Part shown: one piece after another, positions 1 to 64,000 of the stretch
Layout: every line of letters starts with the position of its first letter
Position numbering within the stretch: the stretch's first letter is position 1
From: Acidobacteriota bacterium
GTDB taxonomy: Bacteria; Acidobacteriota; Vicinamibacteria; Vicinamibacterales; CAVVIG01
DNA length: 64,000 nucleotides
Direction of reading: 5' to 3'
Assembly: GCA_018268955.1 (NCBI GenBank)
Contig: JAFDVO010000010.1
Location: 1-64,000 of the forward strand
Made by a program: the position numbers and the translations under genes
Notes under the pieces: model-generated
The model's database searches: none
Told to the model about the DNA's origin: nothing
The model's input: only the letters and a program-made list of their open reading frames with translations

Positions 1-568
1 CGATCCGATCTGCGCGCTGCAGGCAGCCATGGAAGGCTACCAGGTGACGACGCTGGAGGATGTGGTGGCGACGGCGGACATCTTCATCACCGCCACCGGC
101 AACAAGAACATCATCACGGTCGACCACATGGCCCGCATGAAGGACAAGGCCATCGTCGGCAACATCGGCCACTTCGACAACGAGGTGGACATGGCTGGGC
201 TCAAGAAGCGCGGCATCACGCGCATCAACATCAAGCCGCAGTACGACGAGTTCCAGTTCCCCGATGGTCACTCGGTGATGATCCTCGCCGAGGGCCGGCT
301 GCTGAACCTCGGCTGCGCGACGGGCCATCCGAGCTTCGTGATGAGCTGCTCGTTCAGCAATCAGGTCGTGGCCCAGATCGAACTGCACACCAACGCGCAG
401 AACCTCGAGAAGAAGGTCTACACGCTCCCGAAGCAGCTCGACGAGAAGGTCGCGCGGCTGCACCTCGACAAGCTTGGCGTGAAGCTCACCCGTCTCACGC
501 AGGAGCAGGCCGACTACATCGGCGTGCCGGTCGAGGGGCCCTACAAGCCGGAGCACTACCGCTACTAG
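1..568 (+). CDS. ahcY: Adenosylhomocysteinase, C-terminal part (5' end outside window)
   Basis: Hydrolyses S-adenosylhomocysteine to adenosine and homocysteine in the methyl cycle, in the cytosol. The reading frame is open from base 2 and begins with [13 protein letters not shown], a family signature in the NAD-binding domain, followed by [10 protein letters not shown] and the [12 protein letters not shown] segment. The protein ends PYKPEHYRY, the usual SahH C-terminus that reaches into the neighbouring subunit's NAD site, so the 3' end is intact. Only about 188 residues are in the window; the N-terminal substrate domain lies upstream. The next gene is more than 600 bp away, so this is probably the last gene of its transcript. 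Identification is confident. Confidence 0.96.
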
Positions 569-619
569 GCCATCAGCAAGCGGCCAGAGCTGCGACGCCG
601 TAGCAACGACGTGCGGGAC

Positions 620-647
620 GGGCGGGCTGAAGCCCGCCCGCTACGAC
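620..647 (+). repeat. GC-rich palindromic element, left copy bordering the repeat island
   Basis: The sequence GGCGGGCTGAAGCCCGCC is a near-perfect palindrome followed by CGCTACGAC. A diverged copy lies in inverted orientation at 928-956 (GATCGTAGCGG, then GGCGGGGCTTCAGCCCCGCC). The two copies bracket the tandem repeats at 644-938. The arrangement resembles paired REP elements, but no transposase is present. Confidence 0.75.
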
Positions 648-851
648 TGACACTCACGGCGACTGACGCCCACGGCGACCGACGCCCACGGCGACCGACG
701 ATCGCGACGACTGACGCCCACGGCGACTGACGATCGCGACGACTGACGCGCAGGGCGACCGACGCTCACGGCGACTGACGCCCACGGCGACCGACGCCCA
801 CGGCGACCGACGCTCACGGCGACTGACGCCCACGGCGACCGACGCTCGCGC
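644..851. repeat. Thirteen-unit 16-bp tandem repeat
   Basis: Thirteen consecutive 16-bp units run without a break from 644 to 851. The consensus is CGACYGACGCCCACGG, with a second variant ending GATCGCGA at units 4 and 6. Most differences between units fall at position 5 (C/T) and positions 9-16. The period is not a multiple of three and no frame has a convincing start or ribosome-binding site, so it is not read as coding. There are no unique spacers, so it is not a CRISPR array. Confidence 0.9.
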
Positions 852-938
852 CGATCGTGCTCGCGGCGCTCGTGCTCGCTGCGGGCGTGCTCGCGGCGGG
901 CGTGCTCGCCGCGCTCGTGCTCGCCGCGATCGTAGCGG
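852..938. repeat. 15-bp tandem repeat, five units plus a partial
   Basis: Directly joined to the 16-bp block, the period shifts to 15 bp with consensus CGNNCGTGCTCGCNG. There are five full units (852-926) and a partial unit that merges into the right palindrome. The two blocks share no obvious unit sequence, so this looks like two independent expansions side by side. Confidence 0.85.
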
Positions 939-956
939 CGGGGCTTCAGCCCCGCC
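928..956 (-). repeat. GC-rich palindromic element, right copy (inverted)
   Basis: GATCGTAGCGGCGGGGCTTC followed by AGCCCCGCC is the inverted counterpart of 620-647. Both share the CGTAGCGG flank and a central CTTCAG/CTGAAG turn. As RNA each copy would fold into a short, very stable hairpin. Confidence 0.75.
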
Positions 957-958
957 GA

Positions 959-1001
959 GGGCCTGCGGGTGAGTCACCTGCAGGCCCTTCGTGTTTTCTG
1001 C
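959..1001 (+). terminator. Hairpin followed by a T-rich stretch
   Basis: GGGCCTGC (959-966) pairs with GCAGGCCC (980-987), and GGTGA/TCACC extends the stem inside. Downstream is TTCGTGTTTTC. It is a plausible rho-independent terminator on the + strand, but it lies about 390 bp after ahcY. The rest of 569-1239 holds the repeats and nothing else I can support as a gene. Confidence 0.45.
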
Positions 1002-1239
1002 AGGCTCTGCAACACGGAACCCACGAAGACACACCCCATGGCGCATGGCCCGCCCGCGCATAGGCCGTCGCCACGCCGCGTGTCCCCGACCGGCACCGCC
1101 AGTCCTGTGCAGATGACAGCCGCCGGAGCGCGGTGGTTTGGTAAGCTACGATTCTCCAGCGATTTAGCGCGCATTCGCATTTCAAAGCCCGGGCATGGGG
1201 CTTGCGTTAGCGCCTGATCGGTTCAAGGAGACGGGCCCC

Positions 1240-2223
1240 ATGATTCCCAATCGACTCGCCTTTGCCGCTTTTGGCGTTGCGTGCGTCGCCGCCGCTGGCG
1301 CAGGCAGCTACCTCGCCACGCGTCACAACCTGGCGGAGCAGCAAGTCGTCAGCGCGGCGACTGACACGGCGGTCGAGCCTGCGCGCGGCACGGCGTCGTC
1401 GACTGGTGAGGTCGCTTCTGCAACCGAACCGGCAGCGAAGGCTCCTGAGCAGGCGACCGCGGATGCTCGTCCATCTGCGCAGCCGGCCAAGAGCGCTCCG
1501 AGCCGATCGACCCCCGCTCGCTCCGACGCACGCGTCCGTCCCGCCACTGCGGCAGAGCCGTCGTCGGCACCGGCTGTCCAGACGGCCCCGTCGTCGCCCC
1601 TGCCATCGGCTACGGTGGCGACCGAACCAGCGCCGCTCGTCGCGCGGGATGAGCGCCCCCTGGACCAGCCGACCACACCCGAAACGCCGAAGCCGACCTT
1701 GGAGGAGCTGACGGTTGCCGCTGACTCGGTGATCGGACTCCAGACCGAGAACACGCTGAGCAGCGAGCGCGCGCGCATCGAGGACCGTGTCGAAGCGCGG
1801 GTTGTCCGCGACGTCCGCGTCAACGGCCGCGTGGCGATCCCTGCGGGGTCGCGCGCCTACGGCTCGGTCGTCGTCGTCGAACGCGGGGGCCGCGCGCGGA
1901 CGCGTGCACGCCTCGGGATCCGCTTCCACACGCTGGCGCTCGCGGATGGCACCCGCCTGCCGATCACGACCGAGACGATCTTCCGCTACGGCGACGACCC
2001 GTCGAATGGAAGCGCCGCGAAGATTGGCGGCGGTGCAGTGGCCGGGGCGATTCTCGGCGCGATCATCGGTGGCGGGAAGGGCGCGGCGATCGGTGCGACC
2101 ACCGGTGCAGCGGGCGGTGGCGCGATGGTGATGGCTGGCGATCGCAGCGAAGCGATCTTCCCCTCGGGCGCGCAAGTGACCGCTCGCATCGTGTCGCCAG
2201 TGACGATCACGGTCGACAAGTAG
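1240..2223 (+). CDS. Membrane-anchored or secreted protein with glycine-zipper segment
   Basis: Function not recognised. The start at 1240 is chosen because AAGGAG lies 9 bp upstream; an ATG 45 bp earlier lacks a site. Residues 6-25 form a hydrophobic anchor or signal sequence. Residues about 35-165 are a Pro/Ala/Ser/Thr-rich low-complexity linker. A folded part from about 170 follows, in which DSVIGLQTENTLSS and RVAIPAGSRAYGSV resemble the beta-rich VirB10/TrbI-like segment found in some single-gene envelope proteins. A long glycine-zipper stretch (GGGAVAGAILGAIIGGG) sits near residues 263-300. The likely location is the periplasm or inner membrane. No conjugation genes are nearby, so a secretion-system role is not supported. 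Confidence 0.7.
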   Translation: MIPNRLAFAAFGVACVAAAGAGSYLATRHNLAEQQVVSAATDTAVEPARGTASSTGEVASATEPAAKAPEQATADARPSAQPAKSAPSRSTPARSDARVRPATAAEPSSAPAVQTAPSSPLPSATVATEPAPLVARDERPLDQPTTPETPKPTLEELTVAADSVIGLQTENTLSSERARIEDRVEARVVRDVRVNGRVAIPAGSRAYGSVVVVERGGRARTRARLGIRFHTLALADGTRLPITTETIFRYGDDPSNGSAAKIGGGAVAGAILGAIIGGGKGAAIGATTGAAGGGAMVMAGDRSEAIFPSGAQVTARIVSPVTITVDK

Positions 2224-2388
2224 GTCTCGAGCCTCTGACCTCAGGCGAATTCGCGCGATCCATCACGCCGTAGCCGTACGCCTGCCTCGTCCAGGAATCA
2301 CACTCGAGCTGCGGGCCCGAGGGGCATCCTGCTTGCAGTTTCGACGACCGACGCACCGCATGTGGCGGTGCACGAAGGAGTTGAAACG

Positions 2389-2958
2389 ATGCGAGGTGCA
2401 ATCAAAGGACTGCTGGTCGCTGGCGTGATGGCCCTGCTCTGGGCTCCAGCCTCAGCACGCGCGGAGGGCTACGTCAGCCCGTTCGCGGGCGTGACGTTCG
2501 GGAACAGTCAGCTCGAGAAGAAGTTCAATTGGGGCGTGAACGCGGGCTACATGGGTGCGGGCGTGATTGGCGGCGAGGTGGACTTCGGCTGGCAGCCGAA
2601 CGCGTTCGGCGAGATTGTCGACAACCACGTCATGGACCTGATGGGGAACCTCATCATCGGCATCCCCATGGGGGGCACGCATGGAGCCGGGATCCGTCCA
2701 TACGTGACGGGTGGTCTCGGCATGATCCAGTCGAAGATCTCCGGCCTTGGCCTCGTGCCTGATTACGACAAGAAGGACTTCGGCTTCAACGTCGGAGCAG
2801 GCGCGATGGGCTTCTTCAGTGAGCACGTGGGCCTGCGTGGTGATGTGCGCTACTTCCGTACGATCAACAACAACGACAGCAGCCTCGATAACGGGCTCAA
2901 CCTGGATCTGGGCAACTTCGATTTCTGGCGCGCGTCGGTCGGCGTCGTGATCCGCTAG
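2389..2958 (+). CDS. Small outer-membrane beta-barrel protein
   Basis: A 189-residue protein with an N-terminal signal peptide (about residues 1-26, hydrophobic LLVAGVMALLWAPASARA). Alternating glycine/aromatic strands follow: YVSPFAGVTFGNS, NWGVNAGYMGAG, RPYVTGGLGMIQS and FGFNVGAGAMGFF. This is the pattern of an eight-stranded OmpA/OmpW-like barrel. It ends with a strand finishing in VVIR. The start at 2389 has GAAGGAG about 10 bp upstream. It stands alone between a membrane-anchored protein and a phosphatase on the other strand. The exact role is unknown. Confidence 0.75.
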   Translation: MRGAIKGLLVAGVMALLWAPASARAEGYVSPFAGVTFGNSQLEKKFNWGVNAGYMGAGVIGGEVDFGWQPNAFGEIVDNHVMDLMGNLIIGIPMGGTHGAGIRPYVTGGLGMIQSKISGLGLVPDYDKKDFGFNVGAGAMGFFSEHVGLRGDVRYFRTINNNDSSLDNGLNLDLGNFDFWRASVGVVIR

Positions 2959-3054
2959 CGCCGTCGGCATGGACGAGAGAGGCACGAAGGCAAGGAACGA
3001 ACCTGCCTTCCTGCCCTTCTCGCCGAACAGCAATTCGGAACTGGCAGTTGGCAA

Positions 3055-3504
3055 TTACCGCTCGGCACTTCTCCACTCCTCCGACCACGTGTCTCCCTCG
3101 TCATCCGTGCGCAGGACCACCAGTCCGTGACGCGGAAACGTTCCGTCGACCTGCGGTCCGAGCAGCAACGCCAACAACCCTGGGAGGTGTGGGAAGTGAC
3201 CGGCGATCAGGATGTCGCGCGGCTCGAACCGAAGCCGGTCGCGCATCCACTGGGGCGAATCGTCCGGCTGGAGATCGCGGCTGGCGCTGAACTCCGCGAG
3301 CGCGTTGCACGCACGCCAGAACGCCTCTGCCGTCTGCTTCGCGCGCAACTTCCCGCTGTGCCAGACGACCGCCGGACGGACCCCACGAGCCGCAGCCTCG
3401 GCCGCCAGTCGCTCGACCGCTTCTCGCCCGCGCTCGGACAAAGGGCGCCGAATGTCGATCTCGGGGCCAACGGCTTCACCGTGATGAACCAGGAACACAC
3501 GCAT
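3055..3504 (-). CDS. sixA: SixA-type histidine phosphatase
   Basis: A 149-residue member of the histidine-phosphatase superfamily, which removes phosphate from phosphohistidine proteins in the SixA branch. The N-terminus MRVFLVHHGEA carries the catalytic His of the RHG motif, but the first residue of the motif is His instead of Arg (HHGE). LSERGREA and WHSGKLRAKQTAE match the SixA pattern, and the second catalytic His is in IAGHFPHL. The length suits SixA (about 150-160). No histidine kinase or Hpt partner is adjacent; the nearest two-component genes are at the far end of the window. The Arg-to-His change could affect activity. Confidence 0.82.
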   Translation of the reverse strand: MRVFLVHHGEAVGPEIDIRRPLSERGREAVERLAAEAAARGVRPAVVWHSGKLRAKQTAEAFWRACNALAEFSASRDLQPDDSPQWMRDRLRFEPRDILIAGHFPHLPGLLALLLGPQVDGTFPRHGLVVLRTDDEGDTWSEEWRSAER

Positions 3505-3595
3505 GCTTGTCTTCGATCTCGGCGCGGGGAGCTCAGGTTCCTACCCGCAGAATGCCCAGACCTCCTGACGGTCCCGCCTGTGCCGACCCGCCCTG

Positions 3596-3649
3596 CATTC
3601 TTGCATTCCTGCATTCCTGCATTCCTGCATTTCTGCATTCTTGCATTCC
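3596..3649. repeat. 8-bp tandem repeat (CATTCCTG)n
   Basis: Nearly seven units of CATTCYTG run from 3596 to 3649, with single-base variants. The tract lies between the start of the SixA-like gene and the small membrane protein gene, ending about 20 bp before the latter. Such a short repeat would be expected to vary in copy number between strains and could change promoter spacing. Confidence 0.85.
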
Positions 3650-3667
3650 GAGTCACCTCAGTCTGAG

Positions 3668-4057
3668 ATGATCGCTCCGATGGTCCGGCTGCTGGCGCTG
3701 TTGCTGATCGTATGGGAGCCGCTGAACTTCGCTGCCGCGGCGGCCGGCGCGTTCAATGCGATCAGCGTGCGAGGCACGCCGGTGGCCGTCGTGCTTCTGG
3801 CCAGGTTTGGCGCGGCCGGTCTGTGCATCGCCGCTGGACGCGCGCTGCTCGATCGACGCCCTAGCGCGCCGCTGCTCGTTCGCGCGGCGCTCGGCATCAG
3901 CGGCATCGTGCAGGTGATTGCGCTGGTGACGCCCTGGTTTCCGAGCAACCGCATCCCCGGTGACACCTCGCTGTACGTGATCTGGGTCGTCGTCTACTAC
4001 GGTGCCTTGCTGGCGTTCACGCGGCGTTCCGCGGAGTTCAAGGCGATGACGACGTAA
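3668..4057 (+). CDS. Small integral membrane protein, unknown function
   Basis: A 129-residue protein with four predicted membrane segments: about residues 5-28, 40-58, 70-92 and 103-120. It has no enzyme motif I recognise. The start at 3668 is the first ATG after the 8-bp repeat tract; ATG 3680 is an alternative, with a -10-like TGAGAT 10 bp before it. It is convergent with the M28 peptidase gene, with a gap of only 18 bp between stops. The hydrophobicity pattern is clear and the function is open. Confidence 0.65.
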   Translation: MIAPMVRLLALLLIVWEPLNFAAAAAGAFNAISVRGTPVAVVLLARFGAAGLCIAAGRALLDRRPSAPLLVRAALGISGIVQVIALVTPWFPSNRIPGDTSLYVIWVVVYYGALLAFTRRSAEFKAMTT

Positions 4058-4075
4058 CGCGCGTCGCGCGTGCCC

Positions 4076-5800
4076 TCACTTCCGGCCCTTCAACATCTCC
4101 TCGCGTTTCGCCCGGAACTCGTTTCCCGGCTTCCATTCAGGAATGCGGTTCGCCTCGGCGACGCGGTAGCCGACCGCGAGCAGCACCTTCAGGTCTTCAC
4201 GCGCTCCGGACAGATCCCAGTCAGGGCGGACGATGTCGCTCGGCTGGTGATAGTCGCGCTGGTTCCAGTCGGCACGCACGCGCTCGCCGAACTCCCTGGG
4301 CTTGCCCAGGTAATCGATGCCCTCATCGGGGTCCAGCGCCGGCACGCCCTGCTTGGCGAAGTTGAAGTGATCAGAACGGTAGTAGAACCCCTTCTCAGGC
4401 TCCGGGTCGGGACGGATGATGCGCCCCTGCTCACCGGCGGCGTCGCGCGCGTAGTCGTCCAGGTCTGATGCGCCATACCCCACGAGCGTCAGGTCGCGCG
4501 TGCGCCCGTGCACGTTGAGACCATCGATGTTGATGTTCGCGACCGTCCGCGCCAGCGGGTAAATCGGCGTGACCGCGTAGTACTGCGACCCGAGGAGCCC
4601 CTGCTCCTCTGCCGTCACGGCCAGGAACAAGATCGACCGACGCGGCGGCGTCGGCAGCTTCGTGAACGCACGGGCGACCTCCAGCATGCCCGCGACACCC
4701 ACGGCGTTGTCCTTCGCGCCGTTGTAGATGGTGTCGCCATTCACGGCAGGGCCGACCCCGAGATGATCCCAATGCGCCGAGTAGACCACGTACTCGTTCC
4801 TCACCTGGGGATCCCGTCCATCCAGCCGCGCCACGACGTTGCGTGACTCGACGTTCCGCAGCGTGTTCTTAATCGTCATCGACGCACGCACGCCGAGCGG
4901 CACCGGCCTGAACTCGCGCGACGACGCCTGCGACTTGAGGGTGCCGAAGTCCTGGCCGGCGAGCCGCAGCAGGTCACGCGCGCGGTCCAGCGAAATCCAG
5001 CCCTCGACGGCCGCACGCTTCATGTTGCGATCCGGCGTCACGAGGTCGAACTGCTCGCCCACCTTGGACTGCACGACGCTGAACGGGTACCCCGCCGGAT
5101 CGGTTTCATGGATGATGAGCGCACCCGCCGCGCCCTTCTCCATGGCGATCTCGTACTTGTAGGTCCACCGGCCGTAGTACGTCATGGCCCGGCCTCCGAA
5201 GGTCTTCGGGTCCAGTTCCCCCGGATTGTTCGGGTCGGGCACCGGCGGATCGTTGACGAGCATCACCAGCGTCTTGCCCTTGACGTCGACCCCCTTGTAG
5301 TCGTCCCAGTTGTACTCGGGCGCCACGACGCCGTAGCCCACGAACACCAGCTCCGAGTTGTCCAGGACCGCGGAATCGGCGACGTGCTTCGTCCACGCCA
5401 CCACGTCGTCCTTCCACGCGAGTCGCTGTTCCTGGCTCCCCTTCCTGAAAATCAGCGGGGCCGGGGCGGGGGTGATGCCGACGAGCGGCACCTTCTGGAT
5501 GTACGTCCCGTCCGTGTTGCCAGGCTTCAGCCCCATCTTGCGAAACTGGTCGACGATGAAGGCGACCGTCAGGTCCTCGCCTTTCGTCCCGGGCGCCCTG
5601 CCCTGGAACTCGTCGGACGAGAGCGTCTTCGTCTCGCCGAGCACGGCGTCCACGTCGGGGTCGGGCAGGTCGCCGATCGCGGTGCGCGCGACGGTCGGGG
5701 TTGGGCCCGGCGCCAGATCGCTGGCGGGCCGCTCCGCCCGGTTGTCGCACGCGACGCTCCACAGCAGTGTCGTGGCCAGTACGAAGGCAGTCTTCTGCAT
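4076..5800 (-). CDS. M28-family metallopeptidase lipoprotein
   Basis: A 574-residue secreted aminopeptidase-like protein. The start at 5800 gives a lipoprotein signal (MQKTAFVLATTLLWSVAC); an in-frame start 48 bp upstream would bury it. Residues about 60-150 precede a PA-type insert (LVMLVNDPPVPDP, then GAAGALIIHETDPAG). The di-zinc M28 core follows: YSAHWDHLGVG (zinc His), KDNAVGVAGMLE (bridging Asp), TAEEQGLLGSQYY (catalytic Glu and zinc Glu), INIDGL and YRSDHFNFAKQGVPAL (last zinc His). The C-terminus carries YHQPSD. It likely trims peptides in the periplasm. A weak -10 (CAGAAT) lies 6 bp before the start. Confidence 0.9.
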   Translation of the reverse strand: MQKTAFVLATTLLWSVACDNRAERPASDLAPGPTPTVARTAIGDLPDPDVDAVLGETKTLSSDEFQGRAPGTKGEDLTVAFIVDQFRKMGLKPGNTDGTYIQKVPLVGITPAPAPLIFRKGSQEQRLAWKDDVVAWTKHVADSAVLDNSELVFVGYGVVAPEYNWDDYKGVDVKGKTLVMLVNDPPVPDPNNPGELDPKTFGGRAMTYYGRWTYKYEIAMEKGAAGALIIHETDPAGYPFSVVQSKVGEQFDLVTPDRNMKRAAVEGWISLDRARDLLRLAGQDFGTLKSQASSREFRPVPLGVRASMTIKNTLRNVESRNVVARLDGRDPQVRNEYVVYSAHWDHLGVGPAVNGDTIYNGAKDNAVGVAGMLEVARAFTKLPTPPRRSILFLAVTAEEQGLLGSQYYAVTPIYPLARTVANINIDGLNVHGRTRDLTLVGYGASDLDDYARDAAGEQGRIIRPDPEPEKGFYYRSDHFNFAKQGVPALDPDEGIDYLGKPREFGERVRADWNQRDYHQPSDIVRPDWDLSGAREDLKVLLAVGYRVAEANRIPEWKPGNEFRAKREEMLKGRK

Positions 5801-5917
5801 CGCCTTATTCTGGCGGACGCCTGCGTATCTCTGCCAGCCACAAGGCACAGAACGCTTAGCAATGCGCCAGCTGTACAGGTATCCTCTTTCGTTGGCCTTA
5901 CTTATCTGAAGGACGTC

Positions 5918-6982
5918 ATGACAGCACGCACATACAAGATCGCGATCCTGGCCGGCGACGGCATCGGAAAGGAAGTCGTCCCCGCAGGTCTCGCCGCCAT
6001 CGAGGCGGCGATCAAGAACACCGGCATCACCATCGAGTGGACGGAGCTCCCGTGGGGCTGCGACTACTATCTCGAGAAGGGCCGGATGATGGACGAGGAT
6101 GGCTTCGAGCGTGCTGCGACGTTCGACGCCATCTACCTGGGCGCCATCGGCTCACCCAAGGTGCCGGACCACATCGCCGTGTGGGACCTGCTCCTCCCGC
6201 TTCGTCAGCGCTTTCAGCAGTACGTGAACCTCAGGCCGATGCGGCTGCTCCCCGGGCTCACGTCGCCGCTGGCGAATCGCACGTCGGCGGATATCGACAT
6301 GGTGTGTGTCCGCGAGAACTCCGAAGGTGAGTACTCGGGTGTCGGCGGCCGCGTGCACGTCGGAACCGGCCACGAGGTGGCGATTCAGACCGGCGTGTTC
6401 ACCCGCACCGGCATCGAGCGGATCGTGCGCTACGGCTTCGAGGTCGCCTCGAAGCGTCCCCGCAAGATGCTCGCGAGCGCGACCAAGTCGAACGCGCTCC
6501 GCCACGCGATGGTCATGTGGGACGAAGTTGCGGACATCGTGGCGAAGGACTACCCGCAGGTCGAGTACCGGAAGTACCACGTCGACGCGATTGCGGCGCG
6601 CATGGTGACGAACCCCGGCTCCCTCGACGTGATCGTGTGCTCGAACCTGTTCGGCGACATCCTCACCGACATCGGCTCGGCCATCTCCGGCTCGCTCGGC
6701 ATCGCGCCGGGCGCGAACATCAACCCGGAGCGCACGTTCCCCTCGATGTTCGAACCGATCCACGGGTCAGCCCCGGACATCGCCGGCAAGGGCATCGCGA
6801 ACCCGATTGGCGCCATCTGGGCCGCCGCGCAGATGTTCGATCACCTCGGCCAGCGCGACGTCCACGACCGGATCCTCGGCGCCGTCGAACGCGTGCTCGC
6901 CAAGGGCACCGTCAAGACACCCGACCTCGGTGGCAAGGCGACCACGAAGGAACTGGCAGCAGCGGTAGTCTCGGAAATCTGA
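5918..6982 (+). CDS. D-malate/tartrate dehydrogenase (isocitrate/isopropylmalate family)
   Basis: A 354-residue NAD-dependent beta-decarboxylating dehydrogenase. The start at 5918 has AAGGACG just before it; the frame is open far upstream but antisense to the peptidase. Family motifs are ILAGDGIGKEVVPAG, the WGCDYYLEKGRMMDEDG segment typical of the DmlA/TtuC branch rather than LeuB, GAIGSPKVPDH, RENSEGEYSG, DAIAARMV, NLFGDILTDIGSAISGSLG (metal-binding Asp residues) and EPIHGSAPDIAGKG (nucleotide loop). It oxidises D-malate or tartrate-like 2-hydroxy acids to keto acids with CO2 release. No leu or TCA genes adjoin it, which fits a catabolic single gene. True substrate not determinable from sequence. 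Confidence 0.87.
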   Translation: MTARTYKIAILAGDGIGKEVVPAGLAAIEAAIKNTGITIEWTELPWGCDYYLEKGRMMDEDGFERAATFDAIYLGAIGSPKVPDHIAVWDLLLPLRQRFQQYVNLRPMRLLPGLTSPLANRTSADIDMVCVRENSEGEYSGVGGRVHVGTGHEVAIQTGVFTRTGIERIVRYGFEVASKRPRKMLASATKSNALRHAMVMWDEVADIVAKDYPQVEYRKYHVDAIAARMVTNPGSLDVIVCSNLFGDILTDIGSAISGSLGIAPGANINPERTFPSMFEPIHGSAPDIAGKGIANPIGAIWAAAQMFDHLGQRDVHDRILGAVERVLAKGTVKTPDLGGKATTKELAAAVVSEI

Positions 6983-7070
6983 CGCGGCCCCCTAAGAACG
7001 GACCAACGCGAAATCGCAGAAACGCAAGAACGCTCACGTGATGGGAGGGCTGGTCAGGAGACCGCCTCCC

Positions 7071-7436
7071 TCACGGGCCTCTCCGCGCGGAAGACTGGGC
7101 GCTCCTCACTATCGCGCTCAGGATCGCCGCCAGTTGACGCGCCTCATCCAGGTCGGCGCTGACAGTTCCCTTTGGCAGCAGGCACTTCGCGTCAATCAGA
7201 CGGAGCCAGAACAACACCTCTCGACATTCCTTGCGCGAAATAGCCAGCTTGGCTACGAAATCAGCCTTGGACTGCCCTGCCGCGGCTTCAGCCGCGTTGG
7301 CGCCAATGGCAGTCGCCGCACGGAGGTACTGACGGGCAATCTCCCTACCCGCGCCTCCGGCTTCATTGAGCAGGCCAAAGACATCCACTGCGCGGCACGC
7401 AAATCGAAACAACCTCTCGTCGATCTCTTTGGCCAT
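7071..7436 (-). CDS. Four-helix-bundle protein (23S rRNA intervening-sequence family)
   Basis: A 121-residue helical protein of the family found in rRNA intervening sequences and also free in many bacterial genomes. Recognisable parts are RLFRFACRAVDVFGLL, GREIARQYLRAATAIGANAAE and KADFVAKLAISRKECREVLFWLRL. It probably forms a pentameric four-helix-bundle assembly as in structurally known relatives; its biochemical role is unclear. The start at 7436 fits the family N-terminus, and the frame's further upstream extension is non-coding. A perfect palindrome at 7514-7530 lies upstream. No 23S rRNA gene or reverse transcriptase is near. Confidence 0.85.
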   Translation of the reverse strand: MAKEIDERLFRFACRAVDVFGLLNEAGGAGREIARQYLRAATAIGANAAEAAAGQSKADFVAKLAISRKECREVLFWLRLIDAKCLLPKGTVSADLDEARQLAAILSAIVRSAQSSARRGP

Positions 7437-7513
7437 CGTAGCTGGCGCTTCAAGAACAGCACCATTCGAGCGCGACCGCAAACGGCGGCTCCGGGATCGC
7501 GCACGTTGCAGAC

Positions 7514-7530
7514 GTCGCAGATTCTGCGAC
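7514..7530. promoter_or_regulatory. Perfect 7+3+7 palindrome upstream of four-helix-bundle gene
   Basis: GTCGCAG-ATT-CTGCGAC is a perfect dyad about 80 bp before the four-helix-bundle start codon and 130 bp before the divergent gene at 7659. It could be an operator. No protein is known to bind it from the sequence alone. Confidence 0.4.
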
Positions 7531-7622
7531 TCTCGAATCCGGTATGTTGCGTAATCGGGTCGAACGGCGAAGCTGCCGCTTGCGTTGTGGCGTTCGTGCG
7601 TTAGTCCGTTGCGACGTAGCTC

Positions 7623-7651
7623 TTGCCAAACCGGCTGCCACTCTCTAGAGT
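7623..7651 (+). promoter_or_regulatory. Sigma70-type promoter giving a leaderless transcript
   Basis: TTGCCA (7623-7628), a 17-bp spacer and TAGAGT (7646-7651) precede the ATG at 7659 by only 7 bp. A start of transcription at the usual 6-8 bp below the -10 would fall at or just before the ATG. No Shine-Dalgarno sequence is present. Confidence 0.7.
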
Positions 7652-7658
7652 CCCTTAG

Positions 7659-8612
7659 ATGCAGCGCGTGCGCGCGCGGGGAATCGGCGTGGGCGTCGTG
7701 ATGGTGCTCGCCGCGGCGGTGGGCGTCATCGCAGGGCAGGCCGTCCCGCCGCCACCGCTGACCGCCGTGCTCTCGCGTGCGGCGACGTATGTCGAGCGGT
7801 TTGCCGATCGTGTCTCGGGCATTGTTGTCGCCGAGGCGTACCAGCAGGATGTCTTCCTGCCGATCAACCGTTTCGGCGGCCGGCCGAATCAGCGCACGTA
7901 CAACGGACCACTCCACCGCGAGCTGCTGTCGGACCTGCTGCTGGTGCGGCCCGTGGGCGCCGACGGCTGGATGCAGTTCCGCGATGTGACGGAGGTGGAC
8001 GGCCGGAAGCTGAAGGACCGGAACGACCGCCTCGCGCGGCTGTTCCTCGATCCGTCCAAGAACACGGCGGCGCAGTCGCGGAAGATCATGGAAGAGAGCG
8101 CGCGCTACAACATCGGCGACATCGAGCGGAACATCAACCTGCCGGTGCTGGCGCTGGCCGTGCTCGATCGGCGGATGCAGCACGGCTTCGAGTTCAGCTA
8201 CGCGCCGGCCGATGAGAAGATCGCGCTGCCGAAGCGGCCGGCGTTTGCGGCACCGGCCGATGCCCTGGTGGTCTCGTTTCGGGAGACGCAGTTGCGTACG
8301 ATGGTCGCCTCGCCGCAGGGAAAGAACCTGCCGACGAGCGGTCACTTCTGGCTGGACCGCAGCAGCTCGCGGATTGCCATGACGGAGATCGGCATCGACG
8401 ACCTCTGGCTGAAGGCGCAGATCTTCGTGGCCTACGGCCTGGTCGACGGGATCGACATGCCGGTACCCGTGGAGATGTTCGAGCGGTACGAGAACAAGCT
8501 GAACGGCACGCGTGTCGAGGGCTCGGCCACCTATTCCAACTTCAGGGAATTCACCGTGGCTGTCGATGAGGACATCGCCCCGATCGACAACAAGGGGAAA
8601 CAGGTGCGTTGA
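7659..8612 (+). CDS. Secreted hypothetical protein
   Basis: A 317-residue protein with a signal peptide (hydrophobic VGVVMVLAAAVGVIAGQA, residues about 11-28). The mature part has no recognised catalytic motif. It contains repeated charged/aromatic segments such as RYNIGDIERNINLP, SGHFWLDRSSSRIAMTE and the C-terminal FREFTVAVDEDI. The HFWLD/SSSRI arrangement resembles the outer-membrane lipoprotein-like beta sheets seen in many acidobacterial secreted hypotheticals. It stops 4 bp before the Ku start, so the two may be co-transcribed, although a shared function is not evident. The promoter looks leaderless. Confidence 0.7.
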   Translation: MQRVRARGIGVGVVMVLAAAVGVIAGQAVPPPPLTAVLSRAATYVERFADRVSGIVVAEAYQQDVFLPINRFGGRPNQRTYNGPLHRELLSDLLLVRPVGADGWMQFRDVTEVDGRKLKDRNDRLARLFLDPSKNTAAQSRKIMEESARYNIGDIERNINLPVLALAVLDRRMQHGFEFSYAPADEKIALPKRPAFAAPADALVVSFRETQLRTMVASPQGKNLPTSGHFWLDRSSSRIAMTEIGIDDLWLKAQIFVAYGLVDGIDMPVPVEMFERYENKLNGTRVEGSATYSNFREFTVAVDEDIAPIDNKGKQVR

Positions 8613-8616
8613 GACC

Positions 8617-9486
8617 ATGGCCGCACGACCGACCTGGAAGGGTTACCTCAAGATCAGCCTCGTCAACATCCCGGTGAAGGTGTTCCCGGCGACCGACGCG
8701 AGCGCCACGATCAGCTTCAACCAGCTCCACGCCGAATGCCAGACGCGCATCCAGCAGAAACGCTGGTGCCCGCAGTGCCAGAAGGATGTCCCAAACACCG
8801 ACATCGTCAAGGGCTACGAGTTCGAGAAGGGGCGGTGGGTCGTCGTCGACGAAGACGACATCGAGAAGATGCGGGTGGAGTCGACCCGCGTCATCAACCT
8901 CGAAACGTTCACCGACGATGTCGAGATCGATCCGATTTACCTGGACAAGCCGTACTACCTCGCGCCCGACGGGCCAGTAGCCAAGGAAGCGTTCGCGGTA
9001 ATCCGCGAGGGAATGAAGGGCAAGGCGGGCATCGGGAAGGTCGCGCTCTACGGACGCGAGTACCTGATCAAGGTGCAGCCACGAGAACGTGGCCTCGTCA
9101 TGTACACGCTGCGGCATGCGAGCGAAATCCGCAGCATGGACGCCATCGACGAGCTGGCCGACATGCCCTATGAGGTGAAGCCCGCGGAGGTGGCGCTCGC
9201 GCAACAGGTGATCTCGACATTCGAAGGCGCGATCGATTTGGCGGAGTACCGGGACGAGTATCAGGAAGGCCTGCGCGAGATCATCGATGCGAAGGTCGCC
9301 GGCCGCGAGTACGTGGCCCCGCACGCCGAAGAAGCGCCCAAGGTCGTGAACCTGATGGAAGCCCTGCGCCGGAGCCTCGATTCGATCAGCGCCGGGAAGA
9401 AGAAGACGGCAGACGCCACAACCACGCTCGCGACGCCGAGGTCGGCATCCGCAAAGGGCTCGGGCCGCCGAACGAAGACCGCGTAG
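8617..9486 (+). CDS. ku: Ku-family DNA end-binding protein
   Basis: A 289-residue bacterial Ku, which threads onto DNA ends and recruits ligase D in non-homologous end joining. The start at 8617 is the ATG that gives the typical N-terminus MAARPTWKGYLKISLVNIPVK. Core features are FNQLHAECQTRIQQKRWCPQC with a CPQC pair, VDEDDIEKM, IDPIYLDKPYYLAPD and GLVMYTLRHASEIR. The end of the core has EYRDEYQEGLREIIDAKVAG. The basic C-terminal tail (KKKTADA, then GSGRRTKTA) is usual for bacterial Ku and binds DNA. No ligD lies in the window, so the ligase partner must be elsewhere. Confidence 0.95.
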   Translation: MAARPTWKGYLKISLVNIPVKVFPATDASATISFNQLHAECQTRIQQKRWCPQCQKDVPNTDIVKGYEFEKGRWVVVDEDDIEKMRVESTRVINLETFTDDVEIDPIYLDKPYYLAPDGPVAKEAFAVIREGMKGKAGIGKVALYGREYLIKVQPRERGLVMYTLRHASEIRSMDAIDELADMPYEVKPAEVALAQQVISTFEGAIDLAEYRDEYQEGLREIIDAKVAGREYVAPHAEEAPKVVNLMEALRRSLDSISAGKKKTADATTTLATPRSASAKGSGRRTKTA

Positions 9487-9598
9487 CAAGCCCGGGCAGG
9501 CAGTCGACCTGGACCCGACTCCTGCTTCCCCCTGCGGTCCCCATCGCGATACACTCGCCCGCAACCTCTTTCTGCTCTTTCATTTCGGGCGAGCCTCC

Positions 9599-10753
9599 AT
9601 GACGACTCCCTTACGCGTCGGGCTGTGCGCCGCGACCGCGCTCGCGGCCGTGCTGCTCGGCCACGCCGTGAACGTATCGGCGCAGACCACCGCCGCCACG
9701 GCACGGCCAACCACACCACTCTCGTTCAGGTCCGGCAAGGAGATCTGGGAGGCCGGCTGCGTCTCCTGCCACGGAGCCGACGGCCGCGGCCAGGCAGACA
9801 ACCTGCGCGGCTTCGAGGTGCCGCCAACGTTCCCGGACTTCAGTGACTGCCCGACGTCGACCCCGGAGTCGAACGCCCAGTGGCGCGCCGTCATCACCAA
9901 CGGCGGCCCCGCACGCGGCTTCTCGACGATCATGCCCTCCTTCAAGGACCTGCTGACGCAGGAGCAGATCGGCATGGTGATCAGCCACATCCGCTCCCTC
10001 TGCACGGAAGCGGCATGGCCGCTCGGCGACCTGAACCTGCCACGGCCGCTCGTGACGGAGAAGGCGTTCCCCGAGAACGAAACGGTCATCGCCGGCACGA
10101 TCAACGCGCAGGGAGCAGCCGGCATCGGGTCGACGCTGATCTACGAGCACCGGCTCGGTGCCACGGCGATGTTCGAGGCCATCGTCCCCTATGCGTTCTC
10201 CAAGGAGACCGGCACCTGGGGCGCAGCGTTCGGCGACCTTGCGCTCGGCTACAAGCAGAAGCTCGCGCACAGCACCCGTCGCGGATCGATCCTGAGCGTC
10301 GGCGGCGAACTCATCGCGCCGACAGGGAACCCGGATGTCGGGACGGGCGGTGAATCGACCGTCTTCGAGACCTATGCTGCGTACGGTCAGCTGTTCCGTG
10401 GCCAGACCTTCCTCCAGCTCCACACCGGCATCGAACTGCCCGCACACCAGGACAAGCTGCCCAAGGCCTACTACCTGCGCTCCGCCGTAGGCAAGACGTT
10501 CGCCACCGACAGCGGCCATGGACGTCGCTGGACGCCGATGATGGAGGTCATCGGCGACCGCGACATCGTCAAGGGGGTCTCGACCAACTGGGACGTCGTG
10601 CCGCAGATCCAGATCCCGTTGAACAAGCGGATGCACGTGCTGGCGAGCGTCGGCTACCGCGTGCCGGTGAACAACCGCGACGGCCGGCAGCGCCAGTTCC
10701 TGTTCTACGGCCTGTGGGACTGGATGGACGGCGGGCTGCTGAAGGGGTGGTGA
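9599..10753 (+). CDS. Monohaem cytochrome c fused to a predicted outer-membrane beta-barrel
   Basis: A 384-residue protein. The signal peptide ends near NVSAQ (about residue 29). Residues about 40-145 are a class I cytochrome c domain with one haem site (CVSCHGADGRGQ) and a probable axial Met in IMPSFKDLL. From about residue 160 to the end, amphipathic strands follow (STLIYEHRLG, MFEAIVPYAF, GDLALGYKQKL, ILSVGGELIAP, MHVLASVGYRVPV), and the last residue is Trp, as in barrels handled by the Bam complex. The next gene, 5 bp on, encodes a pentahaem cytochrome. Together they look like an outer-membrane electron-transfer module. The barrel call is an inference from strand pattern and C-terminus; the cytochrome part is certain. 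Confidence 0.75.
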   Translation: MTTPLRVGLCAATALAAVLLGHAVNVSAQTTAATARPTTPLSFRSGKEIWEAGCVSCHGADGRGQADNLRGFEVPPTFPDFSDCPTSTPESNAQWRAVITNGGPARGFSTIMPSFKDLLTQEQIGMVISHIRSLCTEAAWPLGDLNLPRPLVTEKAFPENETVIAGTINAQGAAGIGSTLIYEHRLGATAMFEAIVPYAFSKETGTWGAAFGDLALGYKQKLAHSTRRGSILSVGGELIAPTGNPDVGTGGESTVFETYAAYGQLFRGQTFLQLHTGIELPAHQDKLPKAYYLRSAVGKTFATDSGHGRRWTPMMEVIGDRDIVKGVSTNWDVVPQIQIPLNKRMHVLASVGYRVPVNNRDGRQRQFLFYGLWDWMDGGLLKGW

Positions 10754-10758
10754 GGAGC

Positions 10759-12426
10759 ATGGCCATGACACGCACAGTCACCGCCGCCGGCATTGCGCTC
10801 TTCGGGTTCGTCCTCGTCACGACGCCTCACGCGCAGTCGAAGACCGAGGGCGCATCCGCGCCGGCGCATGTGGTCGACGTCACGAAGCGCAAGGCGTACG
10901 GCACGCATTTCCAGACGTCCGATCGCTGCTTCCCCTGTCACAACGGCATCACCACGAAGTCCGGCGAGGACATCTCGATCGGCATCAACTGGCGCACGAG
11001 CATGATGGGCAATGCCGGGCGGGACCCCTACTGGATGGCCGGCGTACGTCGGGAGATCATCGACCACCCGATGGCGGAAACCCTGATCCAGGACGAGTGC
11101 ACCATCTGCCACATGCCGATGATGCGCTACGAAGCGAAGCTCGCCGGGGGGCGCGGCACGGTGTTCGATCACCTGCCGCCCGATCCCGATGCGCTGCCCG
11201 ATCGCCTCGCGGACGACGGAGTGTCGTGCACGGTGTGCCATCAGGTCACCAGCGAGAACTTCGGCAGGCGCGACAGCTTCGTCGGCGGGTTCAAGGTCGA
11301 CGAGACGTCGACGCCAGGCACGCGTCATATCTACGGCCCGTTCGAGCCCACGGCGGGACACACGACGATCATGAAGTCGTCCTCGACGTTCCAGCCGCAG
11401 CAGGGCCTGCACATCCGCGCCTCTGAGCTGTGCGCCACCTGCCACACGCTGCTCACGCAGGCGCTGGACGCGCAGGGCAAGGTGATCGGCGAACTTCCGG
11501 AACAGGTGCCCTACCAGGAGTGGCTGCACAGCGACTACAAGGAGACCCGCAGCTGCCAGTCCTGCCATATGCCGGTCGTGCAGGAAGACGTGCCGGCTAC
11601 GTCGGTCTTCGGGCAGCCGCGTCCCGGTGTGTCGCGACATACGTTCGTCGGCGGCAACTTCTTCATGCAGCGCATCCTGAACAAGTTCAGGAACGATCTC
11701 TCGATCAAGGCGATGCCGCAGGAGATGGACGCTGCGGTGAACCGCACCATCGATCACCTGCAGGCGGAAGCGGCGACCGTCAGCGTCGAGAGCCTCGAGG
11801 CGCGCGACGGACGTGTCGACTTCTCGGTCGTCGTCAACAACCTCGGAGGCCACAAGCTGCCGACCGCGTATCCCTCACGCCGGGCGTGGCTGCACGTGGT
11901 CGTGCGGGATGCGAACGGGCGGGCGGTGTTCGAGTCCGGCGCCCTCGGGCCCACTGGCGCGATCTCCGGGAACGACAACGATGAGGACGCCGGGCGCTTC
12001 GAGCCGCACTACGCGACGATCACGAAGCCCGATCAGGTACAGATCTACGAGTCGGTCATGGCGGGGCCCGACGGCGCGCCGACGACCGGCCTACTGACCG
12101 CCGTACGGTTCGTCAAGGACAACCGTCTGCTGCCGAAGGGGTTCGACAAGCGAACCGCCGACAAGGACGTGGCCGTCCATGGAGAGGCGGAAGGCAATGT
12201 GGACTTCACTGGCGGAGGCGATCGGGTCCGCTATACGGTCGATGCCGCGGGCGCCAGCGGGCCGTTCACCGTCTCGGCTGAACTCTGGTACCAGCCGATT
12301 GCGTTCCGCTGGGCGATGAACCTGAAGAAGTACGACGCCACTGAGCCGAAACGGTTCGTCGGCTACTACGAGCAGACGAGCGAGGCATCGGGCGTGGTGC
12401 TCGCACGCGCGACGGCGACGCGCTAG
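10759..12426 (+). CDS. Periplasmic pentahaem cytochrome c
   Basis: A 555-residue secreted protein. The start at 10759 has GAGGAG just upstream, overlapping the preceding stop. A signal peptide ends near PHAQS. Five CXXCH haem sites occur in the N-terminal 300 residues: CFPCH (57-61), CTICH, CTVCH, CATCH and CQSCH. These resemble the cytochrome c554/NrfB-type arrangement. The C-terminal half (from about 330) is haem-free and beta-rich, with VVNNLGGHKLPTAYPSRRAW, a segment common at the end of such multihaem proteins. It is coupled to the barrel-cytochrome gene, so it probably passes electrons to or from it. The stop overlaps the convergent GNAT gene by 4 bp. Confidence 0.88.
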   Translation: MAMTRTVTAAGIALFGFVLVTTPHAQSKTEGASAPAHVVDVTKRKAYGTHFQTSDRCFPCHNGITTKSGEDISIGINWRTSMMGNAGRDPYWMAGVRREIIDHPMAETLIQDECTICHMPMMRYEAKLAGGRGTVFDHLPPDPDALPDRLADDGVSCTVCHQVTSENFGRRDSFVGGFKVDETSTPGTRHIYGPFEPTAGHTTIMKSSSTFQPQQGLHIRASELCATCHTLLTQALDAQGKVIGELPEQVPYQEWLHSDYKETRSCQSCHMPVVQEDVPATSVFGQPRPGVSRHTFVGGNFFMQRILNKFRNDLSIKAMPQEMDAAVNRTIDHLQAEAATVSVESLEARDGRVDFSVVVNNLGGHKLPTAYPSRRAWLHVVVRDANGRAVFESGALGPTGAISGNDNDEDAGRFEPHYATITKPDQVQIYESVMAGPDGAPTTGLLTAVRFVKDNRLLPKGFDKRTADKDVAVHGEAEGNVDFTGGGDRVRYTVDAAGASGPFTVSAELWYQPIAFRWAMNLKKYDATEPKRFVGYYEQTSEASGVVLARATATR

Positions 12427-13037
12427 TCCGTCGGCGCAAGCGGCTTCTCGAGCCGCACTTCGTCGCGCACCGGGATGCCCGCAAAGCCCTCGGGCGTTCC
12501 AGATGCATGCGCCAGCACGCCGCCGGGCACAAACGTCGAGAGCCGGTAGCCGCGACGCTGATAGAAGTACAGGGCCGGCAGGTTGTCGTTCGTCGTCGTG
12601 ACCAGCAGGCGGGCGAGCCGCAGGCGACGCGCGAGCAGTTCGGCCTCCGCGACGAGGTGACCGCCGACACCCGAGCGCTGCCACGTCGGGTCGGTCGCCA
12701 GCGCGACGATGTGGAGCCCGTCGCCGTGAATGCGGTAGACCAGCGCGCCTGACACGTCCTCGTGCATCGCCGCGACGAGCGCCGGCATCTCGTCGACGTT
12801 CATTACCTCGCCGAACGCGACGATCGGCGCGCGTCCGAAGTCGCGGCGGAAGAGGTCGCGCACCACCATGCGGTCCGCATCCGTCGCTTCCCGCACCAGC
12901 ACCGGCGGCAACGGAATGTGCGGTCGACAGGAGCAGACGACCTGCAGCTGCGCTTCATTCCAGTCCACAGCCTTTCCGCAGCGACCGCACCGGAGCACTG
13001 CCGGCCTTGCGTCGAAGTCGCCTGGATGCTGTGACAT
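12423..13037 (-). CDS. GNAT-family N-acetyltransferase with N-terminal zinc ribbon
   Basis: A 204-residue protein. Residues about 15-33 (LRCGRCGKAVDWNEAQL, then CSC) look like a short zinc-ribbon with four Cys. Residues 50-185 form a GNAT fold: IVALATDPTWQRSGVGGHLV is motif A with the acetyl-CoA pyrophosphate loop (Q-R-S-G-V-G), and NLPALYFYQRRGYR is motif B. The acceptor is unknown. Its start lies 4 bp after the stop of the lipoprotein gene (13042-13776), with AAGG nearby, so the two form a minus-strand operon. It overlaps the cytochrome gene tail by 4 bp. Confidence 0.85.
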   Translation of the reverse strand: MSQHPGDFDARPAVLRCGRCGKAVDWNEAQLQVVCSCRPHIPLPPVLVREATDADRMVVRDLFRRDFGRAPIVAFGEVMNVDEMPALVAAMHEDVSGALVYRIHGDGLHIVALATDPTWQRSGVGGHLVAEAELLARRLRLARLLVTTTNDNLPALYFYQRRGYRLSTFVPGGVLAHASGTPEGFAGIPVRDEVRLEKPLAPTD

Positions 13038-13041
13038 GCGC

Positions 13042-13776
13042 TCAGACCTTTGCCGGCTTCGCTCCGCGGCGGAGCACCCACCAGATCAGCAGGACGAAGA
13101 GCACCGCCACCACGACGAACGTCGAGGCGAAGAGCGCGATGGTGCGGTAGAGAATCGACTGCGTCTCCATGCGCGCGTCGATCGCGAGTGGCGTGCTGCG
13201 CAACCGGTCCTGGAGCGGCTGCTCCCACACCAGGATGTTGCCTCGCAGCAGGTTGTCGGCACCCGCGTTGTGATAGGCGATCTTGCTCGGCAGGTGCATG
13301 CGGAACGCGACGATCTCGTCTCCGCGCCAGCCGACCTGGCCGACATCCTTCCCCGCGGCGAGGCCGACCGACTGCTTGTAATAGAACAGATCGCCATCCC
13401 GCTTGAAGCTGTAGGCCGACCACGCAAACGGCGCCGCCTGCGACAGCGCTTCGATGCGCTTCACGTCGATGCGGACGTGAACGAAGCGGCGGTTGCTGCG
13501 GCGCGACAGGGTCAGCCGCGTGACCTCGGTGTTGGGCGAGGTGAAGTAGGCGGTGACGGCCTGGCGGTCAGGCAGCGTGTCAGGGTCAGTGTCGAAGCTG
13601 GTGCCTCGCAGCGCGTTGAGCGCCGGGATGGAACTGTTGACGTACAGCGTCGCCGTGCCGTCGAGCGAGAGGTACATCTCCTCTTCGTATTCGTAGGCCT
13701 TGAAGAAGCCGCCACCACCGCTGCACGCGGACAGGAGACACACCGCCAGTAGCACACACACCGACCGGATCCGCAT
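13042..13776 (-). CDS. Lipoprotein with C-terminal membrane segment, unknown function
   Basis: A 244-residue protein. MRIRSVCVLLAVCLLSAC is a clear lipoprotein signal, with the lipid-bearing Cys at about residue 18. The mature part has no motif I can assign; it is mixed alpha/beta with YEEEMYLSLDGTATLYVN and a cluster of basic residues in TLSRRSNRRFVHVRID. Residues about 212-236 form a transmembrane segment (LFASTFVVVAVLFVLLIWWV) followed by RRGAKPAKV. A lipid anchor at one end and a membrane helix at the other is unusual. It is the first gene of an operon with the GNAT gene and is divergent from polA. Confidence 0.7.
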   Translation of the reverse strand: MRIRSVCVLLAVCLLSACSGGGGFFKAYEYEEEMYLSLDGTATLYVNSSIPALNALRGTSFDTDPDTLPDRQAVTAYFTSPNTEVTRLTLSRRSNRRFVHVRIDVKRIEALSQAAPFAWSAYSFKRDGDLFYYKQSVGLAAGKDVGQVGWRGDEIVAFRMHLPSKIAYHNAGADNLLRGNILVWEQPLQDRLRSTPLAIDARMETQSILYRTIALFASTFVVVAVLFVLLIWWVLRRGAKPAKV

Positions 13777-13786
13777 TATTTGCAAT

Positions 13787-13794
13787 GATATAGT
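13787..13794. promoter_or_regulatory. Overlapping divergent -10 elements between lipoprotein gene and polA
   Basis: On the + strand, TGATATAGT (extended -10, TATAGT at 13789-13794) lies 18 bp before the polA ATG. On the - strand, TATATC (13787-13792) lies 10 bp before the lipoprotein start. The two hexamers overlap, so only one polymerase could occupy the site at a time. Confidence 0.5.
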
Positions 13795-13812
13795 GAAACC
13801 CGACCTTCCCTC

Positions 13813-16512
13813 ATGACCTCCCGCCCACTGCTCTACCTGATTGACGGCAGCTCCCAGATGTACCGCGCGTACCACGCGCCGATCCGCACCGCGGAAGGCA
13901 CGCTGCTGCGCAATTCGTCCGGCATCCCGACGAATGCGGTCTACATCTTCGTCACGATGCTTCGGAAGCTGCTGAAGGAGCATGCGCCGGCGCACATCGC
14001 CGCCTCGTTCGACCTGCCGGGCCGCACCTTCCGCGACGACCTCTCCGCGGACTACAAGGCGAACCGCGCGCCGATGCCGGACGACCTCGCGAGCCAGATC
14101 CCGCTGGTGCATCGCGCATGCGAGGCGCTGGGTGTCCCGATCGTCACCCACGACCGGTACGAGGCCGACGATGTCATCGGCACGATGGCGAAGCGCGCGG
14201 TCGAGGCGGGCTACGACGTCGCCATCGTCACGGGCGACAAGGACTTCTTCCAGCTGGTCAACGACCACATCAGGATCTACAACCCGCGCGACGAGGGGAC
14301 CTGGTACGACGCCGACGGCGTGAAGGAGAAGTTCGGGGTGCGGCCCGATCAGGTCGTCGACGTGCTCGCGCTGATGGGCGACACGATCGACAACGTGAAG
14401 GGCGTGCCCGGCATCGGGGAGAAGGGCGCTCGTGACCTGATCAACACGTGGGGCACGCTCGACGCGCTTCTCGAGCACGCGCCGGAGGTCACCGGAAAGA
14501 AGTACCGCGAGGCGCTGCTCGCGCATCGGCAGGAGGCCCTCGACAGCCGCCAGCTCCTCGTCATCCACTGCGATGTTCCGGTGCCGTTCGACATCGAGGC
14601 GCTGGCGTACCGTGGTCCGTCCCGCGACGACTGCTATCAGCTCTTCAGCGACCTCGGGTTCCGCTCGCTCACGATGGAGTACGCGCCGAGCGCCGACACG
14701 GTGGTGAAGGACTATGCGCTGGTCACCGATGCAGGCGGGCTCGACGCGCTGATCGCAGAGGTGCGCCAGGCTGGCCGGTTTGCGCTGCGCGTGATCCCGG
14801 ACCAGCCCGGGGCCATGCGCGCCGGGATCGTTGGCGTCGCCATCGCGACCCGGCCGCGTCAGGCACGCTACGTCCCGCTGCGGCACGCTGGCATGCACAC
14901 CGGCCCGCAGCTGACGGTCGCGCAGGCACTGGGAGCGCTGAAACCGCTGCTCGAGGACGCCGCCATCGAGAAGGTCGGCCACGACCTGAAGTTCGACGCC
15001 ATCGTGCTCGCGAGGCACGGCGTGACGCTTCGCGGCCTGTCACTGGACACGATGCTGGCGAGCTACCTGCTGGACGCCACCCGATCGGGCCATCCGCTCG
15101 AGGGGACCGCGCTCGAGCATCTCGGGTACAAGGCGCTGACCGAAGAGGACCTCTGCGGCCGCGGCTCGAAGGCCACGCCGTTCGTCGAGCTGCCGCCGGA
15201 CGGCGCGCTGAACTATGCCGGCGAGCGCGCGGACCTCGCGTTCCAGCTTGCAGGCGCGCTCGAGCCAAAGCTGACGGAGGCCGAGCTCACCGATGTGTAC
15301 GAGCGGTTCGAGCTGCCGCTGATTCCCGTCCTCGTGGACATCGAGCGCGCGGGCGTACGGATCGACACGCCGGCCCTCGCCGCACAGTCTCAGCGGATCG
15401 AGAAGGAGCTCTCGCGGATCGACGCGCACATCTTCGGCCTTGCGGGCGAGCCGTTCAACATCGCCTCGCCGCAGCAGCTCTCGCGCATCCTGTTCGACAA
15501 GCTGAAGCTGCCGGCGCTGCGCCGCAACGCGAAGACGCGCACGGCGTCGACGGCGGCCGACGTGCTCGAGGAGCTGGCGCAGAGCCATGAGCTGCCCCGC
15601 CTGATCCTGCAGTGGCGCGAGCTGATGAAGCTCAAGGGCACCTACATCGACGCGCTGCCGCAGCTGGTGAACCCTGAAACCGGACGGCTGCACACCTGCT
15701 TCAATCAGGCGGTCGCGGCGACGGGACGGCTGAGCAGCAGCGACCCGAACCTGCAGAACATCCCGGTCCGCACCGAGACCGGGCGTGAGATCCGGCGAGC
15801 CATCATCGCCGACCCCGGGCACGTGCTGATTTCCGCGGACTACTCGCAGATCGAGTTCCGCGTGCTCGCCCACATGGCTGATGACCCGGTGCTCGTCGAG
15901 GCCTTCCGCGAGGGTGCCGACTTCCACGAGCGCACGGCGCTGAAGATCTTCGGCGCGGACAGCGGCCGCGATCCGCACGACCTGCGCAGCACCGCAAAGA
16001 TGGTGAACTACGCGCTGCTCTACGGGAAGACGGCGTTCACGCTGGCCAAGGACATCGGGGTGACGCCGCAGGAAGCGCAGGACTTCATCGACGCCTACTT
16101 TGCCGGCTTCCCGCGCGTGCGCGCCTTCATCGACAGCACGCTCGAGCAGGCGCGGCAATCCGGCTCCGTGAAGACGCTCTACGGCCGACGACGGCTCGTG
16201 CCGGAGTTGAATAGCAAGAACACCCAAATCCGGCAGGCGGCCGAACGCGAGACGGTGAACATGCCCATCCAGGGCACCGCCGCAGACATCCTGAAGCTCG
16301 CGATGATCGCGACGCACGACGCACTCAGGCGTGTGCCGACCGCCAGGATGATCCTGACGGTCCACGACGAACTGCTCTTCGAGGTTGCGGCCGAACACGC
16401 GGACGAGACCGCAGCCCTCGTCCGGCAGACGATGCAGGATGCTGCGCAGCTGCGGGTGCCGCTGGTCGTGGATGTCGGCATCGGCCCGAACTGGGCAGAC
16501 GCCAAGCGCTAA
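13813..16512 (+). CDS. polA: DNA polymerase I
   Basis: An 899-residue family A polymerase for Okazaki-fragment maturation and repair. Residues 1-290 are the 5' nuclease (LIDGSSQMYRAYHA; DRYEADDVIGTMA; VTGDKDFFQLV; GVPGIGEKGARDL). Residues about 305-485 are the 3'-5' exonuclease fold, but its active site is degraded: the positions of E. coli Asp355 and Glu357 are Arg326 and Ile328, and that of Asp501 is Arg472; only the Asp424 equivalent (Asp395) remains. Residues about 500-899 are the polymerase, with motif A ADYSQIEFRVLAH, motif B RSTAKMVNYALLYG and motif C VHDEL. In motif B the O-helix residue equivalent to E. coli Phe762 is Tyr733. Proofreading is therefore probably absent. Confidence 0.97.
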   Translation: MTSRPLLYLIDGSSQMYRAYHAPIRTAEGTLLRNSSGIPTNAVYIFVTMLRKLLKEHAPAHIAASFDLPGRTFRDDLSADYKANRAPMPDDLASQIPLVHRACEALGVPIVTHDRYEADDVIGTMAKRAVEAGYDVAIVTGDKDFFQLVNDHIRIYNPRDEGTWYDADGVKEKFGVRPDQVVDVLALMGDTIDNVKGVPGIGEKGARDLINTWGTLDALLEHAPEVTGKKYREALLAHRQEALDSRQLLVIHCDVPVPFDIEALAYRGPSRDDCYQLFSDLGFRSLTMEYAPSADTVVKDYALVTDAGGLDALIAEVRQAGRFALRVIPDQPGAMRAGIVGVAIATRPRQARYVPLRHAGMHTGPQLTVAQALGALKPLLEDAAIEKVGHDLKFDAIVLARHGVTLRGLSLDTMLASYLLDATRSGHPLEGTALEHLGYKALTEEDLCGRGSKATPFVELPPDGALNYAGERADLAFQLAGALEPKLTEAELTDVYERFELPLIPVLVDIERAGVRIDTPALAAQSQRIEKELSRIDAHIFGLAGEPFNIASPQQLSRILFDKLKLPALRRNAKTRTASTAADVLEELAQSHELPRLILQWRELMKLKGTYIDALPQLVNPETGRLHTCFNQAVAATGRLSSSDPNLQNIPVRTETGREIRRAIIADPGHVLISADYSQIEFRVLAHMADDPVLVEAFREGADFHERTALKIFGADSGRDPHDLRSTAKMVNYALLYGKTAFTLAKDIGVTPQEAQDFIDAYFAGFPRVRAFIDSTLEQARQSGSVKTLYGRRRLVPELNSKNTQIRQAAERETVNMPIQGTAADILKLAMIATHDALRRVPTARMILTVHDELLFEVAAEHADETAALVRQTMQDAAQLRVPLVVDVGIGPNWADAKR

Positions 16513-16549
16513 TCCCGAATCGCTAATTGCAAAACGCTAATCGCTAATC
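16507..16549. repeat. CGCTAAT heptamer repeat after polA
   Basis: Four copies of CGCTAAT start at 16507, 16521, 16535 and 16542, spaced 14, 14 and 7 bp, so the register is a 7-bp period. The first copy includes the polA stop codon. The neighbouring 16550-16610 is AT-richer and shows related motifs (ATCAGCGATCAGCAA) but no gene. Confidence 0.6.
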
Positions 16550-16612
16550 TGAATGCCAGTCGGTGGTTGGCTGATCGGATTTCCAATCAGCGATCAGCAA
16601 TTTGCATTGCAG

Positions 16613-17404
16613 TTACCGGTTCCAGCGTTCCTTGAACGCGTCCCACTCCTCGCGAAGCGTATCGGGTGGCTGGCCGGTTGCGCGCGCGCGTTCGGGAATG
16701 AGCGCGCGTTGCACGAGGCGATCGATGTCGCCCCGCAATTCGGCGCCGCGGTCGGTCGCCAGTGGCGCACGGACCCACGCCGCCTGTGCCGCAGACCAGG
16801 CGCCCTGCAGGTCGCCCTGTCCCCTGAGCGCGGCCGCCGACCAGTAGGCCGCCACGGCACTTGTCGGTCGCTGGCCCAGTTCGTCGCGCATGCGCGTCAC
16901 CACGGACTGGTACAGCGCCTGCCGCTCGAACTCCATGCGTGGACGTGCGTCCTCGTCGACGGCGCTGGCCCACCAGTCCAGGATCAGGTCTCGCCCGTCG
17001 ACCAGCCCCTCGTCCGAGCGCAGCACGGAATCGAACACCGCAGCCGCTGCGCCGGGGGCCGACTCGAAGAAGAGGGCCTCGCCGAGGCCGACGACATATT
17101 CGAGGCGTTCCCGCTCGGTCAGGTGCTCTGGCGACACCCGCCGCAGCCGCTCACGCGCCGCTTTCAAGTCGTCCGGCAGCACGTTCGCCCGGTAGCGTTC
17201 GAGCAGCGCACGTGCGGCGATGAGGTTCGCGCCGTCGGCACGATCCGGTGCATGCCCCACGTCATCAGCCGCGACGATCGCGGCGTCGAAGTCGCGGGCG
17301 TTGTAGAGCTGACGCGCCCGCGCCAACGCGCTTCGGTCGTCGGCAGCCGCGGCGGGCATCGCAGCACCGGCAAGGAGAACCAGCAGCACGGCGAGGCGAA
17401 ACAT
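16613..17404 (-). CDS. Secreted TPR-like helical protein
   Basis: A 263-residue protein with a signal peptide (MFRLAVLLVLLAGAAMPAAAA). The rest is almost all helical, with paired-helix segments spaced like tetratricopeptide repeats: ARARQLYNARDFDAAIVAAD, GANLIAARALLERYRANV and YVVGLGEALFFESAPGAAAAVFDSVL. No catalytic motif is visible. It is probably a periplasmic scaffold or assembly protein. A -10-like TACGAT lies 6 bp before the ATG and no Shine-Dalgarno is seen. It is convergent with polA and divergent from pcnB. Confidence 0.7.
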   Translation of the reverse strand: MFRLAVLLVLLAGAAMPAAAADDRSALARARQLYNARDFDAAIVAADDVGHAPDRADGANLIAARALLERYRANVLPDDLKAARERLRRVSPEHLTERERLEYVVGLGEALFFESAPGAAAAVFDSVLRSDEGLVDGRDLILDWWASAVDEDARPRMEFERQALYQSVVTRMRDELGQRPTSAVAAYWSAAALRGQGDLQGAWSAAQAAWVRAPLATDRGAELRGDIDRLVQRALIPERARATGQPPDTLREEWDAFKERWNR

Positions 17405-17460
17405 GGCCGAATCGTACCACAGCCGCTGCTCCGGCTAAGACGCTGATTGGAAGAGGTTTA

Positions 17461-17489
17461 TTGGTCGCAATCGGGCGGTTTGGTACAAT
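17461..17489 (+). promoter_or_regulatory. Sigma70-type promoter giving a leaderless pcnB transcript
   Basis: TTGGTC (17461-17466), a 17-bp spacer and TACAAT (17484-17489) end 8 bp before the pcnB ATG at 17498. The transcript would start at about the A of the start codon. There is no ribosome-binding site. Confidence 0.7.
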
Positions 17490-17497
17490 GCCGGCCG

Positions 17498-18916
17498 ATG
17501 GTGGAACCACGGGTCATCCCCCGCGCCGAGCACACGCTCTCCCGCGCGGACGTCGACCCCGACGCACTCAAGGTGCTGTATCGACTTCGGCAGGGCGACT
17601 ACATCGCCTATCTCGTCGGCGGCAGCGTCCGTGACCTGCTGCTGGGGCGACGACCGAAGGACTTCGACATCGGCACCTCGGCGCATCCGTATCAGGTCAA
17701 GAAACTCTTTCGCAACTGCTGGATCATCGGCCGACGCTTCCGGCTCGCGCACGTCAAGTTCGGCACGAAGGTGATCGAGGTGGCCACCTTCCGGCGCCAG
17801 GTGCAGCCAGGCGAGGAGGTGGTGGAGGATGGCGTCCCGGCGGCGGAACACCGCCACGCCGATCTGACGACGCCCGTGTCGATCGAGGCCGCGGAGACTG
17901 AGCGCGACTTCTCACTCGAGATGTCGGATGCCGCCTCCGACGAACGCCTTCGCGCACAACCGCCGCGTCACACAGCGCGCGAGGATGCCCAGATCATCCA
18001 CCGCGACAACACCTTCGGGACACCCGAGGAGGACGCGTTCCGGCGGGACTTCACGATCAACGCGCTCTTCTACGACATCGCGACGTTCTCGATCATCGAC
18101 TACGTCGGCGGCCTCGACGACCTGAAGGCGCGGATCGTCCGCTGCATCGGCGACCCAGTGGTGCGGTTCAAGGAGGATCCGGTGCGGATGCTGCGCGCGA
18201 TCGCGCTCGCGGCCCGCCTGGACTTCACGATCGAGCAGCCGATTCTGGACGCGATCAGAGAGCTGCGCCACGAGATCGCAAACAGCGCGCCCGCGCGGCT
18301 CATCGAGGAGTACTACAAGATTCTGCGCGCCGGCTGTGCGGAGCGGACCTTCCGCGCACTCGTGGAGGCCGGCCTCGTCGAACCGATCTCCCGCGAACTG
18401 CACGAAGGGGCGGGCGACCCCCTCTGGCAGTCCCTCAGGAACGTCGATGACTACCGGCGGCGCTTCACCGGCACGCCGGACACGCTGACGAACGCGGTGC
18501 TGCTCGGGACGTTGCTCGTTCCGCTCGGCCTTGCGCCGCAACCGGGTCGCGGCCCTCGCCGTGACGAGGAGAAGCGCCCGCGTGAGCCCCTGGCCCGGCT
18601 CGGCAACCTCCCGCTGGCGAGGCGCGACCTCGAGCGCCTCCGGCAGATACTCGCGCTGCAGCGGCGCCTCAAGGACCTCACCGCCAGCGTGCGCGCACAG
18701 CGGGCCCTCACGCACCGCAGCATCTTCCGCGAAGCGCTCACCTGGCTGGAAATCCACGGCGGCGCACCGGAAGCGGTCGAGCACTGGATCACCGTGCTCG
18801 CCGAGCGTGGCGCCGACGAACCGGTCGGCGAGGCCTCCCCTGCTGAAGACTCAGGCGACCGCCCACGCCGTCGTCGTCGGCGTCGCCGCCGGCGGTTCCG
18901 CCCCGCGCAACACTGA
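17498..18916 (+). CDS. pcnB: Polynucleotide adenylyltransferase or CCA-type nucleotidyltransferase
   Basis: A 472-residue class II nucleotidyltransferase. The start at 17498 gives the PcnB-like opening VEPRVIPRAEHTLSRADVD; the preceding ALKVLYRLRQGDYIAYLVGG matches too. The catalytic loop is VGGSVRDLLLGRRPKDFDIG with the metal-binding DxD. Further motifs are RDFTINALFYD, DYVGGLDDLKARIVRCIGDP and RFKEDPVRMLRAIALAARL. The C-terminus ends in a long arginine run, as in other poly(A) polymerases, which would bind RNA. PcnB-type N-terminus and basic tail favour poly(A) polymerase, but a tRNA CCA-adding role cannot be excluded. The promoter places the start codon at the likely +1. Confidence 0.9.
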   Translation: MVEPRVIPRAEHTLSRADVDPDALKVLYRLRQGDYIAYLVGGSVRDLLLGRRPKDFDIGTSAHPYQVKKLFRNCWIIGRRFRLAHVKFGTKVIEVATFRRQVQPGEEVVEDGVPAAEHRHADLTTPVSIEAAETERDFSLEMSDAASDERLRAQPPRHTAREDAQIIHRDNTFGTPEEDAFRRDFTINALFYDIATFSIIDYVGGLDDLKARIVRCIGDPVVRFKEDPVRMLRAIALAARLDFTIEQPILDAIRELRHEIANSAPARLIEEYYKILRAGCAERTFRALVEAGLVEPISRELHEGAGDPLWQSLRNVDDYRRRFTGTPDTLTNAVLLGTLLVPLGLAPQPGRGPRRDEEKRPREPLARLGNLPLARRDLERLRQILALQRRLKDLTASVRAQRALTHRSIFREALTWLEIHGGAPEAVEHWITVLAERGADEPVGEASPAEDSGDRPRRRRRRRRRRFRPAQH

Positions 18917-19003
18917 CCCGATCGGTGTCAGGCACCAAGGCAACACGGGTTGCCTCAGAGCCGCTTCAAGAGTGAGACGCAGCCCACTCGGGCTCAAAAA
19001 GAA

Positions 19004-19034
19004 AGAGGGCAGGAGGATGATCCTCCTGCCCTCT
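19004..19034 (-). terminator. Strong hairpin between convergent pcnB and serC
   Basis: AGAGGGCAGGAGGAT (19004-19018) and its exact complement (19020-19034) form a 15-bp stem with a single-base loop. Read on the minus strand it is followed by CTTTCTTTTT, a proper T tract, so it ends the serC transcript. On the + strand the following CTTTC is weaker, but the stem may also stop pcnB. Confidence 0.85.
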
Positions 19035-19098
19035 CTTTCGACCCTGTCTTCGGGCGTGCTGAGTTCTGGATTCCGGTCTGAGTTCCGACTTGGGAACG

Positions 19099-20196
19099 TC
19101 AGCCGTTCTTCCGCTCGAACTCCTGCATGAACGACACGAGCGCGTCGATGCCGGCCTCGGGGAACGCGTTGTAGATGGACGCGCGCATGCCGCCCACCGA
19201 GCGGTGCCCCTTGAGGCCGTCGAGTCCGGCAGCCGTCGCTTCCTTGACGAACTTGCTCTCGAGCTCCTCGGAGCCCAGGCGGAACGTGACGTTCATCAGC
19301 GAGCGATCGTCCTTGTTCGCGGTGCCGCGGAAGAAGCCGGTGCGGTCGATCTCGGCGTAGAGCTTCGCCGCCTTGCGCTTGTTGATCTCCGCGATGGCCG
19401 GCAGCCCACCGAGGTCGAGCAGCCACTTGATGACGAGCCCCATCGCGTAGATGCCGAACGCGGGCGGCGTGTTGTACAGCGACGTGTTCTCCGCGTGCAC
19501 GCTGTAGTTCAGCATCGTCGGCAGCGCCTTGTTCCCGGCCGACTTCGCGACGAGGTCCTCGCGCGCGATGACGAGCGTCACGCCGGCCGGACCGATGTTC
19601 TTCTGGGCGCCCGCGTAGATGAGGCCGAACTTCGAGACGTCCACGGGACCGCTGAAGATGTCGGAGGAGGCGTCAGCCACGAGCGGCACATCACCGACCT
19701 GGGGCAGGGTCGAGTACTCCGTGCCCTCGATGGTGTTGTTCGTCGTCACGTGCACGTAGGCCGCACCCGGCGTGAGCGTCAGCTCCGACTGCTTCGGCAG
19801 GCGGGAGTAGTTTTCGCCCTTCGTGGAGGCGGCGACGTTGACCGTGCCGACCTTCTTCGCTTCCTTCAGCGCCTTCTCGGCCCAGGAGCCGCAGTCGATG
19901 TAGTCAGCCGTCTGGCCCTGGCCGAGCAGGTTCATCGGGACCATGGAGAACTGAAGGCTCGCGCCGCCCTGGAGGAACAGCACCTTGTAGTTCGAGGGCA
20001 CGTTCGCCAGCGAGCGGATGTCCGCTTCCGCCTTCGCGAGAATCGCCTCGAATGTCTTCGAGCGGTGGCTGATCTCGAGCACCGACATGCCGACGCCGGG
20101 CAGCGCCACGAGTTCGGACTGGATCTGTTCGAGAACGGGCAGCGGCAGGACGGCAGGACCCGCCGAGAAATTGAACACGCGATTCACGGTAGTCAT
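19099..20196 (-). CDS. serC: Phosphoserine aminotransferase
   Basis: A 365-residue PLP enzyme that converts 3-phosphohydroxypyruvate and glutamate to O-phosphoserine, the second step of serine synthesis, and a parallel step in pyridoxine synthesis. The start at 20196 gives MTTVNRVFNFSAGPAVLP and has CCGGAG upstream. Signatures are EISHRSKTFEAIL, FLQGGASLQFSMVPMNLL, HVTTNNTIEGTEY and the PLP lysine in YAGAQKNIGPAG. The C-terminus has HRSVGGMRASIYNAFP, which binds the substrate phosphate. It is the last gene of a DUF1015-serA-serC operon and ends at a strong terminator. Confidence 0.97.
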   Translation of the reverse strand: MTTVNRVFNFSAGPAVLPLPVLEQIQSELVALPGVGMSVLEISHRSKTFEAILAKAEADIRSLANVPSNYKVLFLQGGASLQFSMVPMNLLGQGQTADYIDCGSWAEKALKEAKKVGTVNVAASTKGENYSRLPKQSELTLTPGAAYVHVTTNNTIEGTEYSTLPQVGDVPLVADASSDIFSGPVDVSKFGLIYAGAQKNIGPAGVTLVIAREDLVAKSAGNKALPTMLNYSVHAENTSLYNTPPAFGIYAMGLVIKWLLDLGGLPAIAEINKRKAAKLYAEIDRTGFFRGTANKDDRSLMNVTFRLGSEELESKFVKEATAAGLDGLKGHRSVGGMRASIYNAFPEAGIDALVSFMQEFERKNG

Positions 20197-20278
20197 GAAA
20201 ATCTCCGGAAGACCCGGCTCACGCCGGAATGGTCCGGCAGCGTGCCGGCCACGGATGAACACTTGATCCTACCGGATT

Positions 20279-21484
20279 TCAGAGCCGTACGACGCGCAGG
20301 TCGAGAATGTCGGCGTTTCCGGCCCGCAGCGCCTGGAGCGCAGCCTCGTCCGGCGACGCGTCCAGATTGATGCGCGCGACGGCAGCCTCTGCCCCCTCGA
20401 AGACGATGTTCTCGGTTTCCTGCACGTTGATGCCCGCGCTTCGAAGGTGGTCGAACACGTGTGCCAGCACACCGGGGCGGTCCCGGTGCCGCACCACGAG
20501 CATGTGGGTGGCGGGGCTGCTCCTGGCAAGGTTCACGACGTTGGGCACACGGCCGGTGGTCATGTACGCAGTGATGACGCGCACCGTCTCGGCCGCGATG
20601 GCCTCCTGCGCCTGATCCGTGGAGCCACCGATGTGATGCGTGCCGTACACCCCTGGCAGCGCCGCCATGCCGAAGGCGAACTCGCCCGCCGCGGCCGACG
20701 GTTCGCCCGGGAACACATCCAGGCCTGCCCGGACGCCACGCTCGCGCACGGCCCTGTCGAGCGCACCGTAATCAACGACCTCACCACGCGCCGTGTTGAT
20801 GAACATCGCGCCTGACTTGAGACGAGCGAAGAACGGCTCCGCGAGAAGGCCGCGTGTCTGTGCGCTCAGGGCGAGGTGGACGCTCACGATATCGGAGACC
20901 TCGGCAACCGCTTCCGGCGAGGGCAGCACGGTGACCGGCAGTTCAGGCGCGTGCGTGCCGTCGGCAAAGCGGCGGCTCCAGACGACCACCCGAAGCCCGA
21001 ACGCGAGGGCTCGCTTCGCGACCTCCTGGCCGATGTTGCCGTAGCCAATGAGCCCGAGCGTGCTTCCGTAGAGCCCCTTCGCCTTCGAGAACGCCTTCTT
21101 GTTCCAGTTGCCCGCGCGCAGTTCGGCGACGTTGTCGGCGATGCGCCGGTCCAACGAGAGGATCAGGCCGAGCGTCAGTTCGGCGACGGCGATCGCGTTC
21201 TTGCCGGGGCAGTTGGAGACATAGATGCCCCGGCGAGACGCGGCGGCTACATCAATCGTGTTGTAGCCGGCGCCGGCGCGGACGACCAGGGACAGCGCAC
21301 CAGCCTCCAGCATCGCTGCCGTCACCGCCGTGCTCCTTACGACCAACACGTCGGCACGTGTCGTCGCGATCGCCTGGCAGAGCGCGTCGTCTTTCAGGTC
21401 GGCCTGGTAGATCACCTCGCAACCGGCTGCCTTCAGGCCGTCGATTCCGCTCTGCTCGAACTTGTCGGCAATGAGGACTGTCAC
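20279..21484 (-). CDS. serA: D-3-phosphoglycerate dehydrogenase with ACT domain
   Basis: A 401-residue NAD-dependent dehydrogenase for the first step of serine synthesis. The GTG start lies 1 bp after the DUF1015 stop, so translation is probably coupled. Residues 1-95 and 285-310 form the substrate domain (VVRAGAGYNTID). The Rossmann domain has LGLIGYGNIGQEVAKRA; the catalytic Arg is in NTARGEVVD, and Glu and His are in LDVFPGEPS and THHIGGST. Residues about 325-401 are an ACT domain (RDRPGVLAHVFDHL), which usually gives serine feedback. At 401 residues it lacks the extra intervening domain of the long SerA type. Confidence 0.96.
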   Translation of the reverse strand: MTVLIADKFEQSGIDGLKAAGCEVIYQADLKDDALCQAIATTRADVLVVRSTAVTAAMLEAGALSLVVRAGAGYNTIDVAAASRRGIYVSNCPGKNAIAVAELTLGLILSLDRRIADNVAELRAGNWNKKAFSKAKGLYGSTLGLIGYGNIGQEVAKRALAFGLRVVVWSRRFADGTHAPELPVTVLPSPEAVAEVSDIVSVHLALSAQTRGLLAEPFFARLKSGAMFINTARGEVVDYGALDRAVRERGVRAGLDVFPGEPSAAAGEFAFGMAALPGVYGTHHIGGSTDQAQEAIAAETVRVITAYMTTGRVPNVVNLARSSPATHMLVVRHRDRPGVLAHVFDHLRSAGINVQETENIVFEGAEAAVARINLDASPDEAALQALRAGNADILDLRVVRL

Positions 21485-21485
21485 G

Positions 21486-22718
21486 TCAGATCACATGTAC
21501 GAGAAGGCCGTCGCGCAGCTTCGGCTCGAACCACGTGGACTTCGGCGGCATGATGGCGTTCGCGTCCGAGACAGCCATCAGGTCAGCCATCGAGACGGGA
21601 TACAACGAGAACGCGACCGCAAAGCCGCCGGCGCGGACCAGACGTTCGAGCTCCACGGTGCCTCGCGATCCGCCCACGAAGTCGATCCGCTTGTCGGTGC
21701 GAACGTCGAGGATGTTCAGAATCGGACCGAGGAGGTCGTCCTGCAGCAGGCTCACGTCGAGCGATGCGATCGGATCGGGGGCATCGGGATGGCGGCGTGG
21801 CGTCAGCGTGTGCCAGGCGCCGCCGATGAACATGGCGATGGTGCCGCGCTGCCGGGGAGCGGCAGGCCCTGGTTCAATCGAGAATCGCTCAGCGACTGCG
21901 GCGAGGAACGCCTCGGTCGTCAACCCGGCAAGGTCGCGAACCACGCGGTTGTAGGGAAGGATCTGCACCTGATCGTGCGGGAACGCGACCGCCAGCACCG
22001 TCCTGTAGTCGGCACCCTCATCAGGCCCGTGCGCAGAAGCCCGACCTGCGGCAATCTCCGTCCGGGCGCGCGCCGCGCTCGCTGCGCGATGGTGGCCGTC
22101 GGCGATGTAGAGCGTCGGGATCCGCGAGAAGGCTGCGACCAGGGCGTCACGCACGTCGGCCGGCACCCTCCACAGCGTATGCGCCACGCCATCGTCGGCA
22201 GTGAAGTCGAAGAGCGGTGAGGATGCCGTGGCCCGCCGCGCAAGATCGTTGACGTCGGCTGATGCTCGATACGTCAGGAACACCGGGCCGGTCTGCGCGC
22301 CGACGGCGAGGATGTGACGGGTGCGGTCGTCCTCCTTGTCGCGGCGCGTGCGCTCGTGCTTGCGGATGATGTCCGCGTCGTAGTCGACGAGCGAGAAGCA
22401 CCCGGCGATACCGACCTGTTCGTGATCGCCCATGCGCAACCGATAGAAGTACAGCGATGGGTCGTCCTCCAGCTCGAACGCCTCGGTGGTGAGCGCCTGG
22501 TAATTCTCGAACGCGCGTGCGTAGACCGCGTCCGCGTACGGGTCGATCGAGGGCGGCAGGTCTATCTCGGCGCGCGAGACATGGAGGAAGCTGCGAGGGT
22601 TGTTCTCCGCGAGCAACCGTGCCTCATCGGTGTTCACCACGTCGTAGGGTACCGATGCGATTGACGCCGCCAACGCCGGTTGCGGTCGTAGTGCACGAAA
22701 TGGGACGAGGGTTGCCAT
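21486..22718 (-). CDS. DUF1015 protein of the serine operon
   Basis: A 410-residue member of the DUF1015 family, whose genes often sit beside serA and serC. The start at 22718 gives MATLVPFRALRPQP and the family opening VPYDVVNTDEARLLAENN. The hallmark loop IADGHHRAASAARAR lies near residue 200 and resembles the G-x-x-R loop of ParB/Srx-fold nucleotide-binding enzymes such as free serine kinases. It is the first gene of the operon and serA starts 1 bp after it. GATAAT lies 7 bp before its ATG. No biochemical role is assigned here; context suggests phosphoserine or serine metabolism. No serB is present in the window. Confidence 0.9.
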   Translation of the reverse strand: MATLVPFRALRPQPALAASIASVPYDVVNTDEARLLAENNPRSFLHVSRAEIDLPPSIDPYADAVYARAFENYQALTTEAFELEDDPSLYFYRLRMGDHEQVGIAGCFSLVDYDADIIRKHERTRRDKEDDRTRHILAVGAQTGPVFLTYRASADVNDLARRATASSPLFDFTADDGVAHTLWRVPADVRDALVAAFSRIPTLYIADGHHRAASAARARTEIAAGRASAHGPDEGADYRTVLAVAFPHDQVQILPYNRVVRDLAGLTTEAFLAAVAERFSIEPGPAAPRQRGTIAMFIGGAWHTLTPRRHPDAPDPIASLDVSLLQDDLLGPILNILDVRTDKRIDFVGGSRGTVELERLVRAGGFAVAFSLYPVSMADLMAVSDANAIMPPKSTWFEPKLRDGLLVHVI

Positions 22719-22788
22719 CGCGCGGATTATCGCACTGCCCCTGATGGTGCTTCGTGGCGTTCGTGCGTCACTGCGTTCTGCACTCCAC

Positions 22789-23766
22789 CTAGCGGAACGG
22801 GTTGTCCCACTCGAAGCGGATTCGGGCAAGCACGCCTCGGTCCCGATCGCGGCTCCGCACACCCGTCGCGCGCTGCTTGCGGACGTTCTGAACAGCCGGC
22901 CTCCGTGAGAGGTTGGTGCGCGTCGCACGCTGTGTGCCCAGCGACGAATCGGTTGACGGTCGCGTCAACGCCGGACTGGTGCTGTGGGTGGCGGCAGCTT
23001 GGACGCCGGCGAGTGACCCCGAGCTGCTGGGCAACGCGATGTCGTGGGAAGCAGCGACAGCCGGGGAACGGTCCTGATTCCAGGAGCTGAGCGCCGGCGC
23101 GTGTTGGGCTGCGAGGAGCGCCATCCCGGCAAGCATGCAGGCGGCGACGGGCAGGCGCCACGAACGCCGTGGCACGCGGGCAACGCCCGATGGTGACGCA
23201 TGAGACCGCGTCGCATTGAGTTCGTAGATGCGGCGGTCCGCTTCGCGGAGCGCACGGCGCATCTCGACGTGCGAGGTGCCGACGCGGCGGCGCTCGTCGG
23301 CCGCCTGCGCACGCAACTGGGACACCTCGACGTCGGGGTGTGGGTGACCGCCGATTCTCGCAGCCGCTTCCCTCAAGACGATGTCAGGCGCGCCGAGCTC
23401 ATAGCGCGCCAGCGCCGCTGAGAACTCACCGACGCTGTCGAACGGCGGCGCTTCGACTTCGAGAAGCGCGCGCGACACGGTGTAGCGAAGCCCACCCGGC
23501 ACCTTGTCGGGTGTCGCAGCGAGGAGGGCCTCCAGGAGGATCGCTACTTCGACTGTGGTCGGAGTGGCTGCGCTGGACGTGCAGTGAACCGTTCCCGACG
23601 CGTCGAGCGCCACGCTGTCCAGGCTCAACAAGCCGAACGGCGGCGCCACGTGGTCCTGGGAGCTGTTCCCAGCGAGCAGCACCTGAGCGATGGCAACTGC
23701 TTCGGGTGACGTGAGGTGGCAGGCGCACTGGCTCAGCGGGATGGGCGCGAGAGAGGGCGAGTCCAT
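22789..23766 (-). CDS. Single-pass membrane protein, unknown function
   Basis: About 325 residues if started at ATG 23766; a GTG 36 bp upstream is the other option. Residues 1-130 hold a globular part with GLLSLDSVALDASGTVHC and PGGLRYTVSRALLEVEAPPF. This order loosely recalls the C-terminal lobe of a protein kinase without catalytic residues, a weak resemblance. A helical charged stretch (QLRAQAADERRRVG) follows, then one membrane segment (LPVAACMLAGMALLAA, residues about 210-230). The remainder is a Ser/Thr/Arg-rich tail ending FEWDNPFR. It lies upstream of the serine operon on the same strand, with no evident link. Confidence 0.55.
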   Translation of the reverse strand: MDSPSLAPIPLSQCACHLTSPEAVAIAQVLLAGNSSQDHVAPPFGLLSLDSVALDASGTVHCTSSAATPTTVEVAILLEALLAATPDKVPGGLRYTVSRALLEVEAPPFDSVGEFSAALARYELGAPDIVLREAAARIGGHPHPDVEVSQLRAQAADERRRVGTSHVEMRRALREADRRIYELNATRSHASPSGVARVPRRSWRLPVAACMLAGMALLAAQHAPALSSWNQDRSPAVAASHDIALPSSSGSLAGVQAAATHSTSPALTRPSTDSSLGTQRATRTNLSRRPAVQNVRKQRATGVRSRDRDRGVLARIRFEWDNPFR

Positions 23767-23901
23767 TGCGCCCCCGCCTAGTGCGAAAGCGGGGCCACCC
23801 ACCCGGGCCCGCGTCGCTCCGGCTGCCGTGCGGTTTCGCCCACGAATTTCGCCGTCCTGCGGTGGCGGGTGCCACGCTGCTGACAGCGGCGTCCGGATTG
23901 A

Positions 23902-24810
23902 CTACGCTGCCGGTGGCGCGTCGCCGTCGAGTCCGGCCAGCTCGAAGAGCACCGTCGCCAGCGCGGAGTAGTCCAACTCGGCGCCTCCGGAGGCAATGAG
24001 GGCGTTCAGCATCTGCCCGACCACAGCCGTCGCCGGCATGGCCACGCCGCTCGCGCCGGCTGCCTCGGCCGCGAGGCGCAGGTCCTTCTGGTAGAGCCGT
24101 GAGCGGAAGCCAGGCACGTAGTTCCGCTTGAGCATCCGCTCGCCGTGGACTTCGAGGACACGGCTGGCGGCGAATCCACCGAGCAACGCGTCACGGACGC
24201 GAGCCGGGTCGACGCCTGACTTGCGCGCGAGGGCAAACGCCTCGCTCACGCCCGCAAGTGCGCCTCCGATCGCCACCTGATTGCAGATCTTGCAGATCTG
24301 CCCCGCGCCGGGCTCAGGCCCTACATGGACGATGCGCTCGGGGTTACCCATGCACTCGAGCACGGGCCGCACGCGTGCGAGTGCGGCCGGGTCGCCGCCC
24401 ACCATAATCGACAGCGTCGCGTTGATGGCGCCGATCTCTCCGCCACTTACCGGGGCGTCGAGCATCGCGCTGCCCTTCTCCGCCACCAGGCCTGCCAGAC
24501 GCTTCGTGGCCACGGGCGAGATGCTGCTCATGTCGATGACGACCGATCCGGGCCCGAGCGTGGACAGGACGCCGTTGTCGCCGACAAGGACAGCTTCCAC
24601 GTCTGGCGTATCCGGCACCATCGTGATGACCACTGTCGCCTGCCGGGCGACGTCCGCGGGCGAGCTTGCCCCGATGGCACCAGCGGCGACGAGTTCGTCG
24701 ACCGCGGGACGACTCCGGTTGTACGCCACGACCGTGTATCCCTTGGCGAGGAGATGCCTTGCCATGGGCTTGCCCATCACACCAAGACCGATGAAGCCGA
24801 TACGTTCCAT
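23902..24810 (-). CDS. 2-hydroxy-3-oxopropionate reductase-type dehydrogenase (GarR/HIBADH family)
   Basis: A 302-residue NAD(P)-dependent beta-hydroxyacid dehydrogenase. The Rossmann motif is IGFIGLGVMGKPMARHL, typical of the family. The substrate loop is DAPVSGGEIGAINATLSIM and the catalytic Lys is in GAGQICKICNQ, the usual GxGxxxKxxxN motif. Tartronate semialdehyde reductase fits the length and DAPVSGGE loop, but 3-hydroxyisobutyrate or succinic semialdehyde reduction are also possible. It is divergent from the SDR gene at 24955. No glyoxylate genes are adjacent. Confidence 0.88.
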   Translation of the reverse strand: MERIGFIGLGVMGKPMARHLLAKGYTVVAYNRSRPAVDELVAAGAIGASSPADVARQATVVITMVPDTPDVEAVLVGDNGVLSTLGPGSVVIDMSSISPVATKRLAGLVAEKGSAMLDAPVSGGEIGAINATLSIMVGGDPAALARVRPVLECMGNPERIVHVGPEPGAGQICKICNQVAIGGALAGVSEAFALARKSGVDPARVRDALLGGFAASRVLEVHGERMLKRNYVPGFRSRLYQKDLRLAAEAAGASGVAMPATAVVGQMLNALIASGGAELDYSALATVLFELAGLDGDAPPAA

Positions 24811-24954
24811 TCGTGCACTCCAGGGGAGCTGGGAGAATCTCAGGTCGCAGATTGCCTCGCCGGGGCCGTCGAGAACGGCCGATTATGTCGCGGCGACGCC
24901 GTGTTCGCAACGCTCGGCCAATCAGCCATCCGCAATCTACAATCTGCAATTCAG

Positions 24955-25695
24955 ATGGACCTTCAGGGACGCGTGGCGCTCATCACCGGGGCGAAGCGGA
25001 TTGGTGCGGTTGTGGCGCAGGCGCTCGCGGAACGCGGCGCCAGCATCGGGCTGTCCTATGCGCAATCGAAGGAGGAAGCGCTCGCTGCGGTGGCCGCGGT
25101 CGAGCGGGTCGGCACCGGGGCACTTGCCGTGCGCGCCGACCTCAGGGACCCGGATGCATGTGCGGCGCTGGTGGACGCGACCGTCGCCCGTTTTGGTCGG
25201 CTGGACATCCTGATCAACATGGCGTCGGTCTACGTGAAGCGACCGTTGGATTCGCTGTCTCACGCGGACTGGGACGCGGTGGTGAACGTCGACCTGCGTG
25301 CGGCGTTCCTCTGTTCGCAGGCCGCCATCCCTCACATGCGCCGACTTGGCGGTGGCCGCATCGTCAACTTCAGTGATTGGGTCGCGACCAGCGGAAGGCC
25401 GCGCTACCTGGGCTACGTGCCGTACTACGTGGCCAAGGCAGGCGTGAAGGCCCTGAGCGAGGCGCTCGCCCTCGAACTCGCCCCTGACAACATCCTGGTC
25501 AACACCGTCGCACCGGGCCCGATTGTCGCGCCACCCGGAACCTCTGCGGACGAGTACGCAGCCGTGGAGAAGGCCACGCCCCTCGGGCGGTGGGGTGGCG
25601 AGCAGGAGATTGCCAAGGCGGTGCTCGCCCTCGTCGACACGGACTTCATCACGGGTGAAACGATTCGGGTCGACGGCGGACGCCACCTTCGCTGA
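24955..25695 (+). CDS. Short-chain dehydrogenase/reductase (FabG or pteridine-reductase-like)
   Basis: A 246-residue classical SDR. VALITGAKRIGAVVAQALAE is the cofactor loop; the RIG step with a following basic character is seen in PTR1/FolM-type pteridine reductases as well as FabG. NMAS is the structural Asn motif, NFSDW holds the catalytic Ser, and YYVAKAG the Tyr and Lys. GETIRVDGGRHLR is the usual end. The start at 24955 is the first Met before the cofactor fold; TACAAT lies 11 bp upstream. It is convergent with a folate-type reductase gene, which makes a pterin role thinkable but unproven. Confidence 0.85.
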   Translation: MDLQGRVALITGAKRIGAVVAQALAERGASIGLSYAQSKEEALAAVAAVERVGTGALAVRADLRDPDACAALVDATVARFGRLDILINMASVYVKRPLDSLSHADWDAVVNVDLRAAFLCSQAAIPHMRRLGGGRIVNFSDWVATSGRPRYLGYVPYYVAKAGVKALSEALALELAPDNILVNTVAPGPIVAPPGTSADEYAAVEKATPLGRWGGEQEIAKAVLALVDTDFITGETIRVDGGRHLR

Positions 25696-25698
25696 GAC

Positions 25699-25765
25699 AC
25701 CAGCGGGCACGCCCTCTTAGGCTTCGCGCGTCCGTCCTTGTGCCCGCGTGCGCTGGTGCCTTGGT
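25699..25765. terminator. Long imperfect inverted repeat between convergent genes
   Basis: CACCAGCGGGCAC near 25699 pairs with GTGCCCGC and CGCTGGTG near 25740-25760. It sits between the stops of the SDR and the MetF-like gene. There is no T tract, so terminator function is tentative. Confidence 0.35.
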
Positions 25766-25782
25766 GCCAGTCCGTAGTGGCC

Positions 25783-26628
25783 TTAAAGTCCCGCTTTCGC
25801 GAGGATGTTGGCGAGCACGTTCTGGGCGCGGGAGACCGGCAGGTTGCTGATGTAAAAGTGGCGCGCCCCTGCCTCGACAAGCGCGCGAAGCGTGCGCGCG
25901 CAGACCTCCTCAGCTGTTGCGCCGGCGGCGAATTCGCGGGTGAGCCCTTCTGCCGGAACAGGTAGGAAGCCTTTCAGGACCTCCAGCGTCTTCGGGTTCG
26001 CGCTGCGGTAGTAGAACACGCCGTAGACACCCGGCAACTCGACACGTCGGCGCTGGAGTTCGGCGACGAACCTCGAGACCGCCCGGACATCGTGGTGGCT
26101 CACGACCTGCGTCAGGAAGAACTCCGCGGTGAAGTTGTCATCAAGCAGGAAGTCAACCTGGCGTGTCGCGTCGGCGTGCGGATTGGCCCAGCCGCCCAGC
26201 GCCAGCCCGGGCGTGTGCTGCCGGAGCTTGCGCCGCAGTTCCCAGGCGTGCTCGACGCACCGGGGCGTGCCGACCGCCTTGTCACCGCCGAGCACGACGA
26301 GCGCCGGGAAGCCGCTCTGACGGGCACGGTCGGCGTACGACAGGCAGTACTCCATCGAGTGCTTGGACGTCATGAACGGCACGATCCGTTCACGCGGAAC
26401 GTCGCGCTGCAGGTTGGTGACGAGGTGGCGGAGGTTGTCTTCTTCCGCCGCACCCACCGCGCTGTCGGTCAGGAAGACGTAGGTGCCTTCGCGGGTCAGC
26501 TTGCGGACGGCGTGGTACGTGTCGATCCAGGCGTCCATCCCCTCGCGCGACTCGAGTTCCGCGCGTGGAGGCCGAAGTTCCGCCGCGAACACGGGAGATC
26601 CGGATCGCAGGGCCGTGAGGAAGTCCAT
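25783..26628 (-). CDS. Methylenetetrahydrofolate reductase-like protein
   Basis: A 281-residue protein of the MetF superfamily, which uses FAD to reduce methylene-tetrahydrofolate. The barrel opening VFAAELRPPRAELESREGMD has the early Glu of the family. VFLTDSAVGAAEEDNLRHLV, PFMTSKHSMEYCLSYADRA and PALVVLGGDK follow the MetF order (the last two are the flavin and folate contacts). FFLTQVVSHHDVRAVSRFVAEL matches the F-x-T-Q segment. It is somewhat divergent, with methylene-THF reductase not certain; it could act on another folate or C1 carrier. Downstream there is a long GC-rich inverted repeat (26655-26724), maybe a terminator for the operon from 32489. Confidence 0.78.
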   Translation of the reverse strand: MDFLTALRSGSPVFAAELRPPRAELESREGMDAWIDTYHAVRKLTREGTYVFLTDSAVGAAEEDNLRHLVTNLQRDVPRERIVPFMTSKHSMEYCLSYADRARQSGFPALVVLGGDKAVGTPRCVEHAWELRRKLRQHTPGLALGGWANPHADATRQVDFLLDDNFTAEFFLTQVVSHHDVRAVSRFVAELQRRRVELPGVYGVFYYRSANPKTLEVLKGFLPVPAEGLTREFAAGATAEEVCARTLRALVEAGARHFYISNLPVSRAQNVLANILAKAGL

Positions 26629-26728
26629 GAGGGCGGTTCAGGGCGGGTGAGGCAGGTCAGGCAGGGGGGCTGTTCCGAGCCCGGGCGAGAGTCTCGCCTG
26701 CCCTTCCGGCCCTGCCTGCCCTGACGTA

Positions 26729-27154
26729 CTACTTGATTCCCTTGAGCACCTCATCGACCAGGAACAGGTCGGTGAGGAGGGCGCGGAGGTGAATCGAGGC
26801 GTTGAGGTTGTCGATCACCTGCGAGCTGATGGCCGGCAGTGTGAGCACCAGTCGGACGGCCGCGCGGGAGGCATGCGCGTCGGCCTCGATCACTTTCATG
26901 AACGCGGCGATCGGCCCGAGCACGGGGTCGTTCTCCGTGCCGACGAACGCATTCACGACGGAGCTGAGGCCCCCAAGGGCGGCCTCAGCCTTCGTCAGGT
27001 ACTCACGCACCTGGGTTCCCTTCGCGCTTCCGGAGTCGGACGCGAGCCCCTGGCCGGCGTAGGCGAGCATGAACTCGTACGCCTCTTCCACCGTATTGCA
27101 GTGCGCGCTCAGTTCAGTGCGCGCCTGGGCGAGCAGTTCGGCTGTCTGAGCCAC
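26729..27154 (-). CDS. Small helical protein coupled to cytochrome b
   Basis: About 141 residues from a GTG whose first base is the last base of the cytochrome b stop (TAGTG), a typical coupled restart. It is all-helical, with no signal peptide and no Cys or His cluster. Recognisable parts are EEAYEFMLAYAGQGLA and SIHLRALLTDLFLVDEVLKGIK. I do not recognise the family. Because it is translationally coupled at the end of the Mo-hydroxylase operon, it may be an accessory or assembly factor for that complex. Confidence 0.6.
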   Translation of the reverse strand: MAQTAELLAQARTELSAHCNTVEEAYEFMLAYAGQGLASDSGSAKGTQVREYLTKAEAALGGLSSVVNAFVGTENDPVLGPIAAFMKVIEADAHASRAAVRLVLTLPAISSQVIDNLNASIHLRALLTDLFLVDEVLKGIK

Positions 27155-27987
27155 TAGCGACCAGCCGCCCCGGAGCGGACGTTCCACCGACGCGGGTCAT
27201 GGTGTTCGAGGTACTGCCGGCGGGTGATGGTGCCGAAGATCATCGACTTGGTGATCCAGAACTTCTCCGGCCGCAGTGCGAAGTACACATGCGCGATCAC
27301 CAGGCCCACCAGCGCAACACCGCACGCGCCGTGAAGCACGTAGGTGAAGCCCCAGGTCGTGTCCGCCATGATGTACGGGTTGCGCTGGAAGATTGGCTGG
27401 CGCACGCGCGACATCATCAGCATCCCGGAGATCGACACGGAGAGGCCGACCACCACGAGCGCGAGGTGATAGAGCCGATTGCCGAGCGGGTACTTGCCGG
27501 TCTTCGGACCGTCACCAGAGCCGGCCAGTTCGGCGGCCATCTCGTGGCGGAACTCCGGGATGTCCTTCGGGCCGATCCAGATCGACCAGAAGTCCATGAA
27601 AAACGCGGCGTGGATGATGTGGTAGATGATCGACGCGGTGAGCAGCAGGCCGGCCATCCAGTGCCACTGGACCCACGCGAAGCGGATCCCCACGATCGGC
27701 AGGAAGGCGGTCAGGAGCAGCGCGAACATCGAGAACGCCATCACCCAGTGGAACATGCGCGCCATGAACGTGTGTCGGGTGATGAGCGGCGGCAGGTCCT
27801 TGTTGGCGGCCTCGAGCGCATCGGTCTCAGCCTTCGCCCGCTTCCTGTTCGACGACAGGATCATGTAGCTGGCGTGCGCCACGAGGAACATCAGTCCGGC
27901 GAAGAGCGCCGCCCAGAACAGGTCCCACGAGATGTGCGTGAGGATCCGCTGGCCCCACGGGTTCCGTCCCCACGTCAGGAAATCCAT
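27154..27987 (-). CDS. Cytochrome b subunit (FdhI/NarI-like) of the Mo-hydroxylase operon
   Basis: A 277-residue integral membrane protein with about five membrane segments. The start at 27987 has TTGGAGG 6 bp upstream. His pairs typical of di-haem b561/formate dehydrogenase gamma subunits occur: ITRHTFMARMFHWVMAFSMF, QWHWMAGLLLTASIIYHIIHAAFF and LHGACGVALVGLVIAHVYFALRPEKFW. The final segment matches the family's last haem helix. Its place directly after the three hydroxylase subunits suggests that it carries electrons from the periplasmic enzyme to quinone, or anchors it. This is an inference from context. Confidence 0.85.
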   Translation of the reverse strand: MDFLTWGRNPWGQRILTHISWDLFWAALFAGLMFLVAHASYMILSSNRKRAKAETDALEAANKDLPPLITRHTFMARMFHWVMAFSMFALLLTAFLPIVGIRFAWVQWHWMAGLLLTASIIYHIIHAAFFMDFWSIWIGPKDIPEFRHEMAAELAGSGDGPKTGKYPLGNRLYHLALVVVGLSVSISGMLMMSRVRQPIFQRNPYIMADTTWGFTYVLHGACGVALVGLVIAHVYFALRPEKFWITKSMIFGTITRRQYLEHHDPRRWNVRSGAAGR

Positions 27988-28081
27988 ATCTGCCTCCAAC
28001 GAGCCACGACCAGACGAACCCCGGGCGGCGTGCCCGGGGCCGGCTGGTCGTTACGTCTGATTGTCCGTACGAGTCGGGTTG

Positions 28082-29092
28082 CTAGGTCGTGGCCTGTGCG
28101 TTCCCGCGGATGGCGCGCTTGACGAGGTTGCGCATCAGCGGAATCTTGTACGCGTTGTAGCGGAGCGGCGTCGCCCCCTGGATCGCCAGTTCGCCCGCCG
28201 CGCTCGCCGTCTCTTCCGTCCGCGGCTTCCCCTTGGTCGCCGCTTCCACGGCCGTCAGCCGCAGCGGCCGCGCCGCCACCGCCCCCACCGCAATCCGCAC
28301 GTCGCTGATCGTCGTGCCCGACAGCTTCATCGCCGACGCCACGTTCACCAGTGGGAAGTCCCACACGTTCCGGTCCCGCACCTTCTCCCAGTAGAACTGC
28401 GCGTTCGCCCAGGTCGCCGGAATCCGGATTGCCGTCAGCAGCTCGCCCGGCCGCAGCACCGTCATGTGCGTGATGTCGATCTGCGGGCCCAGGAAATACT
28501 CCTCGGCCTTCACCACCCGCTCCCCGCCCGTGCTGCGGATCACGAACTCCGCATCGAGCGCAATCAGCGCCGGCGCCGTGTCCGACGGGCTCACCGCCAC
28601 GCAGCGGTCCTGCTGCAGGATCGCGTGCTCCCGGTTGATCGCCGTCGGCGTGTCCGCGTAGCAGATGTTCCCACCCGCCCGGTAGCACGACCACCCGCTC
28701 CGGTAATACCAGCAGCGCGTGTCCTGCGACACGTTCCCGCCCAGCGTCGCCTGGTTGCGGATCTGCGGCGAGGCCACCATCTCCGCCGCCTCCGCCAGGA
28801 TCCGGAACTTCTCCCGCACCACCGGGTGGTGCACCACCTCGGTCAGCGTCGTCGTCGCGCCGATCTCGAGGCCGCCGTTGGCCTCCTTGATCCCGCGCAG
28901 CTCGCCCACCTGGCTCAGGTCCACCACCGTGCTCACCCGCTTGGTGCGGTCCTTCAGCCAGTCGAACGAGTCCATCCCGCCCCCGAGCACCCACACGTCG
29001 CCCCGGTGCGCGTCCAGCAGGTTCAGCGCCTCGTCGATGCTCGCCGGCTGGAACAGCTCGAACACCGGCATCATGTCGCGAATCACGGCCAT
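28082..29092 (-). CDS. FAD-binding subunit of Mo hydroxylase, with extra 4-Cys insert
   Basis: A 336-residue protein of the CO-dehydrogenase flavoprotein/xanthine dehydrogenase FAD family. FAD motifs are VLGGGMDSFDWLKDR and LEIGATTTLTEVV, with PQIRNQATLGGN. After this comes a loop with four Cys (127, 136, 144, 164: DTRCWYYRSG, SCYRAGGNICYAD, DRCVAVSPSD). The same layout binds a [4Fe-4S] cluster in PaoB and in the beta subunit of 4-hydroxybenzoyl-CoA reductase. It is third-subunit partner to the genes at 29125 and 31854 and lacks its own signal, so it would travel with the Tat subunit. Confidence 0.9.
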   Translation of the reverse strand: MAVIRDMMPVFELFQPASIDEALNLLDAHRGDVWVLGGGMDSFDWLKDRTKRVSTVVDLSQVGELRGIKEANGGLEIGATTTLTEVVHHPVVREKFRILAEAAEMVASPQIRNQATLGGNVSQDTRCWYYRSGWSCYRAGGNICYADTPTAINREHAILQQDRCVAVSPSDTAPALIALDAEFVIRSTGGERVVKAEEYFLGPQIDITHMTVLRPGELLTAIRIPATWANAQFYWEKVRDRNVWDFPLVNVASAMKLSGTTISDVRIAVGAVAARPLRLTAVEAATKGKPRTEETASAAGELAIQGATPLRYNAYKIPLMRNLVKRAIRGNAQATT

Positions 29093-29124
29093 AACTTCAG
29101 CACTCCCAAAAAGTAGGCGTTTCC

Positions 29125-31851
29125 TTAGATGTGGGCCGTGAGGGCCTCATGCTGCCGCTGCCCGCCGTGCTCGAGCGCCATCAGGATGACGTCGGGCGTG
29201 ACCGGCGTGCGACGGAAGACTTCGTCGCCCACCGCAGCTGCCAGCGCATTCATCACCGCGCCGTAGCCGGCGCCCACCGGCGGTTCGCCGATGCCACGCG
29301 CGCCGACCGGGGTCTCCGGGTCAGGGATGTTCAGCGCCGCGAACTTCATCTCGACCGGCTTGTCGAGGATGGTCGGCGGACGGTTGTAGTGGAAGCGCTT
29401 GGCGAGTGGCACGCCGTAGTGCTGGTCGTACACCCACTTCTGCGAGATGGCGTGGCCGATGCCGAGCATCGCGCCGCCGAACGCCTGGCCCTGGAGGCTG
29501 CGGGGGTTGACCACGATGCCGACGTCCGCGATGAGCGTGAAGTCGACGATCGAGTACTTGCCGGTCTCGACGTCGACCTCGACCTCCGCGAAGCCGACCG
29601 CGTAGGACTGCGTCTGGCCGTCGCGCGGGTAGTTGTCCTTCGCGACACCCATCAGGCCCATGCCGGCGAGCTTCGCGGCCGACGCCTTGGTGAGGCCATT
29701 GATGTCGGTCGGCAGCTCGTGCCCGTCGTACTTGCCACCGAGCTCGATCGCCTTCTGTGCCGCCTGCGCCAGCGTGATGCTGCCGCCCGGTCCGGAGACC
29801 TTGCCGCCACCCACCTTGTAGGCCGCCGGGTTGCCGCCCTTCATCTTCGCGGCAATCTCCTGCAGCTTCGCAATCGCGTCGGTCGCAGCCGCGTGCGCGG
29901 CGCGCGTCATCGCGTGCGTCGTCTGGCTGCCGGCGGAAATCGAGGTCCACGGCAGGTTCTTGCTCGTGTCGCCCCACACGACGTCACAGAGCGACCAGTC
30001 GGCCCCAATCATCTCCGCGGCGACACGGTGCACGTCGATGACCGAGTGCGTGCCGTGGTTGCCGATACCGGACTGGAACTGCACCCGACCGTCCGGCTTG
30101 ATGACGAACAGCCCGTCGAAGCCGGTGGAGCCGCCGGAGTACGCGCTGACCGCAACGCCGCAGCCACGCACCTTCGTGCCCACCCGCTTGCCGCTCCGCG
30201 CCTTCTTCTCGTCCCAGTTGAAGAGCTCGCGGCCCTTGTCGAGCGCCTCGGGAATGAAGCAGCTCGTGACGTAGGCCTGCCTGCCACGCGCGACGGCAGG
30301 GCCGAACGGCGCCTTGCCGTGCGGCGCGTTGATCTTGTGGATCTCGACTTCGTCGATGCCCAGCTTGCGGGCGGCTTTCGCCATCACGGGCTCCATGAGG
30401 CCGTTGCCCTGCATGCCACCCGGGGCGCGCTGAGACGTACGCGGCGGCGTGTTGGTCAGCACGGTGATGCCGCGGAAGCGCATGTGCGCCGGCTGGTAGC
30501 ACAGCGACACTGTGTTACCCACCGAGCGATAGTCGCCCTGCGCCTCGTACGGACCGTTGTCACCAACCGCGTAGAGGTCGATCGCGGTGATCTTGCCGTC
30601 CTTGCGGAAGCCGACCTTCACGCGCGAATGGATGCCGGAGCGCGCACGACCGATGTAGTGCTCTTCCTCACGGCTGATGCGCATCATGACCGGCGCCTGC
30701 GCCTTCTTCGAGAGCAGCGCCGGAATCGCCATCGAAATGGCGCCGGGGATCTTGCTGCCGAAGCCGCCGCCGGTGTACTCGCTCACGAGCACGAGCTCGG
30801 TCGGCTTGATGCCGACCCAGCGCGCGACCGAGCCGATCGTCTGCACCGTGCTCTGCGTGGAGCCGTAGAGGAACAGCTTGCCGTTCTGCCAGTACGCCAT
30901 CGCCGAGCGTGTTTCGAGCGGCTGGTGACCGGTGGACTGGCTGACGAACGTTTCTTCCAGAATCAGGTCCGCCTGCTTGAAGCCCTCTTCTGGATTGCCG
31001 AAGGTCCATTCGCTGCCAGGTGCGGGCTTGCCGGTCGGCATGTGGCCGGTCTTGGCGGCCTCATCGAAGTCGGCCTGCTCCCACTTCAGTTCCTGGATTT
31101 CGGGACGCGGAGGCGCCCCAGCGGGAGGCCCGCCGGCGCGCGCGCCGGCCGCCGCACCTGCGGCAGGAGCGCTCCCGGCAGCCGCCGGACCCGCCCCCCG
31201 CGTGCCGCCCTGCGGCGCGTTCGACGCTCCGGCCGCTGCGCCCTGTTGCGGCGTCGCCGCACCCGCCACTGCGGCGCCAGGCGGCGGAGCCGCGGCACCA
31301 GGAGCTGTTCCAGCTGCGCCAGCCGCGGCACCACCAGCCGCGGCGCCGGCCGGGGGCGGCGCTGCCTGCCGCGCGAACCAGGTATTGCCCTGCAGCCGCG
31401 CATTCGGGCTGCCGGGGCGCAGCCCTTCAATCGGGTCGACGACAAAGGGCAGCGGCTCGTACTCGACGACGATCTTCTCGATCGCCTCAGCAGCCGTCAG
31501 TTCATCGACTGCCGCGACCGCAAGGATCGGCTCGCCCTCGTATGCCGGCTCCTTGGTCAGGATCTTCTCGCCCTGGTTGCTGGCCTGCACGCCCTCGCCA
31601 AGGGTGCCGCCGCCCTGAGCTTCCGGCAGGTCGTCGGCCGTGATGATCGCCTTGACGCCCGGCATCGCCAGCGCGGCGCTCACGTCGATGTTCTTGACCC
31701 GCGCATGCGGCATCGGGCTCAGCATCAGCTTCGTCCACAGCATGCCGTCGACGCGGTAATCCTCCGCGTACTTCGCCTTGCCCGTGACCTTCGCGACGAT
31801 GTCCGGGGTCGTGTAGTTCTGCCCGATCAGCTTGTTGGTGTTCTCAGCCAC
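29125..31851 (-). CDS. Molybdopterin-binding large subunit of aldehyde/xanthine-type hydroxylase
   Basis: A 908-residue Mo-cofactor subunit starting with GTG just after the [2Fe-2S] gene. Residues 1-160 are the a/b hammerhead (TGKAKYAEDYRVDGML). Residues about 163-250 are an Ala/Gly/Pro-rich insert that is absent from family members I know. The Mo domain follows: GGFGSKIPGA, RAPGGMQGNGLMEPV and ISAGSQTTHAMTRAAH. The catalytic Glu is in GARGIGEPPVGAG near the C-terminus. It hydroxylates an aldehyde or N-heterocycle with water as oxygen source. The substrate cannot be deduced. Partners are the [2Fe-2S], FAD and cytochrome b genes of the same operon. Confidence 0.92.
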   Translation of the reverse strand: MAENTNKLIGQNYTTPDIVAKVTGKAKYAEDYRVDGMLWTKLMLSPMPHARVKNIDVSAALAMPGVKAIITADDLPEAQGGGTLGEGVQASNQGEKILTKEPAYEGEPILAVAAVDELTAAEAIEKIVVEYEPLPFVVDPIEGLRPGSPNARLQGNTWFARQAAPPPAGAAAGGAAAGAAGTAPGAAAPPPGAAVAGAATPQQGAAAGASNAPQGGTRGAGPAAAGSAPAAGAAAGARAGGPPAGAPPRPEIQELKWEQADFDEAAKTGHMPTGKPAPGSEWTFGNPEEGFKQADLILEETFVSQSTGHQPLETRSAMAYWQNGKLFLYGSTQSTVQTIGSVARWVGIKPTELVLVSEYTGGGFGSKIPGAISMAIPALLSKKAQAPVMMRISREEEHYIGRARSGIHSRVKVGFRKDGKITAIDLYAVGDNGPYEAQGDYRSVGNTVSLCYQPAHMRFRGITVLTNTPPRTSQRAPGGMQGNGLMEPVMAKAARKLGIDEVEIHKINAPHGKAPFGPAVARGRQAYVTSCFIPEALDKGRELFNWDEKKARSGKRVGTKVRGCGVAVSAYSGGSTGFDGLFVIKPDGRVQFQSGIGNHGTHSVIDVHRVAAEMIGADWSLCDVVWGDTSKNLPWTSISAGSQTTHAMTRAAHAAATDAIAKLQEIAAKMKGGNPAAYKVGGGKVSGPGGSITLAQAAQKAIELGGKYDGHELPTDINGLTKASAAKLAGMGLMGVAKDNYPRDGQTQSYAVGFAEVEVDVETGKYSIVDFTLIADVGIVVNPRSLQGQAFGGAMLGIGHAISQKWVYDQHYGVPLAKRFHYNRPPTILDKPVEMKFAALNIPDPETPVGARGIGEPPVGAGYGAVMNALAAAVGDEVFRRTPVTPDVILMALEHGGQRQHEALTAHI

Positions 31852-31853
31852 GG

Positions 31854-32489
31854 TTAGGCCCCCCGCATGTTCTCAGCGCCCTTCATGAGGGCCGTCAGAA
31901 TCTTGTCGTAGTCCTGGCAGCGGCACAGGTTCCCGGAGACGCCGTGCGCGAGCTGCTCGCGGGTCGGGTTCGGGTTCGTCTTCAGGTAACCGACCGCCGA
32001 CATGACGAAGCCCGGCATGCAGAACGCACACTGGAAGCCCTGCTCGTCGACGACCCCCTGCTGCACGGGATGCAGCGTCCCCTCGGCCGACGCGAGCCCT
32101 TCGATCGTCACGATCTTCTTGGTGCGCACCGTGTGCGTGAGCACCGAGCACGCATAGTGCGGCACATCGTCGATCAGCACGGTGCAGGCGCCGCACTCCG
32201 CCCGGTCGCATCCGAGCTTGGTGCCGGTCAGCCCCAGCTTGTACCGCAGCGTCTGCGCCAGCGTCTCCTGCTTCATCACGTCGACGCGGCGCTCCTGGCC
32301 GTTCACCGACAGCGAGATCAGGCGTTCCACGCTGCCCGGCGCCGACGCGGTCTGCGTCTGGCCGGCAGCACTGGTGCGAAACAGATAGCTGGCCGAAGAC
32401 ACCGTCGCGCCTGCCGCGATCACGCCCTTGATGAAGTTTCGTCGCGAGGGATTGTTGGGTGTCTCTTCCATCTTGTTGACTTCTTCCAT
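31854..32489 (-). CDS. Tat-exported [2Fe-2S] subunit of Mo hydroxylase
   Basis: A 211-residue electron-transfer subunit. SRRNFIKGVIAAGATVSSAS (residues about 15-34) is a twin-arginine signal, so the holo-complex is exported folded, as in PaoABC. The plant-type cluster has GCDRAECGACTV with further Cys in HYACSVLT. The second cluster has FQCAFCMPGFVMSAV and GNLCRCQDYDKI. The start at 32489 has the strong site GAGGTGAT; ATG 32471 is possible. It is the first gene of the operon running to 26729. Confidence 0.93.
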   Translation of the reverse strand: MEEVNKMEETPNNPSRRNFIKGVIAAGATVSSASYLFRTSAAGQTQTASAPGSVERLISLSVNGQERRVDVMKQETLAQTLRYKLGLTGTKLGCDRAECGACTVLIDDVPHYACSVLTHTVRTKKIVTIEGLASAEGTLHPVQQGVVDEQGFQCAFCMPGFVMSAVGYLKTNPNPTREQLAHGVSGNLCRCQDYDKILTALMKGAENMRGA

Positions 32490-32823
32490 TGCAGGATCAC
32501 CTCTCAGGGCTGACTCTGGTCGACCAAGCCGATCAGGACGACAAATGCGAAGCGGCGCGTGCGTGGCGAAGCGAAACGATAAACTGAAATTGCCTCGCGT
32601 TCAACGCTCGGCCGAGCGTCCGCGCTGCTGCCGACCGCTGCCGAAATTCCGGCGATAGAACCTGCGGGCCGGAGTGCAAGGCCTAAAATATAGCACAGAG
32701 GCGAGTTACCCTGACGCATCTGGTGCGGCACGGGATCGCGACCGTCTGGGGGCAAACAAAAGTCTGCCCGCCTGCGGACGAGGCGCGCGACCTTGCTCCA
32801 GACCACTGCCGTATAGTTCCTGA
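32490..32823. other. Intergenic region between the Mo-hydroxylase operon and a divergent gene
   Basis: This 334-bp stretch holds the ribosome-binding site of the minus-strand operon (32495-32503) and a -10-like TATAGT at 32812-32817 for the gene at 32824. TATATT read on the minus strand near 32687 is a possible operon -10, but no good -35 accompanies it. I see no gene in it. Confidence 0.5.
32812..32817 (+). promoter_or_regulatory. -10 element 6 bp before the start codon
   Basis: TATAGT is followed by six bases and the ATG at 32824. No -35 at normal spacing and no Shine-Dalgarno are visible. The spacing implies a leaderless message. Confidence 0.5.
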
Positions 32824-34197
32824 ATGCCCTCGCTCACCTTTCTTGGAGCCGCAGGCACGGTCACCGGCTCGAAGTACCTGATCGATACCGGTGATCACCG
32901 CGTGCTGGTCGACTGCGGCCTGTTCCAGGGGCTGAAGGCACTGCGGCTTCGCAACTGGCAGCCGCTCCCGCTGGCCGCGACCTCCATCGACGCCGTCATC
33001 CTGACGCACGCGCACCTCGACCACTGCGGCTACCTGCCCCGGCTCGTCTCTGAAGGGTTCAAGGGACGGGTCTTCTGCACCCCGGGCACCAAGGACCTCT
33101 GCTCACTGGTGTTGCCCGACTCCGCGCGCATCCAGGAAGAGGACGCACGCGACGCGAATCGGCACCAGTACTCCAAGCACCATCCCGCACTGCCGCTCTA
33201 CACCGCCGACGACGCGGAACGCGCGCTGCAACGGCTGCAGCCGGTCGGCTACGAGCGCCCTGTTCCCGTGGCGCCCGGAGTCGACGTGGAGTTCATCAAT
33301 GCGGGCCACCTGCTCGGCTCGGCCTTCGCGAGGGTCCGGATCGGCGATCGCACCGTGCTGTTCGGTGGAGACCTGGGACGATATGGGCGTCCGGTCCTGC
33401 CAGACCCATCTCCCGTGGCCACTGCGGACGTGCTCCTGCTCGAATCCACCTACGGCGATCGACTGCATCCGCCTGACGATGACGGAGCCAGGCTCGCGGA
33501 GATTGTGAATGCCGTGGCGGCCCGCGGCGGAAAGCTGATCATCCCGTCGTTCGCGATCGGCCGCGCCGAGGAGGTCCTCTACTGGCTGAAGCGGCTCGAG
33601 GATACGAAGCGCATCCCGGTGCTGCCGGTGTACGTGGACAGCCCCATGGCGGCCAAGGCGCTGCAGTTCTACTCGCAGCGTGCGGACGAACTCGACCCGG
33701 ACGTCCGCCCGGAGTCCCGCCGCGTGTGCGCCTTCTGCACGCAGCGCATGACCACGGTGTCCTCCGCGCAGCAGTCCAAGGACCTCGTCGCCTCGCGCCA
33801 GCCTGCGATCGTCATCGCGTCGAGCGGCATGGCCACGGGCGGGCGCGTCCTCTATCACTTGCAGTCAGTGCTCCCGAACCCGAAGCACACCATCCTGTTC
33901 GTCGGGTTCCAGGCAGCCGGCACGCGCGGGCGCGCGTTGCTCGAGGGTGCGACCGCGGTGCGCATCAAGGGTCGCGACGTGCCAGTCGCCGCGACCATCG
34001 AGCACCTGAACTCGATGTCCGCACACGCCGATGCAGGCGAGATCCTCCGGTGGCTGTCGGGCTTCACGACGCCTCCGAAGCAGACCTGGCTCGTCCACGG
34101 AGAGCCGACCGCGCTCACCGCGCTCCAGCAGCGCATCGTTGCCGAGAAGGGCTGGACCGCGAACATCGCCGAGTACCAACAACGGGTCGAGATCTGA
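32824..34197 (+). CDS. MBL-fold beta-CASP RNA exonuclease/hydrolase
   Basis: A 457-residue metallo-beta-lactamase/beta-CASP protein, the fold of CPSF73-like and other RNA-processing nucleases. Residues 1-200 are the MBL part, with LTFLGAAGTVTGSKYLID, metal motif HAHLDHCGYLP, GHLLGSAF, GGDLGR and ESTYGDR. The beta-CASP insert has PSFAIGRAEEVLYWL, YVDSPMA and SSGMATGGRVLYHL. The C-terminal MBL strand and RMMBL part contain HADAGEILRWL and the last His in LVHGEPTA. It probably cuts or trims RNA in the cytosol. The message looks leaderless. Confidence 0.92.
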   Translation: MPSLTFLGAAGTVTGSKYLIDTGDHRVLVDCGLFQGLKALRLRNWQPLPLAATSIDAVILTHAHLDHCGYLPRLVSEGFKGRVFCTPGTKDLCSLVLPDSARIQEEDARDANRHQYSKHHPALPLYTADDAERALQRLQPVGYERPVPVAPGVDVEFINAGHLLGSAFARVRIGDRTVLFGGDLGRYGRPVLPDPSPVATADVLLLESTYGDRLHPPDDDGARLAEIVNAVAARGGKLIIPSFAIGRAEEVLYWLKRLEDTKRIPVLPVYVDSPMAAKALQFYSQRADELDPDVRPESRRVCAFCTQRMTTVSSAQQSKDLVASRQPAIVIASSGMATGGRVLYHLQSVLPNPKHTILFVGFQAAGTRGRALLEGATAVRIKGRDVPVAATIEHLNSMSAHADAGEILRWLSGFTTPPKQTWLVHGEPTALTALQQRIVAEKGWTANIAEYQQRVEI

Positions 34198-34269
34198 ACT
34201 CCGCACGGAGACTCCCGTCGGGGTACTCGCACGAAGAGCGACCAGCAGGTCCGGTATCCTGTGGTGCCG

Positions 34270-36237
34270 ATGTCGCGTCGTTTCATCCTGACCGCGCTGC
34301 TGGGCGCCGTTCTGCTGGCAGGCACGGCGCGCGCCCAATCGAACACCCGCCTCGCCGTGCTGCAGGCGGAGGACCGCCGCGCGCAGAACGCCGCGGACCT
34401 CGCGACGCTCAGGTCGGGTGCGCGGAGCGGCGACCCCCAGACGGCGCAAATTGCCCTGCGCGCGCTCGGCCGTCTCGAACGGCCGGCGCTGATCGCGGAC
34501 GTCCTGCCGGGCCTGAGGCACCCACTGCCCGAGGTACGCGCCGAGGCCGCAAACGCCATCGCGCAGGCGGCCCAAGGCTGGCGCTCCGACACGCCTGCAG
34601 GCGCATCCCTCGTGACCACCCAGTCCGCCCTGCTGGATCGCCTCAAGGTCGAGGCTGACGCTGGCGTGCGCGCGGCGCTTTGTGAATCGGTTGCACGCCT
34701 GCCGTACACCGTAGCCGCCGATGTCGCGCGTGCGGCTGAGGCCCTGGTGACCTTCGGTGGGCGCGCCACGTCGAACTCCGATCGCCTCGGTGTGGCCAAG
34801 GGACTGGAGGCGTTGACGCGCCTGCACCGCGCGGTGCGCCCAGCGGATCCGGAGAGCCTGGCGGAACTTCGCCGGCTGGCACGACGCCCGCCCGAACGGA
34901 ACGAGCAGGACCTCCTGCGCGACGCGCGCGTGCGTCGGCTCGCGCTGGAAGCGCTCCACAATGCCGGCGCGGACGACGCGGACACGGTCAACACGGTCGC
35001 GAGCGACCCCGACCCACAGGTGCGGCGGCTCGCCGTGCGCGCGGCGGTCGTCGACGGCACGGAGGCGGTACTCGTCCGGGGCCTGAACGACACAGCACCG
35101 ATGGTGCGGATCGAAGCGCTCCGCACGCTGCGGACGCGCGGAACGGGCGAGGTGTGCGAGCCCGCGCTGGTGAGCGCCTCCGATCCCGATCCACTCGTCG
35201 CCCTCGTCGCAGTCGATCAGCTGGCTGGCTGTGGGGCGTTCGCCGGGGCGGTGCAGTACCTGGGGAGCGCCGTCGCCGATCTCGCGGACGCCGAGATGCC
35301 GCGCAACTGGCACAGAAGCGCGCACGCGCTGGTCGCCCTGGCGTCCGCTGCTCCGGAACAGGCCATGGCCGCGCTACCCGCGTTCGCGTCGGCGCGGACC
35401 TGGCAAGTGCGGATGTACGCGGCGCGCGCCGCCGCTGCGCTCGGCGCACGCGAACCGCTCGAGCGGCTCGCGCGCGATCAGGACGACAACGTGGTCGAAG
35501 CCGCGATCCTCGGGCTGTCGAAGACCGTCGGCCACGAGGCCGATCGGATCTACCTCAACGCGCTTGCGCGCGATGGGTACCAGGTGGTCCGCGCCGCGGC
35601 CCTGGCGCTGGACCGCACGCCGGCCGGCGATGCGACCGCCGCCCTGACGGAAGCGCTGCGGCGCGCGGAAGACGACGGCCGCCCTGGCGCGGCGGATGCG
35701 CGTAACGCGCTCCGTGGCACCCTCTCCTCCATCGGCGCGACCGTCCGCCCAGCCAGGCCCGGTACGCTGCCGGCCGTGCCACTCACGGCGGAGGACCTGC
35801 GCCGGCTGGCGTCACCACGGGCGAGGATCACCATCCGCGACGTAGGAACGTTCGACGTGGCGCTGTTCACCATCCAGGCGCCCGCGACCGTGCTCCGCTT
35901 CGCCAGGCTGGCAAAGGACGGCTACTACAACGGGCTGACCTTTCACCGCATCGTCCCAAACGGCATCATCCAGGGAGGCAGCCCGGGCGCGAACGAATAC
36001 GTGAGCGACGTGCCTTACATGCGCGACGAGGTCGGACTGTGGCCGCATGTGCGCGGCGCGGTTGGCATCTCCACGCGGGGACGTGACACCGGGGACGCGC
36101 AGATCTTCGTCGACCTCGTGGACAACCCGCGGTATGACCACGTGTACACGGTGTTCGCGCAGGTACTGAATGGAATGGAGGTTGTCGATCGCATTCTCGA
36201 GGGCGACGTGATCGACTCGGTCGAGATCCTGCCGTGA
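34270..36237 (+). CDS. HEAT-repeat protein with C-terminal cyclophilin domain
   Basis: A 655-residue secreted protein. A signal peptide (FILTALLGAVLLAGTARAQ) is followed by about 450 residues of HEAT-type helical repeats (PLPEVRAEAANAIAQAA; DPDPQVRRLAVRAAV; APMVRIEALRTL; DDNVVEAAILGLSK). Residues about 505-655 are a peptidyl-prolyl isomerase (cyclophilin) domain: YYNGLTFHRIVPNGIIQGG with the catalytic Arg and Gln, then DTGDAQIFVDLVDNPRYDH and VFAQVLNGMEVVDRI. It is likely a periplasmic folding factor with a protein-binding solenoid. The start at 34270 is preferred over GTG 34261 because TATCCT ends at 34260. The aminotransferase start overlaps its stop. Confidence 0.88.
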   Translation: MSRRFILTALLGAVLLAGTARAQSNTRLAVLQAEDRRAQNAADLATLRSGARSGDPQTAQIALRALGRLERPALIADVLPGLRHPLPEVRAEAANAIAQAAQGWRSDTPAGASLVTTQSALLDRLKVEADAGVRAALCESVARLPYTVAADVARAAEALVTFGGRATSNSDRLGVAKGLEALTRLHRAVRPADPESLAELRRLARRPPERNEQDLLRDARVRRLALEALHNAGADDADTVNTVASDPDPQVRRLAVRAAVVDGTEAVLVRGLNDTAPMVRIEALRTLRTRGTGEVCEPALVSASDPDPLVALVAVDQLAGCGAFAGAVQYLGSAVADLADAEMPRNWHRSAHALVALASAAPEQAMAALPAFASARTWQVRMYAARAAAALGAREPLERLARDQDDNVVEAAILGLSKTVGHEADRIYLNALARDGYQVVRAAALALDRTPAGDATAALTEALRRAEDDGRPGAADARNALRGTLSSIGATVRPARPGTLPAVPLTAEDLRRLASPRARITIRDVGTFDVALFTIQAPATVLRFARLAKDGYYNGLTFHRIVPNGIIQGGSPGANEYVSDVPYMRDEVGLWPHVRGAVGISTRGRDTGDAQIFVDLVDNPRYDHVYTVFAQVLNGMEVVDRILEGDVIDSVEILP

Positions 36238-37412
36238 CGTTCTCGACACGGGTTCCTCCAACGCTGCAGCCCAATGCGGTGTCCCGGGCCGTCGCGGCGC
36301 TCCGCGCGGCGGGCACGTCGTTGATCGACCTGACAGAGTCCAACCCCACGCGCGCGGGGATCCTGTATCCCCCGGATCTGTTGTCGTCGCTCTCCGATGC
36401 TCGCGGCCTGTCGTATCGTCCCGACCCGCTCGGCCTGATGGAGACGCGGACGGCCGTCGCCACGGACTTCGCGCGGCGTGCCATCACGCTGCGGCCGGAG
36501 CAGATTGCGCTGACGGCCAGCACGAGCGAGGCGTACTCCCTGCTGTTCAAGGTGCTCTGTGACCCCGGCGACGAAGTACTGGTGCCGCAGCCCAGCTACC
36601 CGTTGTTCGAGCACCTCACGCGGCTCGACGGCGTGTCGTCAGTGCCGTATCTCCTCGAGTATCACGGTCGCTGGTCGATAGACCTTCCGAGCGTCCAGCG
36701 TGCCCTGACCCCGCGCACGCGCGCACTGCTCGTCGTGAACCCGAACAACCCGACCGGCCACTTCGTCAGCGCGGCGGATCTCGACGCGCTGGCCGCCGTG
36801 TGCGGACCGCGCGGGATCGCCGTTATCTCAGATGAAGTGTTCGCAGACTACGAACTCGCGCCGGCCAGCGAGCCCCGCGGCGTCCTCGCGTACCGCGACG
36901 ACGTGCTCGGGTTCACGCTGGGCGGGCTCTCGAAATCGATTGGCCTGCCGCAGGTGAAGCTGGGCTGGATCGGTGTCTCGGGATCAAGGTCGGACGTTCG
37001 CGGCGCGCTCGAGCGCCTGGAACTCGCGTGCGACACGTACCTGTCGGTGTCCACGCCGGTGCAACTGGCGGCACCGGAGCTCATGCGTCGCGGAGCTGAC
37101 GTCCGGCGTCAAATCCAGCAGCGCGTGCGGCGGAACCTCGCCTCCTGCGTCGACGCGGCCTCTTCGAGTCCGGCATGCACAGTGCTCCATGCGGAGGGCG
37201 GATGGTATGCGGTGCTCAGGGTGCCCACATTGATGGCTGAAGAGGAGTTGATGCTCCGACTGTTGCAGGAAGATGCCGTGCTCGCCCATGCGGGGTACTT
37301 CTTCGATTTCCCACGTGAGTCCTACCTGGTGCTCAGCCTGCTCCCCCGCGAAGAAACGTTCGCGGCGGGGCTGACGTGCATTCTCGACCGTTTCCGGGAC
37401 GTGCACGCATGA
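36234..37412 (+). CDS. Class I/II PLP-dependent aminotransferase
   Basis: A 392-residue fold-type I aminotransferase. The GTG start overlaps the previous stop by 4 bp. SYPLFEHLTRLDG, VVNPNNPTGHFVSAADL (cofactor Asn) and VISDEVFADYEL (cofactor Asp/Tyr) are typical; the PLP lysine is in GGLSKSIGLPQVKLGW, and LSLLPREETF ends the family core. It transfers amino groups from an aromatic, branched or alanine-type donor; the sequence does not fix which. Overlap with the cyclophilin and MalQ genes shows co-translation, though the three functions look unrelated. Confidence 0.9.
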   Translation: MTFSTRVPPTLQPNAVSRAVAALRAAGTSLIDLTESNPTRAGILYPPDLLSSLSDARGLSYRPDPLGLMETRTAVATDFARRAITLRPEQIALTASTSEAYSLLFKVLCDPGDEVLVPQPSYPLFEHLTRLDGVSSVPYLLEYHGRWSIDLPSVQRALTPRTRALLVVNPNNPTGHFVSAADLDALAAVCGPRGIAVISDEVFADYELAPASEPRGVLAYRDDVLGFTLGGLSKSIGLPQVKLGWIGVSGSRSDVRGALERLELACDTYLSVSTPVQLAAPELMRRGADVRRQIQQRVRRNLASCVDAASSSPACTVLHAEGGWYAVLRVPTLMAEEELMLRLLQEDAVLAHAGYFFDFPRESYLVLSLLPREETFAAGLTCILDRFRDVHA

Positions 37413-38992
37413 CGCCATCCGCGCGACGGTCCGGGATCCTGATCCCGCTGTTCTCTGCGCCTTCGTCCGCGAGCTGGGGCATCGGCGACATCGGCGACAT
37501 CGCCCACCTCTCTCGCTGGCTCCACGACGCGGGACAGCGCATCCTGCAGTTGCTGCCGCTGAACGAGATGGCGCCCGGGACGCAGTCGCCCTATTCCGCC
37601 ATGAGCGCGATGGCGATCGATCCGATCTTCATCCAGGTGAGCGGCGTCGACGAGTTCACCGCGGCTGGCGGCGAAGCAGCCCTGACGTCCGACGACCGCG
37701 CGGCGCTGGACGAGGCGCGCCGATCGCGCCGTGTGGAGTACGGCCTGGTTCGGCCGGTGAAGGAGCGTGCGCTGCGGTACGCGTTCGAGCAGTTTCTCGC
37801 GGCCGAATGGCGCTCGGCCTCCCCGCGCGCAGAGGCGCTCCAGCGGTACATCGACGCCGAGGGCTGGTGGCTCAGCGACTACGCCCTCTTTCGTGCGCTG
37901 CACGACCAGCACGGAGGCTGCGCGTGGACAGACTGGCCGGACGCGGTCCGCAGCCGGGAGCCGCACGCGCTGGCGTCGGCACGCGCGCAACTCGAAACGT
38001 CCGTGCTGTTCTATCAGTACCTGCAGTGGATCGCGGGAGAGCAGTGGGCCACGGCACGCCGGGCGGCCCGCGGGCACGGCGTGGAGCTCTTCGGCGATCT
38101 CCCGTTCATGGTCGACCTGCACAGTGCCGACGTGTGGATGCACCAGTCGCAGTTCCACCTCGACCGGTCCGTTGGCGTCCCTCCCGATGCATTCAGTGCG
38201 ACCGGCCAGGACTGGGGCATGCCGCCCTACAACTGGGAGGCGCTGGCGGCGCACGATTTCGACTGGCTGCGCGCGCGCGCGCGGCGGAGCGCTGCCCTGT
38301 TCGACGGGTATCGCGTCGATCACCTGGTCGGCTTCTACCGCACGTATTCACGCCCCCGCGTCGGAGCAGGCGAGCCGGCGTTCTCGCCTGCAGACGAGCC
38401 GCAACAGCGAACCCAGGGAGAACGGGTGCTCGGCATCTTCCGGGAGCCGGGGGCCGAGATCATCGCCGAGGACCTTGGCGTGGTGCCGGACTTCGTCCGG
38501 CGCTCCCTCGACGCGCTCGACGTGCCCGGCTTCAAGGTGTTCCGGTGGGAGCGCCAGTGGCACGACGAGGGGCAGCCGTTTCGCGATCCGGCGGATTACC
38601 CTCGCGTCTCCGTTGCGACGAGCGGCACCCACGACACGGAGCCGCTGATCCAGTGGTGGGACGAGGCGCCGGACGAGGAGCGTGCGGCCATGGCGGCTGT
38701 TCCCTCGGTGCGGGCGGCCTGCGGGAACGCCGACCTGGCCAACTCGCCGTATTGCCCGGTTGTTCGCGACGCACTGCTCGAGACGCTCTTCGCATCAGGC
38801 TCGGACATCGTGCTCTTCCCGGTGCAGGACGTGTTCGGGTGGCGCGACCGCATCAACGAGCCAGCCACCGTGCACGAGTCCAACTGGTCATACCGTCTGC
38901 CGTGGCCGGTCGACACCCTTGACGCGCAACCCGATGCTGTCGAACGGGGCACGGCGCTACACGCCTGGGCCGAACGTCACCGAAGGCTGTAA
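37409..38992 (+). CDS. malQ: 4-alpha-glucanotransferase (amylomaltase)
   Basis: A 527-residue GH77 enzyme that moves maltooligosaccharide chains between glucans in maltose/glycogen metabolism. It starts in an ATGA overlap with the aminotransferase. Signatures are GILIPLFSAPSSASWGIGD at the N-terminus, LPLNEMAPGTQSPYSAMSAM, the nucleophile Asp in YRVDHLVGFYRTY, the acid Glu in EIIAEDLGVVPDFV, and TSGTHDTEPLIQWW near the C-terminal part of the barrel. The C-terminus has DRINEPATVHESNWSYRLP. No other glycogen genes adjoin it in the window. A strong terminator follows. Confidence 0.95.
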   Translation: MTPSARRSGILIPLFSAPSSASWGIGDIGDIAHLSRWLHDAGQRILQLLPLNEMAPGTQSPYSAMSAMAIDPIFIQVSGVDEFTAAGGEAALTSDDRAALDEARRSRRVEYGLVRPVKERALRYAFEQFLAAEWRSASPRAEALQRYIDAEGWWLSDYALFRALHDQHGGCAWTDWPDAVRSREPHALASARAQLETSVLFYQYLQWIAGEQWATARRAARGHGVELFGDLPFMVDLHSADVWMHQSQFHLDRSVGVPPDAFSATGQDWGMPPYNWEALAAHDFDWLRARARRSAALFDGYRVDHLVGFYRTYSRPRVGAGEPAFSPADEPQQRTQGERVLGIFREPGAEIIAEDLGVVPDFVRRSLDALDVPGFKVFRWERQWHDEGQPFRDPADYPRVSVATSGTHDTEPLIQWWDEAPDEERAAMAAVPSVRAACGNADLANSPYCPVVRDALLETLFASGSDIVLFPVQDVFGWRDRINEPATVHESNWSYRLPWPVDTLDAQPDAVERGTALHAWAERHRRL

Positions 38993-38997
38993 CACAC

Positions 38998-39031
38998 AAA
39001 AAGGGCGCCCGCTTTGGCGGGCGCCCTTTTT
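38998..39031. terminator. Strong bidirectional rho-independent terminator
   Basis: AAAAAGGGCGCCCGC (38998-39012), loop TTTG, and GCGGGCGCCCTTTTT (39017-39031) form a perfect 15-bp stem with A and T tracts on either side. It lies between convergent malQ and the OmpA-like gene and should work in both directions. Confidence 0.95.
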
Positions 39032-39066
39032 CTCGTGCTGCCGTCGTGTCTGGCCGGCTTCGAGGC

Positions 39067-39747
39067 CTAGACCAGGACCTTGATCACGACACGGCGGTTC
39101 TGCGCACGGCCTTCACGGGTCTTGTTCGGCGCAACCGGCTTGTCCTCGCCGTAGCTGATCACGTTCATCTTGTGCAGCGGGATCTGGTGGTGTTCGTAGA
39201 GGTACATCTTCACCGCCTCGGCCCGTTCCAGCCCAAGCTTCTGGTTGAGGTCCTTGGAGCCAACGTTGTCCGTGTGCCCTTCAATCTCGAACCAGGCGCC
39301 CTTCGGGTCCGCCTTGATCTGGTTGATCATCTCGTCGAGGCGTGCCTTCGCGGCGTCCGGCAGGTCGGTCTTGCCGAACTTGAAGTTGCCCTGATCCTCG
39401 TTCAGGACCACCTCGAACACCATCCGCTTGAGCGACTTGTCCACCGCGTCGGCCTTCGTGACCGCGGTATTCGCGGTATTGGCCGCCTGTCCGGCCGCGC
39501 TGTTCGCCGCGTCAGCCGCCTGCTTCGCCTGCCCAGCCGCCGCCTGGGCCCGCTGGTCGACGTCGCTGATCTTCGCCTCGTTCTGCCGGGTCCGCTCCTG
39601 GGTTTCCTCCAGTGAGCGCCCCAGTGAGTCGACCTTGGTATTCACCTCGCCGACACTCGTCCGCACGAACTTCTTGGTGGCGCAGGCCGTCGACCCACCG
39701 ACGGCGATCACTGCGACCGGGATGGCAAGAAAGAGATTCCGAAACAT
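39067..39747 (-). CDS. OmpA/Pal-like peptidoglycan-associated lipoprotein
   Basis: A 226-residue protein with a strong AGGAGGA site before the start at 39747. The signal ends at GGSTAC, a lipoprotein-type Cys. Residues about 25-105 form an Ala-rich coiled-coil with heptad-like repeats (SLGRSLEETQERTRQNEAKI; QAKQAADAANSAAGQAAN), reminiscent of Lpp-like spacer helices. Residues about 110-226 are an OmpA domain: FEIEGHTDNVGSKDLNQKLG holds the Asp and following Arg region (LERAEAV) that bind diaminopimelate in peptidoglycan. It anchors the outer membrane to the wall. The VWFA gene lies 11 bp upstream on the same strand. Confidence 0.9.
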   Translation of the reverse strand: MFRNLFLAIPVAVIAVGGSTACATKKFVRTSVGEVNTKVDSLGRSLEETQERTRQNEAKISDVDQRAQAAAGQAKQAADAANSAAGQAANTANTAVTKADAVDKSLKRMVFEVVLNEDQGNFKFGKTDLPDAAKARLDEMINQIKADPKGAWFEIEGHTDNVGSKDLNQKLGLERAEAVKMYLYEHHQIPLHKMNVISYGEDKPVAPNKTREGRAQNRRVVIKVLV

Positions 39748-39758
39748 TGTCTGTCCTC

Positions 39759-40721
39759 CTAATTCGAAGCCGGGCGGGTCTGCCCCGCAAAGTAACCACT
39801 CCGGGCGCGCACGGTGAGGTCCTTGTCCTTCGCACGGACCACGAGCGGGTGCCACCCCGGACTGCCGCTCGATTCGAACGCGATCAAGTACTGTTGCCGC
39901 AGCTCGTCGACAATCTGGCGCGCGGTCCTGCTGCGCTCGGCGATCGTGCTCGCCACGAACGCGCGCCCACCGGTCCACAGGGCGAGATCGCTCAGCGAAC
40001 CGGTCAGGGCTGAGCGTTCGGAGGTCGTCGCCGCAATATCCGCCGACGGGTTGTCGATCGCCGGGACGATCCCGACGATGTAGACCGGCACGTCGATGGC
40101 GCTGGCCATGCCGGAGACTTCAGCCGCCGTCAGCCGGCTGGCGTTGTCCAGGCCGTCCGTGAGGACAATCACCGCCCGCCGCAGCGCCGGTCGGGTCGCC
40201 GCCTTCTCCGCCGTGCGCGCGACCGCGTCGTGCAGGGATGTGGCTCCAAACGGCGAGAGCGACTGCATCGCCGCAGGCAGCTGCCGCAGCCCCTCCGTGA
40301 ACGGCGTCACTTCCTCGAGCCGAGTGTCGAAGGTGAACACCGCCGCCTCATCCCCCTGGAGCGTCAGGCCGCTCAGGATCTGCTCCGCCGTTTCGCGGGC
40401 ATGCGCCAGGCGGGACTCCATGCTGCCGCTCACATCGAAGAGCAGCGCCACGCTGACGGCCGACTGGTCGTTGCGGAATTCCGTGATGCGCCGCGTCATC
40501 CCGCCGTCGAGCACCTCGAAATCCCTCACGGTCATGTCCCGCACGAACCGACCCTTGCGGTCGCGCACGACCGCGCTGACGCGGACCATGTCGACGCTGG
40601 ACCGGAACGTCGCGAGCGGCTGCTCACCGGTGACCGGCTGTTGCGCCCACGCGCCGGGCACGAGCAGCGCCATCGCGGCAACGGCCATCGCGCTCGTCCG
40701 GATCAGGGTCAGCGGCGTCAT
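39759..40721 (-). CDS. VWFA-domain secreted protein of acidobacterial type
   Basis: A 320-residue secreted protein with signal MTPLTLIRTSAMAVAAMALLVPGAWAQ. Residues about 35-90 are a beta segment (VRVSAVVRDRKGRFVRDMTV, then DFEVLDGG) that opens this acidobacterial family. The von Willebrand A domain has the metal-binding motif DVSGSMES and the second motif site in FGATSLHDAV with VLTDGLDNAS. The C-terminal part is beta-rich and ends YFAGQTRPASN. VWFA domains bind protein partners with a divalent metal. It is probably envelope-located, and co-transcribed with the OmpA-like lipoprotein. The start at 40721 is the best signal-peptide start. Confidence 0.87.
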   Translation of the reverse strand: MTPLTLIRTSAMAVAAMALLVPGAWAQQPVTGEQPLATFRSSVDMVRVSAVVRDRKGRFVRDMTVRDFEVLDGGMTRRITEFRNDQSAVSVALLFDVSGSMESRLAHARETAEQILSGLTLQGDEAAVFTFDTRLEEVTPFTEGLRQLPAAMQSLSPFGATSLHDAVARTAEKAATRPALRRAVIVLTDGLDNASRLTAAEVSGMASAIDVPVYIVGIVPAIDNPSADIAATTSERSALTGSLSDLALWTGGRAFVASTIAERSRTARQIVDELRQQYLIAFESSGSPGWHPLVVRAKDKDLTVRARSGYFAGQTRPASN

Positions 40722-40816
40722 CGCCCCGGGTATCTCCAAAGACGCTGCCAACACACGAAAACTTTGAATTAGAACGACTTAGGGGTTTCGGCCCGAACCG
40801 GGCACCTGAGTAGCCG

Positions 40817-40843
40817 CAGTGTGATTGCGCAAAATCTACACTG
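40817..40843. promoter_or_regulatory. Imperfect 10-bp dyad in a divergent intergenic region
   Basis: CAGTGTGATT and AATC-T-ACACTG flank a GCGCAA centre, an imperfect inverted repeat. It lies between divergent VWFA and aminotransferase genes, so it is not at the end of a transcript. It may be an operator. Confidence 0.35.
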
Positions 40844-41007
40844 TTTTGGCAGATCGACTTGATCGCGGCCGTGTAAAAGTTACCCTGCGACCTCGAGGGA
40901 CGGGACCACGGGCCTGACCGCAGGACGGTTCGACTGCGCGCGAGAGGCACACGGCCGGAATCCGACTGGGAAACAGAGTGACTTGCAGGAAGCGGTAAGA
41001 TCGCGGG

Positions 41008-42219
41008 GTGAGTCCGACCCATACTGCCATTCCTGTCTCCCGCCGCGTCAGCCAGTTCTCGTACGCCATCCGCAACATCGTGGTCGAAGCGCAGCGCGTC
41101 GAGGCCGCCGGAACCAAGGTTCGGTACCTGAATATCGGCGACCCGGTCCTGTTCGGCTTTGCCCCGCCACTTCACCTGGTCGAGGCCGTTGAGAAGGCCT
41201 TGCGCGACGGACACAACGGGTATGGGCCGTCGGCCGGTCTCGCGTCCGCCAGAGAAGCGGTCGCAGCGGAGCACACCGCGAATGGGTGGCCGATCACGCC
41301 TGATCGCGTCTACATCACGGCGGGCACCTCGGAAGGGATCGAGCTCGCCTTGACGGCACTGCTGGACGAGGAAGGCGAAGTCCTCGTGCCCATGCCGACG
41401 TATCCGCTCTACACCGCCATCATCGCGAAGCTCGGGGCACACGCGAAGTACTACCGCTGCGATCCGGCTCGCGGGTGGATCCCGGACATCGAACACCTGT
41501 CGTCCCTGGTGACCTCACGTACCCGGGCGGTGGTCGTCATCGATCCGAACAATCCGACCGGGGCGACCTATCCGGTCGAAGCCCGGAAGGCCATGCTGGA
41601 GTTCGCCGATCGGCACGGGCTCGCCATCCTGGCGGACGAGGTTTACGCCGATCTCGGGTACGACGGTCCGGTTCCGCCGCTCGGCCGACTGAACCCTGAC
41701 GCGCCGATCATCTCGTTCTCGAGCCTCTCGAAGGCCTATCTGGCGCCAGGGTGGCGCACGGGCTGGCTGTCGATCGGGCGCTCACCGCGCCTCGACGACG
41801 TGGCGGTGGCGATTCGGAAGCTGGCGGACGGCCGCCTGTGCAGCACGGTCCCGATGCAGTACGCCGTGACCGCCGCGCTGACCGGCGACAAATCGCACCA
41901 GGTCCGGTTCCGAGCGGACCTCAAGCTTCGCGCAACGTTGACAGCCGACGCGCTTCGTCGGATGCCCGGCGTCACCTGCATGACGCCGACAGCCGGCTTC
42001 TACGCGATGCCGCGGATTCCGCTGCCGCCGGGACGAACCGACGAAGAGTACGTGCTTGGCCTGCTGCGTGCGACCGGGGTGCTGGTCGTGTATGGCTCCG
42101 GCTTCGGCCTGCCGGCCAATGAGGGGTACCTCCGCATCGTGTTCCTCGCGTCCCCCGAGGAACTCACCGAGGTCTACCGCCTGATGGCCGAGTACACCAC
42201 GGACTTCCTCTCGCGCTAG
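41008..42219 (+). CDS. Alanine/aspartate-type aminotransferase
   Basis: A 403-residue class I aminotransferase starting with GTG. TAAGAT ends 6 bp upstream. Motifs are YLNIGDPVLFGF, GHNGYGPSAGLASAREAV, ITAGTSEGIELALTALL, VVIDPNNPTGATYPVE (Asn), ILADEVYADLGYD (Asp/Tyr) and SSLSKAYLAPGWRTGWLSIG with the PLP Lys. The order and length resemble AlaA/AspC-type enzymes that convert pyruvate or oxaloacetate to the amino acid with glutamate as donor. It is distinct from the aminotransferase at 36234; overall identity is not obvious. Specificity open. Confidence 0.9.
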   Translation: MSPTHTAIPVSRRVSQFSYAIRNIVVEAQRVEAAGTKVRYLNIGDPVLFGFAPPLHLVEAVEKALRDGHNGYGPSAGLASAREAVAAEHTANGWPITPDRVYITAGTSEGIELALTALLDEEGEVLVPMPTYPLYTAIIAKLGAHAKYYRCDPARGWIPDIEHLSSLVTSRTRAVVVIDPNNPTGATYPVEARKAMLEFADRHGLAILADEVYADLGYDGPVPPLGRLNPDAPIISFSSLSKAYLAPGWRTGWLSIGRSPRLDDVAVAIRKLADGRLCSTVPMQYAVTAALTGDKSHQVRFRADLKLRATLTADALRRMPGVTCMTPTAGFYAMPRIPLPPGRTDEEYVLGLLRATGVLVVYGSGFGLPANEGYLRIVFLASPEELTEVYRLMAEYTTDFLSR

Positions 42220-42378
42220 CGTTCGCAGATGGTGGTCCGCCCCGAGCGGATCACCACTGCCTCTCTCGTCGTCGCCTGCCCTCGGCTGACTCCGTCCCCG
42301 ATCGCCATTACAGATTTCGCCAGCCTGAGTTCCGCGCTGTGGTCTGACTTTTGACTACACTCGGAATCGCGAGCGGAA

Positions 42379-42780
42379 ATGGCAGTGAGTTGCCGCCGAA
42401 GTCCCTCGCCGAGCAGAAAAATGTCAGGTAGCCTGTCTGTCGCACAGACATCTCCGGTGTCCCGCCTGATCTGGCCGCATGGCACGTTTGGCGACGTTGC
42501 CGTGCTCGTGTTCGTCATCGTCCAGTGCCTGGACGGCGTGCTGACGTACCTCGGCGTTCACACGTGGGGGCTCGCCATCGAGGCCAACCCGCTTGTCAGC
42601 TCTGCGGTCGCGGTGGCTGGGGTCGGCACTGGTCTGGCGGCAACGAAGCTGGTGGCGGTCGCGCTCGGCATGTTGCTTCACCTGCGGCGGATCCACCTCG
42701 TCGTGGCGCTGCTGTCGGTGTTCTACATTGCCGTCGCCATCCTCCCCTGGACGCTGCTCTTCCTCACCGTCCAGTACTGA
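42379..42780 (+). CDS. Small DUF5658-like membrane protein
   Basis: About 133 residues from ATG 42379; ATG 42421 (119 residues) is also possible because neither has a good ribosome-binding site. Three membrane segments are clear: GTFGDVAVLVFVIVQCLDGV, then about 65-90 and 97-125. The first contains the D-x-x-LTYLGV pattern, with acidic Asp and Asn in LAIEANPLV, that marks DUF5658. Function is unknown. It lies 67 bp before kbl on the same strand. Confidence 0.65.
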   Translation: MAVSCRRSPSPSRKMSGSLSVAQTSPVSRLIWPHGTFGDVAVLVFVIVQCLDGVLTYLGVHTWGLAIEANPLVSSAVAVAGVGTGLAATKLVAVALGMLLHLRRIHLVVALLSVFYIAVAILPWTLLFLTVQY

Positions 42781-42846
42781 ACGCCCGACAATCTGAGCTG
42801 CCGCGCGGCCCGGATCGCCCCGTCTGTTTTGGAGGATACTGTCGCC

Positions 42847-44031
42847 ATGCGCGCGGATCCTCTTGCTTACCTCACTGCAGAACTCGACGCGCTCAAGGCG
42901 CAGGGCCTCTACCGCCACCTGCGAGTGCTCGAGGGGGAGCAGCGCGCGACCACCACCTTCGATCACCGGCAGGTGGTCAACCTCTCGTCGAACAACTACC
43001 TCGGACTGACCACGCACCCTCGCCTGCGTGCGGCGGCGATCAGCGCCATCGAGGAGTTCGGTGTGGGCTCAGGGTCTGTCCGAACGATCGCCGGAACGAT
43101 GGCCGTGCACATGGAGCTCGAACAGCGCCTCGCGGACTTCAAGAAGACGGAAGCGGCCGTGGTGTTCCAGAGCGGCTTCACGGCGAATGCGGGAACCGTC
43201 TCCTCCATCCTCTCGAAGGAAGACGTCGTCATCTCGGACGAACTGAATCACGCGAGCATCATCGATGGCTGCCGCCTGAGCCGCGCGACCATCAAGGTGT
43301 TCCCGCACAAGGATGTGGACGCCGCTCGTGCGGTCCTGAAGGGACTGCCCGGCTCCCAGCGCAAGCTACTGATCACCGACGGCGTCTTCAGCATGGACGG
43401 GGACCTCGGTCCCCTGCCGGAGCTGTGTGCGCTCGCCGAGGAGTTCGGCTGCATCATGATGGTCGACGATGCGCATGCGAGCGGAGTGTTCGGGGCGAAC
43501 GGTCGCGGCACGGTCGACCACTTCGGCATGCATGGCCGGGTCGACGTACAGGTCGGCACGCTTTCGAAGGCGATTGGCGCGCTGGGTGGGTACGTCGCCG
43601 GCTCGCGCGCGCTGATCGACTTCCTCTACCACCGCGCCCGGCCCTTCCTGTTCTCGACCTCGCATCCTCCCGCGGTGGCCGCCACCTGCATTGCTGCGCT
43701 CGACGTGCTGTTGACCGAGCCCGAGATCATCGATCGCCTCTGGGAGAACACGCGCTTCTTCAAGGAGGGACTGCACGCGCTCGGGTTCGATACCGGCGCC
43801 AGCGACAGCCCGATCACACCCGTGATTGTGGGGGACGGCGCGCTCGCCATGCGGCTGTCGGATCGCCTGTTCGCCGAGGGCGTCTTCGCGCAGGGCATTG
43901 CGTTCCCCACCGTCGCCCGGGACAAGGCTCGCGTCCGTACGATCGTCACTGCCACCCACACGCGGGATGAGCTCCAGTTCGCACTCGACACGTTCAGGAC
44001 GGTCGGACTGGAGTTGGGAATCATTCACTGA
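42847..44031 (+). CDS. kbl: Glycine C-acetyltransferase (2-amino-3-ketobutyrate CoA ligase)
   Basis: A 394-residue alpha-oxoamine synthase. The start at 42847 has GGAGG about 11 bp upstream. PLP features are SSNNYLGLTTHPRL, GVGSGSVRTIAGTMAVHMEL, DELNHASIIDGCRLS (His stacking on PLP), VDDAHASGVFG (Asp/His) and VGTLSKAIGALGGY (Lys). The family joins acyl-CoA and an amino acid. The close RTIAGTMAVHMELE resembles Kbl, which splits 2-amino-3-ketobutyrate with CoA into glycine and acetyl-CoA; BioF or SPT-like roles cannot be excluded. No tdh or bio gene lies beside it. The M1 peptidase starts on its stop codon (TGATG). Confidence 0.88.
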   Translation: MRADPLAYLTAELDALKAQGLYRHLRVLEGEQRATTTFDHRQVVNLSSNNYLGLTTHPRLRAAAISAIEEFGVGSGSVRTIAGTMAVHMELEQRLADFKKTEAAVVFQSGFTANAGTVSSILSKEDVVISDELNHASIIDGCRLSRATIKVFPHKDVDAARAVLKGLPGSQRKLLITDGVFSMDGDLGPLPELCALAEEFGCIMMVDDAHASGVFGANGRGTVDHFGMHGRVDVQVGTLSKAIGALGGYVAGSRALIDFLYHRARPFLFSTSHPPAVAATCIAALDVLLTEPEIIDRLWENTRFFKEGLHALGFDTGASDSPITPVIVGDGALAMRLSDRLFAEGVFAQGIAFPTVARDKARVRTIVTATHTRDELQFALDTFRTVGLELGIIH

Positions 44032-46811
44032 TGCGCATGTCCGGAGCGCTCGGCGGCTGCCTCATTGCGGCGGTACTCGTCGCAGCGTGCCCCGCTGTGC
44101 TCCGGGCGCAGGCCCCGGTCCAGCAGGCTTCGCCTGCGCCAGGCGACCAGCCGGACGACGACACGACGCTGCAGGCATTCGTGCGGACCCTCGAGCCGAT
44201 CGTGCTCGCTGCGGATGCGGACGGGTACGTCGCCCTGCAAGGACCGCTCGGCAACCGCGACGAGGCCCTCGCCTTCGCCGAGGCGGAACTCGCCCCTGGC
44301 GCCACGCGCGTGGTCGTCCAGCAACGGGAGCGTTCCACCCTGACGCTGAGCGGGATTCCGGGCAACGTGGAGGCGCTCACCGTCGACGCGTTCATCGAAT
44401 TCGGCAATCGCGCGCGGGTGGCAACCTGGCAGCTGTTCCTCCGGCGATCGGGCGACTCATGGGCAATCATCCGGCAGCAGGTCGTCTCGTCGGTCGACAA
44501 CCTGTTCCGGCTGACACTCAACGACACGAGGCAGTTCGACGTCCGCAACCTCTCCATCACCGCGGAGGACCTGCAGCTGACCATGGCGGAGGGGACCGCG
44601 TTCTCGATCGACACCGAGCGCGGCGTAACCGGTCTCGTGCTGATCGGGCGCGGCCAGATGCGTTTTTCGCCAGCGCCCGATACCGAACGCGGACAGGTTC
44701 GCATCTTCGCCGGCTCCGACGTCCTCGACACGCCGTTCGAGGCCGCGTTCGTCCGCGTCGGCACTCCGGAGACGCACTACGACGACAGCGCGCTCACCGA
44801 GAGGCCCGTTGATGCGCGGACCCTCAAGCGCGCGCAGCAGGTGTTCGCGGACGAATCGCCGAAGTCATTCGCGGTCGACCTCGCGGACCTGACGCGCGAG
44901 GCCTGGACACTCCTGCCTGGTCCGGACGACTTCCTGGCCGAGATCCGCACCAAGCGCTTCGAGACGCTGACATACGCACGTTCCGCGTCCGAACCGGAGG
45001 ACGTCTCGCTGTTCGAACGGCGGCGCAAGCGCAACATCGCGCTGTACGCATCGAAGGAGAAGCTCGAGACGCGCGGCCGGTTCTACAACGAGGACGACCT
45101 CGCGCAGTACGACGTCCTCGATTACGACATCGACATCACCTCGATTCCGCAGCGGCAATGGATCGAAGGGCGGACGAAGATGCGGCTGAAGGCACGCGCG
45201 GCCGGCCTCGGGCAGCTCACGATCAGGCTCGCCGACACGCTCACCGTCCGGTCGCTGACCAGCGACAAGTTCGGTCGGCTGTTCTACCTGCGGGTCACCA
45301 ACCAGAACACCCTGCTCATCAACCTGCCCACGCTGCTCGATGAGCACGAAGCGGTGACGCTGACGGTCTCCTACGCCGGGCGGCTCGAGCCGCAGGCGCC
45401 GGATCGCGAGACACTGGGGCTGGCCCAGGACGAAGGAGGGTTCGGCCAGAGGAGCGGGCTGGAGACGCTCCCCGACGACATCACGGCCCCCAAGGCGGAG
45501 CCGAGCTTCCTCTACAGCAACCGAAGCTTCTGGTATCCGCAGTCGACGATCTCCGACTACGCGACGGCGCACATCCGCATCAGCGTGCCGATCGCGTACG
45601 GATGCGTCGCCTCGGGTGAGCCATCAGGGCCGCCACAGGTGCAGCTGGGCAGGGACCCGGTGAACGCGCGCCATGTTTACGTCTTCGACGCGAAGCGGCC
45701 GGCGCGCTACTTATCGTTCATCGTGTCCCGCTTCATTCCATCGGATCAGCAGGAGGTCACCTTCGACCGGCCGGATGCGCCTGCGCCACCGGGCGATCCG
45801 TCGACGGCCGCGTCAGACGCGGACCCGTTTCCGTCGATTCGGCTGACGGCCCAGACCAATCCGAGGCAGACGCGCGACGGGAAGCAGGTGCTGACACGCG
45901 CGGCGAGCGTCGTGAAGTTCTACCAGTCCCTCGTCGGCGATGCGCCTTACCCGAGCTTCACCATCGCACTGGTGGAGAACCTCACGCCTGGAGGGCACAG
46001 CCCGCCCTACTTCGCGCAGCTGAACCAGCCGCTGCCCAACAGCCCGCTGGTCTGGCGAAACGACCCGGCCGCCTTCGAGAACTATCCCGAGTTCTTCATG
46101 GCCCACGAGGTGGCCCACCAGTGGTGGGGCCATGGTGTCGGCTGGCAGAACTATCACGAACAGTGGATCAGCGAAGGGTTCGCGCAGTACTTCGCGGCCC
46201 TCTACGCAAACGAAAACCGCGGGCCCGATGTCTTCCTCAACGTGCTGCGCCGGATGCGGCGATGGGCGATGAACGAATCCAGCCAGGGCCCCGTGTCGCT
46301 CGGCTATCGCGTGGGTCACATCCGCAACGACGGTCGAGCGTTCCGCGCGATTGTCTACAACAAGGGGGCGATGGCCCTTCACATGCTGCGGCAGCTCGTG
46401 GGAGACGAGGCGTTTTTCCGCGGACTTCGGCAGTTCTACCTGGGCTCGCGATTCCGCAAGGTCGGGACGGAGGACTTCCGGCTGGCCATGGAGCAGGCCT
46501 CCGACCGCAAGCTCGGCCGCTTCTTCGAACGCTGGATCTTCGGCACCGCACTGCCCCAGCTCACGTTCAGTTATCGCAGCGAGTCGACGACGGCCGGGGG
46601 CGTGGCGGTGCTGCGGTTCGAGCAGAGCGGGGAGCTGTTCGACCTGCCGGTGCTGGTCACCCTCACCTGGGCCGACGGCAAGACCCGCGATGTGCTGGTG
46701 CCGGTCACGGACCGCGTCACCGAAATGCGCGTCCCCATCGACGGCCCGCTCCGGTCTGCGACCGTCAGCCGCCGGGACGTCTCGCTGGCCGAGATCCGGC
46801 AGGCCAGGTAG
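44031..46811 (+). CDS. M1-family metallopeptidase lacking the GAMEN motif
   Basis: A 926-residue secreted protein coupled to kbl by a TGATG overlap. A signal peptide covers about residues 1-27. Residues 40-330 are a family-specific N-terminal part. An aminopeptidase N-like beta domain then begins near YDVLDYDIDITSIPQRQWIE. The zinc site is HEVAHQWWGH (His692, Glu693, His696) with WISEGFAQYFAALYANE giving the third ligand. Instead of the usual GAMEN substrate loop, the corresponding position reads GGHSPPYFAQL (654-664). A late Tyr-containing segment (NKGAMALHMLRQL) fits the transition-state site. Activity is likely, but specificity should differ from standard M1 aminopeptidases. Confidence 0.88.
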   Translation: MRMSGALGGCLIAAVLVAACPAVLRAQAPVQQASPAPGDQPDDDTTLQAFVRTLEPIVLAADADGYVALQGPLGNRDEALAFAEAELAPGATRVVVQQRERSTLTLSGIPGNVEALTVDAFIEFGNRARVATWQLFLRRSGDSWAIIRQQVVSSVDNLFRLTLNDTRQFDVRNLSITAEDLQLTMAEGTAFSIDTERGVTGLVLIGRGQMRFSPAPDTERGQVRIFAGSDVLDTPFEAAFVRVGTPETHYDDSALTERPVDARTLKRAQQVFADESPKSFAVDLADLTREAWTLLPGPDDFLAEIRTKRFETLTYARSASEPEDVSLFERRRKRNIALYASKEKLETRGRFYNEDDLAQYDVLDYDIDITSIPQRQWIEGRTKMRLKARAAGLGQLTIRLADTLTVRSLTSDKFGRLFYLRVTNQNTLLINLPTLLDEHEAVTLTVSYAGRLEPQAPDRETLGLAQDEGGFGQRSGLETLPDDITAPKAEPSFLYSNRSFWYPQSTISDYATAHIRISVPIAYGCVASGEPSGPPQVQLGRDPVNARHVYVFDAKRPARYLSFIVSRFIPSDQQEVTFDRPDAPAPPGDPSTAASDADPFPSIRLTAQTNPRQTRDGKQVLTRAASVVKFYQSLVGDAPYPSFTIALVENLTPGGHSPPYFAQLNQPLPNSPLVWRNDPAAFENYPEFFMAHEVAHQWWGHGVGWQNYHEQWISEGFAQYFAALYANENRGPDVFLNVLRRMRRWAMNESSQGPVSLGYRVGHIRNDGRAFRAIVYNKGAMALHMLRQLVGDEAFFRGLRQFYLGSRFRKVGTEDFRLAMEQASDRKLGRFFERWIFGTALPQLTFSYRSESTTAGGVAVLRFEQSGELFDLPVLVTLTWADGKTRDVLVPVTDRVTEMRVPIDGPLRSATVSRRDVSLAEIRQAR

Positions 46812-46832
46812 GCCCCGGGTCGTCGGATTGGA

Positions 46833-46838
46833 TAGAAT
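46833..46838 (+). promoter_or_regulatory. -10 element shortly before nuoG
   Basis: TAGAAT lies 9 bp before the ATG at 46848. No Shine-Dalgarno is present in the AT-rich leader CAGTAACTT. The message would have a leader of only a few bases. Confidence 0.5.
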
Positions 46839-46847
46839 CAGTAACTT

Positions 46848-48659
46848 ATGGAATCCGTCACGCTGACGATCGACGGCCGCCAGGTCACCGTCGAAAAGGG
46901 GAAGACCGTCCTTCAGGCTGCGATCGAGGCCGGCATCTCGATCCCGTACTACTGCTATCACCCCGGCATCGGCATCGAAGGCTCCTGCCGCGTCTGCATC
47001 GTCAAGGTCGAGAAGATGGGCAAGCTGCAGACCTCCTGCTCGACGGTGGCGACCGAGGGGATGGTGGTGCACACGCGCAGCGAGGATGTCGTGGCCGCGC
47101 GGGCCGGCGTGTTCGAACTCCTGCTGGTCAATCACCCGCTCGATTGCCCCGTGTGCGACAAGGGTGGCGAGTGTCCACTCCAGGATTACGCCTACACCTT
47201 CGGGCCAGACCAGAGCCGGATGGAGTTCCCGCGCCGCGTCTTCGACGGCGAGGGGGTGAAGGGCGACGTGGACTTCGGCCCGACGCTGATGCTGAATCGG
47301 CAGCGCTGCATCCTCTGCACGCGCTGCATCAGGTTCATGGAAGAGGTCGAGGGCGACGCGCAGATTGGCGTGGTCAACCGGGGCTACGGCAGCGAAATCG
47401 CCACCTTCCGTGACGAGGGGGTCCACTCGCTGATCTCGGGCAACCTCATGGACGTCTGCCCGGTGGGCGCCATCACCACCAAGCAGTACCGCTTCAAGTC
47501 GCGTCCCTGGGACAACCCGAACGTCGCCGACACGATCTGCACGATGTGCTCGAAGGGGTGCAACACCAACGCGTGGATCAAGGCCAAGCCGGAATGGGCG
47601 AAGGGGTCACGGCTCATCCGGATGACGCCGCGCTACAACCCCGACGTCAACGGCTACTGGATGTGTGATATCGGTCGCTTCGACTTCGGCTGGATCGAGA
47701 GCGAGAACCGCCTCCACAAGCCGCTGATCCGCAGCAACACCGGCACCCTCGAGCCCGCGTCGTACCGCGACGTGGTGGCCAAGGTCGCCGACCGCCTTTC
47801 GGCAGCCGGTACCTCCGGGAAGGGCGACGTCCGCTTCCTGCTGTCCGCACACGCCTCGCACGAAGAGTTCTTCCTGTTCCGCCGGCTCACCGAGGAACTG
47901 CTCGGCAGCGACGGACCGAAGGCTGTCGCGGTCGGCTGGCGCGTCACACCAAAGCAGCAGCCTGCACGCACCAAGTTCAAGGTGCCCGCGGTGGATGCCC
48001 CGAACGTGAACGGTGCACGGATCTTCGGGTTCGTGCCTGGTTCGGTCGGTTACGACCAGGGTGCGGCGGACCTCTCAGCGCTTCGCGCCGCCGTCGAGGC
48101 CGGCAAGGTCGCCGCGCTCTACGTGTTCGACCCCGGGCCGGACACCCTGGGCGATACGTCCTGGATTGTGGCCGCCCGCGAATCCGGCAAGCTGCCCCTG
48201 CTCGTCGTTCAGGGGGTGGTCATGACCGACCTCGTCCGGGCGGCGGACTTCGTCCTGCCCGGCGCATCCTTCGTGGAGAAAGATGCGGCGTACACGAACG
48301 ACAAGGGCGTGCTGCAGGGCACGTCGAAGGCGGTCAAGGCGCCTGGCGATGCGATGGAAGACTGGCAGGTGGTCGTCAACCTCGCGGCAGCGCTCGGCGT
48401 CACCTTTGATTACACGGCCAGCGCGCACGTCCGCGCCGACATCGCGGCCCGCCTGAGCGGAGTTCAGGCGCTCGACACGCTGCCCGGGCTCGCCTTCCAG
48501 CGACCGATGTCAGCCAGCACGTGGCTGGAAGCGTCTAATCCGTCGGAGCGCTGGAAGTGGGAGTTCCTCTACCAGGACCTGCCGCCGATCAAGGGATCCG
48601 TCGACACGTCGTCGCTGCCGACGCCTCCGGGCGTCATCCGTCTCAACGAAGTGAAGTAG
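46848..48659 (+). CDS. nuoG: NADH-quinone oxidoreductase subunit G
   Basis: A 603-residue iron-sulphur subunit of the complex I peripheral arm. Residues 1-80 are a [2Fe-2S] ferredoxin domain (YYCYHPGIGIEGSCRVCIV, then TSCSTVA). The His/Cys cluster is in NHPLDCPVCDKGGECPLQDYAY. A [4Fe-4S] site is in RCILCTRCIRFMEE, with CPVGAIT. Residues about 220-270 have the Mo-oxidoreductase-type cluster TICTMCSKGCNTNAW. The C-terminal part keeps the fold without Mo ligands. It is shorter than the 908-residue E. coli NuoG, as in many bacteria. Remarkably, no other nuo genes lie beside it. Its electron partner must be encoded elsewhere. Confidence 0.9.
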   Translation: MESVTLTIDGRQVTVEKGKTVLQAAIEAGISIPYYCYHPGIGIEGSCRVCIVKVEKMGKLQTSCSTVATEGMVVHTRSEDVVAARAGVFELLLVNHPLDCPVCDKGGECPLQDYAYTFGPDQSRMEFPRRVFDGEGVKGDVDFGPTLMLNRQRCILCTRCIRFMEEVEGDAQIGVVNRGYGSEIATFRDEGVHSLISGNLMDVCPVGAITTKQYRFKSRPWDNPNVADTICTMCSKGCNTNAWIKAKPEWAKGSRLIRMTPRYNPDVNGYWMCDIGRFDFGWIESENRLHKPLIRSNTGTLEPASYRDVVAKVADRLSAAGTSGKGDVRFLLSAHASHEEFFLFRRLTEELLGSDGPKAVAVGWRVTPKQQPARTKFKVPAVDAPNVNGARIFGFVPGSVGYDQGAADLSALRAAVEAGKVAALYVFDPGPDTLGDTSWIVAARESGKLPLLVVQGVVMTDLVRAADFVLPGASFVEKDAAYTNDKGVLQGTSKAVKAPGDAMEDWQVVVNLAAALGVTFDYTASAHVRADIAARLSGVQALDTLPGLAFQRPMSASTWLEASNPSERWKWEFLYQDLPPIKGSVDTSSLPTPPGVIRLNEVK

Positions 48660-48688
48660 TACGCCGCCTTTCGGCGTCCTGCGCGACC

Positions 48689-48714
48689 AGGGCCGGGTCC
48701 GTCGACCCGGCCCT
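48689..48714 (+). terminator. GC-rich hairpin after nuoG
   Basis: AGGGCCGGGTC (48689-48699), loop CGTC, and GACCCGGCCCT (48704-48714) form a perfect 11-bp stem 30 bp after the nuoG stop. Downstream is only CATTGTC, a weak T tract. It probably still ends or attenuates the nuoG transcript; the dsbD start follows at once. Confidence 0.65.
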
Positions 48715-48728
48715 CATTGTCTGAGGCC

Positions 48729-50474
48729 ATGCGTCATACCGCGCGACTTGCCGCCTTTGCCGTGCTGTTCCTGACAGCCGGCCTCTTCGCCCAGCGTGGC
48801 CCCGCCAAGGCTGAGCTCACCCCCATCGTCGAGCACGAGACGGTCGCGCCAGGCTCCGAGCTCCGCGTCGCCCTCCAGGTCCAGCTGCCTGAGGGCTACC
48901 ACATGAACTCGAACAGGCCACGGGACCCGATGCTCATCCCCGTCGTGCTGACGGTGCCGTCACCGGATCAACCGCTCCCTGCCGGGATCTCCGTCAAGGA
49001 AATCGTCTTCCCGACACCAACCGACCTGCAGCAGCGTGGCGCCGACCAGCCGCTGTCGGTGTTCGAGCGCGAGTTCGCCATCGGGGTTGTGCTGAAGGTC
49101 GACCCGAGCGCCGCGCCCGGGACGATCACGATCCCCGCTCGCCTGCGGTATCAGGCGTGCGACGAAACGATGTGCTACATCCCGACGCGCGCTGAAACCG
49201 GTTGGGAAGTGACGGTTGGCAGTGCGGCATCGGCGGCGCTGCACGCGGACGTCTTCGGCGCCATCAAGTTCGGCAGCGGCGACGCACCGGGCGGCGCGGC
49301 GCCGACGACAACAGGTGCAGCCGCCGCCCCGGGGCCCGCCGCCTCGTCGGGTGACGAAATCGCGGCCCTTGGCAGCTTCGAGGAACAGGGCACCACGTTC
49401 GGCTACCTGCCGGCCGCTGATTTCCTGACCTTCATCCACAACGCCGAGACCGGCGTGCGCGAGAAGGGGATGCTCGAGGGACGAGGGCCGTTGATGATCC
49501 TGCTGCTCGTGCTCGTCGGCGGCCTCGCGCTGAACCTGACCCCGTGCGTGCTGCCGATGATCCCCATCAACCTGGCGATCATCGGTGCGGGCGCCCAGGC
49601 CGGGTCACGCAAGCGTGGGTTCCTGCTGGGGCTCGCCTACGGCGCGGCCATGGCCCTCGTGTACGGCGTGCTCGGGCTCGTCGTGGTGCTGACGGCGAGT
49701 TCGTTCGGCACCATCAACGCGTCTCCGTGGTTCAACCTCGGGATCGCGGTGCTGTTCGTGGTCCTCGGCCTCGCCATGTTCGACGTCGTCAACATCGACT
49801 TCTCCCGCTTCTCGTCGAGCGTGAAGACCGCAGGCAGCCAGGGCTCGATGGTGCTGGCGTTCTCGATGGGGGCGATTGCCGCGTTGCTGGCGGGCGCCTG
49901 CGTCGCGCCTGTCGTGATTCAGGTCGTGCTGTTCTCGAGCAACCTCTACGCGGCCGGGACGACTGCCGCGCTGGCGTTGCCATTCGTGCTGGGGATCGGC
50001 ATGGCGATTCCGTGGCCGATCGCGGGCGCGGGCCTTGCGGCCCTGCCAAAGCCGGGCGCCTGGATGAACCGCATCAAGCAGGCGTTCGGCGTCATCATCA
50101 TCGGGACCGCGCTCTATTACGGGTACGAAGCCTACAGCCTGTTCTCGAGCCGCTGGGTCAACGCCGAGGAAGTCGCCTCGAGCGTGCAGGAGAAGCTGAA
50201 GGCCGGCTGGCAGCCGTCACTCGTCGACGGGCTGGCGCAGGCTCGGCGCGAGAACAAGCCGGTGCTGATCGACATGTGGGCAACGTGGTGCAAGAACTGC
50301 TTGGTCATGGACAAGACCACGCTGGAGGACCCGGCAGTCACCGCCGCTCTCGCCGGTTACGTGAAGATCAAGTATCAGGCGGAGGATCCCGACGACCCGC
50401 GCGTCGCGAAGGTCATGCAGTACATGAAGACCTCCGGGCTGCCGACGTACGTGATCATGAAGCCGAAGCCTTAG
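48729..50474 (+). CDS. dsbD: Thiol:disulfide interchange protein DsbD
   Basis: A 581-residue membrane protein that carries reductant from cytosolic thioredoxin to periplasmic disulfides. The start at 48729 has GAGG close upstream, and a signal peptide follows (LAAFAVLFLTAGLFAQ). Residues about 25-165 are the N-terminal immunoglobulin-like domain with the active Cys pair in YQACDETMCYIP. A linker rich in Ala and Pro follows. About eight membrane segments span residues 255-475, with the two redox Cys in LTPCVLPMIPINLAI and GACVAPVV. Residues about 490-581 are a thioredoxin domain with WCKNC. It may serve cytochrome c maturation, matching the several c-type cytochromes here. Confidence 0.93.
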   Translation: MRHTARLAAFAVLFLTAGLFAQRGPAKAELTPIVEHETVAPGSELRVALQVQLPEGYHMNSNRPRDPMLIPVVLTVPSPDQPLPAGISVKEIVFPTPTDLQQRGADQPLSVFEREFAIGVVLKVDPSAAPGTITIPARLRYQACDETMCYIPTRAETGWEVTVGSAASAALHADVFGAIKFGSGDAPGGAAPTTTGAAAAPGPAASSGDEIAALGSFEEQGTTFGYLPAADFLTFIHNAETGVREKGMLEGRGPLMILLLVLVGGLALNLTPCVLPMIPINLAIIGAGAQAGSRKRGFLLGLAYGAAMALVYGVLGLVVVLTASSFGTINASPWFNLGIAVLFVVLGLAMFDVVNIDFSRFSSSVKTAGSQGSMVLAFSMGAIAALLAGACVAPVVIQVVLFSSNLYAAGTTAALALPFVLGIGMAIPWPIAGAGLAALPKPGAWMNRIKQAFGVIIIGTALYYGYEAYSLFSSRWVNAEEVASSVQEKLKAGWQPSLVDGLAQARRENKPVLIDMWATWCKNCLVMDKTTLEDPAVTAALAGYVKIKYQAEDPDDPRVAKVMQYMKTSGLPTYVIMKPKP

Positions 50475-50510
50475 GGGAAACACTGAGGCTTCGGGCTCCG
50501 GGCTTCAGCA

Positions 50511-50546
50511 AATTCACCAACTCACCAACTCGCCAATTCGCCAACT
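50511..50546. repeat. 8-bp tandem repeat (AACTCACC)n after dsbD
   Basis: Four units of AAYTCRCC (50511-50542) plus AACT lie just upstream of the stop of the convergent outer-membrane gene. The same octamer in inverted orientation makes up the tract at 54375-54407. Confidence 0.8.
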
Positions 50547-50549
50547 GCT

Positions 50550-51608
50550 CTAAAACTTCCCGGTCTGCCGCAGCGCAGCGGCCAGATCGTACGCGAGCAC
50601 GGCGTCGAATCGTGTCTTGTTCGACAGGGTATATGGCGCGTCGAGGGCCCGTGTGACGAAGAAGGACGCGGTGAGCGGACCGTGGATCGGCACGTTCGCC
50701 ACCGCATAGAAGCGGCGCCCGCGCTGGATCCGGTCGGCGTTCAGGCCGCCGTAGTGTTCGTCGATCGTCGCGTAGCCGCCCTGCGCCCGCACCCACCTGG
50801 TGATCGGCCGCTCCACCGTCACGGCAAAACCAGCCGCTGAATCAGGATCGGTCGTCCTGACGTACTGCTCGTAGCGCAGCGCGGAAATCGGGGCGGTCGG
50901 CTTGAATCGCATCGACACGGCGCCTCGGAAAGTATCGCGAGAGGCGTGCCGCGTGTAGTCAACGGAGGCCGCGACCATCGACGTCAGGTGCTTGCCCACC
51001 AGCACCTGCGTGTAGTTGGTGTGGTCGAGATCGTCCCAACGTTTCCAGAGGTTCGGCGTGCCTGTGGAGGCGATCGTACCGTGGGTCAGGGACAGGTCGT
51101 CGAAGTACAGCGTCTTCGGACGCCGCAGGCTCAGCCGTCCTCCGGTCACCCAGCCGTCGTCATCGTAGGTGGTGTACTCCGTGTGCTCGCCGCGGTTCGG
51201 ATACAGGCTGCCCACCTGCGCCTCGATGCCGGGCAGGGGGGTGGCGTCGAAGAAGAACTGACGCATGTAGTGGCTCTTGCCGTCGAAGGTGCCGGTGCCC
51301 GGACCGAGGTTGTTCCAGGACGCGATGTACTGGGTCCCGGTGAACAGGCCGACGTTCAGCGTGTACCGCTTCTTCGCGTCCACGTTGACGCGGAAGCGTA
51401 CCTGCTCGCGATACTGCATGTGGTTCGAGGTGGTGACATCAGCGCTGTTCCTGATGAACCGGTAGCGGGTGCTGAGGACGAGCTGCTGGAATTCGAACCA
51501 GCGTCGGATCGCCGGCTCCGGCGCTCGTGGCGCGGGTTGCGCGGATTGCGCAGCGGCTGAGGTGATCGACGCAAACAGCAGGGCAACGGTCAGGACGGGT
51601 CGATGCAT
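50550..51608 (-). CDS. Outer-membrane porin-like protein
   Basis: A 352-residue protein with signal peptide (VLTVALLFASITSAAAQ). The mature part alternates amphipathic strands and turns: QYREQVRFRVNVDAKKRYTL, FFFDATPLPGIEAQVGSLYP, GRLSLRRPKTLYFDDLSL and AGFAVTVERPITRWVRAQGG. The last residue is Phe, the usual signal for the Bam machinery. A 14-18-stranded porin is likely. Substrate unknown. TAGGAT lies 6 bp before the ATG without a Shine-Dalgarno, so the message looks leaderless. Confidence 0.78.
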   Translation of the reverse strand: MHRPVLTVALLFASITSAAAQSAQPAPRAPEPAIRRWFEFQQLVLSTRYRFIRNSADVTTSNHMQYREQVRFRVNVDAKKRYTLNVGLFTGTQYIASWNNLGPGTGTFDGKSHYMRQFFFDATPLPGIEAQVGSLYPNRGEHTEYTTYDDDGWVTGGRLSLRRPKTLYFDDLSLTHGTIASTGTPNLWKRWDDLDHTNYTQVLVGKHLTSMVAASVDYTRHASRDTFRGAVSMRFKPTAPISALRYEQYVRTTDPDSAAGFAVTVERPITRWVRAQGGYATIDEHYGGLNADRIQRGRRFYAVANVPIHGPLTASFFVTRALDAPYTLSNKTRFDAVLAYDLAAALRQTGKF

Positions 51609-51753
51609 CGCGTAATCCTACTCGATGGAAGTAAGCAATCCAGGTGATGTCGAAGACGTCGCACGCGGTGCGAATGCTGCGTGCGCGAGCGGCGCACAAG
51701 AACGAATTGGCACCGTTCGTTCCGTGGTACTCTGAGCGCCCTAGAGGTTCACG

Positions 51754-52953
51754 ATGCACTCACGTCCGGCAAGACTCACCCTGAGCGCCCTTGGATGGAT
51801 TGCCCTCGGTGCCGCGGCGTTCTTCATCGTCCACGCGCAACAGCAGACCGAGCAGCGGCGCGCCAGCCTCCAGGCCTTCGAAGCCTCGGCGCATGACACG
51901 GCAGAGGCGCTCGGCGACGTGCAGTCGGGCCAGCAGGCGTACGTCGCCCCGGGCCAGCAGGCGTCGGAGTGGACGGCAAAGGTCAACGCCGCGCTGCAGA
52001 CGGCGAACACGGGCATCGAGTCGCTGCGGGCAAGCGCCGCGAGCCAGGACGCCGGACCCGCGCTCCTCGAAGCCAACACCGCCCTGACACAGCTGAAGAA
52101 CGTCGACCGCCAGGCGCGGGAGCGAATCGCGAACGGTGAGCTGCACGCCGCCGCCGATCTCATCTTCACTGATGCTGCGGATGCCGTCGCGGGTGCGACC
52201 TCGAACATCGATGCGGCCGTGGCTGCCGAGCAGCAGGCGACCTCGGCACTCGAAGCCTCGAAGCGGCAGGTGCAGCAAGCATCTGCCCTTGCCGGCGCAG
52301 GCGCAGCGTCCGTGATGCTGCTGCTCCTTGGGCTCGCACGGCCGCGAAGCCGGGCTGAGGGCGGCGACGAGAGCGAGACGCGCACCGAACAGAGGGATGA
52401 CACGCTGCACGTCGTACCCGACGTCGTGGCGGTGTCGCCGCACGCCGGTAGCGCGAAGGTCGAATCGCCGGCGGCGCTCGAGCGGATCGCGGAGATCTGT
52501 GTCGGCGCCGGACGCGCGCGCGATGCAGCCGACCTGAGCCCCCTGCTGGCGCAGGCAGCCGACGTGCTCAAGGCGCGCGGCATCATCGTGTGGCTGGGCA
52601 GCACGGGCGGGGCAGATCTTCGGCCGGTGCTCGCTCACGGATACACCGAGCGCACACTCTCCCGGATCCCGACGCTTGCCCGCGGCGCGGACAATGCGGT
52701 GGCGACGGCGTACCGACTGGGCGAGCTGCAGATCGTGGAATCGCGCCCCGGCGGATCGCAAGGCACCATCGTGGCGCCACTGCTGGCTCCGGACGGCTGC
52801 ATCGGCGCGGTCACCGCCGAAGTGCGGGACGCGGGCGAGCAGTCGCCCATCAACCGGGCGCTCACGCAAATCCTCGCGGCGCAGTTGGCGGGCCTCCTCG
52901 CCGCCGCCGCGACCGCAGCGGAGACCCCAGGCTCGCAGGTGGCGGCCGGCTAG
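51754..52953 (+). CDS. Two-TM sensor-like protein with cytoplasmic GAF domain
   Basis: A 399-residue protein. TM1 spans about residues 10-27 and TM2 about 176-195. Between them is an almost all-helical, Ala-rich periplasmic part (residues 30-172) resembling a four-helix sensor such as CHASE3. After TM2 is an acidic linker and a GAF-like domain (about 248-390: LERIAEICVGAGRARDAADL, GIIVWLGSTGGADLRPV, TIVAPLLAPDGCIGAVT). No kinase, cyclase, phosphatase or methyl-accepting part is present. It may act as a regulator of another protein, perhaps by dimerisation. It lies 66 bp upstream of the glutamine synthetase gene on the same strand. Confidence 0.7.
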   Translation: MHSRPARLTLSALGWIALGAAAFFIVHAQQQTEQRRASLQAFEASAHDTAEALGDVQSGQQAYVAPGQQASEWTAKVNAALQTANTGIESLRASAASQDAGPALLEANTALTQLKNVDRQARERIANGELHAAADLIFTDAADAVAGATSNIDAAVAAEQQATSALEASKRQVQQASALAGAGAASVMLLLLGLARPRSRAEGGDESETRTEQRDDTLHVVPDVVAVSPHAGSAKVESPAALERIAEICVGAGRARDAADLSPLLAQAADVLKARGIIVWLGSTGGADLRPVLAHGYTERTLSRIPTLARGADNAVATAYRLGELQIVESRPGGSQGTIVAPLLAPDGCIGAVTAEVRDAGEQSPINRALTQILAAQLAGLLAAAATAAETPGSQVAAG

Positions 52954-53007
52954 AACGGACCGCCACGTCGTGCTCGGCGGACCGAACACCGAGGCGCACT
53001 CCCCAAT

Positions 53008-53013
53008 TAGAAT
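53008..53013 (+). promoter_or_regulatory. -10 element 6 bp before glnA
   Basis: TAGAAT is followed by GCGTGC and the ATG at 53020. No Shine-Dalgarno lies before the start codon. It fits a leaderless glnA transcript separate from the upstream GAF gene. Confidence 0.55.
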
Positions 53014-53019
53014 GCGTGC

Positions 53020-54372
53020 ATGCCGTCTCCGCACGCATCCTCCCCTGCCCTGACGAAGCTGCAGGTGCTCGAACTGGCCGAGCAGCACAAGGTCAAGTTC
53101 CTCCGCCTCCAGTTCACGGACATCCTCGGCACGATCAAGAACGTCGAGATCCCGAACGGACAGTTCGAGCGCGCGCTCGATGGAGGCGTCATGTTCGACG
53201 GCTCGTCGATCGAGGGCTTCGTGCGGATCGAAGAGTCCGACATGTACCTGAAGCCGGACCTCTCGACCTTCTGCGTCTTCCCGTGGTCAGGGCCCGGCGG
53301 CGAGAAGGTCGCACGGCTCATCTGCGACATCGCCAACCCGGACGGAACGCCGTTCGTGGGCTGCCCCCGCACGACGTTGAAGCGGGTCATCGCTCTCGCG
53401 GATTCGCGTGGCGTGCAGTTGAAGGCGGGACCCGAGGCCGAGTTCTTTCTCTTCCAGTCGCGGAACGGGCGCCCGACGACCGAGTCGCACGACGCCGCAA
53501 GCTACTTCGACCTCAGCCCTGTTGACCAGGGCGAAGATGTCCGCCGGGAGATTGTGCTCGCCCTCGAAGCCATGGGCTTCGACGTCGATGCCGCCCACCA
53601 CGAAGTCGCGCCAGGCCAGCACGAGATCGACCTCGGGTACGACCACGTCCTGACCACCGCCGACAACATCAGCACCTTCCGCTTCGTCGTGAAGAACGTG
53701 GCGATCCGGAACGGGCTGCACGCGACCTTCATGCCGAAGCCCATTTACGGCATCAACGGCTCCGGCATGCACACGCACATGTCGCTCTTCACCGGTGCAC
53801 GCAACGTGTTCTTCGATCAGGATGCGCCGATGCAACTGAGCCGCACGTGCCTCAACTACATCGGCGGCGTGCTCCGCCATGCGAAGGGCTTCTGCGCAAT
53901 TACCAATCCGCTGGTGAACTCGTACAAGCGGCTGGTCCCCGGCTATGAAGCGCCGACTGCCGTCGCGTGGTCCGAGAAGAACCGGAGCCCTCTTGTGCGC
54001 GTGCCGGCCGCACGCGGCAGCGCGACCCGCATCGAACTGCGCATGCCGGACCCGTCCTGCAACCCGTACCTCGCGCTGGCGGTGGTCCTCCGCGCTGGGC
54101 TGGACGGCATGGAAAAGGAGATCGATCCGGGACCGCCAATCACCAAGAACATCTTCACGATGAGCCACCGCGAACGTCGGCACCTGCGGATCGACGAACT
54201 CCCCGGCAACCTGAGCGAGGCGCTCGACGAACTCGAAAAGGACGACCTCGTCCGAGAAACCCTCGGCGATCACATCTTCGAGCACTTCCTCGAGGCGAAG
54301 CGTGAGGAGTGGCACGACTACATCCGCCACGTCTCGCCGTGGGAGACCGAGCGGTATCTCGGGGTCTACTAG
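53020..54372 (+). CDS. glnA: Glutamine synthetase, type I-alpha
   Basis: A 450-residue enzyme that makes glutamine from glutamate, ammonia and ATP. Motifs are FDGSSIEGFVRIEESDM, PEAEFFLFQ (metal Glu), AHHEVAPGQHEIDLGYD (metal and ATP His), ATFMPKPIYGINGSGMHTHMS, NSYKRLVPGYEAPTAVAWSEKNR and RIELRMPDPSCNPYLALA. Its length and C-terminus (GDHIFEHFLEAKREEW, then SPWETERYLGVY) match the GSI-alpha type. The position of the adenylylation Tyr397 of E. coli is Phe379 (KNIFTMS), so control by adenylylation is not expected; feedback inhibition would be the usual GSI-alpha mode. No glnB or glnD is adjacent. Confidence 0.96.
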   Translation: MPSPHASSPALTKLQVLELAEQHKVKFLRLQFTDILGTIKNVEIPNGQFERALDGGVMFDGSSIEGFVRIEESDMYLKPDLSTFCVFPWSGPGGEKVARLICDIANPDGTPFVGCPRTTLKRVIALADSRGVQLKAGPEAEFFLFQSRNGRPTTESHDAASYFDLSPVDQGEDVRREIVLALEAMGFDVDAAHHEVAPGQHEIDLGYDHVLTTADNISTFRFVVKNVAIRNGLHATFMPKPIYGINGSGMHTHMSLFTGARNVFFDQDAPMQLSRTCLNYIGGVLRHAKGFCAITNPLVNSYKRLVPGYEAPTAVAWSEKNRSPLVRVPAARGSATRIELRMPDPSCNPYLALAVVLRAGLDGMEKEIDPGPPITKNIFTMSHRERRHLRIDELPGNLSEALDELEKDDLVRETLGDHIFEHFLEAKREEWHDYIRHVSPWETERYLGVY

Positions 54373-54374
54373 AG

Positions 54375-54407
54375 ATTGGTGAGTTGGTGAGTTGGTGGAT
54401 TGGTGAC
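54375..54407. repeat. 8-bp tandem repeat (GGTGAGTT)n after glnA
   Basis: The tract ATTGGTGAGTT then GGTGAGTT, GGTGGATT and GGTGAC lies 3 bp after the glnA stop. Its unit is the exact complement of AACTCACC at 50519-50526. The rest of 54408-54696 (intergenic, about 290 bp) holds the GGAGG site of the next gene and nothing else I can support. Confidence 0.8.
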
Positions 54408-54696
54408 TTGCGACGTGTCGCCGCGGCAGGTCGGGACCCACGGCTCACCCGTCCTGTTCGCAGGACGCAGGGCGGCGCGATGCGCCGCACTCGTCGACAA
54501 ACACGAGCCTTTCTGCAGCTGGGCATCGGCTCACCGCGGGCACGTGCTTTGATGTGACCATTCCCGGCTGCGTCGGATCAGGCGGGGAGACACAACAGGC
54601 AGGCGCTGGTCAGAAGTCCTCCCCGCTGCACGATGACGATCCGATGCGGCCGTCTGCCGCACGACGCGCCGAGCGTGTCGTGGACCGGAGGGTCGC

Positions 54697-55056
54697 ATGT
54701 CCAACACGCTTCGCCTTGTCGCCGCGCTTCTGCTCGCATCCACGCTCTCCGCGTGCGCGGTCTCGCTCCGCACTCCGCACATCGCGGACCTCAGGGACGA
54801 TCCCGGCCGCTACCAGCATCACGTCGTCAGCATCGACGGAGTGGTCACCACGTCGTGGGGCCTGCCGATGGTCCCCTACCGTCTGTACAAGGTTGACGAT
54901 GGCACCGGTGAGGTCACGGTGCTCTCTGAGGGAAACCGCCTCCCGACACGCGGAGCGCACGTACGCGTGCGCGGGCGCGTAGACGATGTGGCGGTGGTCG
55001 GCGGGCAGGCGCTCGGGCTGCATCTGCGGGAGCAGGCACTGTACGTCAAGCGGTGA
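54697..55056 (+). CDS. Small lipoprotein with OB-fold-like domain
   Basis: A 119-residue protein with a lipoprotein signal (LVAALLLASTLSAC) and GGAGG before the start. The mature 95 residues are beta-rich: GRYQHHVVSIDGVVTTSWGL, YKVDDGTGEVTVLSEG and GAHVRVRGRVDDVAVVGGQ. The VxVDDGTGEVxVxS...VRVxGxV order is a nucleic-acid-binding-type OB-fold pattern, here presumably used for protein or ligand binding in the envelope. No partner is evident; it is convergent with the GAF-PP2C gene. Confidence 0.75.
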   Translation: MSNTLRLVAALLLASTLSACAVSLRTPHIADLRDDPGRYQHHVVSIDGVVTTSWGLPMVPYRLYKVDDGTGEVTVLSEGNRLPTRGAHVRVRGRVDDVAVVGGQALGLHLREQALYVKR

Positions 55057-55092
55057 GCGCAGCCTCACCGGCCAGGCCTCGAGCTGACGTGC

Positions 55093-56880
55093 CTAGCCCG
55101 TGATCTTCACGACGACGGCCGTGGTGTCGTCGTTCGGTGCCATGTCACCGCGGAACTCCTGGACCGCGGAGAAGATGCCGTCCACGATGTCGCGCGCCGG
55201 CCGGTCGTGCAACTGGTCCACCGTCGCGAGGAGCCGCTCGGCTCCGAACTCGCGCATCAGCGGGTCCTGCGCCTCGGTGACGCCGTCCGTTGCGAACACG
55301 AAGACGTCTCCCGGCTTCAGGTCGAGGACGACCTCGTCGTACGTGGTACCTGAGAACGAGCCGAGTGGAACGCCGGGCAGTTCGATCTGCGAGCTGGCCT
55401 CACCGACCGTGCCCCCACGCCTGCGGATCGGATAGGGCAGTCCCGCGTTCGCGATCATGACCGTCCGCCGCTTGAAGTCGAAGACGGTGTACAGCAGGGT
55501 GCAGTAGTACTGTTCGAGCTGCCGCTCGTACAGGATTGTGTTCATCGACGCGAGCACCTGCGCAGGGCCCGCGTGGTCGGCCGCGAACCTCCGCCGGAAG
55601 GTGCGGGAGCGCACGAGCTCTCCGGCGAACGCGCCGTACAGCGCAGCCGGCACGCCCTTGCCCGAGACATCACCGACGGCAATCACGAGCGTGTTGGGCT
55701 CTGGTGCGAGGAAGTCGTACAGGTCGCCCCCGAGTTCGCGCGCAGGCTCGAATCGCGCCGCGACGTCGACGTGCTTCATGCGCTTCGGCAGTTCCGTCGG
55801 GAGCAGGGCCGCCTGCACGCGCTGGGCGAACGAGACCTCCTTCTCGAGGCGCAGTTCGTTGGCCCGGATGGTCTCGTACAGCCGCGCGTTCTCGATCGCG
55901 ACGGCAGCCTGGCTGGCGAGCAACGTCAGGATCTCCTCGTCGCTCTTCTTGAACGCATCCAGCTCAGGGCTCTCGAGGTCGAACACGCCGATGCATCGGT
56001 CCTTGAGCAGCAGCGGGATCACCAGTTCGGAGCGGATGTCCTTCACCAGGCTGATGTAGCGCGGATCCTTCGACACGTCAGGGACCAGCACCGACTTCTT
56101 GTGCAGGGCGGCGTATCCGGTGAGCCCCAGTCCCATCTTGATCCGGGGCACGGTCTCGTGTTCGCCGTAGCGGACCGCAACCTTGATCTCGAGCTCGTTT
56201 GTCTCCTCGTTGACCAGCAGGATCCCGAAGGTGCGGTAGTCGATCACGCGCTTTGTCAGGTTCGCGATGCGCGTGAGGAGTTCGTCCAGGTTGAGGATCG
56301 ACGCGAACTCACGGCCGATCTCCGCCAGTGTCTCGAGCGTGTTCGCGTACCGTCGTTCCTCCTCGAACAGGCGCGCGTTCTCGATCGCGACCGAGACGTG
56401 CGCGCCGAACTGGCGCATGATCATCTCGTCTGTGCCGGTGAAGGAGTCGACGCGGTCGCTGAGCAGGTTCAGGGCGCCGATGATGCGGCCCTTGCGCCGC
56501 AGGGGGACCACCAGTTCGGCTCGTGAGCCCGGCACGGCCTCGACGTACCGCACGTCCGCCTGCACATCGTTGACGACGATGGGCCGCCCCTCTGCCACGG
56601 CGGTGCCGACGAGCCCCTGCCCGACCTTGAGTCGGAGCGAACGGGCGATATCCTCCGGGTATCCCACCGAATAGGCGACCGCCAGCTCCCCGGCCTTCTC
56701 GTCGAGGAGGTACGCGGCGAATGCATGGAAGTGCGTCAGCCGCGAGATGAGCGTCGGGATCTTCTGCAGCAGTTCCTGGAGATCCAGGACCGAGGTGACC
56801 TCCCGACCCAGCTCGAACAGCGTGATGACGATTTCACGCAGGTCCTGGGGGGATGAAGGAGGTTGGGGCGAAGTGGTCAC
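55093..56880 (-). CDS. GAF-GAF-PP2C (RsbU/SpoIIE-type) phosphatase
   Basis: A 595-residue soluble serine/threonine phosphatase of the stress-switch type. It starts at GTG 56880. A short helix leads to GAF1 (about 35-165: HFHAFAAYLLDEKAGELAVA; VVNDVQADVRYVEAVPGSRAE) and GAF2 (about 190-335: YRTFGILLVNEETNELEI; DRCIGVFDLESPELDAF). A coiled signalling helix runs about 340-370. The PP2C domain (about 375-594) has ARFEPARELGGDLYDFL and VIAVGDVSGKGVPAAL metal Asp motifs, and ATDGVTEAQDPLMREFG. Such proteins dephosphorylate an anti-sigma-factor antagonist. No STAS or RsbW partner is seen. It is divergent from fabZ over a shared promoter. Confidence 0.92.
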   Translation of the reverse strand: MTTSPQPPSSPQDLREIVITLFELGREVTSVLDLQELLQKIPTLISRLTHFHAFAAYLLDEKAGELAVAYSVGYPEDIARSLRLKVGQGLVGTAVAEGRPIVVNDVQADVRYVEAVPGSRAELVVPLRRKGRIIGALNLLSDRVDSFTGTDEMIMRQFGAHVSVAIENARLFEEERRYANTLETLAEIGREFASILNLDELLTRIANLTKRVIDYRTFGILLVNEETNELEIKVAVRYGEHETVPRIKMGLGLTGYAALHKKSVLVPDVSKDPRYISLVKDIRSELVIPLLLKDRCIGVFDLESPELDAFKKSDEEILTLLASQAAVAIENARLYETIRANELRLEKEVSFAQRVQAALLPTELPKRMKHVDVAARFEPARELGGDLYDFLAPEPNTLVIAVGDVSGKGVPAALYGAFAGELVRSRTFRRRFAADHAGPAQVLASMNTILYERQLEQYYCTLLYTVFDFKRRTVMIANAGLPYPIRRRGGTVGEASSQIELPGVPLGSFSGTTYDEVVLDLKPGDVFVFATDGVTEAQDPLMREFGAERLLATVDQLHDRPARDIVDGIFSAVQEFRGDMAPNDDTTAVVVKITG

Positions 56881-56905
56881 GGGTTCGGTCGCCGATGCCG
56901 GCCAA

Positions 56906-56913
56906 AGTATAAT
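56906..56913. promoter_or_regulatory. Overlapping divergent -10 boxes between rsbU-like gene and fabZ
   Basis: AGTATAAT contains TATAAT on the + strand (56908-56913), 11 bp before the fabZ ATG, and TATACT on the minus strand (56906-56911), 25 bp before the phosphatase GTG. TTCGGT is 18 bp upstream of the + box. Only one polymerase should bind at a time. Confidence 0.6.
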
Positions 56914-56924
56914 CGCACGATCGC

Positions 56925-57395
56925 ATGGACCTGACGCTGCCTCTCGACCACGCCGCCATCGAGCGGATCCTGCCGCACCGCTATCCGTTCCTGCTCGTGG
57001 ACCGCATCACGGAGTTCGAGGAAGACAAGCGGATCGTCGGCATCAAGAACGTGTCGAACAACGAGCGCTACCTCTGGCAGGGGCCGGACGGTCGCGCGGT
57101 AATGCCGCCGACGATTCTCACCGAGGCGATCGCACAGGTCGGCGCGATCCTGATTCTCGCCAAGCCGGAGAATCGCCAGCGGCTGCCCCTGTTCGCCGGC
57201 ATCCAGAAGGTCCGCTATCGCCGACCGGTCCATCCAGGGGACGTCATGGAGATCGAGGCGACCGTCATTCGCCTGCGCAACCGCATGGGGATCCTGCAGG
57301 GGATCGCGCGTGTGAACGGCACGCGCGTGATCGACGGCACGATGACGTTTGCGCTCGCGAACGCTCAGACGTCGACCGACGCCACAACCGCCTGA
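56925..57395 (+). CDS. fabZ: 3-hydroxyacyl-[acyl-carrier-protein] dehydratase
   Basis: A 156-residue hot-dog-fold enzyme that dehydrates beta-hydroxyacyl-ACP in fatty-acid elongation. ERILPHRYPFLLVDRITEFE has the catalytic His; LTEAIAQVGAILILAKPEN has the catalytic Glu on the central helix. RYRRPVHPGDVMEIEATVI follows the family. The leader is only a few bases if the TATAAT box at 56908 is used. It stands apart from other fab and lpx genes. Confidence 0.95.
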   Translation: MDLTLPLDHAAIERILPHRYPFLLVDRITEFEEDKRIVGIKNVSNNERYLWQGPDGRAVMPPTILTEAIAQVGAILILAKPENRQRLPLFAGIQKVRYRRPVHPGDVMEIEATVIRLRNRMGILQGIARVNGTRVIDGTMTFALANAQTSTDATTA

Positions 57396-57500
57396 GCCGT
57401 GAGCAGAGGGCGGCGCACGCCCCTCCCTCCCCCGAAGGCACGCTGAGCCATCCGGCACTCCGGTTGCAGTCCTCTCGAGCAGGAGAAGACTGGAGGGCGC

Positions 57501-57650
57501 ATGCTCGAGACAATCGCGATCATTTTGCTGGTGCTGTGGCTCCTTGGCATGGTGAGCGGCTACACGTTGGGCAACTTCATCTACGTGCTCCTCGTGATCG
57601 CCATCGTGCTGTTCCTGGTGCGGCTCATCAGCGGCAGGCGGGTCGTCTGA
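57501..57650 (+). CDS. lmo0937-type small membrane peptide
   Basis: A 49-residue peptide beginning MLETIAIILLVLWLLGMVSG and ending with RLISGRRVV. Two hydrophobic segments (residues 5-20 and 25-44) have a Gly/Ser/Tyr/Asn turn between them, the pattern of the lmo0937 family of very short membrane proteins, often linked to stress response. GGAGGG lies 4-9 bp before the start. It follows fabZ by 105 bp and may have its own promoter. Its exact function is unknown. Confidence 0.85.
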   Translation: MLETIAIILLVLWLLGMVSGYTLGNFIYVLLVIAIVLFLVRLISGRRVV

Positions 57651-57777
57651 CGCACGACACCCGAGAAGAACGACGGAGCCTTGGGCCTGAGTCGTTGTGC
57701 GCCAGTGCACGACGCTCAGGCCGGCATCAGCGTCACCAGCTTGCGCGTGAGCGCCGGCACTCACCGGCGTACCTCGT

Positions 57778-58656
57778 CTAACGCCTGACCATCGCCATGC
57801 CGGCGAGCACGATGGCACCTGCCGCCGCGACGCGCAGGCTCATCGGCTCATCCAGCACCAGCGTCCCGAGCACCATGGCGATGACCGGGTTCACATACGC
57901 ATAGAGGGTAACGGTGGTCGTCGGCAGGTGCTTGAGCGCGTACGCGTAGGCGCTGTAGCCAGCGAGAGACCCGAACACCACCAGGTACGCGAGCGCCGAG
58001 GCGCTGCGTCCGCTGAATGCCAGGGAGCCCCACTCGCGGTGGGCGGTTCCTGCCAGAAGCATCACCAGACCACCGAACAGCATCTGGTACGCCGCCATCC
58101 CGAGCACGTTCTCGGACGGGTGGCGCCGCCGCGAGAACGACGACCCGATTGCCCACCCGAGGCAGGCGAGTTGTGTCGCGGCCACACCGACGATGAACGG
58201 CATCCCCTCGCCGAGTTCGAGTTCCGGCCACACCAGCAGGACAATCCCGCCGAATCCAACGACCAACCCCGCGCCCCGCCGCCACCCAAGCGGCTCCCTG
58301 GCACCGGCGAGCCACTCGACGCCAATCATCCAGAACGGGATTACCGCCACCAGCACGGCCGTCAGGCCACTCGGCAGCGTCTGCTCCGCCCACACGACGC
58401 CGCCATTGCCGAGCCCGATCAGCAGCACGCCGAGTAGCGCCAGCGCCGGCCACTCCGCGGCACCCGGCACGCGTTCGCGCCTGAGCTTCATGACCAGCAG
58501 TATCAGTGCCCCGGCGACGGTCCACCGAAGCCCACCCATGAGCATGGGCGGTACTGTTTCAAGGGCGATCCGGATGGCGAGATAGGTGGTACCCCAGAGA
58601 ATGCACACCGTCACCCACGCGACGTATGCGGGCCTGAGTGAGGGATTGGTGGCCAT
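57778..58656 (-). CDS. EamA/DMT-family transporter
   Basis: A 292-residue membrane protein with ten predicted helices and two EamA repeats. The first repeat holds WGTTYLAIRIALETVPPMLMGGLRW, and the second has AYLVVFGSLAGYSAYAYALKHLP and VTLYAYVNPVIAMVLGTLVLDEP, hallmarks of drug/metabolite exporters. The start at 58656 is preferred because a longer start at 58695 would overlap the divergent gene. TACAGT lies 10 bp upstream. Substrate is unknown. It is probably an exporter of amino acids or small metabolites. Confidence 0.9.
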   Translation of the reverse strand: MATNPSLRPAYVAWVTVCILWGTTYLAIRIALETVPPMLMGGLRWTVAGALILLVMKLRRERVPGAAEWPALALLGVLLIGLGNGGVVWAEQTLPSGLTAVLVAVIPFWMIGVEWLAGAREPLGWRRGAGLVVGFGGIVLLVWPELELGEGMPFIVGVAATQLACLGWAIGSSFSRRRHPSENVLGMAAYQMLFGGLVMLLAGTAHREWGSLAFSGRSASALAYLVVFGSLAGYSAYAYALKHLPTTTVTLYAYVNPVIAMVLGTLVLDEPMSLRVAAAGAIVLAGMAMVRR

Positions 58657-58666
58657 GGAAACAAAC

Positions 58667-58676
58667 ACTGTAGAAT
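58667..58676. promoter_or_regulatory. Overlapping divergent -10 boxes between EamA and PCYCGC genes
   Basis: TAGAAT on the + strand (58671-58676) lies 7 bp before the ATG at 58684. TACAGT on the minus strand (58667-58672) lies 10 bp before the EamA ATG at 58656. The boxes overlap by two bases. Start codons are only 28 bp apart, so both messages would be leaderless or nearly so. Confidence 0.6.
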
Positions 58677-58683
58677 GGCGCGC

Positions 58684-59286
58684 ATGAATACCCAAGCGAC
58701 GTCGGTCGCCGCACTGCTCGCCCTGAGCGTCTTCTCGTTCGCGTGCGGGGGCGATGCACCCGCGACCACTGGCGGTACCACGGCCGGTGCCGCGCCAGTG
58801 GCTGCGCCGCAGGCGTCAGGGCCGGACGCAGTGAAGGCGGCGGCGGTGCCGACGCCAGAGGTCGAGGCGATGACGAAGGCTGTCGCCGCGCTTGGGCCCC
58901 ACACGCAGGCCCAGTACCCCCCGATTCCGTTCCGCGGGTACGCGCCGCCCCGGCCGCCGGATGTCGTGACCGCCGCCTTCCAGTTCGCCGCGGAGCATCC
59001 GGAGATCCTCAGTTACGTCCCGTGCTTCTGCGGCTGCCAGCAGGGCGGGCACAAGGGCAATCACGACTGCTTTGTGCGCTCACGCGCGGCGAACGGCGAC
59101 GTGCTCGAGTGGGAGGAGCACGGCGTTGAATGCGCGGTGTGCATCGACGTGGCGACACGCTCACGCCAGATGTTTGCGTCCGGCGCGTCGGCGGCCGAGA
59201 TCCGCGCCGCAATCGAGCGCGAGTTCCTCCCGAACGCGCAGACGATGACGCCGACGCCGAAGCCGCCCGCGGCGCACAGTCACTGA
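58684..59286 (+). CDS. PCYCGC-motif lipoprotein
   Basis: A 200-residue protein. The start at 58684 leaves the -10 intact; an ATG at 58675 overlaps it. The N-terminus is a lipoprotein signal with FSFAC. A Thr/Ala/Pro linker follows to about residue 60. The PCYCGC domain (about 80-175) has YVPCFCGCQQGGHKGNHDCF and ECAVCIDVATRSRQMF. Five or more Cys suggest a metal or redox site. The C-terminal AHSH tail adds His. The family is exported and has no settled function. The hybrid kinase starts 6 bp after its stop, so the two are probably one operon. Confidence 0.87.
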   Translation: MNTQATSVAALLALSVFSFACGGDAPATTGGTTAGAAPVAAPQASGPDAVKAAAVPTPEVEAMTKAVAALGPHTQAQYPPIPFRGYAPPRPPDVVTAAFQFAAEHPEILSYVPCFCGCQQGGHKGNHDCFVRSRAANGDVLEWEEHGVECAVCIDVATRSRQMFASGASAAEIRAAIEREFLPNAQTMTPTPKPPAAHSH

Positions 59287-59292
59287 TCCGCC

Positions 59293-60822
59293 GTGGATGC
59301 CCGGGCTGCCGCGTACGCGCGGCTGTTCGAGACTGTCCACGAAGGCGTGTACATCGGGACCGTCGGTCCCGGTGGCACGTCGACGCTGGCCGCAAACGCG
59401 CACCTCAAGCTCATTCTCGGGTACGACAGCGAGACGCCGGACCCCGACGTGCGTCCGTTCGCCCCCGAGCAGTGCCCTGACGCCGCCTCACGCCTGGCGT
59501 TCCTCGACCGCCTGAGCGCAGACGGCGCGGTGGTCAACTACCTCATTCGCCTCTCGCGCGCCGATCGCTCGGCCGTGTGGGTCGAGATCACGGGTCGTGC
59601 TGAACGCGAAGGCGACGCACTCCGGATCGAGGCGCTCTTCAGGGACGTGAGCGAGCGCAAGAAGCTCGACGACGAAACCCGCGACATCTACCACCAGCTG
59701 CTCCAGGCCGAGAAGATGGCAGCGCTCGGGCAGACCATCTCGGGCGTCGCCCACGAGTTGAACAACCCGCTCGCCACCATCCTGACGTGGGCGGAGCGGC
59801 TGTCGCAGCGCACGCCGCACGACCCGACGATCCGCCGCGGCCTCGAGGTGATCCTGGGCGAAGCCGAGCGCTCCGCGAGAATCGTCCGAAACCTCCTGAC
59901 GTTCGCGCGGAAGCGCCAGACCACGCGGGGGATGATCGACATCAACCAGGTCGTGCGCGAAACGCTCGCACTCCGCGCCTACGAGCAGCGCGTCACCAAC
60001 ATCATGGTGATCGATGCGCTCGCTGCCGGCCTGCCACCCGTGTTCGCCGACGCACACCAGATCAAGCAGGTCCTGCTCAACCTCGTCATCAACGCCGAAC
60101 AGGCGATGCTGTCGGCACACGGCCGCGGCGTCCTCGTCGTCCGCACGTGGCACGACGCGGACCGTGACTGCGTCATCCTCGAGATCAACGACGACGGCCC
60201 TGGCATTCCCGAGGATGTGCACGCGAAGATCTTCGACCCGTTCTTCACCACCAAGGAGGTCGGCAAGGGAACCGGGCTCGGGCTGACAGTCGCCTACGCG
60301 ATCATCAACGAGCATGGGGGGCGCATCAGGCTGGAGTCTCCCCCGCACTCCGGCGCGTCGTTCTTCGTCGAGCTCCCGGTCACCGAGGGCCACGTCTCAA
60401 CCCTGACACCTCAGGGCCCAACGGTCAGCACTCCACAACAGGACCCTCCTGCGCACGCGTCTATCCTCGTCGTCGATGACGAGGCAGCGCTGGCGACGGC
60501 TGTGTGCGCCGCGCTCCAGGACGCTGGCTACACGGTCGAGCAGGCGTCAGACGGGGAACAGGCGCTCGCACGGATCGGCGCGCGGGGGTTCGATCTGGTC
60601 GTGTGCGATTTGAAGATGCCGCGGATGGACGGGCCCGCGTTCTATCGCGAGCTGCGGTCGAGGGATGCGACGATGGCCCGTCGGGTGATGTTCGTGACGG
60701 GCGACGTGATCGGGACCGACGCCGAAACGTTCCTGCGGGAGTCTGGCTGCCGCTGGCTGGCGAAGCCCTTCAGGCTTTCGGACCTGGTGCGGACGGCACG
60801 CGAAGCGCTGGCCAACCCGTGA
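59293..60822 (+). CDS. Hybrid histidine kinase: PAS, HisKA, HATPase, receiver
   Basis: A 509-residue soluble kinase starting with GTG 6 bp after the PCYCGC gene. Residues about 1-125 are a PAS domain (LFETVHEGVYIGTVG; IEALFRDVSERKKL). His154 is in SGVAHELNNPLATIL (H-box). The catalytic domain has NLVINAEQAM (N-box), DDGPGIPEDVHAKIFDPFF and GKGTGLGLTVAYAI (G-boxes). Residues about 390-509 are a receiver, with ILVVDDEAALATAV and phosphorylatable Asp in VVCDLKMPRMDG and Lys in WLAKPFRLSDL. No membrane segment is seen. Input is cytosolic and could relate to the redox-type partner gene. Confidence 0.93.
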   Translation: MDARAAAYARLFETVHEGVYIGTVGPGGTSTLAANAHLKLILGYDSETPDPDVRPFAPEQCPDAASRLAFLDRLSADGAVVNYLIRLSRADRSAVWVEITGRAEREGDALRIEALFRDVSERKKLDDETRDIYHQLLQAEKMAALGQTISGVAHELNNPLATILTWAERLSQRTPHDPTIRRGLEVILGEAERSARIVRNLLTFARKRQTTRGMIDINQVVRETLALRAYEQRVTNIMVIDALAAGLPPVFADAHQIKQVLLNLVINAEQAMLSAHGRGVLVVRTWHDADRDCVILEINDDGPGIPEDVHAKIFDPFFTTKEVGKGTGLGLTVAYAIINEHGGRIRLESPPHSGASFFVELPVTEGHVSTLTPQGPTVSTPQQDPPAHASILVVDDEAALATAVCAALQDAGYTVEQASDGEQALARIGARGFDLVVCDLKMPRMDGPAFYRELRSRDATMARRVMFVTGDVIGTDAETFLRESGCRWLAKPFRLSDLVRTAREALANP

Positions 60823-60921
60823 GGTGACCAGCGACGACCCGGGCTGTTCGCGGGTCGCTGACCCGGCAGCGGAGCTCCGGCACAAACGCCAGCGCCCCGC
60901 TGCGTCGGGATGTCGACACCC

Positions 60922-61857
60922 TCACCGCGCCACCGCCACCGCAGCTTCCTGGATACGGGGGCGCAACGCCACCTTGATCGGCGCGGGCATACGGGCGGGC
61001 CGCGCTGCGTAGGTGAGGACCTGGGCACCGCGGGTGGTCGCCGGCTTCGCAGGGGCCGCCTTGGGCTTCATGGTGGCCTTCGCCATAGTCGGACGCACGG
61101 CCACGAGGTCGACCAGCGCTTCGCGCATCGCGGCGACGTGCTGCGGCCCCATCTGGCCCAGCGACTCACGCAGCCGCTTGATGGCCCTGGCGTGGAGCTG
61201 CGAAACCCGCGACTCGTTCACGCCGATCTCGGCACCGATTTCCTTCATCGTGGCTTCGGCGTAGTAGTAGAGGCTGATGACCTTCTGCTCGCGGACGGGC
61301 AGGGACGCGATCGCTGCACGGACCCGCTCACGCGTCTCGGTCTTCTCGTACGCCGTGTCCGGCGCATCGGGCTCGGACGGCACGAGCACCGTCGGAAGGT
61401 TGCTCTCGTCCATGTGCTCGCCGCTCGCGAGGGGCGACGTGGCCTCGATGGTGTTGATCCGGACGATCGTGCGGCTGAGGCGCTTCTCGTCCGAGCCAAC
61501 GCGCGCCGCCAGGTCCGCCATCGACGGCTCATGCCCGAGTTCACGCCGCAGCGCTTCACGGGCGGCGTCCAGTTCCCGCCGCTGGCGCCGGACACCGCGC
61601 GGCCACGCATCCTTGCGGAGGGCGTCAATCATGGCGCCCCTGACGCGGCGCTCCGCGAAGGTCTCGAACTTGATCCCGCGGGCCTCGTCGAACCGGTGCG
61701 CGGCATCGATCAGGCCAAGCACCCCGTCCTGGACGAGATCGCCGATGTCGATGGAGTTCGGCATCGACGCCGCCATGCGGCGGGCCAGCGCTTCAACGAA
61801 CGGCAGGCCGGCGACAATACGGCGGTCCTGGGCAGCGGTAACAGAAGGAACGGGCAT
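60922..61857 (-). CDS. FliA-type (sigma-28 family) RNA polymerase sigma factor with C-terminal tail
   Basis: A 311-residue sigma factor. The start at 61857 has AGGAG 9 bp upstream. Region 2 runs from VEALARRMAASMPNSIDIGD through LVQDGVLGLIDAAHRFDEAR to KFETFAERRVRGAMIDALRK; region 3 follows with RQRRELDAAREALRRELGHE; region 4 is ASLPVREQKVISLYYYAEAT with MKEIGAEIGVNESRVSQLHA. After it a 70-residue Ala/Pro/Lys-rich tail extends beyond FliA/WhiG length. No flagellar or anti-sigma genes lie in the window, so it may be an alternative sigma factor for other functions. A 19-bp palindrome is upstream. Confidence 0.9.
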   Translation of the reverse strand: MPVPSVTAAQDRRIVAGLPFVEALARRMAASMPNSIDIGDLVQDGVLGLIDAAHRFDEARGIKFETFAERRVRGAMIDALRKDAWPRGVRRQRRELDAAREALRRELGHEPSMADLAARVGSDEKRLSRTIVRINTIEATSPLASGEHMDESNLPTVLVPSEPDAPDTAYEKTETRERVRAAIASLPVREQKVISLYYYAEATMKEIGAEIGVNESRVSQLHARAIKRLRESLGQMGPQHVAAMREALVDLVAVRPTMAKATMKPKAAPAKPATTRGAQVLTYAARPARMPAPIKVALRPRIQEAAVAVAR

Positions 61858-61939
61858 CTGCTTGGTCTCCTGATTCGGAAGTTCGTGGCGCTTCCGTGTG
61901 CTGACCACTATCGCAACCGCGGTACCACCGGCAGAGCCT

Positions 61940-61958
61940 GTGCCCCGAATCGGGGCAC
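61940..61958. promoter_or_regulatory. Perfect 19-bp palindrome upstream of the sigma factor
   Basis: GTGCCCCGA-A-TCGGGGCAC has 9-bp arms around one base. It starts 83 bp before the sigma-factor ATG and no coding gene covers it. The position suits an operator. On the RNA it would also fold to a tight hairpin. Confidence 0.55.
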
Positions 61959-62155
61959 GATGCGCAGGCCTGTTCCTGTATCATCATGTCTTCACAGCAT
62001 TTACGCCGAGTGTTCCAGAACGGATCGCGCGGTTGCGGCGCTCAGCGGTTCTGTGAAAACCGTCAACGCTTTGACGATGATGGTCGGCGCGTCGTCAACG
62101 GCGTGACGGAAACGCTGACGTTTCTGCGATCGACTGACGGGATTGAAAGGCGCGC

Positions 62156-62425
62156 TTACTGCGCGTCGGAAGGGTCGGACGGGTCCGAAGGGTCGAGTGA
62201 GGAGAGGGACTGCCGCAGATCCTTGACAGTGCCCATCGCCTCCAGCGCGCTCGTCACCACCTGAGAGGCGCGGGCGCGGGTCGGGGCGTCGGTCAGGCGG
62301 GATTCGAGCAGCTCGGCATGCGCGAGGATAATGCCGAGCTGATTGTTCAAGCGATGGAAGAGGAGGCGGACTTCTGGTGTGTCCACCACGTCACGCCTCT
62401 CGGTTCCAGTATTCGATGCGGTCAC
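62156..62425 (-). CDS. Standalone histidine-kinase H-box (DHp-like) protein
   Basis: About 89 residues from GTG 62425; GTG 62389 or 62386, with GAGAGG ahead, is an alternative. The core is EVRLLFHRLNNQLGIILAHA followed by ELLESRL. This matches the H-box and helix of HisKA domains (compare HELNNPL in the kinase at 59293), with the phospho-acceptor His. No HATPase domain follows; the rest is a short helix and an acidic SLSSLDPSDPSDPSDAQ tail. It follows the HTH gene by 8 bp and may form an operon with it. It could receive or donate phosphate. Real gene status is moderately sure. Confidence 0.6.
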   Translation of the reverse strand: MTASNTGTERRDVVDTPEVRLLFHRLNNQLGIILAHAELLESRLTDAPTRARASQVVTSALEAMGTVKDLRQSLSSLDPSDPSDPSDAQ

Positions 62426-62433
62426 GAACCCGT

Positions 62434-62652
62434 TCAGGCCTGGTTGCGCTGTTCCTGCTGCCACACGACGTCGCTGGCCGGCCGGTCGGCGTGGTGCGGG
62501 TCGCGCCACAAGGTGTCGACGAAGATGCGAACCGAGCCACCGGCGGTGCGGACATACTCGATTTTGCCAGACGACAGCCAGTTATAGATCGTGCGACGGC
62601 TGACGCCGACAAGTTCGCAGGCCTTCATGATCGAGATCGTCTTTCGTTCCAC
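62434..62652 (-). CDS. Excisionase-like helix-turn-helix protein
   Basis: A 72-residue DNA-binding protein starting with GTG, with TGGAGG about 8 bp upstream. The core is SIMKACELVGVSRRTIYNWL followed by SSGKIEYVRTAGGSVRIF, the MerR/excisionase-type winged HTH found in small regulators. No integrase or phage gene is near, so it is more likely a housekeeping regulator. Its frame is open for another 540 bp upstream, but antisense to the NtrC-type gene, so the short form is preferred. Confidence 0.8.
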   Translation of the reverse strand: MERKTISIMKACELVGVSRRTIYNWLSSGKIEYVRTAGGSVRIFVDTLWRDPHHADRPASDVVWQQEQRNQA

Positions 62653-62847
62653 GGGTTCTGCCTCCAGCAAGGGTATCGGTGTAAGGTGAGCGGCCCTATA
62701 GAGCCAGCTCGCGAAGGCCAGCTGGGGATGTGGCCACTGGCCATTTATTCGGTTCGGCGGGGGCAAGACACAAGAGGGCCGTGCGCAATTTTTTCGGGTA
62801 CCCGCATACCGCGGCGGGAACATCCACGTCTGTGATCGGCGCCACCC

Positions 62848-64000
62848 ATGCCTGACACGTCGAAACACCTGCTGCTCGTCGAAGATGAACCGGCCCTTCG
62901 CACGGTGCTCGCCGAACAACTGACGGATCGGGGGTACGAGGTCGACGAAGCGGAGTCGGGGGAGGCGGCGCTCGCCCGCCTTGCCGATTTCGCATACGAC
63001 GCTGTCGTCACCGACCTGCGCATGCCGGGAGTCGGCGGGAATGCGGTGCTCGAAGCCGCCGTCCAGCGTTACCCGGACATCGTTGTCATCGTCGTCACCG
63101 GGTATGGGACGGTGAAGGACGCCGTCGACGCGATCAAGCGCGGCGCCACTGACTTCGTCAGCAAGCCGTTCCAGATCGACGAACTCACCCATGCCCTGCA
63201 GGTGGCCCTCGAACAGCGCCGTCTCAAGTCAGAGAACGCCTACCTGCGCGCGCAACTGGATGCCCGGCACCGCATCGAGGGGATCGTCGGGCGCAGTCCC
63301 GCGATGAAGAAGCTGTTCCAGCTTCTCGAGACCGTGGCTCCCACGAACAGCACGATCCTGATCACGGGAGAGACCGGCACCGGCAAGGAGGTCGTGGCCC
63401 GGGCCATCCATCACAACAGCCCGCGCCGGGCGCAGCGATTCGTCGCCCTGAACTGCAGCGCCATCCCCGAAGCCCTGCTCGAGGCCGAGCTGTTCGGCCA
63501 CGTGAAGGGGGCGTTTACCGGTGCAATCGGGAACCGGCAGGGCCGGCTCGAACAGGCGCACAAGGGCACGCTCTTCCTGGACGAAGTTGGGACGATGAGC
63601 GTTGGTCTCCAGACGAAGCTGCTACGCGTCCTCCAGGAGCGCGAGTTCGAACGAATTGGCGATCCGAACACCATCAAGGTGGATGTCAGGGTCATCGCCG
63701 CCACCAACAGCGACCTGCGACGGATGGTCGCGGCCGGCGACTTCCGCGAGGACCTGTTCTACCGGCTCAACGTCATACCGGTCACCCTGCCCCCACTCCG
63801 CGACCGCAAGGACGACGTGCCGCTGCTGGTGCAGCATTTCCTCGACAAGCTGGGGAGCGATAGCCGATCCCCCGTCATGGTGTCGCAGCGCGCCATGCGC
63901 GCCTTGATGGCCTACAGCTGGCCTGGCAATGTGCGGCAGCTCGAGAACGCCATCGAACGGGCCGTTGCATTCGGCGGCGGACGCGGGCAGATCGAGTTCG
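62848..64000 (+). CDS. NtrC-family sigma54-dependent response regulator (3' end outside window)
   Basis: At least 384 residues remain in the window. Residues 1-125 are a receiver: LLLVEDEPALRTV (acidic pocket), Asp56 in VVTDLRMPG and Lys in DFVSKPFQIDEL. A short linker follows. The AAA+ domain from about 145 has IVGRSPAMKKLFQLLE, Walker A GETGTGKE (174-181), the sigma54-contact loop GAFTGA (221-226), Walker B GTLFLDEVG (240-248) and the arginine-finger region FREDLFYRLNV. The DNA-binding end is lost at the window edge. The Asp56 receiver probably answers the kinase at 59293 or another kinase. No clear Shine-Dalgarno is present. Confidence 0.95.
   Translation, partial: MPDTSKHLLLVEDEPALRTVLAEQLTDRGYEVDEAESGEAALARLADFAYDAVVTDLRMPGVGGNAVLEAAVQRYPDIVVIVVTGYGTVKDAVDAIKRGATDFVSKPFQIDELTHALQVALEQRRLKSENAYLRAQLDARHRIEGIVGRSPAMKKLFQLLETVAPTNSTILITGETGTGKEVVARAIHHNSPRRAQRFVALNCSAIPEALLEAELFGHVKGAFTGAIGNRQGRLEQAHKGTLFLDEVGTMSVGLQTKLLRVLQEREFERIGDPNTIKVDVRVIAATNSDLRRMVAAGDFREDLFYRLNVIPVTLPPLRDRKDDVPLLVQHFLDKLGSDSRSPVMVSQRAMRALMAYSWPGNVRQLENAIERAVAFGGGRGQIEF

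Follow-up and report, generated by a model that had tools for sequence, protein, structure and literature searches.

A cytochrome c domain fused to a predicted 12-stranded outer-membrane barrel, with exchangeable redox partners, in Acidobacteriota

A single acidobacterial gene, ORF1, joins a haem c domain to a C-terminal outer-membrane β-barrel for which twelve strands are strongly predicted, and the gene behind it, ORF2, encodes a pentahaem cytochrome c. Both lie in the window, which here means the whole stretch of 64,000 nucleotides that was analysed (contig JAFDVO010000010.1). We tentatively regard ORF1 as a member of a class of fused cytochrome-porins, widespread in Acidobacteriota and Gemmatimonadota and so far undescribed, in which a COG4313-type 12-stranded barrel and a class I cytochrome c would work with interchangeable periplasmic partners, pentahaem proteins or cupredoxins, in the redox conversion of a small substrate at the outer membrane; we hold this proposal at somewhat less than even odds. 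To our knowledge, fused cytochrome-porins come only from Cyc2-type iron-oxidation systems. No description of a cytochrome fused to a 12-stranded barrel was found in the open-access literature searched. Fusions as such are already known (Cyc2, Cyc572), and it is the type of barrel and the arrangement of partners that are new. An earlier note on this DNA had read the two genes as a possible compact electron conduit. Its observation is confirmed, since Pfam domain matches, an AlphaFold2 model with 12 strands and fold matches place the haem c domain and the barrel in one protein; its interpretation is partly supported, and a redox role of ORF1 and ORF2 at the outer membrane is supported.

Table 1. 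Coordinates of the features discussed (window positions unless stated otherwise)
Feature	Position	Strand	Remarks
ORF1, monohaem cytochrome c / predicted 12-stranded outer-membrane barrel fusion	9599..10753	+	384 aa
ORF1 Sec signal peptide, probable	9599..9682	+	residues 1-28, ending ...NVSA, followed by QT; read from sequence
ORF1 cytochrome c domain (Cytochrome_CBB3 / Cytochrom_C)	9728..10003	+	residues about 44-135
ORF1 haem-binding motif CVSCH, axial His58	9758..9772	+	residues 54-58
ORF1 Met112 (in MPSF), probable second axial haem ligand	9932..9934	+	invariant 53/53
ORF1 EKAFPENE segment, invariant, directly before strand 1; possible lumen plug	10058..10081	+	residues 154-161
ORF1 predicted twelve-stranded β-barrel	10079..10717	+	residues 161-373; AlphaFold2, fold match, alternation
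GAGGAG, Shine-Dalgarno-like, overlapping the ORF1 stop	10752..10757	+	7 nt before ATG 10765
ORF2, pentahaem cytochrome c + C-terminal Ig-like domain	about 10765..12426	+	Sec signal peptide
ORF2 five-CXXCH region	10927..11568	+	motif scan
ORF2 CXXCH sites	10927-10941, 11098-11112, 11227-11241, 11431-11445, 11554-11568	+	
ORF2 Ig-like β-rich domain	11770..12423	+	residues 338-555
MtrB/PioB barrel loci outside the window	G000:C44:117252-119168 (L091); G000:C9:6737-8848 (L092)		

The ORF1 protein contains a single CXXCH motif, CVSCH, and ends in Trp384. Its residues 44-134 match PF13442 (E 2.4e-9) and PF00034 (E 3.5e-8), both above the gathering score. Among 53 relatives, Cytochrome_CBB3 (PF13442) is matched by 52 and Cytochrom_C by 48, and Met112, Cys84 and Cys135 are invariant. 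By analogy with class I cytochromes c, Met112 is the probable second haem ligand, and the domain as a whole is a CcoP-like monohaem cytochrome c with probable His58/Met112 ligation. Haems of the His/Met type are usually high-potential. The two invariant cysteines, Cys84 and Cys135, could form a disulphide. As the haem domain lies N-terminal to strand 1, the haem would face the periplasm if the usual topology of outer-membrane proteins applies.

The barrel, for which the earlier note had only the strand pattern to go by, was modelled by AlphaFold2 from a 53-row family alignment (mean pLDDT 89.6, pTM 0.83, most strand blocks 85-99, with low confidence for the N-terminal helix). This prediction for the 384-residue protein, which the earlier note had suggested, gives 12 strands across residues 161-373, if the short strand 206-211 is taken to belong to the hairpin 190-203 / 214-225, at its far end. 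The closest folds are FapF (5o65; Z 20.9, 2.6 Å, 217 residues) and the Pseudomonas putida COG4313 channel (4rl8; Z 20.0, 2.9 Å, 215 residues), with KdgM, NanC and autotransporter barrels ranking below them; the fold is of the COG4313/FapF type. A closed barrel in residues 160-384, the absence of which had been set beforehand as grounds for abandoning the fusion proposal, is probably present according to the model and these matches. Against PF13557 (Phenol_MetA_deg), which we take to be the COG4313-type Pfam family, ORF1 itself scores 15.1 bits with a Pfam cut-off of 22, and 18 of the 53 family members match at E <= 0.01 (best 7.5e-7). Furthermore, the family-averaged hydrophobicity of the strands alternates between inside and outside to a degree reached by only 1 of 5000 shuffles, and this pattern places six conserved charged strand residues (E161, E183, E193, K219, E257 and E316) on the lumen side without exception. 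The barrel had also been said to end in Trp. Trp384 is indeed the last residue of the chain, but the last strand stops near the invariant Trp373, 11 residues earlier. In the crystal structure of a COG4313 protein, the segment preceding strand 1 fills the lumen (PMC4493636). Since the EKAFPENE segment of ORF1 occupies the position of this plug, it is likely to act in the same way. Even without a plug, barrels of this type belong to a diameter class of about 10-12 Å (PMC4493636).

For ORF2, two start codons come into question: ATG 10759, 5 bp after ORF1, and ATG 10765, 11 bp after it. The latter, with the GAGGAG 7 nt ahead of it, is likelier, so the gap of 5 bp given in the earlier note stands for the first ATG and widens to 11 bp for the preferred one. 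Several relatives could start their second gene at an ATGA-type 4-bp overlap, which fits translational coupling of the pair. The N-termini of ORF1 and ORF2 both read as Sec signal peptides, and no lipobox was apparent in the ORF2-family N-termini examined. The five CXXCH sites and β-rich tail that had been described for this gene were found, the sites at residues 57, 114, 157, 225 and 266 and the tail in the form of an Ig-like domain. The AlphaFold2 model (mean pLDDT 85.5) matches the pentahaem cytochrome c552 of Thermochromatium tepidum (5ze8) over nearly the whole chain, with Z 25.3, rmsd 2.8 Å over 351 residues and 22% identity, the sequence alignment being too weak for placing haem ligands. 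The next fold match (Z 9.5) covers the Ig-like domain only. The NCBIfam equivalog model for ExtKL (NF040886) is matched by 27 of 31 ORF2 relatives (best E 1.8e-12), and ORF2 itself, at 23.5 bits, stays below the curated cut-off of 250. Outside the CXXCH motifs, only three histidines are invariant in the family.

A 2025 study united ExtKL and cytochromes of cable bacteria in one pentahaem (PHC) family, pointed out that it is structurally homologous to the protein of T. tepidum, modelled one haem of the cable-bacteria proteins as five-coordinate and remarked that the family resembles an archaeal cytochrome nanowire (PMC11976967). Since the fold, the five haems and the Ig-like domain match 5ze8, ORF2 is strongly predicted to be a member of this family. 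It shares the combination of five haems with an Ig-like domain with T. tepidum c552, ExtKL and the sPHC of cable bacteria. Unlike other PHC proteins, ORF2 has as its partner a barrel with a haem of its own; unlike extKL, which consists of two genes and is a proposed selenoprotein, it is a single reading frame with no in-frame TGA.

The fusion recurs with its invariant residues in dozens of loci in Acidobacteriota and Gemmatimonadota, and on this ground a chance or artefactual joining of two frames was rejected. Searching other Acidobacteriota for the domain pair, as had been proposed, we found an ORF1 homologue (E <= 1e-25) in 35 of 297 sampled genomes, 28 of which are in the clade of the window (E <= 1e-80). 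By their coordinates, 24 of these 28 genomes have an ORF2 homologue directly after ORF1. Six sampled genomes carry an ORF2-like gene without ORF1. In nearly all loci fetched from the window's clade with enough flanking sequence, the partner comes next, downstream and in the same orientation (some fetched loci are one genome counted twice). At one locus (L070) the pentahaem gene is upstream and divergent, and at four others, fetched on purpose (L078-L081), it is absent. One record with the pair, Acidobacteriaceae bacterium KBS 89 (L043), is not a metagenome bin. Around the pair, the 13-kb loci showed neither a further conserved gene nor a conserved surface cytochrome; a larger operon was rejected because nothing beyond the pair is conserved in them.

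Other genes lie close by in the window. Just ahead of ORF1, in the same orientation, lies a gene for a Ku-domain protein (8617-9486; PF02735, E 1.1e-42), and this neighbour is not conserved at other loci. On the minus strand, a GNAT acetyltransferase gene (12423-13037) converges on ORF2, the two frames overlapping by about 4 bp. Elsewhere, a search of plasmids gave no ORF1 homologue. A stand-alone ORF2 homologue (37% identity over 89%), with no barrel gene adjoining, was seen on the Sulfurovum mangrovi plasmid NZ_CP087125.1 (L089:5857-7524). The Paracoccus seriniphilus plasmid NZ_CP067130.1 (L090:3558-6569) encodes a hypothetical protein of 1000 residues, one stretch of which is ORF2-like, next to nqr genes and an FAD:protein FMN transferase. 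The neighbourhoods of these two plasmid genes gave no functional context.

The partner of the fused protein is not always a pentahaem cytochrome. In a sister clade of Acidobacteriota, which includes a few records labelled as other phyla, a cupredoxin-like gene lies just downstream of the ORF1 homologue instead. Its product ends in a carboxypeptidase-regulatory domain and contains the motif C-[DN]-T-H-x-W-M together with a His, in LHT, upstream of it (H...C-x2-H-x2-M), from which we infer copper binding. At one locus such a cupredoxin-like and carboxypeptidase-regulatory protein (L057:6930-7673) is encoded directly beside the ORF1 homologue; at another, two proteins of this kind flank it, one per side (L080:3459-4226 and 5432-6241). 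Within the pentahaem clade itself, two genomes (G100, G134) have a cupredoxin in place of the pentahaem protein, and in the loci examined from Gemmatimonadota no redox gene adjoins the ORF1 homologue. When 65 ORF1 homologues are placed on a maximum-likelihood tree, 7 changes are needed among the three partner states, compared with a mean of 25.9 after shuffling. ORF1 and ORF2 distances correlate with r 0.91, a value that vertical descent alone could yield. Across these lineages the fusion stays the same, and it is the soluble redox partner that is exchanged. This swapping of partners around a constant fusion is our strongest argument that the ORF1 haem trades electrons with a periplasmic partner.

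Among described proteins, the nearest in architecture are Cyc2 and Cyc572. Cyc2 has one haem and 16 predicted strands, and its outer-membrane location and Fe(II) oxidation have been shown; from the single haem on the periplasmic side its authors argue that Fe(II) has to enter the pore (PMC8406198). Cyc572 of Leptospirillum is a fused cytochrome-porin as well (PMC10654088). The two examples overturn the statement in the earlier note that known conduits keep barrel and cytochromes on separate proteins. ORF1 resembles them in its signal peptide, in one haem c placed N-terminal to the barrel in a single chain and in total length, and its haem is likewise expected at the periplasmic opening. As in Cyc2, the one CXXCH of the chain is in a domain at the N-terminus that continues into an outer-membrane barrel. 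The definition of Cyc2 further includes AXPXFAR[Q/K][T/Y] five residues before CXXCH (PMC8406198), and none of 53 ORF1 family members has this motif. Unlike Cyc2, with its 16-stranded, phosphate-porin-like barrel and short cytochrome segment, ORF1 has 12 strands with best matches to FapF and COG4313, a full CcoP-like domain with conserved His and Met, and a pentahaem or cupredoxin gene adjoining. Because motif and strand count depart from the published description of Cyc2, an assignment of ORF1 to it was rejected. With the COG4313/PF13557 channels and FapF, ORF1 shares the 12-stranded barrel (Z about 20-21) and, with COG4313, a segment ahead of strand 1 where the lumen plug sits; unlike the described COG4313/PF13557 members, it carries a cytochrome domain.

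We favour, at a probability of nearly one half (0.48), a model in which ORF1 is a fused cytochrome-porin of a family apart from Cyc2, ORF2 is its periplasmic pentahaem partner and a small compound enters the barrel to reach the haem. A small soluble redox compound would pass into the lumen, which is predicted to be lined with conserved carboxylates and is probably part-plugged by EKAFPENE, and at the periplasmic mouth would meet the haem c domain with its His/Met site. Electrons would then move between this site and the five ORF2 haems, or the cupredoxin in sister lineages, and continue to or from a periplasmic carrier pool. Because the conserved lumen charges are mostly acidic, the sequence suggests a cation as substrate. 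Several results strengthen the model: the downstream partner is a redox protein in two lineages, the 12-stranded barrel is predicted with confidence, the cytochrome domain is retained throughout nearly all of the family together with the lumen charges, and ORF2 matches a pentahaem c552 described as low-potential. It is weakened by the Gemmatimonadota homologues, which have no adjoining redox gene, and by the ORF2-like genes in genomes without ORF1. A further weakness is that COG4313 relatives are nearly occluded and thought to carry hydrophobic compounds (PMC4493636).

Another arrangement, rather unlikely in our judgement, would follow the ext system of Geobacter sulfurreducens. There, the outer-membrane porin ExtI, with 12 predicted strands, is encoded near the pentahaem protein ExtKL and is needed for selenite and tellurite reduction; in the proposed model ExtI admits selenite, with the pentahaem protein as candidate reductase (PMC5877670). 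By this scheme the ORF1 barrel would be a selective channel for a small oxyanion or organic compound, ORF2 a periplasmic multihaem reductase or oxidase, and the ORF1 haem would exchange electrons with ORF2. The proximity of a 12-stranded porin and a pentahaem gene, the broad match of the ORF2 family to the ExtKL model, the five-coordinate haem modelled in cable-bacteria relatives and the small number of invariant histidines all agree with it. Yet the ExtKL scores of ORF2 are far under the cut-off, the mostly acidic lumen would suit a cation better than an oxyanion (a point of mild weight), and other lineages replace ORF2 with a cupredoxin, which is not known for such catalysis. The two systems also differ in that ExtI is not described with a haem domain and the ext cluster has further multihaem and inner-membrane genes (PMC5877670) that are absent at ORF1/ORF2. 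The near occlusion of the solved barrel relative (PMC4493636) and the position of the haem domain before strand 1 would also suit a mere anchor: the barrel would only tether the cytochrome, and through it ORF2, on the inside of the outer membrane, and the pair would move electrons within the periplasm. We consider this improbable: a lipobox would be a cheaper tether, and the lumen face carries charges that are invariant across 53 sequences, which speaks for a role within the barrel, though holding a plug could also account for them.

The compact conduit of the earlier note, with haems running through the barrel across the outer membrane and electrons passing to outside acceptors, appears highly improbable. 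The barrel-haem fusion with a multihaem partner speaks for it, as do the relation of the ORF2 fold to the family with ExtKL and the published comparison of that family to an archaeal nanowire. However, a wire across the membrane finds no support in the model, where a narrow barrel with no haem site is joined to a single N-terminal haem that cannot span the membrane, and no conserved surface cytochrome accompanies the pair. The MtrCAB barrel has 26 strands and holds the decahaem MtrA (PMC8406198); ORF1 and ORF2 offer 12 strands, too few for a haem domain of about 90 residues, and a pentahaem partner. Two MtrB/PioB-family barrels, each adjoining an ORF with ten CXXCH, are encoded elsewhere in this genome, so the organism probably has ordinary separate-protein MtrAB-type pairs for extracellular electron transfer besides the ORF1/ORF2 unit. 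An MtrB-type conduit was rejected for ORF1/ORF2, as the barrel is of the wrong type and the genome's own pairs of that kind are elsewhere. A haem that would lie on the periplasmic side under the usual topology, a barrel devoid of haem and a lumen that cannot take the cytochrome domain together lead us to prefer the Cyc2-like scheme, with a substrate entering the barrel, over an MtrCAB-like wire.

The ORF1 family is solid and testable. If our reading is true, haems would have been joined to outer-membrane barrels on more than one occasion, and the fusion would be a marker for outer-membrane redox chemistry in abundant, poorly understood soil phyla that were not suspected of it. Since a multihaem and a copper protein stand in for each other around one barrel, comparison of the lineages offers a way to test the electron path.

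Follow-up and report, generated by a model that had tools for sequence, protein, structure and literature searches.

Molybdenum (Mo) hydroxylases of the xanthine oxidase (XO) family include the three-subunit enzyme PaoABC(D) of Escherichia coli, one of the described systems closest to the operon reported here. Excerpts of a 2014 study place a Tat leader on the FeS subunit PaoA and state that the terminal acceptor of PaoABC was then unidentified (PMC3958847). In E. coli the pao genes follow the order FeS-FAD-Mo, with the gene for the chaperone PaoD behind them. Two other XO-family systems, Mo-CO dehydrogenase (with CoxG) and the membrane-bound aldehyde dehydrogenase that acetic acid bacteria possess (8gy3), are linked to the membrane quinone pool, and the link is a c-type cytochrome or CoxG, not a cytochrome b of the type of FdnI. 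The onward path of electrons from periplasmic XO-family enzymes is often obscure, and the conserved gene order described below names an FdnI-like cytochrome b as a candidate acceptor, found in a widespread bacterial phylum together with a conserved protein family that has no name.

Within the window (the whole stretch of 64,000 nucleotides that was analysed), five minus-strand genes at 26729-32489 run in the order FES-MO-FAD-CYTB-S141 (Table 1). A first-pass annotation had proposed this arrangement, and the sequence together with Pfam confirmed it. The Tat signal of the FeS subunit, the four extra Cys of the FAD subunit, the five membrane helices of the cytochrome (predicted in an AF2 model) and the helical protein of 141 residues were likewise borne out; the start codon of the last does overlap the cytochrome stop, the TAG of CYTB (27156-27154) and the GTG of S141 (27154-27152) sharing one base. 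The same annotation erred in likening the subunit order to that of PaoABC, since the order here is FeS-Mo-FAD-CYTB-S141 and not FeS-FAD-Mo-chaperone, and neither a cytochrome b nor an S141 gene adjoins paoABC. The operon combines a catalytic enzyme of a known kind with a cytochrome b from another class of enzymes and an unnamed conserved protein family. No account of the operon was found among titles and abstract openings of the open literature on such enzymes (subscription literature mostly uncovered), and a term search of PMC5900883 for molybdenum, xanthine, aldehyde and carbon monoxide found none of these words.

Table 1. Genes and sub-features of the operon, with positions in the window
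Feature	Position	Strand	Description	Basis
FES	31854..32489	-	[2Fe-2S] subunit, 211 aa, Tat motif SRRNFIKG	Pfam Fer2, Fer2_2, TAT_signal
MO	29125..31851	-	molybdopterin catalytic subunit, 908 aa	Pfam MoCoBD_1, MoCoBD_2, Ald_Xan_dh_C
MO Ala/Gly/Pro-rich insert	31093..31374	-	about residues 160-253	alignment of 80 rows
FAD	28082..29092	-	FAD subunit, 336 aa, four-Cys insert	Pfam FAD_binding_5, CO_deh_flav_C
FAD four-Cys stretch	28601..28714	-	Cys127, 136, 144, 164; predicted [4Fe-4S] site	position equals insert of 1rm6_B
CYTB	27154..27987	-	FdnI-like cytochrome b of 277 aa with five membrane helices (predicted)	PF01292, AF2, Foldseek, hhalign
CYTB extra N-terminal helix	27856..27927	-	residues 21-44, with invariant His38	outside FdnI alignment
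S141	26729..27154	-	all-helical acidic protein, 141 aa, GTG start	AF2 model, 79-member alignment

Hydroxylase subunits

The enzyme belongs to the XO family: its FeS, FAD_binding_5 and MoCoBD subunits score above the Pfam gathering thresholds and the active-site Glu is present. This residue, Glu856 in the G-x-G-E-P-P motif of MO and presumably catalytic, is found in 79 of 80 aligned rows, the remaining row having a gap. Eight Cys of FES are conserved in all or all but one (71 or 72) of the 72 rows aligned, and the four Cys of the FAD insert in 89/89 aligned FAD subunits. The insert of MO, about 95 residues long and situated between the hammerhead and MoCoBD_1 domains, is uncommon; only 4 of the 80 aligned Mo subunits exceed 60 residues at this place (median 21), and two of these four rows come from the same contig.

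The TAT_signal match of FES (19.7 bits) lies under that family's own cut-off of 22.7. A strict Tat motif (S/T/R/K-R-R-x-F-hydrophobic) occurs in 61/71 FES homologues, and one of the ten outside this form carries SRRDLIKG. The motif was seen in 0/79 MO and 1/88 FAD proteins, which suggests that both would be exported together with FES, as may be deduced for PaoABC from the leader of PaoA.

Identity to PaoABC amounts to 34% over 285 residues for the FAD subunit, 38% over 201 for the FeS subunit and 27% over 698 for the Mo subunit, and enzymes of the PaoABC type share the extra four-Cys stretch. By phmmer, the solved structure closest to MO is the alpha subunit of 4-hydroxybenzoyl-CoA reductase (1rm6_A, 199.7 bits), an enzyme to which FAD aligns through the four-Cys insert; 8gy3_C is a weak match of MO (60.7 bits), and the best solved match of FAD is the medium subunit of an aldehyde oxidase (5y6q_B). 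Unlike 4-hydroxybenzoyl-CoA reductase, the enzyme described here is predicted to be Tat-exported and tied to a cytochrome b. All NCBIfam equivalog cut-offs are missed by the hydroxylase subunits, including peri_hyde_PaoC (NF041671; MO reaches 206.9 bits, cut-off 1180), TIGR03194 (322.9 of 994.55 bits) and TIGR03195 (188.9 of 404.55 bits). With the PaoC and 4-hydroxybenzoyl-CoA reductase cut-offs missed by so much, aldehyde, which the first-pass annotation proposed to test, is only one possible substrate. The neighbours of the operon differ between lineages and give no firm hint of a substrate.

An FdnI-like cytochrome b

CYTB is a distant homologue of FdnI, the gamma subunit of formate dehydrogenase-N. 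It has a pI of 10.1 in the window and matches PF01292 (Ni_hydr_CYTB, prokaryotic cytochrome b561) with 73 bits, gathering cut-off 30.1, and it misses TIGR01583, the family of FdnI-type gamma subunits (35.5 of 115.85 bits). The AF2 model (pLDDT 82) has membrane helices at residues 21-44, 74-95, 105-129, 168-194 and 209-238. The sole Foldseek match at E <= 0.001 is FdnI (1kqf_C, E 3e-7), which VIA aligns with the model range 64-277 (Z 15.6, rmsd 3.2 over 197 residues). Profile comparison by hhalign with E. coli proteins gave probabilities of 96.3 for FdnI, 96.1 for FdoI, 42.1 for HyaC and 0.2 for NarI.

Nine His are invariant in 102/102 CYTB sequences. H80, H219 and H233 align with FdnI H18, H155 and H169, and H109 aligns with FdnI H57 after a gap was moved by hand to keep the next Gly in register; we take these four FdnI residues to be haem ligands. 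Besides the fold and the four ligand positions, CYTB shares with FdnI and FdoI a GKY segment and a C-terminal HH-P-RW segment. It differs from them in carrying an additional helix at the N-terminus and another five invariant His (38, 72, 123, 126 and 174), and also in its partner, which is an XO-family enzyme, whereas that of FdnI is formate dehydrogenase, a member of another Mo-enzyme family. By loop charge, the N-terminus faces outward, and the C-terminus is on the inner side with loops 45-73 and 130-167. Under this topology, His 38, 123, 126 and 174 would sit within the membrane's inner half, so that CYTB could hold a third haem or a proton path. Given the homology to FdnI, delivery of electrons to quinone, as the first-pass annotation had concluded, is the natural reading.

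The small protein S141

S141 was first described as a protein of unknown family, and the searches agree with this description. Pfam and NCBIfam gave weak, chance-like matches only, none common to more than 5 of the 79 members, and comparison with solved-structure sequences, by single sequence and by profile, gave scattered weak matches. The AF2 model is a four-helix bundle (pLDDT 91, pTM 0.83), for which Foldseek returned no match at E <= 0.001 and VIA returned Z values up to 12.9, a range common for helical bundles, so that the fold matches are generic. Membership in a named family was rejected, as none of these sources gave a solid match.

Twenty residues are invariant in the 79 sequences, the polar ones including E23, E27, D92, Q112, D115, N116, N118, H122, R124 and D129. 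A designed di-iron bundle is among the fold matches, and no metal site is claimed for the conserved E, D and H residues. The protein is acidic (median pI 4.7 over the 79 members) and has neither a signal nor a membrane stretch (19-residue Kyte-Doolittle maximum 1.53 over the same members), and is therefore probably cytoplasmic.

The role we favour for S141, at about an even chance, is that of an assembly factor. Its position may be likened to that of maturation genes directly following a cytochrome gene in E. coli, as in fdoGHI-fdhE and hyaABC-DEF. Excerpts of one report describe NarJ as mattering for the maturation of the cytochrome NarI (PMC10609526). Compared by hhalign with single E. coli sequences of NarJ, TorD, FdhE, HyaD, HyaE and PaoD, S141 reached probabilities of 0.2-0.3. 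A role as general maturation factor of the XO family was rejected as first choice for two reasons: close operons lacking CYTB occur in genomes lacking S141 (e.g. G008, G018 and G026), and the genome of the window has an XdhC-type protein elsewhere, its sole XdhC_C match lying on contig C42, away from the operon.

Conservation of the gene order

The five genes form a real, widespread and conserved operon that recurs in many soil and water bacteria. Species genomes were scanned with the S141 alignment, which gave 408 coding relatives, and the best 80 were kept as loci. The full FES-MO-FAD-CYTB-S141 order, sought on the basis of the first-pass annotation, is complete in 47 of these best 80 of 408, and one further locus (L134) has it except for masked bases that split CYTB. 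Contig ends cut 26 of the 80 loci, so the order is incomplete there. In six of the 80, FES and FAD are not separated by MO; the locus lacks MO in five of these, and in the sixth (L137) MO follows S141. CYTB lies directly upstream of S141 in 78/80 of these best loci, the remaining two being contig-end cuts that start within about 120 bases of the end. FAD lies directly upstream of CYTB in 75 loci by script and in L134, and two more loci are cut by contig ends. The start of S141 overlaps the stop of CYTB in 36 of 77 measured loci and lies 0-45 bases from it in the other 41, a count that favours short distances because the start codon closest to the CYTB stop was used. The adjacency of CYTB and S141 exceeds chance.

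Among 60 relatives, S141 was found in 26 and CYTB in the same 26 (two result tables matched by eye), and the two genes adjoin in 28/28 loci fetched for S141 matches; several contigs are common to these loci and the 80-locus set. A survey of 396 genomes of the phylum found S141 in 25 and CYTB (E <= 1e-30) in 39, and three more operons from it (L171-L173) again have the five genes in order. The genomes with S141 loci are mostly titled Acidobacteria, together with a few MAGs titled Woeseiaceae, Gammaproteobacteria, Gemmatimonadetes and others, although MAG titles may be wrong and one near relative bears the title Bifidobacterium.

Exceptions to the five-gene order

That a dedicated cytochrome b is linked to the hydroxylase, as the first-pass annotation had it, holds across Acidobacteriota but is not universal. 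Of the FAD genes that show 60% identity or more and can be read downstream, 26/38 are followed by CYTB and 12/38 are not, a count that favours linkage because many of the CYTB-linked loci had been fetched via S141. It covers the loci fetched from relatives (L029-L074), with more than 900 bases downstream required for a gene to be called not linked; L046 (which shares its contig with L060), the FAD copy of the window itself and several short FAD fragments at contig ends (e.g. in G001, G009, G017 and G024) were left out. The converse, CYTB standing apart from hydroxylase genes, was found in a minority only: five copies, L052 and L053 with S141 and L061, L062 and L063 without it, have no FES, FAD or MO within the fetched stretch, and all come from three genomes (G033, G044 and G054) of one family of the same order.

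As far as a quick Mo-subunit tree of 83 rows can tell, presence and absence of CYTB are interleaved. A single origin of the linkage was set aside; the CYTB-less rows need at least 6 changes, and three of them fall on long branches next to two rows with CYTB. Weak paralogues (<400 bits), duplicates and L060 were dropped from the tree and the cut locus L074 was unlabelled; most rows had been fetched via S141, so the proportions are biased.

S141 was not found in 15/39 CYTB-bearing genomes of the phylum, 14 of them from one genus (g112) and one a contig-end case (G351), which indicates that it is not needed everywhere. Neither tblastn nor the profile found S141 in three loci of this genus, where the order is FES-MO-FAD-CYTB; the absence from the genus is read from these three loci and from the match list of the profile survey, in which only some of the genomes without a match are shown. 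L064 and one of the two copies in L046/L060 also lack S141. S141 without CYTB was seen in the 396-genome survey only as a short fragment in G138.

A block FES-FAD-CYTB-S141 without MO is present in three loci of relatives (L043, L044 and L054) and five of the 80-locus set (L104, L106, L107, L118 and L126), and three genomes (G039, G048 and G057) have this four-gene block and a lone Mo gene on another contig. The redox subunits thus stay joined to CYTB as a unit even without the catalytic gene, which is the movable part. The genome of the window also has a lone Mo gene (L163, 8484-10940). As Mo subunits at times occur on their own, one electron-transfer module may be common to several of them, and the presence of orphan Mo subunits where a genome has one redox module suggests that the catalytic parts are interchangeable. 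Mo subunits without a close FAD or FeS partner adjacent were noted in L163, L164, L165, L166, L167, L169 and L168 (8077-10518); their genomes have FAD and FeS subunits elsewhere, and near the one in L168 only a distant XO-family set was seen.

Proposed electron route and alternatives

We consider it likely that the operon encodes a respiratory form of XO-family Mo hydroxylase, in which a periplasmic enzyme reduces quinone through CYTB and S141 assembles or couples the parts. The Tat signal of FES would carry the folded, signal-less FAD and MO partners to the periplasm, where the hydroxylase would oxidise a small molecule at Mo. Electrons would then move from Mo over two [2Fe-2S] clusters and FAD to the [4Fe-4S] cluster of the four-Cys insert, and from there to the periplasmic-side haem b, the cytoplasmic-side haem b of CYTB and quinone, as in FdnGHI. 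Judged by sequence, passage from the periplasmic hydroxylase through CYTB to quinone is the most likely route. S141, cytoplasmic and made together with CYTB, would most likely assemble or load CYTB or couple it to the enzyme. Against this picture stand the close FAD copies that lack CYTB, the CYTB copies unlinked to hydroxylase genes, the CYTB-bearing genomes in which S141 was not found, and the lack of similarity by hhalign between S141 and the six E. coli maturation factors.

It is somewhat unlikely that S141 is instead a permanent cytoplasmic subunit, docked close to the quinone site on CYTB's basic inner face, where it would tune or gate electron or proton transfer. Its acidity against the basic inner loops of CYTB, its many invariant polar residues and its place beside CYTB wherever the DNA allows (78/80 loci) would suit such a subunit, yet CYTB occurs without S141 in one genus (14 genomes; three loci read), and this S141-less CYTB keeps all nine His and most conserved residues. 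The same His bear on whether CYTB serves chiefly as an anchor or as a partner in assembly, with electrons going to a soluble periplasmic acceptor such as a cytochrome c, a route that may apply to the CYTB-less paralogues; we think this reading quite improbable for CYTB. The 12/38 close FAD copies without CYTB are consistent with that arrangement, as is a CYTB-less operon (L065, 770-5726) followed by genes for one-haem and several multihaem c-type cytochromes; however, a mere anchor would not keep nine His, the four FdnI-type ligand positions among them, in 102/102 sequences.

Flow in the reverse direction, with quinol driving, through CYTB, a periplasmic reductase akin to 4-hydroxybenzoyl-CoA reductase, is highly improbable: CoA thioesters are unexpected in the periplasm, quinol is a weak donor for such a reduction, and the cut-offs of TIGR03194 and TIGR03195 are missed. 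It would nevertheless accord with the best solved match of MO, which is that reductase, with the four-Cys insert of the same kind in FAD, and with the title of a cited paper, which names inverted electron flow for 4-hydroxybenzoyl-CoA reductase. Returning to respiratory delivery through CYTB, we would extend it only tentatively, and think the extension unlikely, to a picture in which FES-FAD-CYTB-S141 is a shared respiratory dock for alternative Mo subunits, CYTB, by its additional helix and five additional invariant His, holds a third haem or proton path close to the cytoplasmic face, and S141 represents a novel kind of subunit or chaperone that serves CYTB. If a shared dock existed, several periplasmic hydroxylase activities would depend on a single membrane quinone reductase.

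A second hydroxylase operon and neighbouring genes

The genome of the window holds a second, CYTB-less operon (L055, contig C44 of G000), whose FES and FAD are 96% and 97% identical to those of the window and whose FAD gene is one of the 12 counted above as not followed by CYTB. It has two other Mo subunits, with 71% and 62% identity to the window's MO in global alignment, and a small lipoprotein-like gene (7319-7741) where CYTB would be. When window positions 28082-32489 are compared with the DNA of L055, FES and the beginning of MO show mostly 85-98% identity, as does FAD, and the rest of MO about 61-88%. The mosaic resembles the outcome of gene conversion that affected the redox subunits and spared the catalytic one. 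Contigs of many relatives start or end inside the FAD gene (L029-L034, L036, L038 and L049), as would be expected if near-identical FAD copies break assemblies.

A lipoprotein-like protein of ~140 aa also occurs in L041, L046/L060, L056, L058, L059, L069, L071, L073 and L152. It adjoins mostly CYTB-less hydroxylase operons, and two members that were inspected have no CXXCH. The c-type cytochromes of L065, one small and several multihaem, are a possible alternative acceptor. Downstream of the operon in the window, the genes at 23902-26628 presumably encode, as judged by eye, a methylenetetrahydrofolate-reductase-like protein, an SDR and a 3-hydroxyisobutyrate-dehydrogenase-like protein, and in close relatives homologous genes are again found next to the operon.
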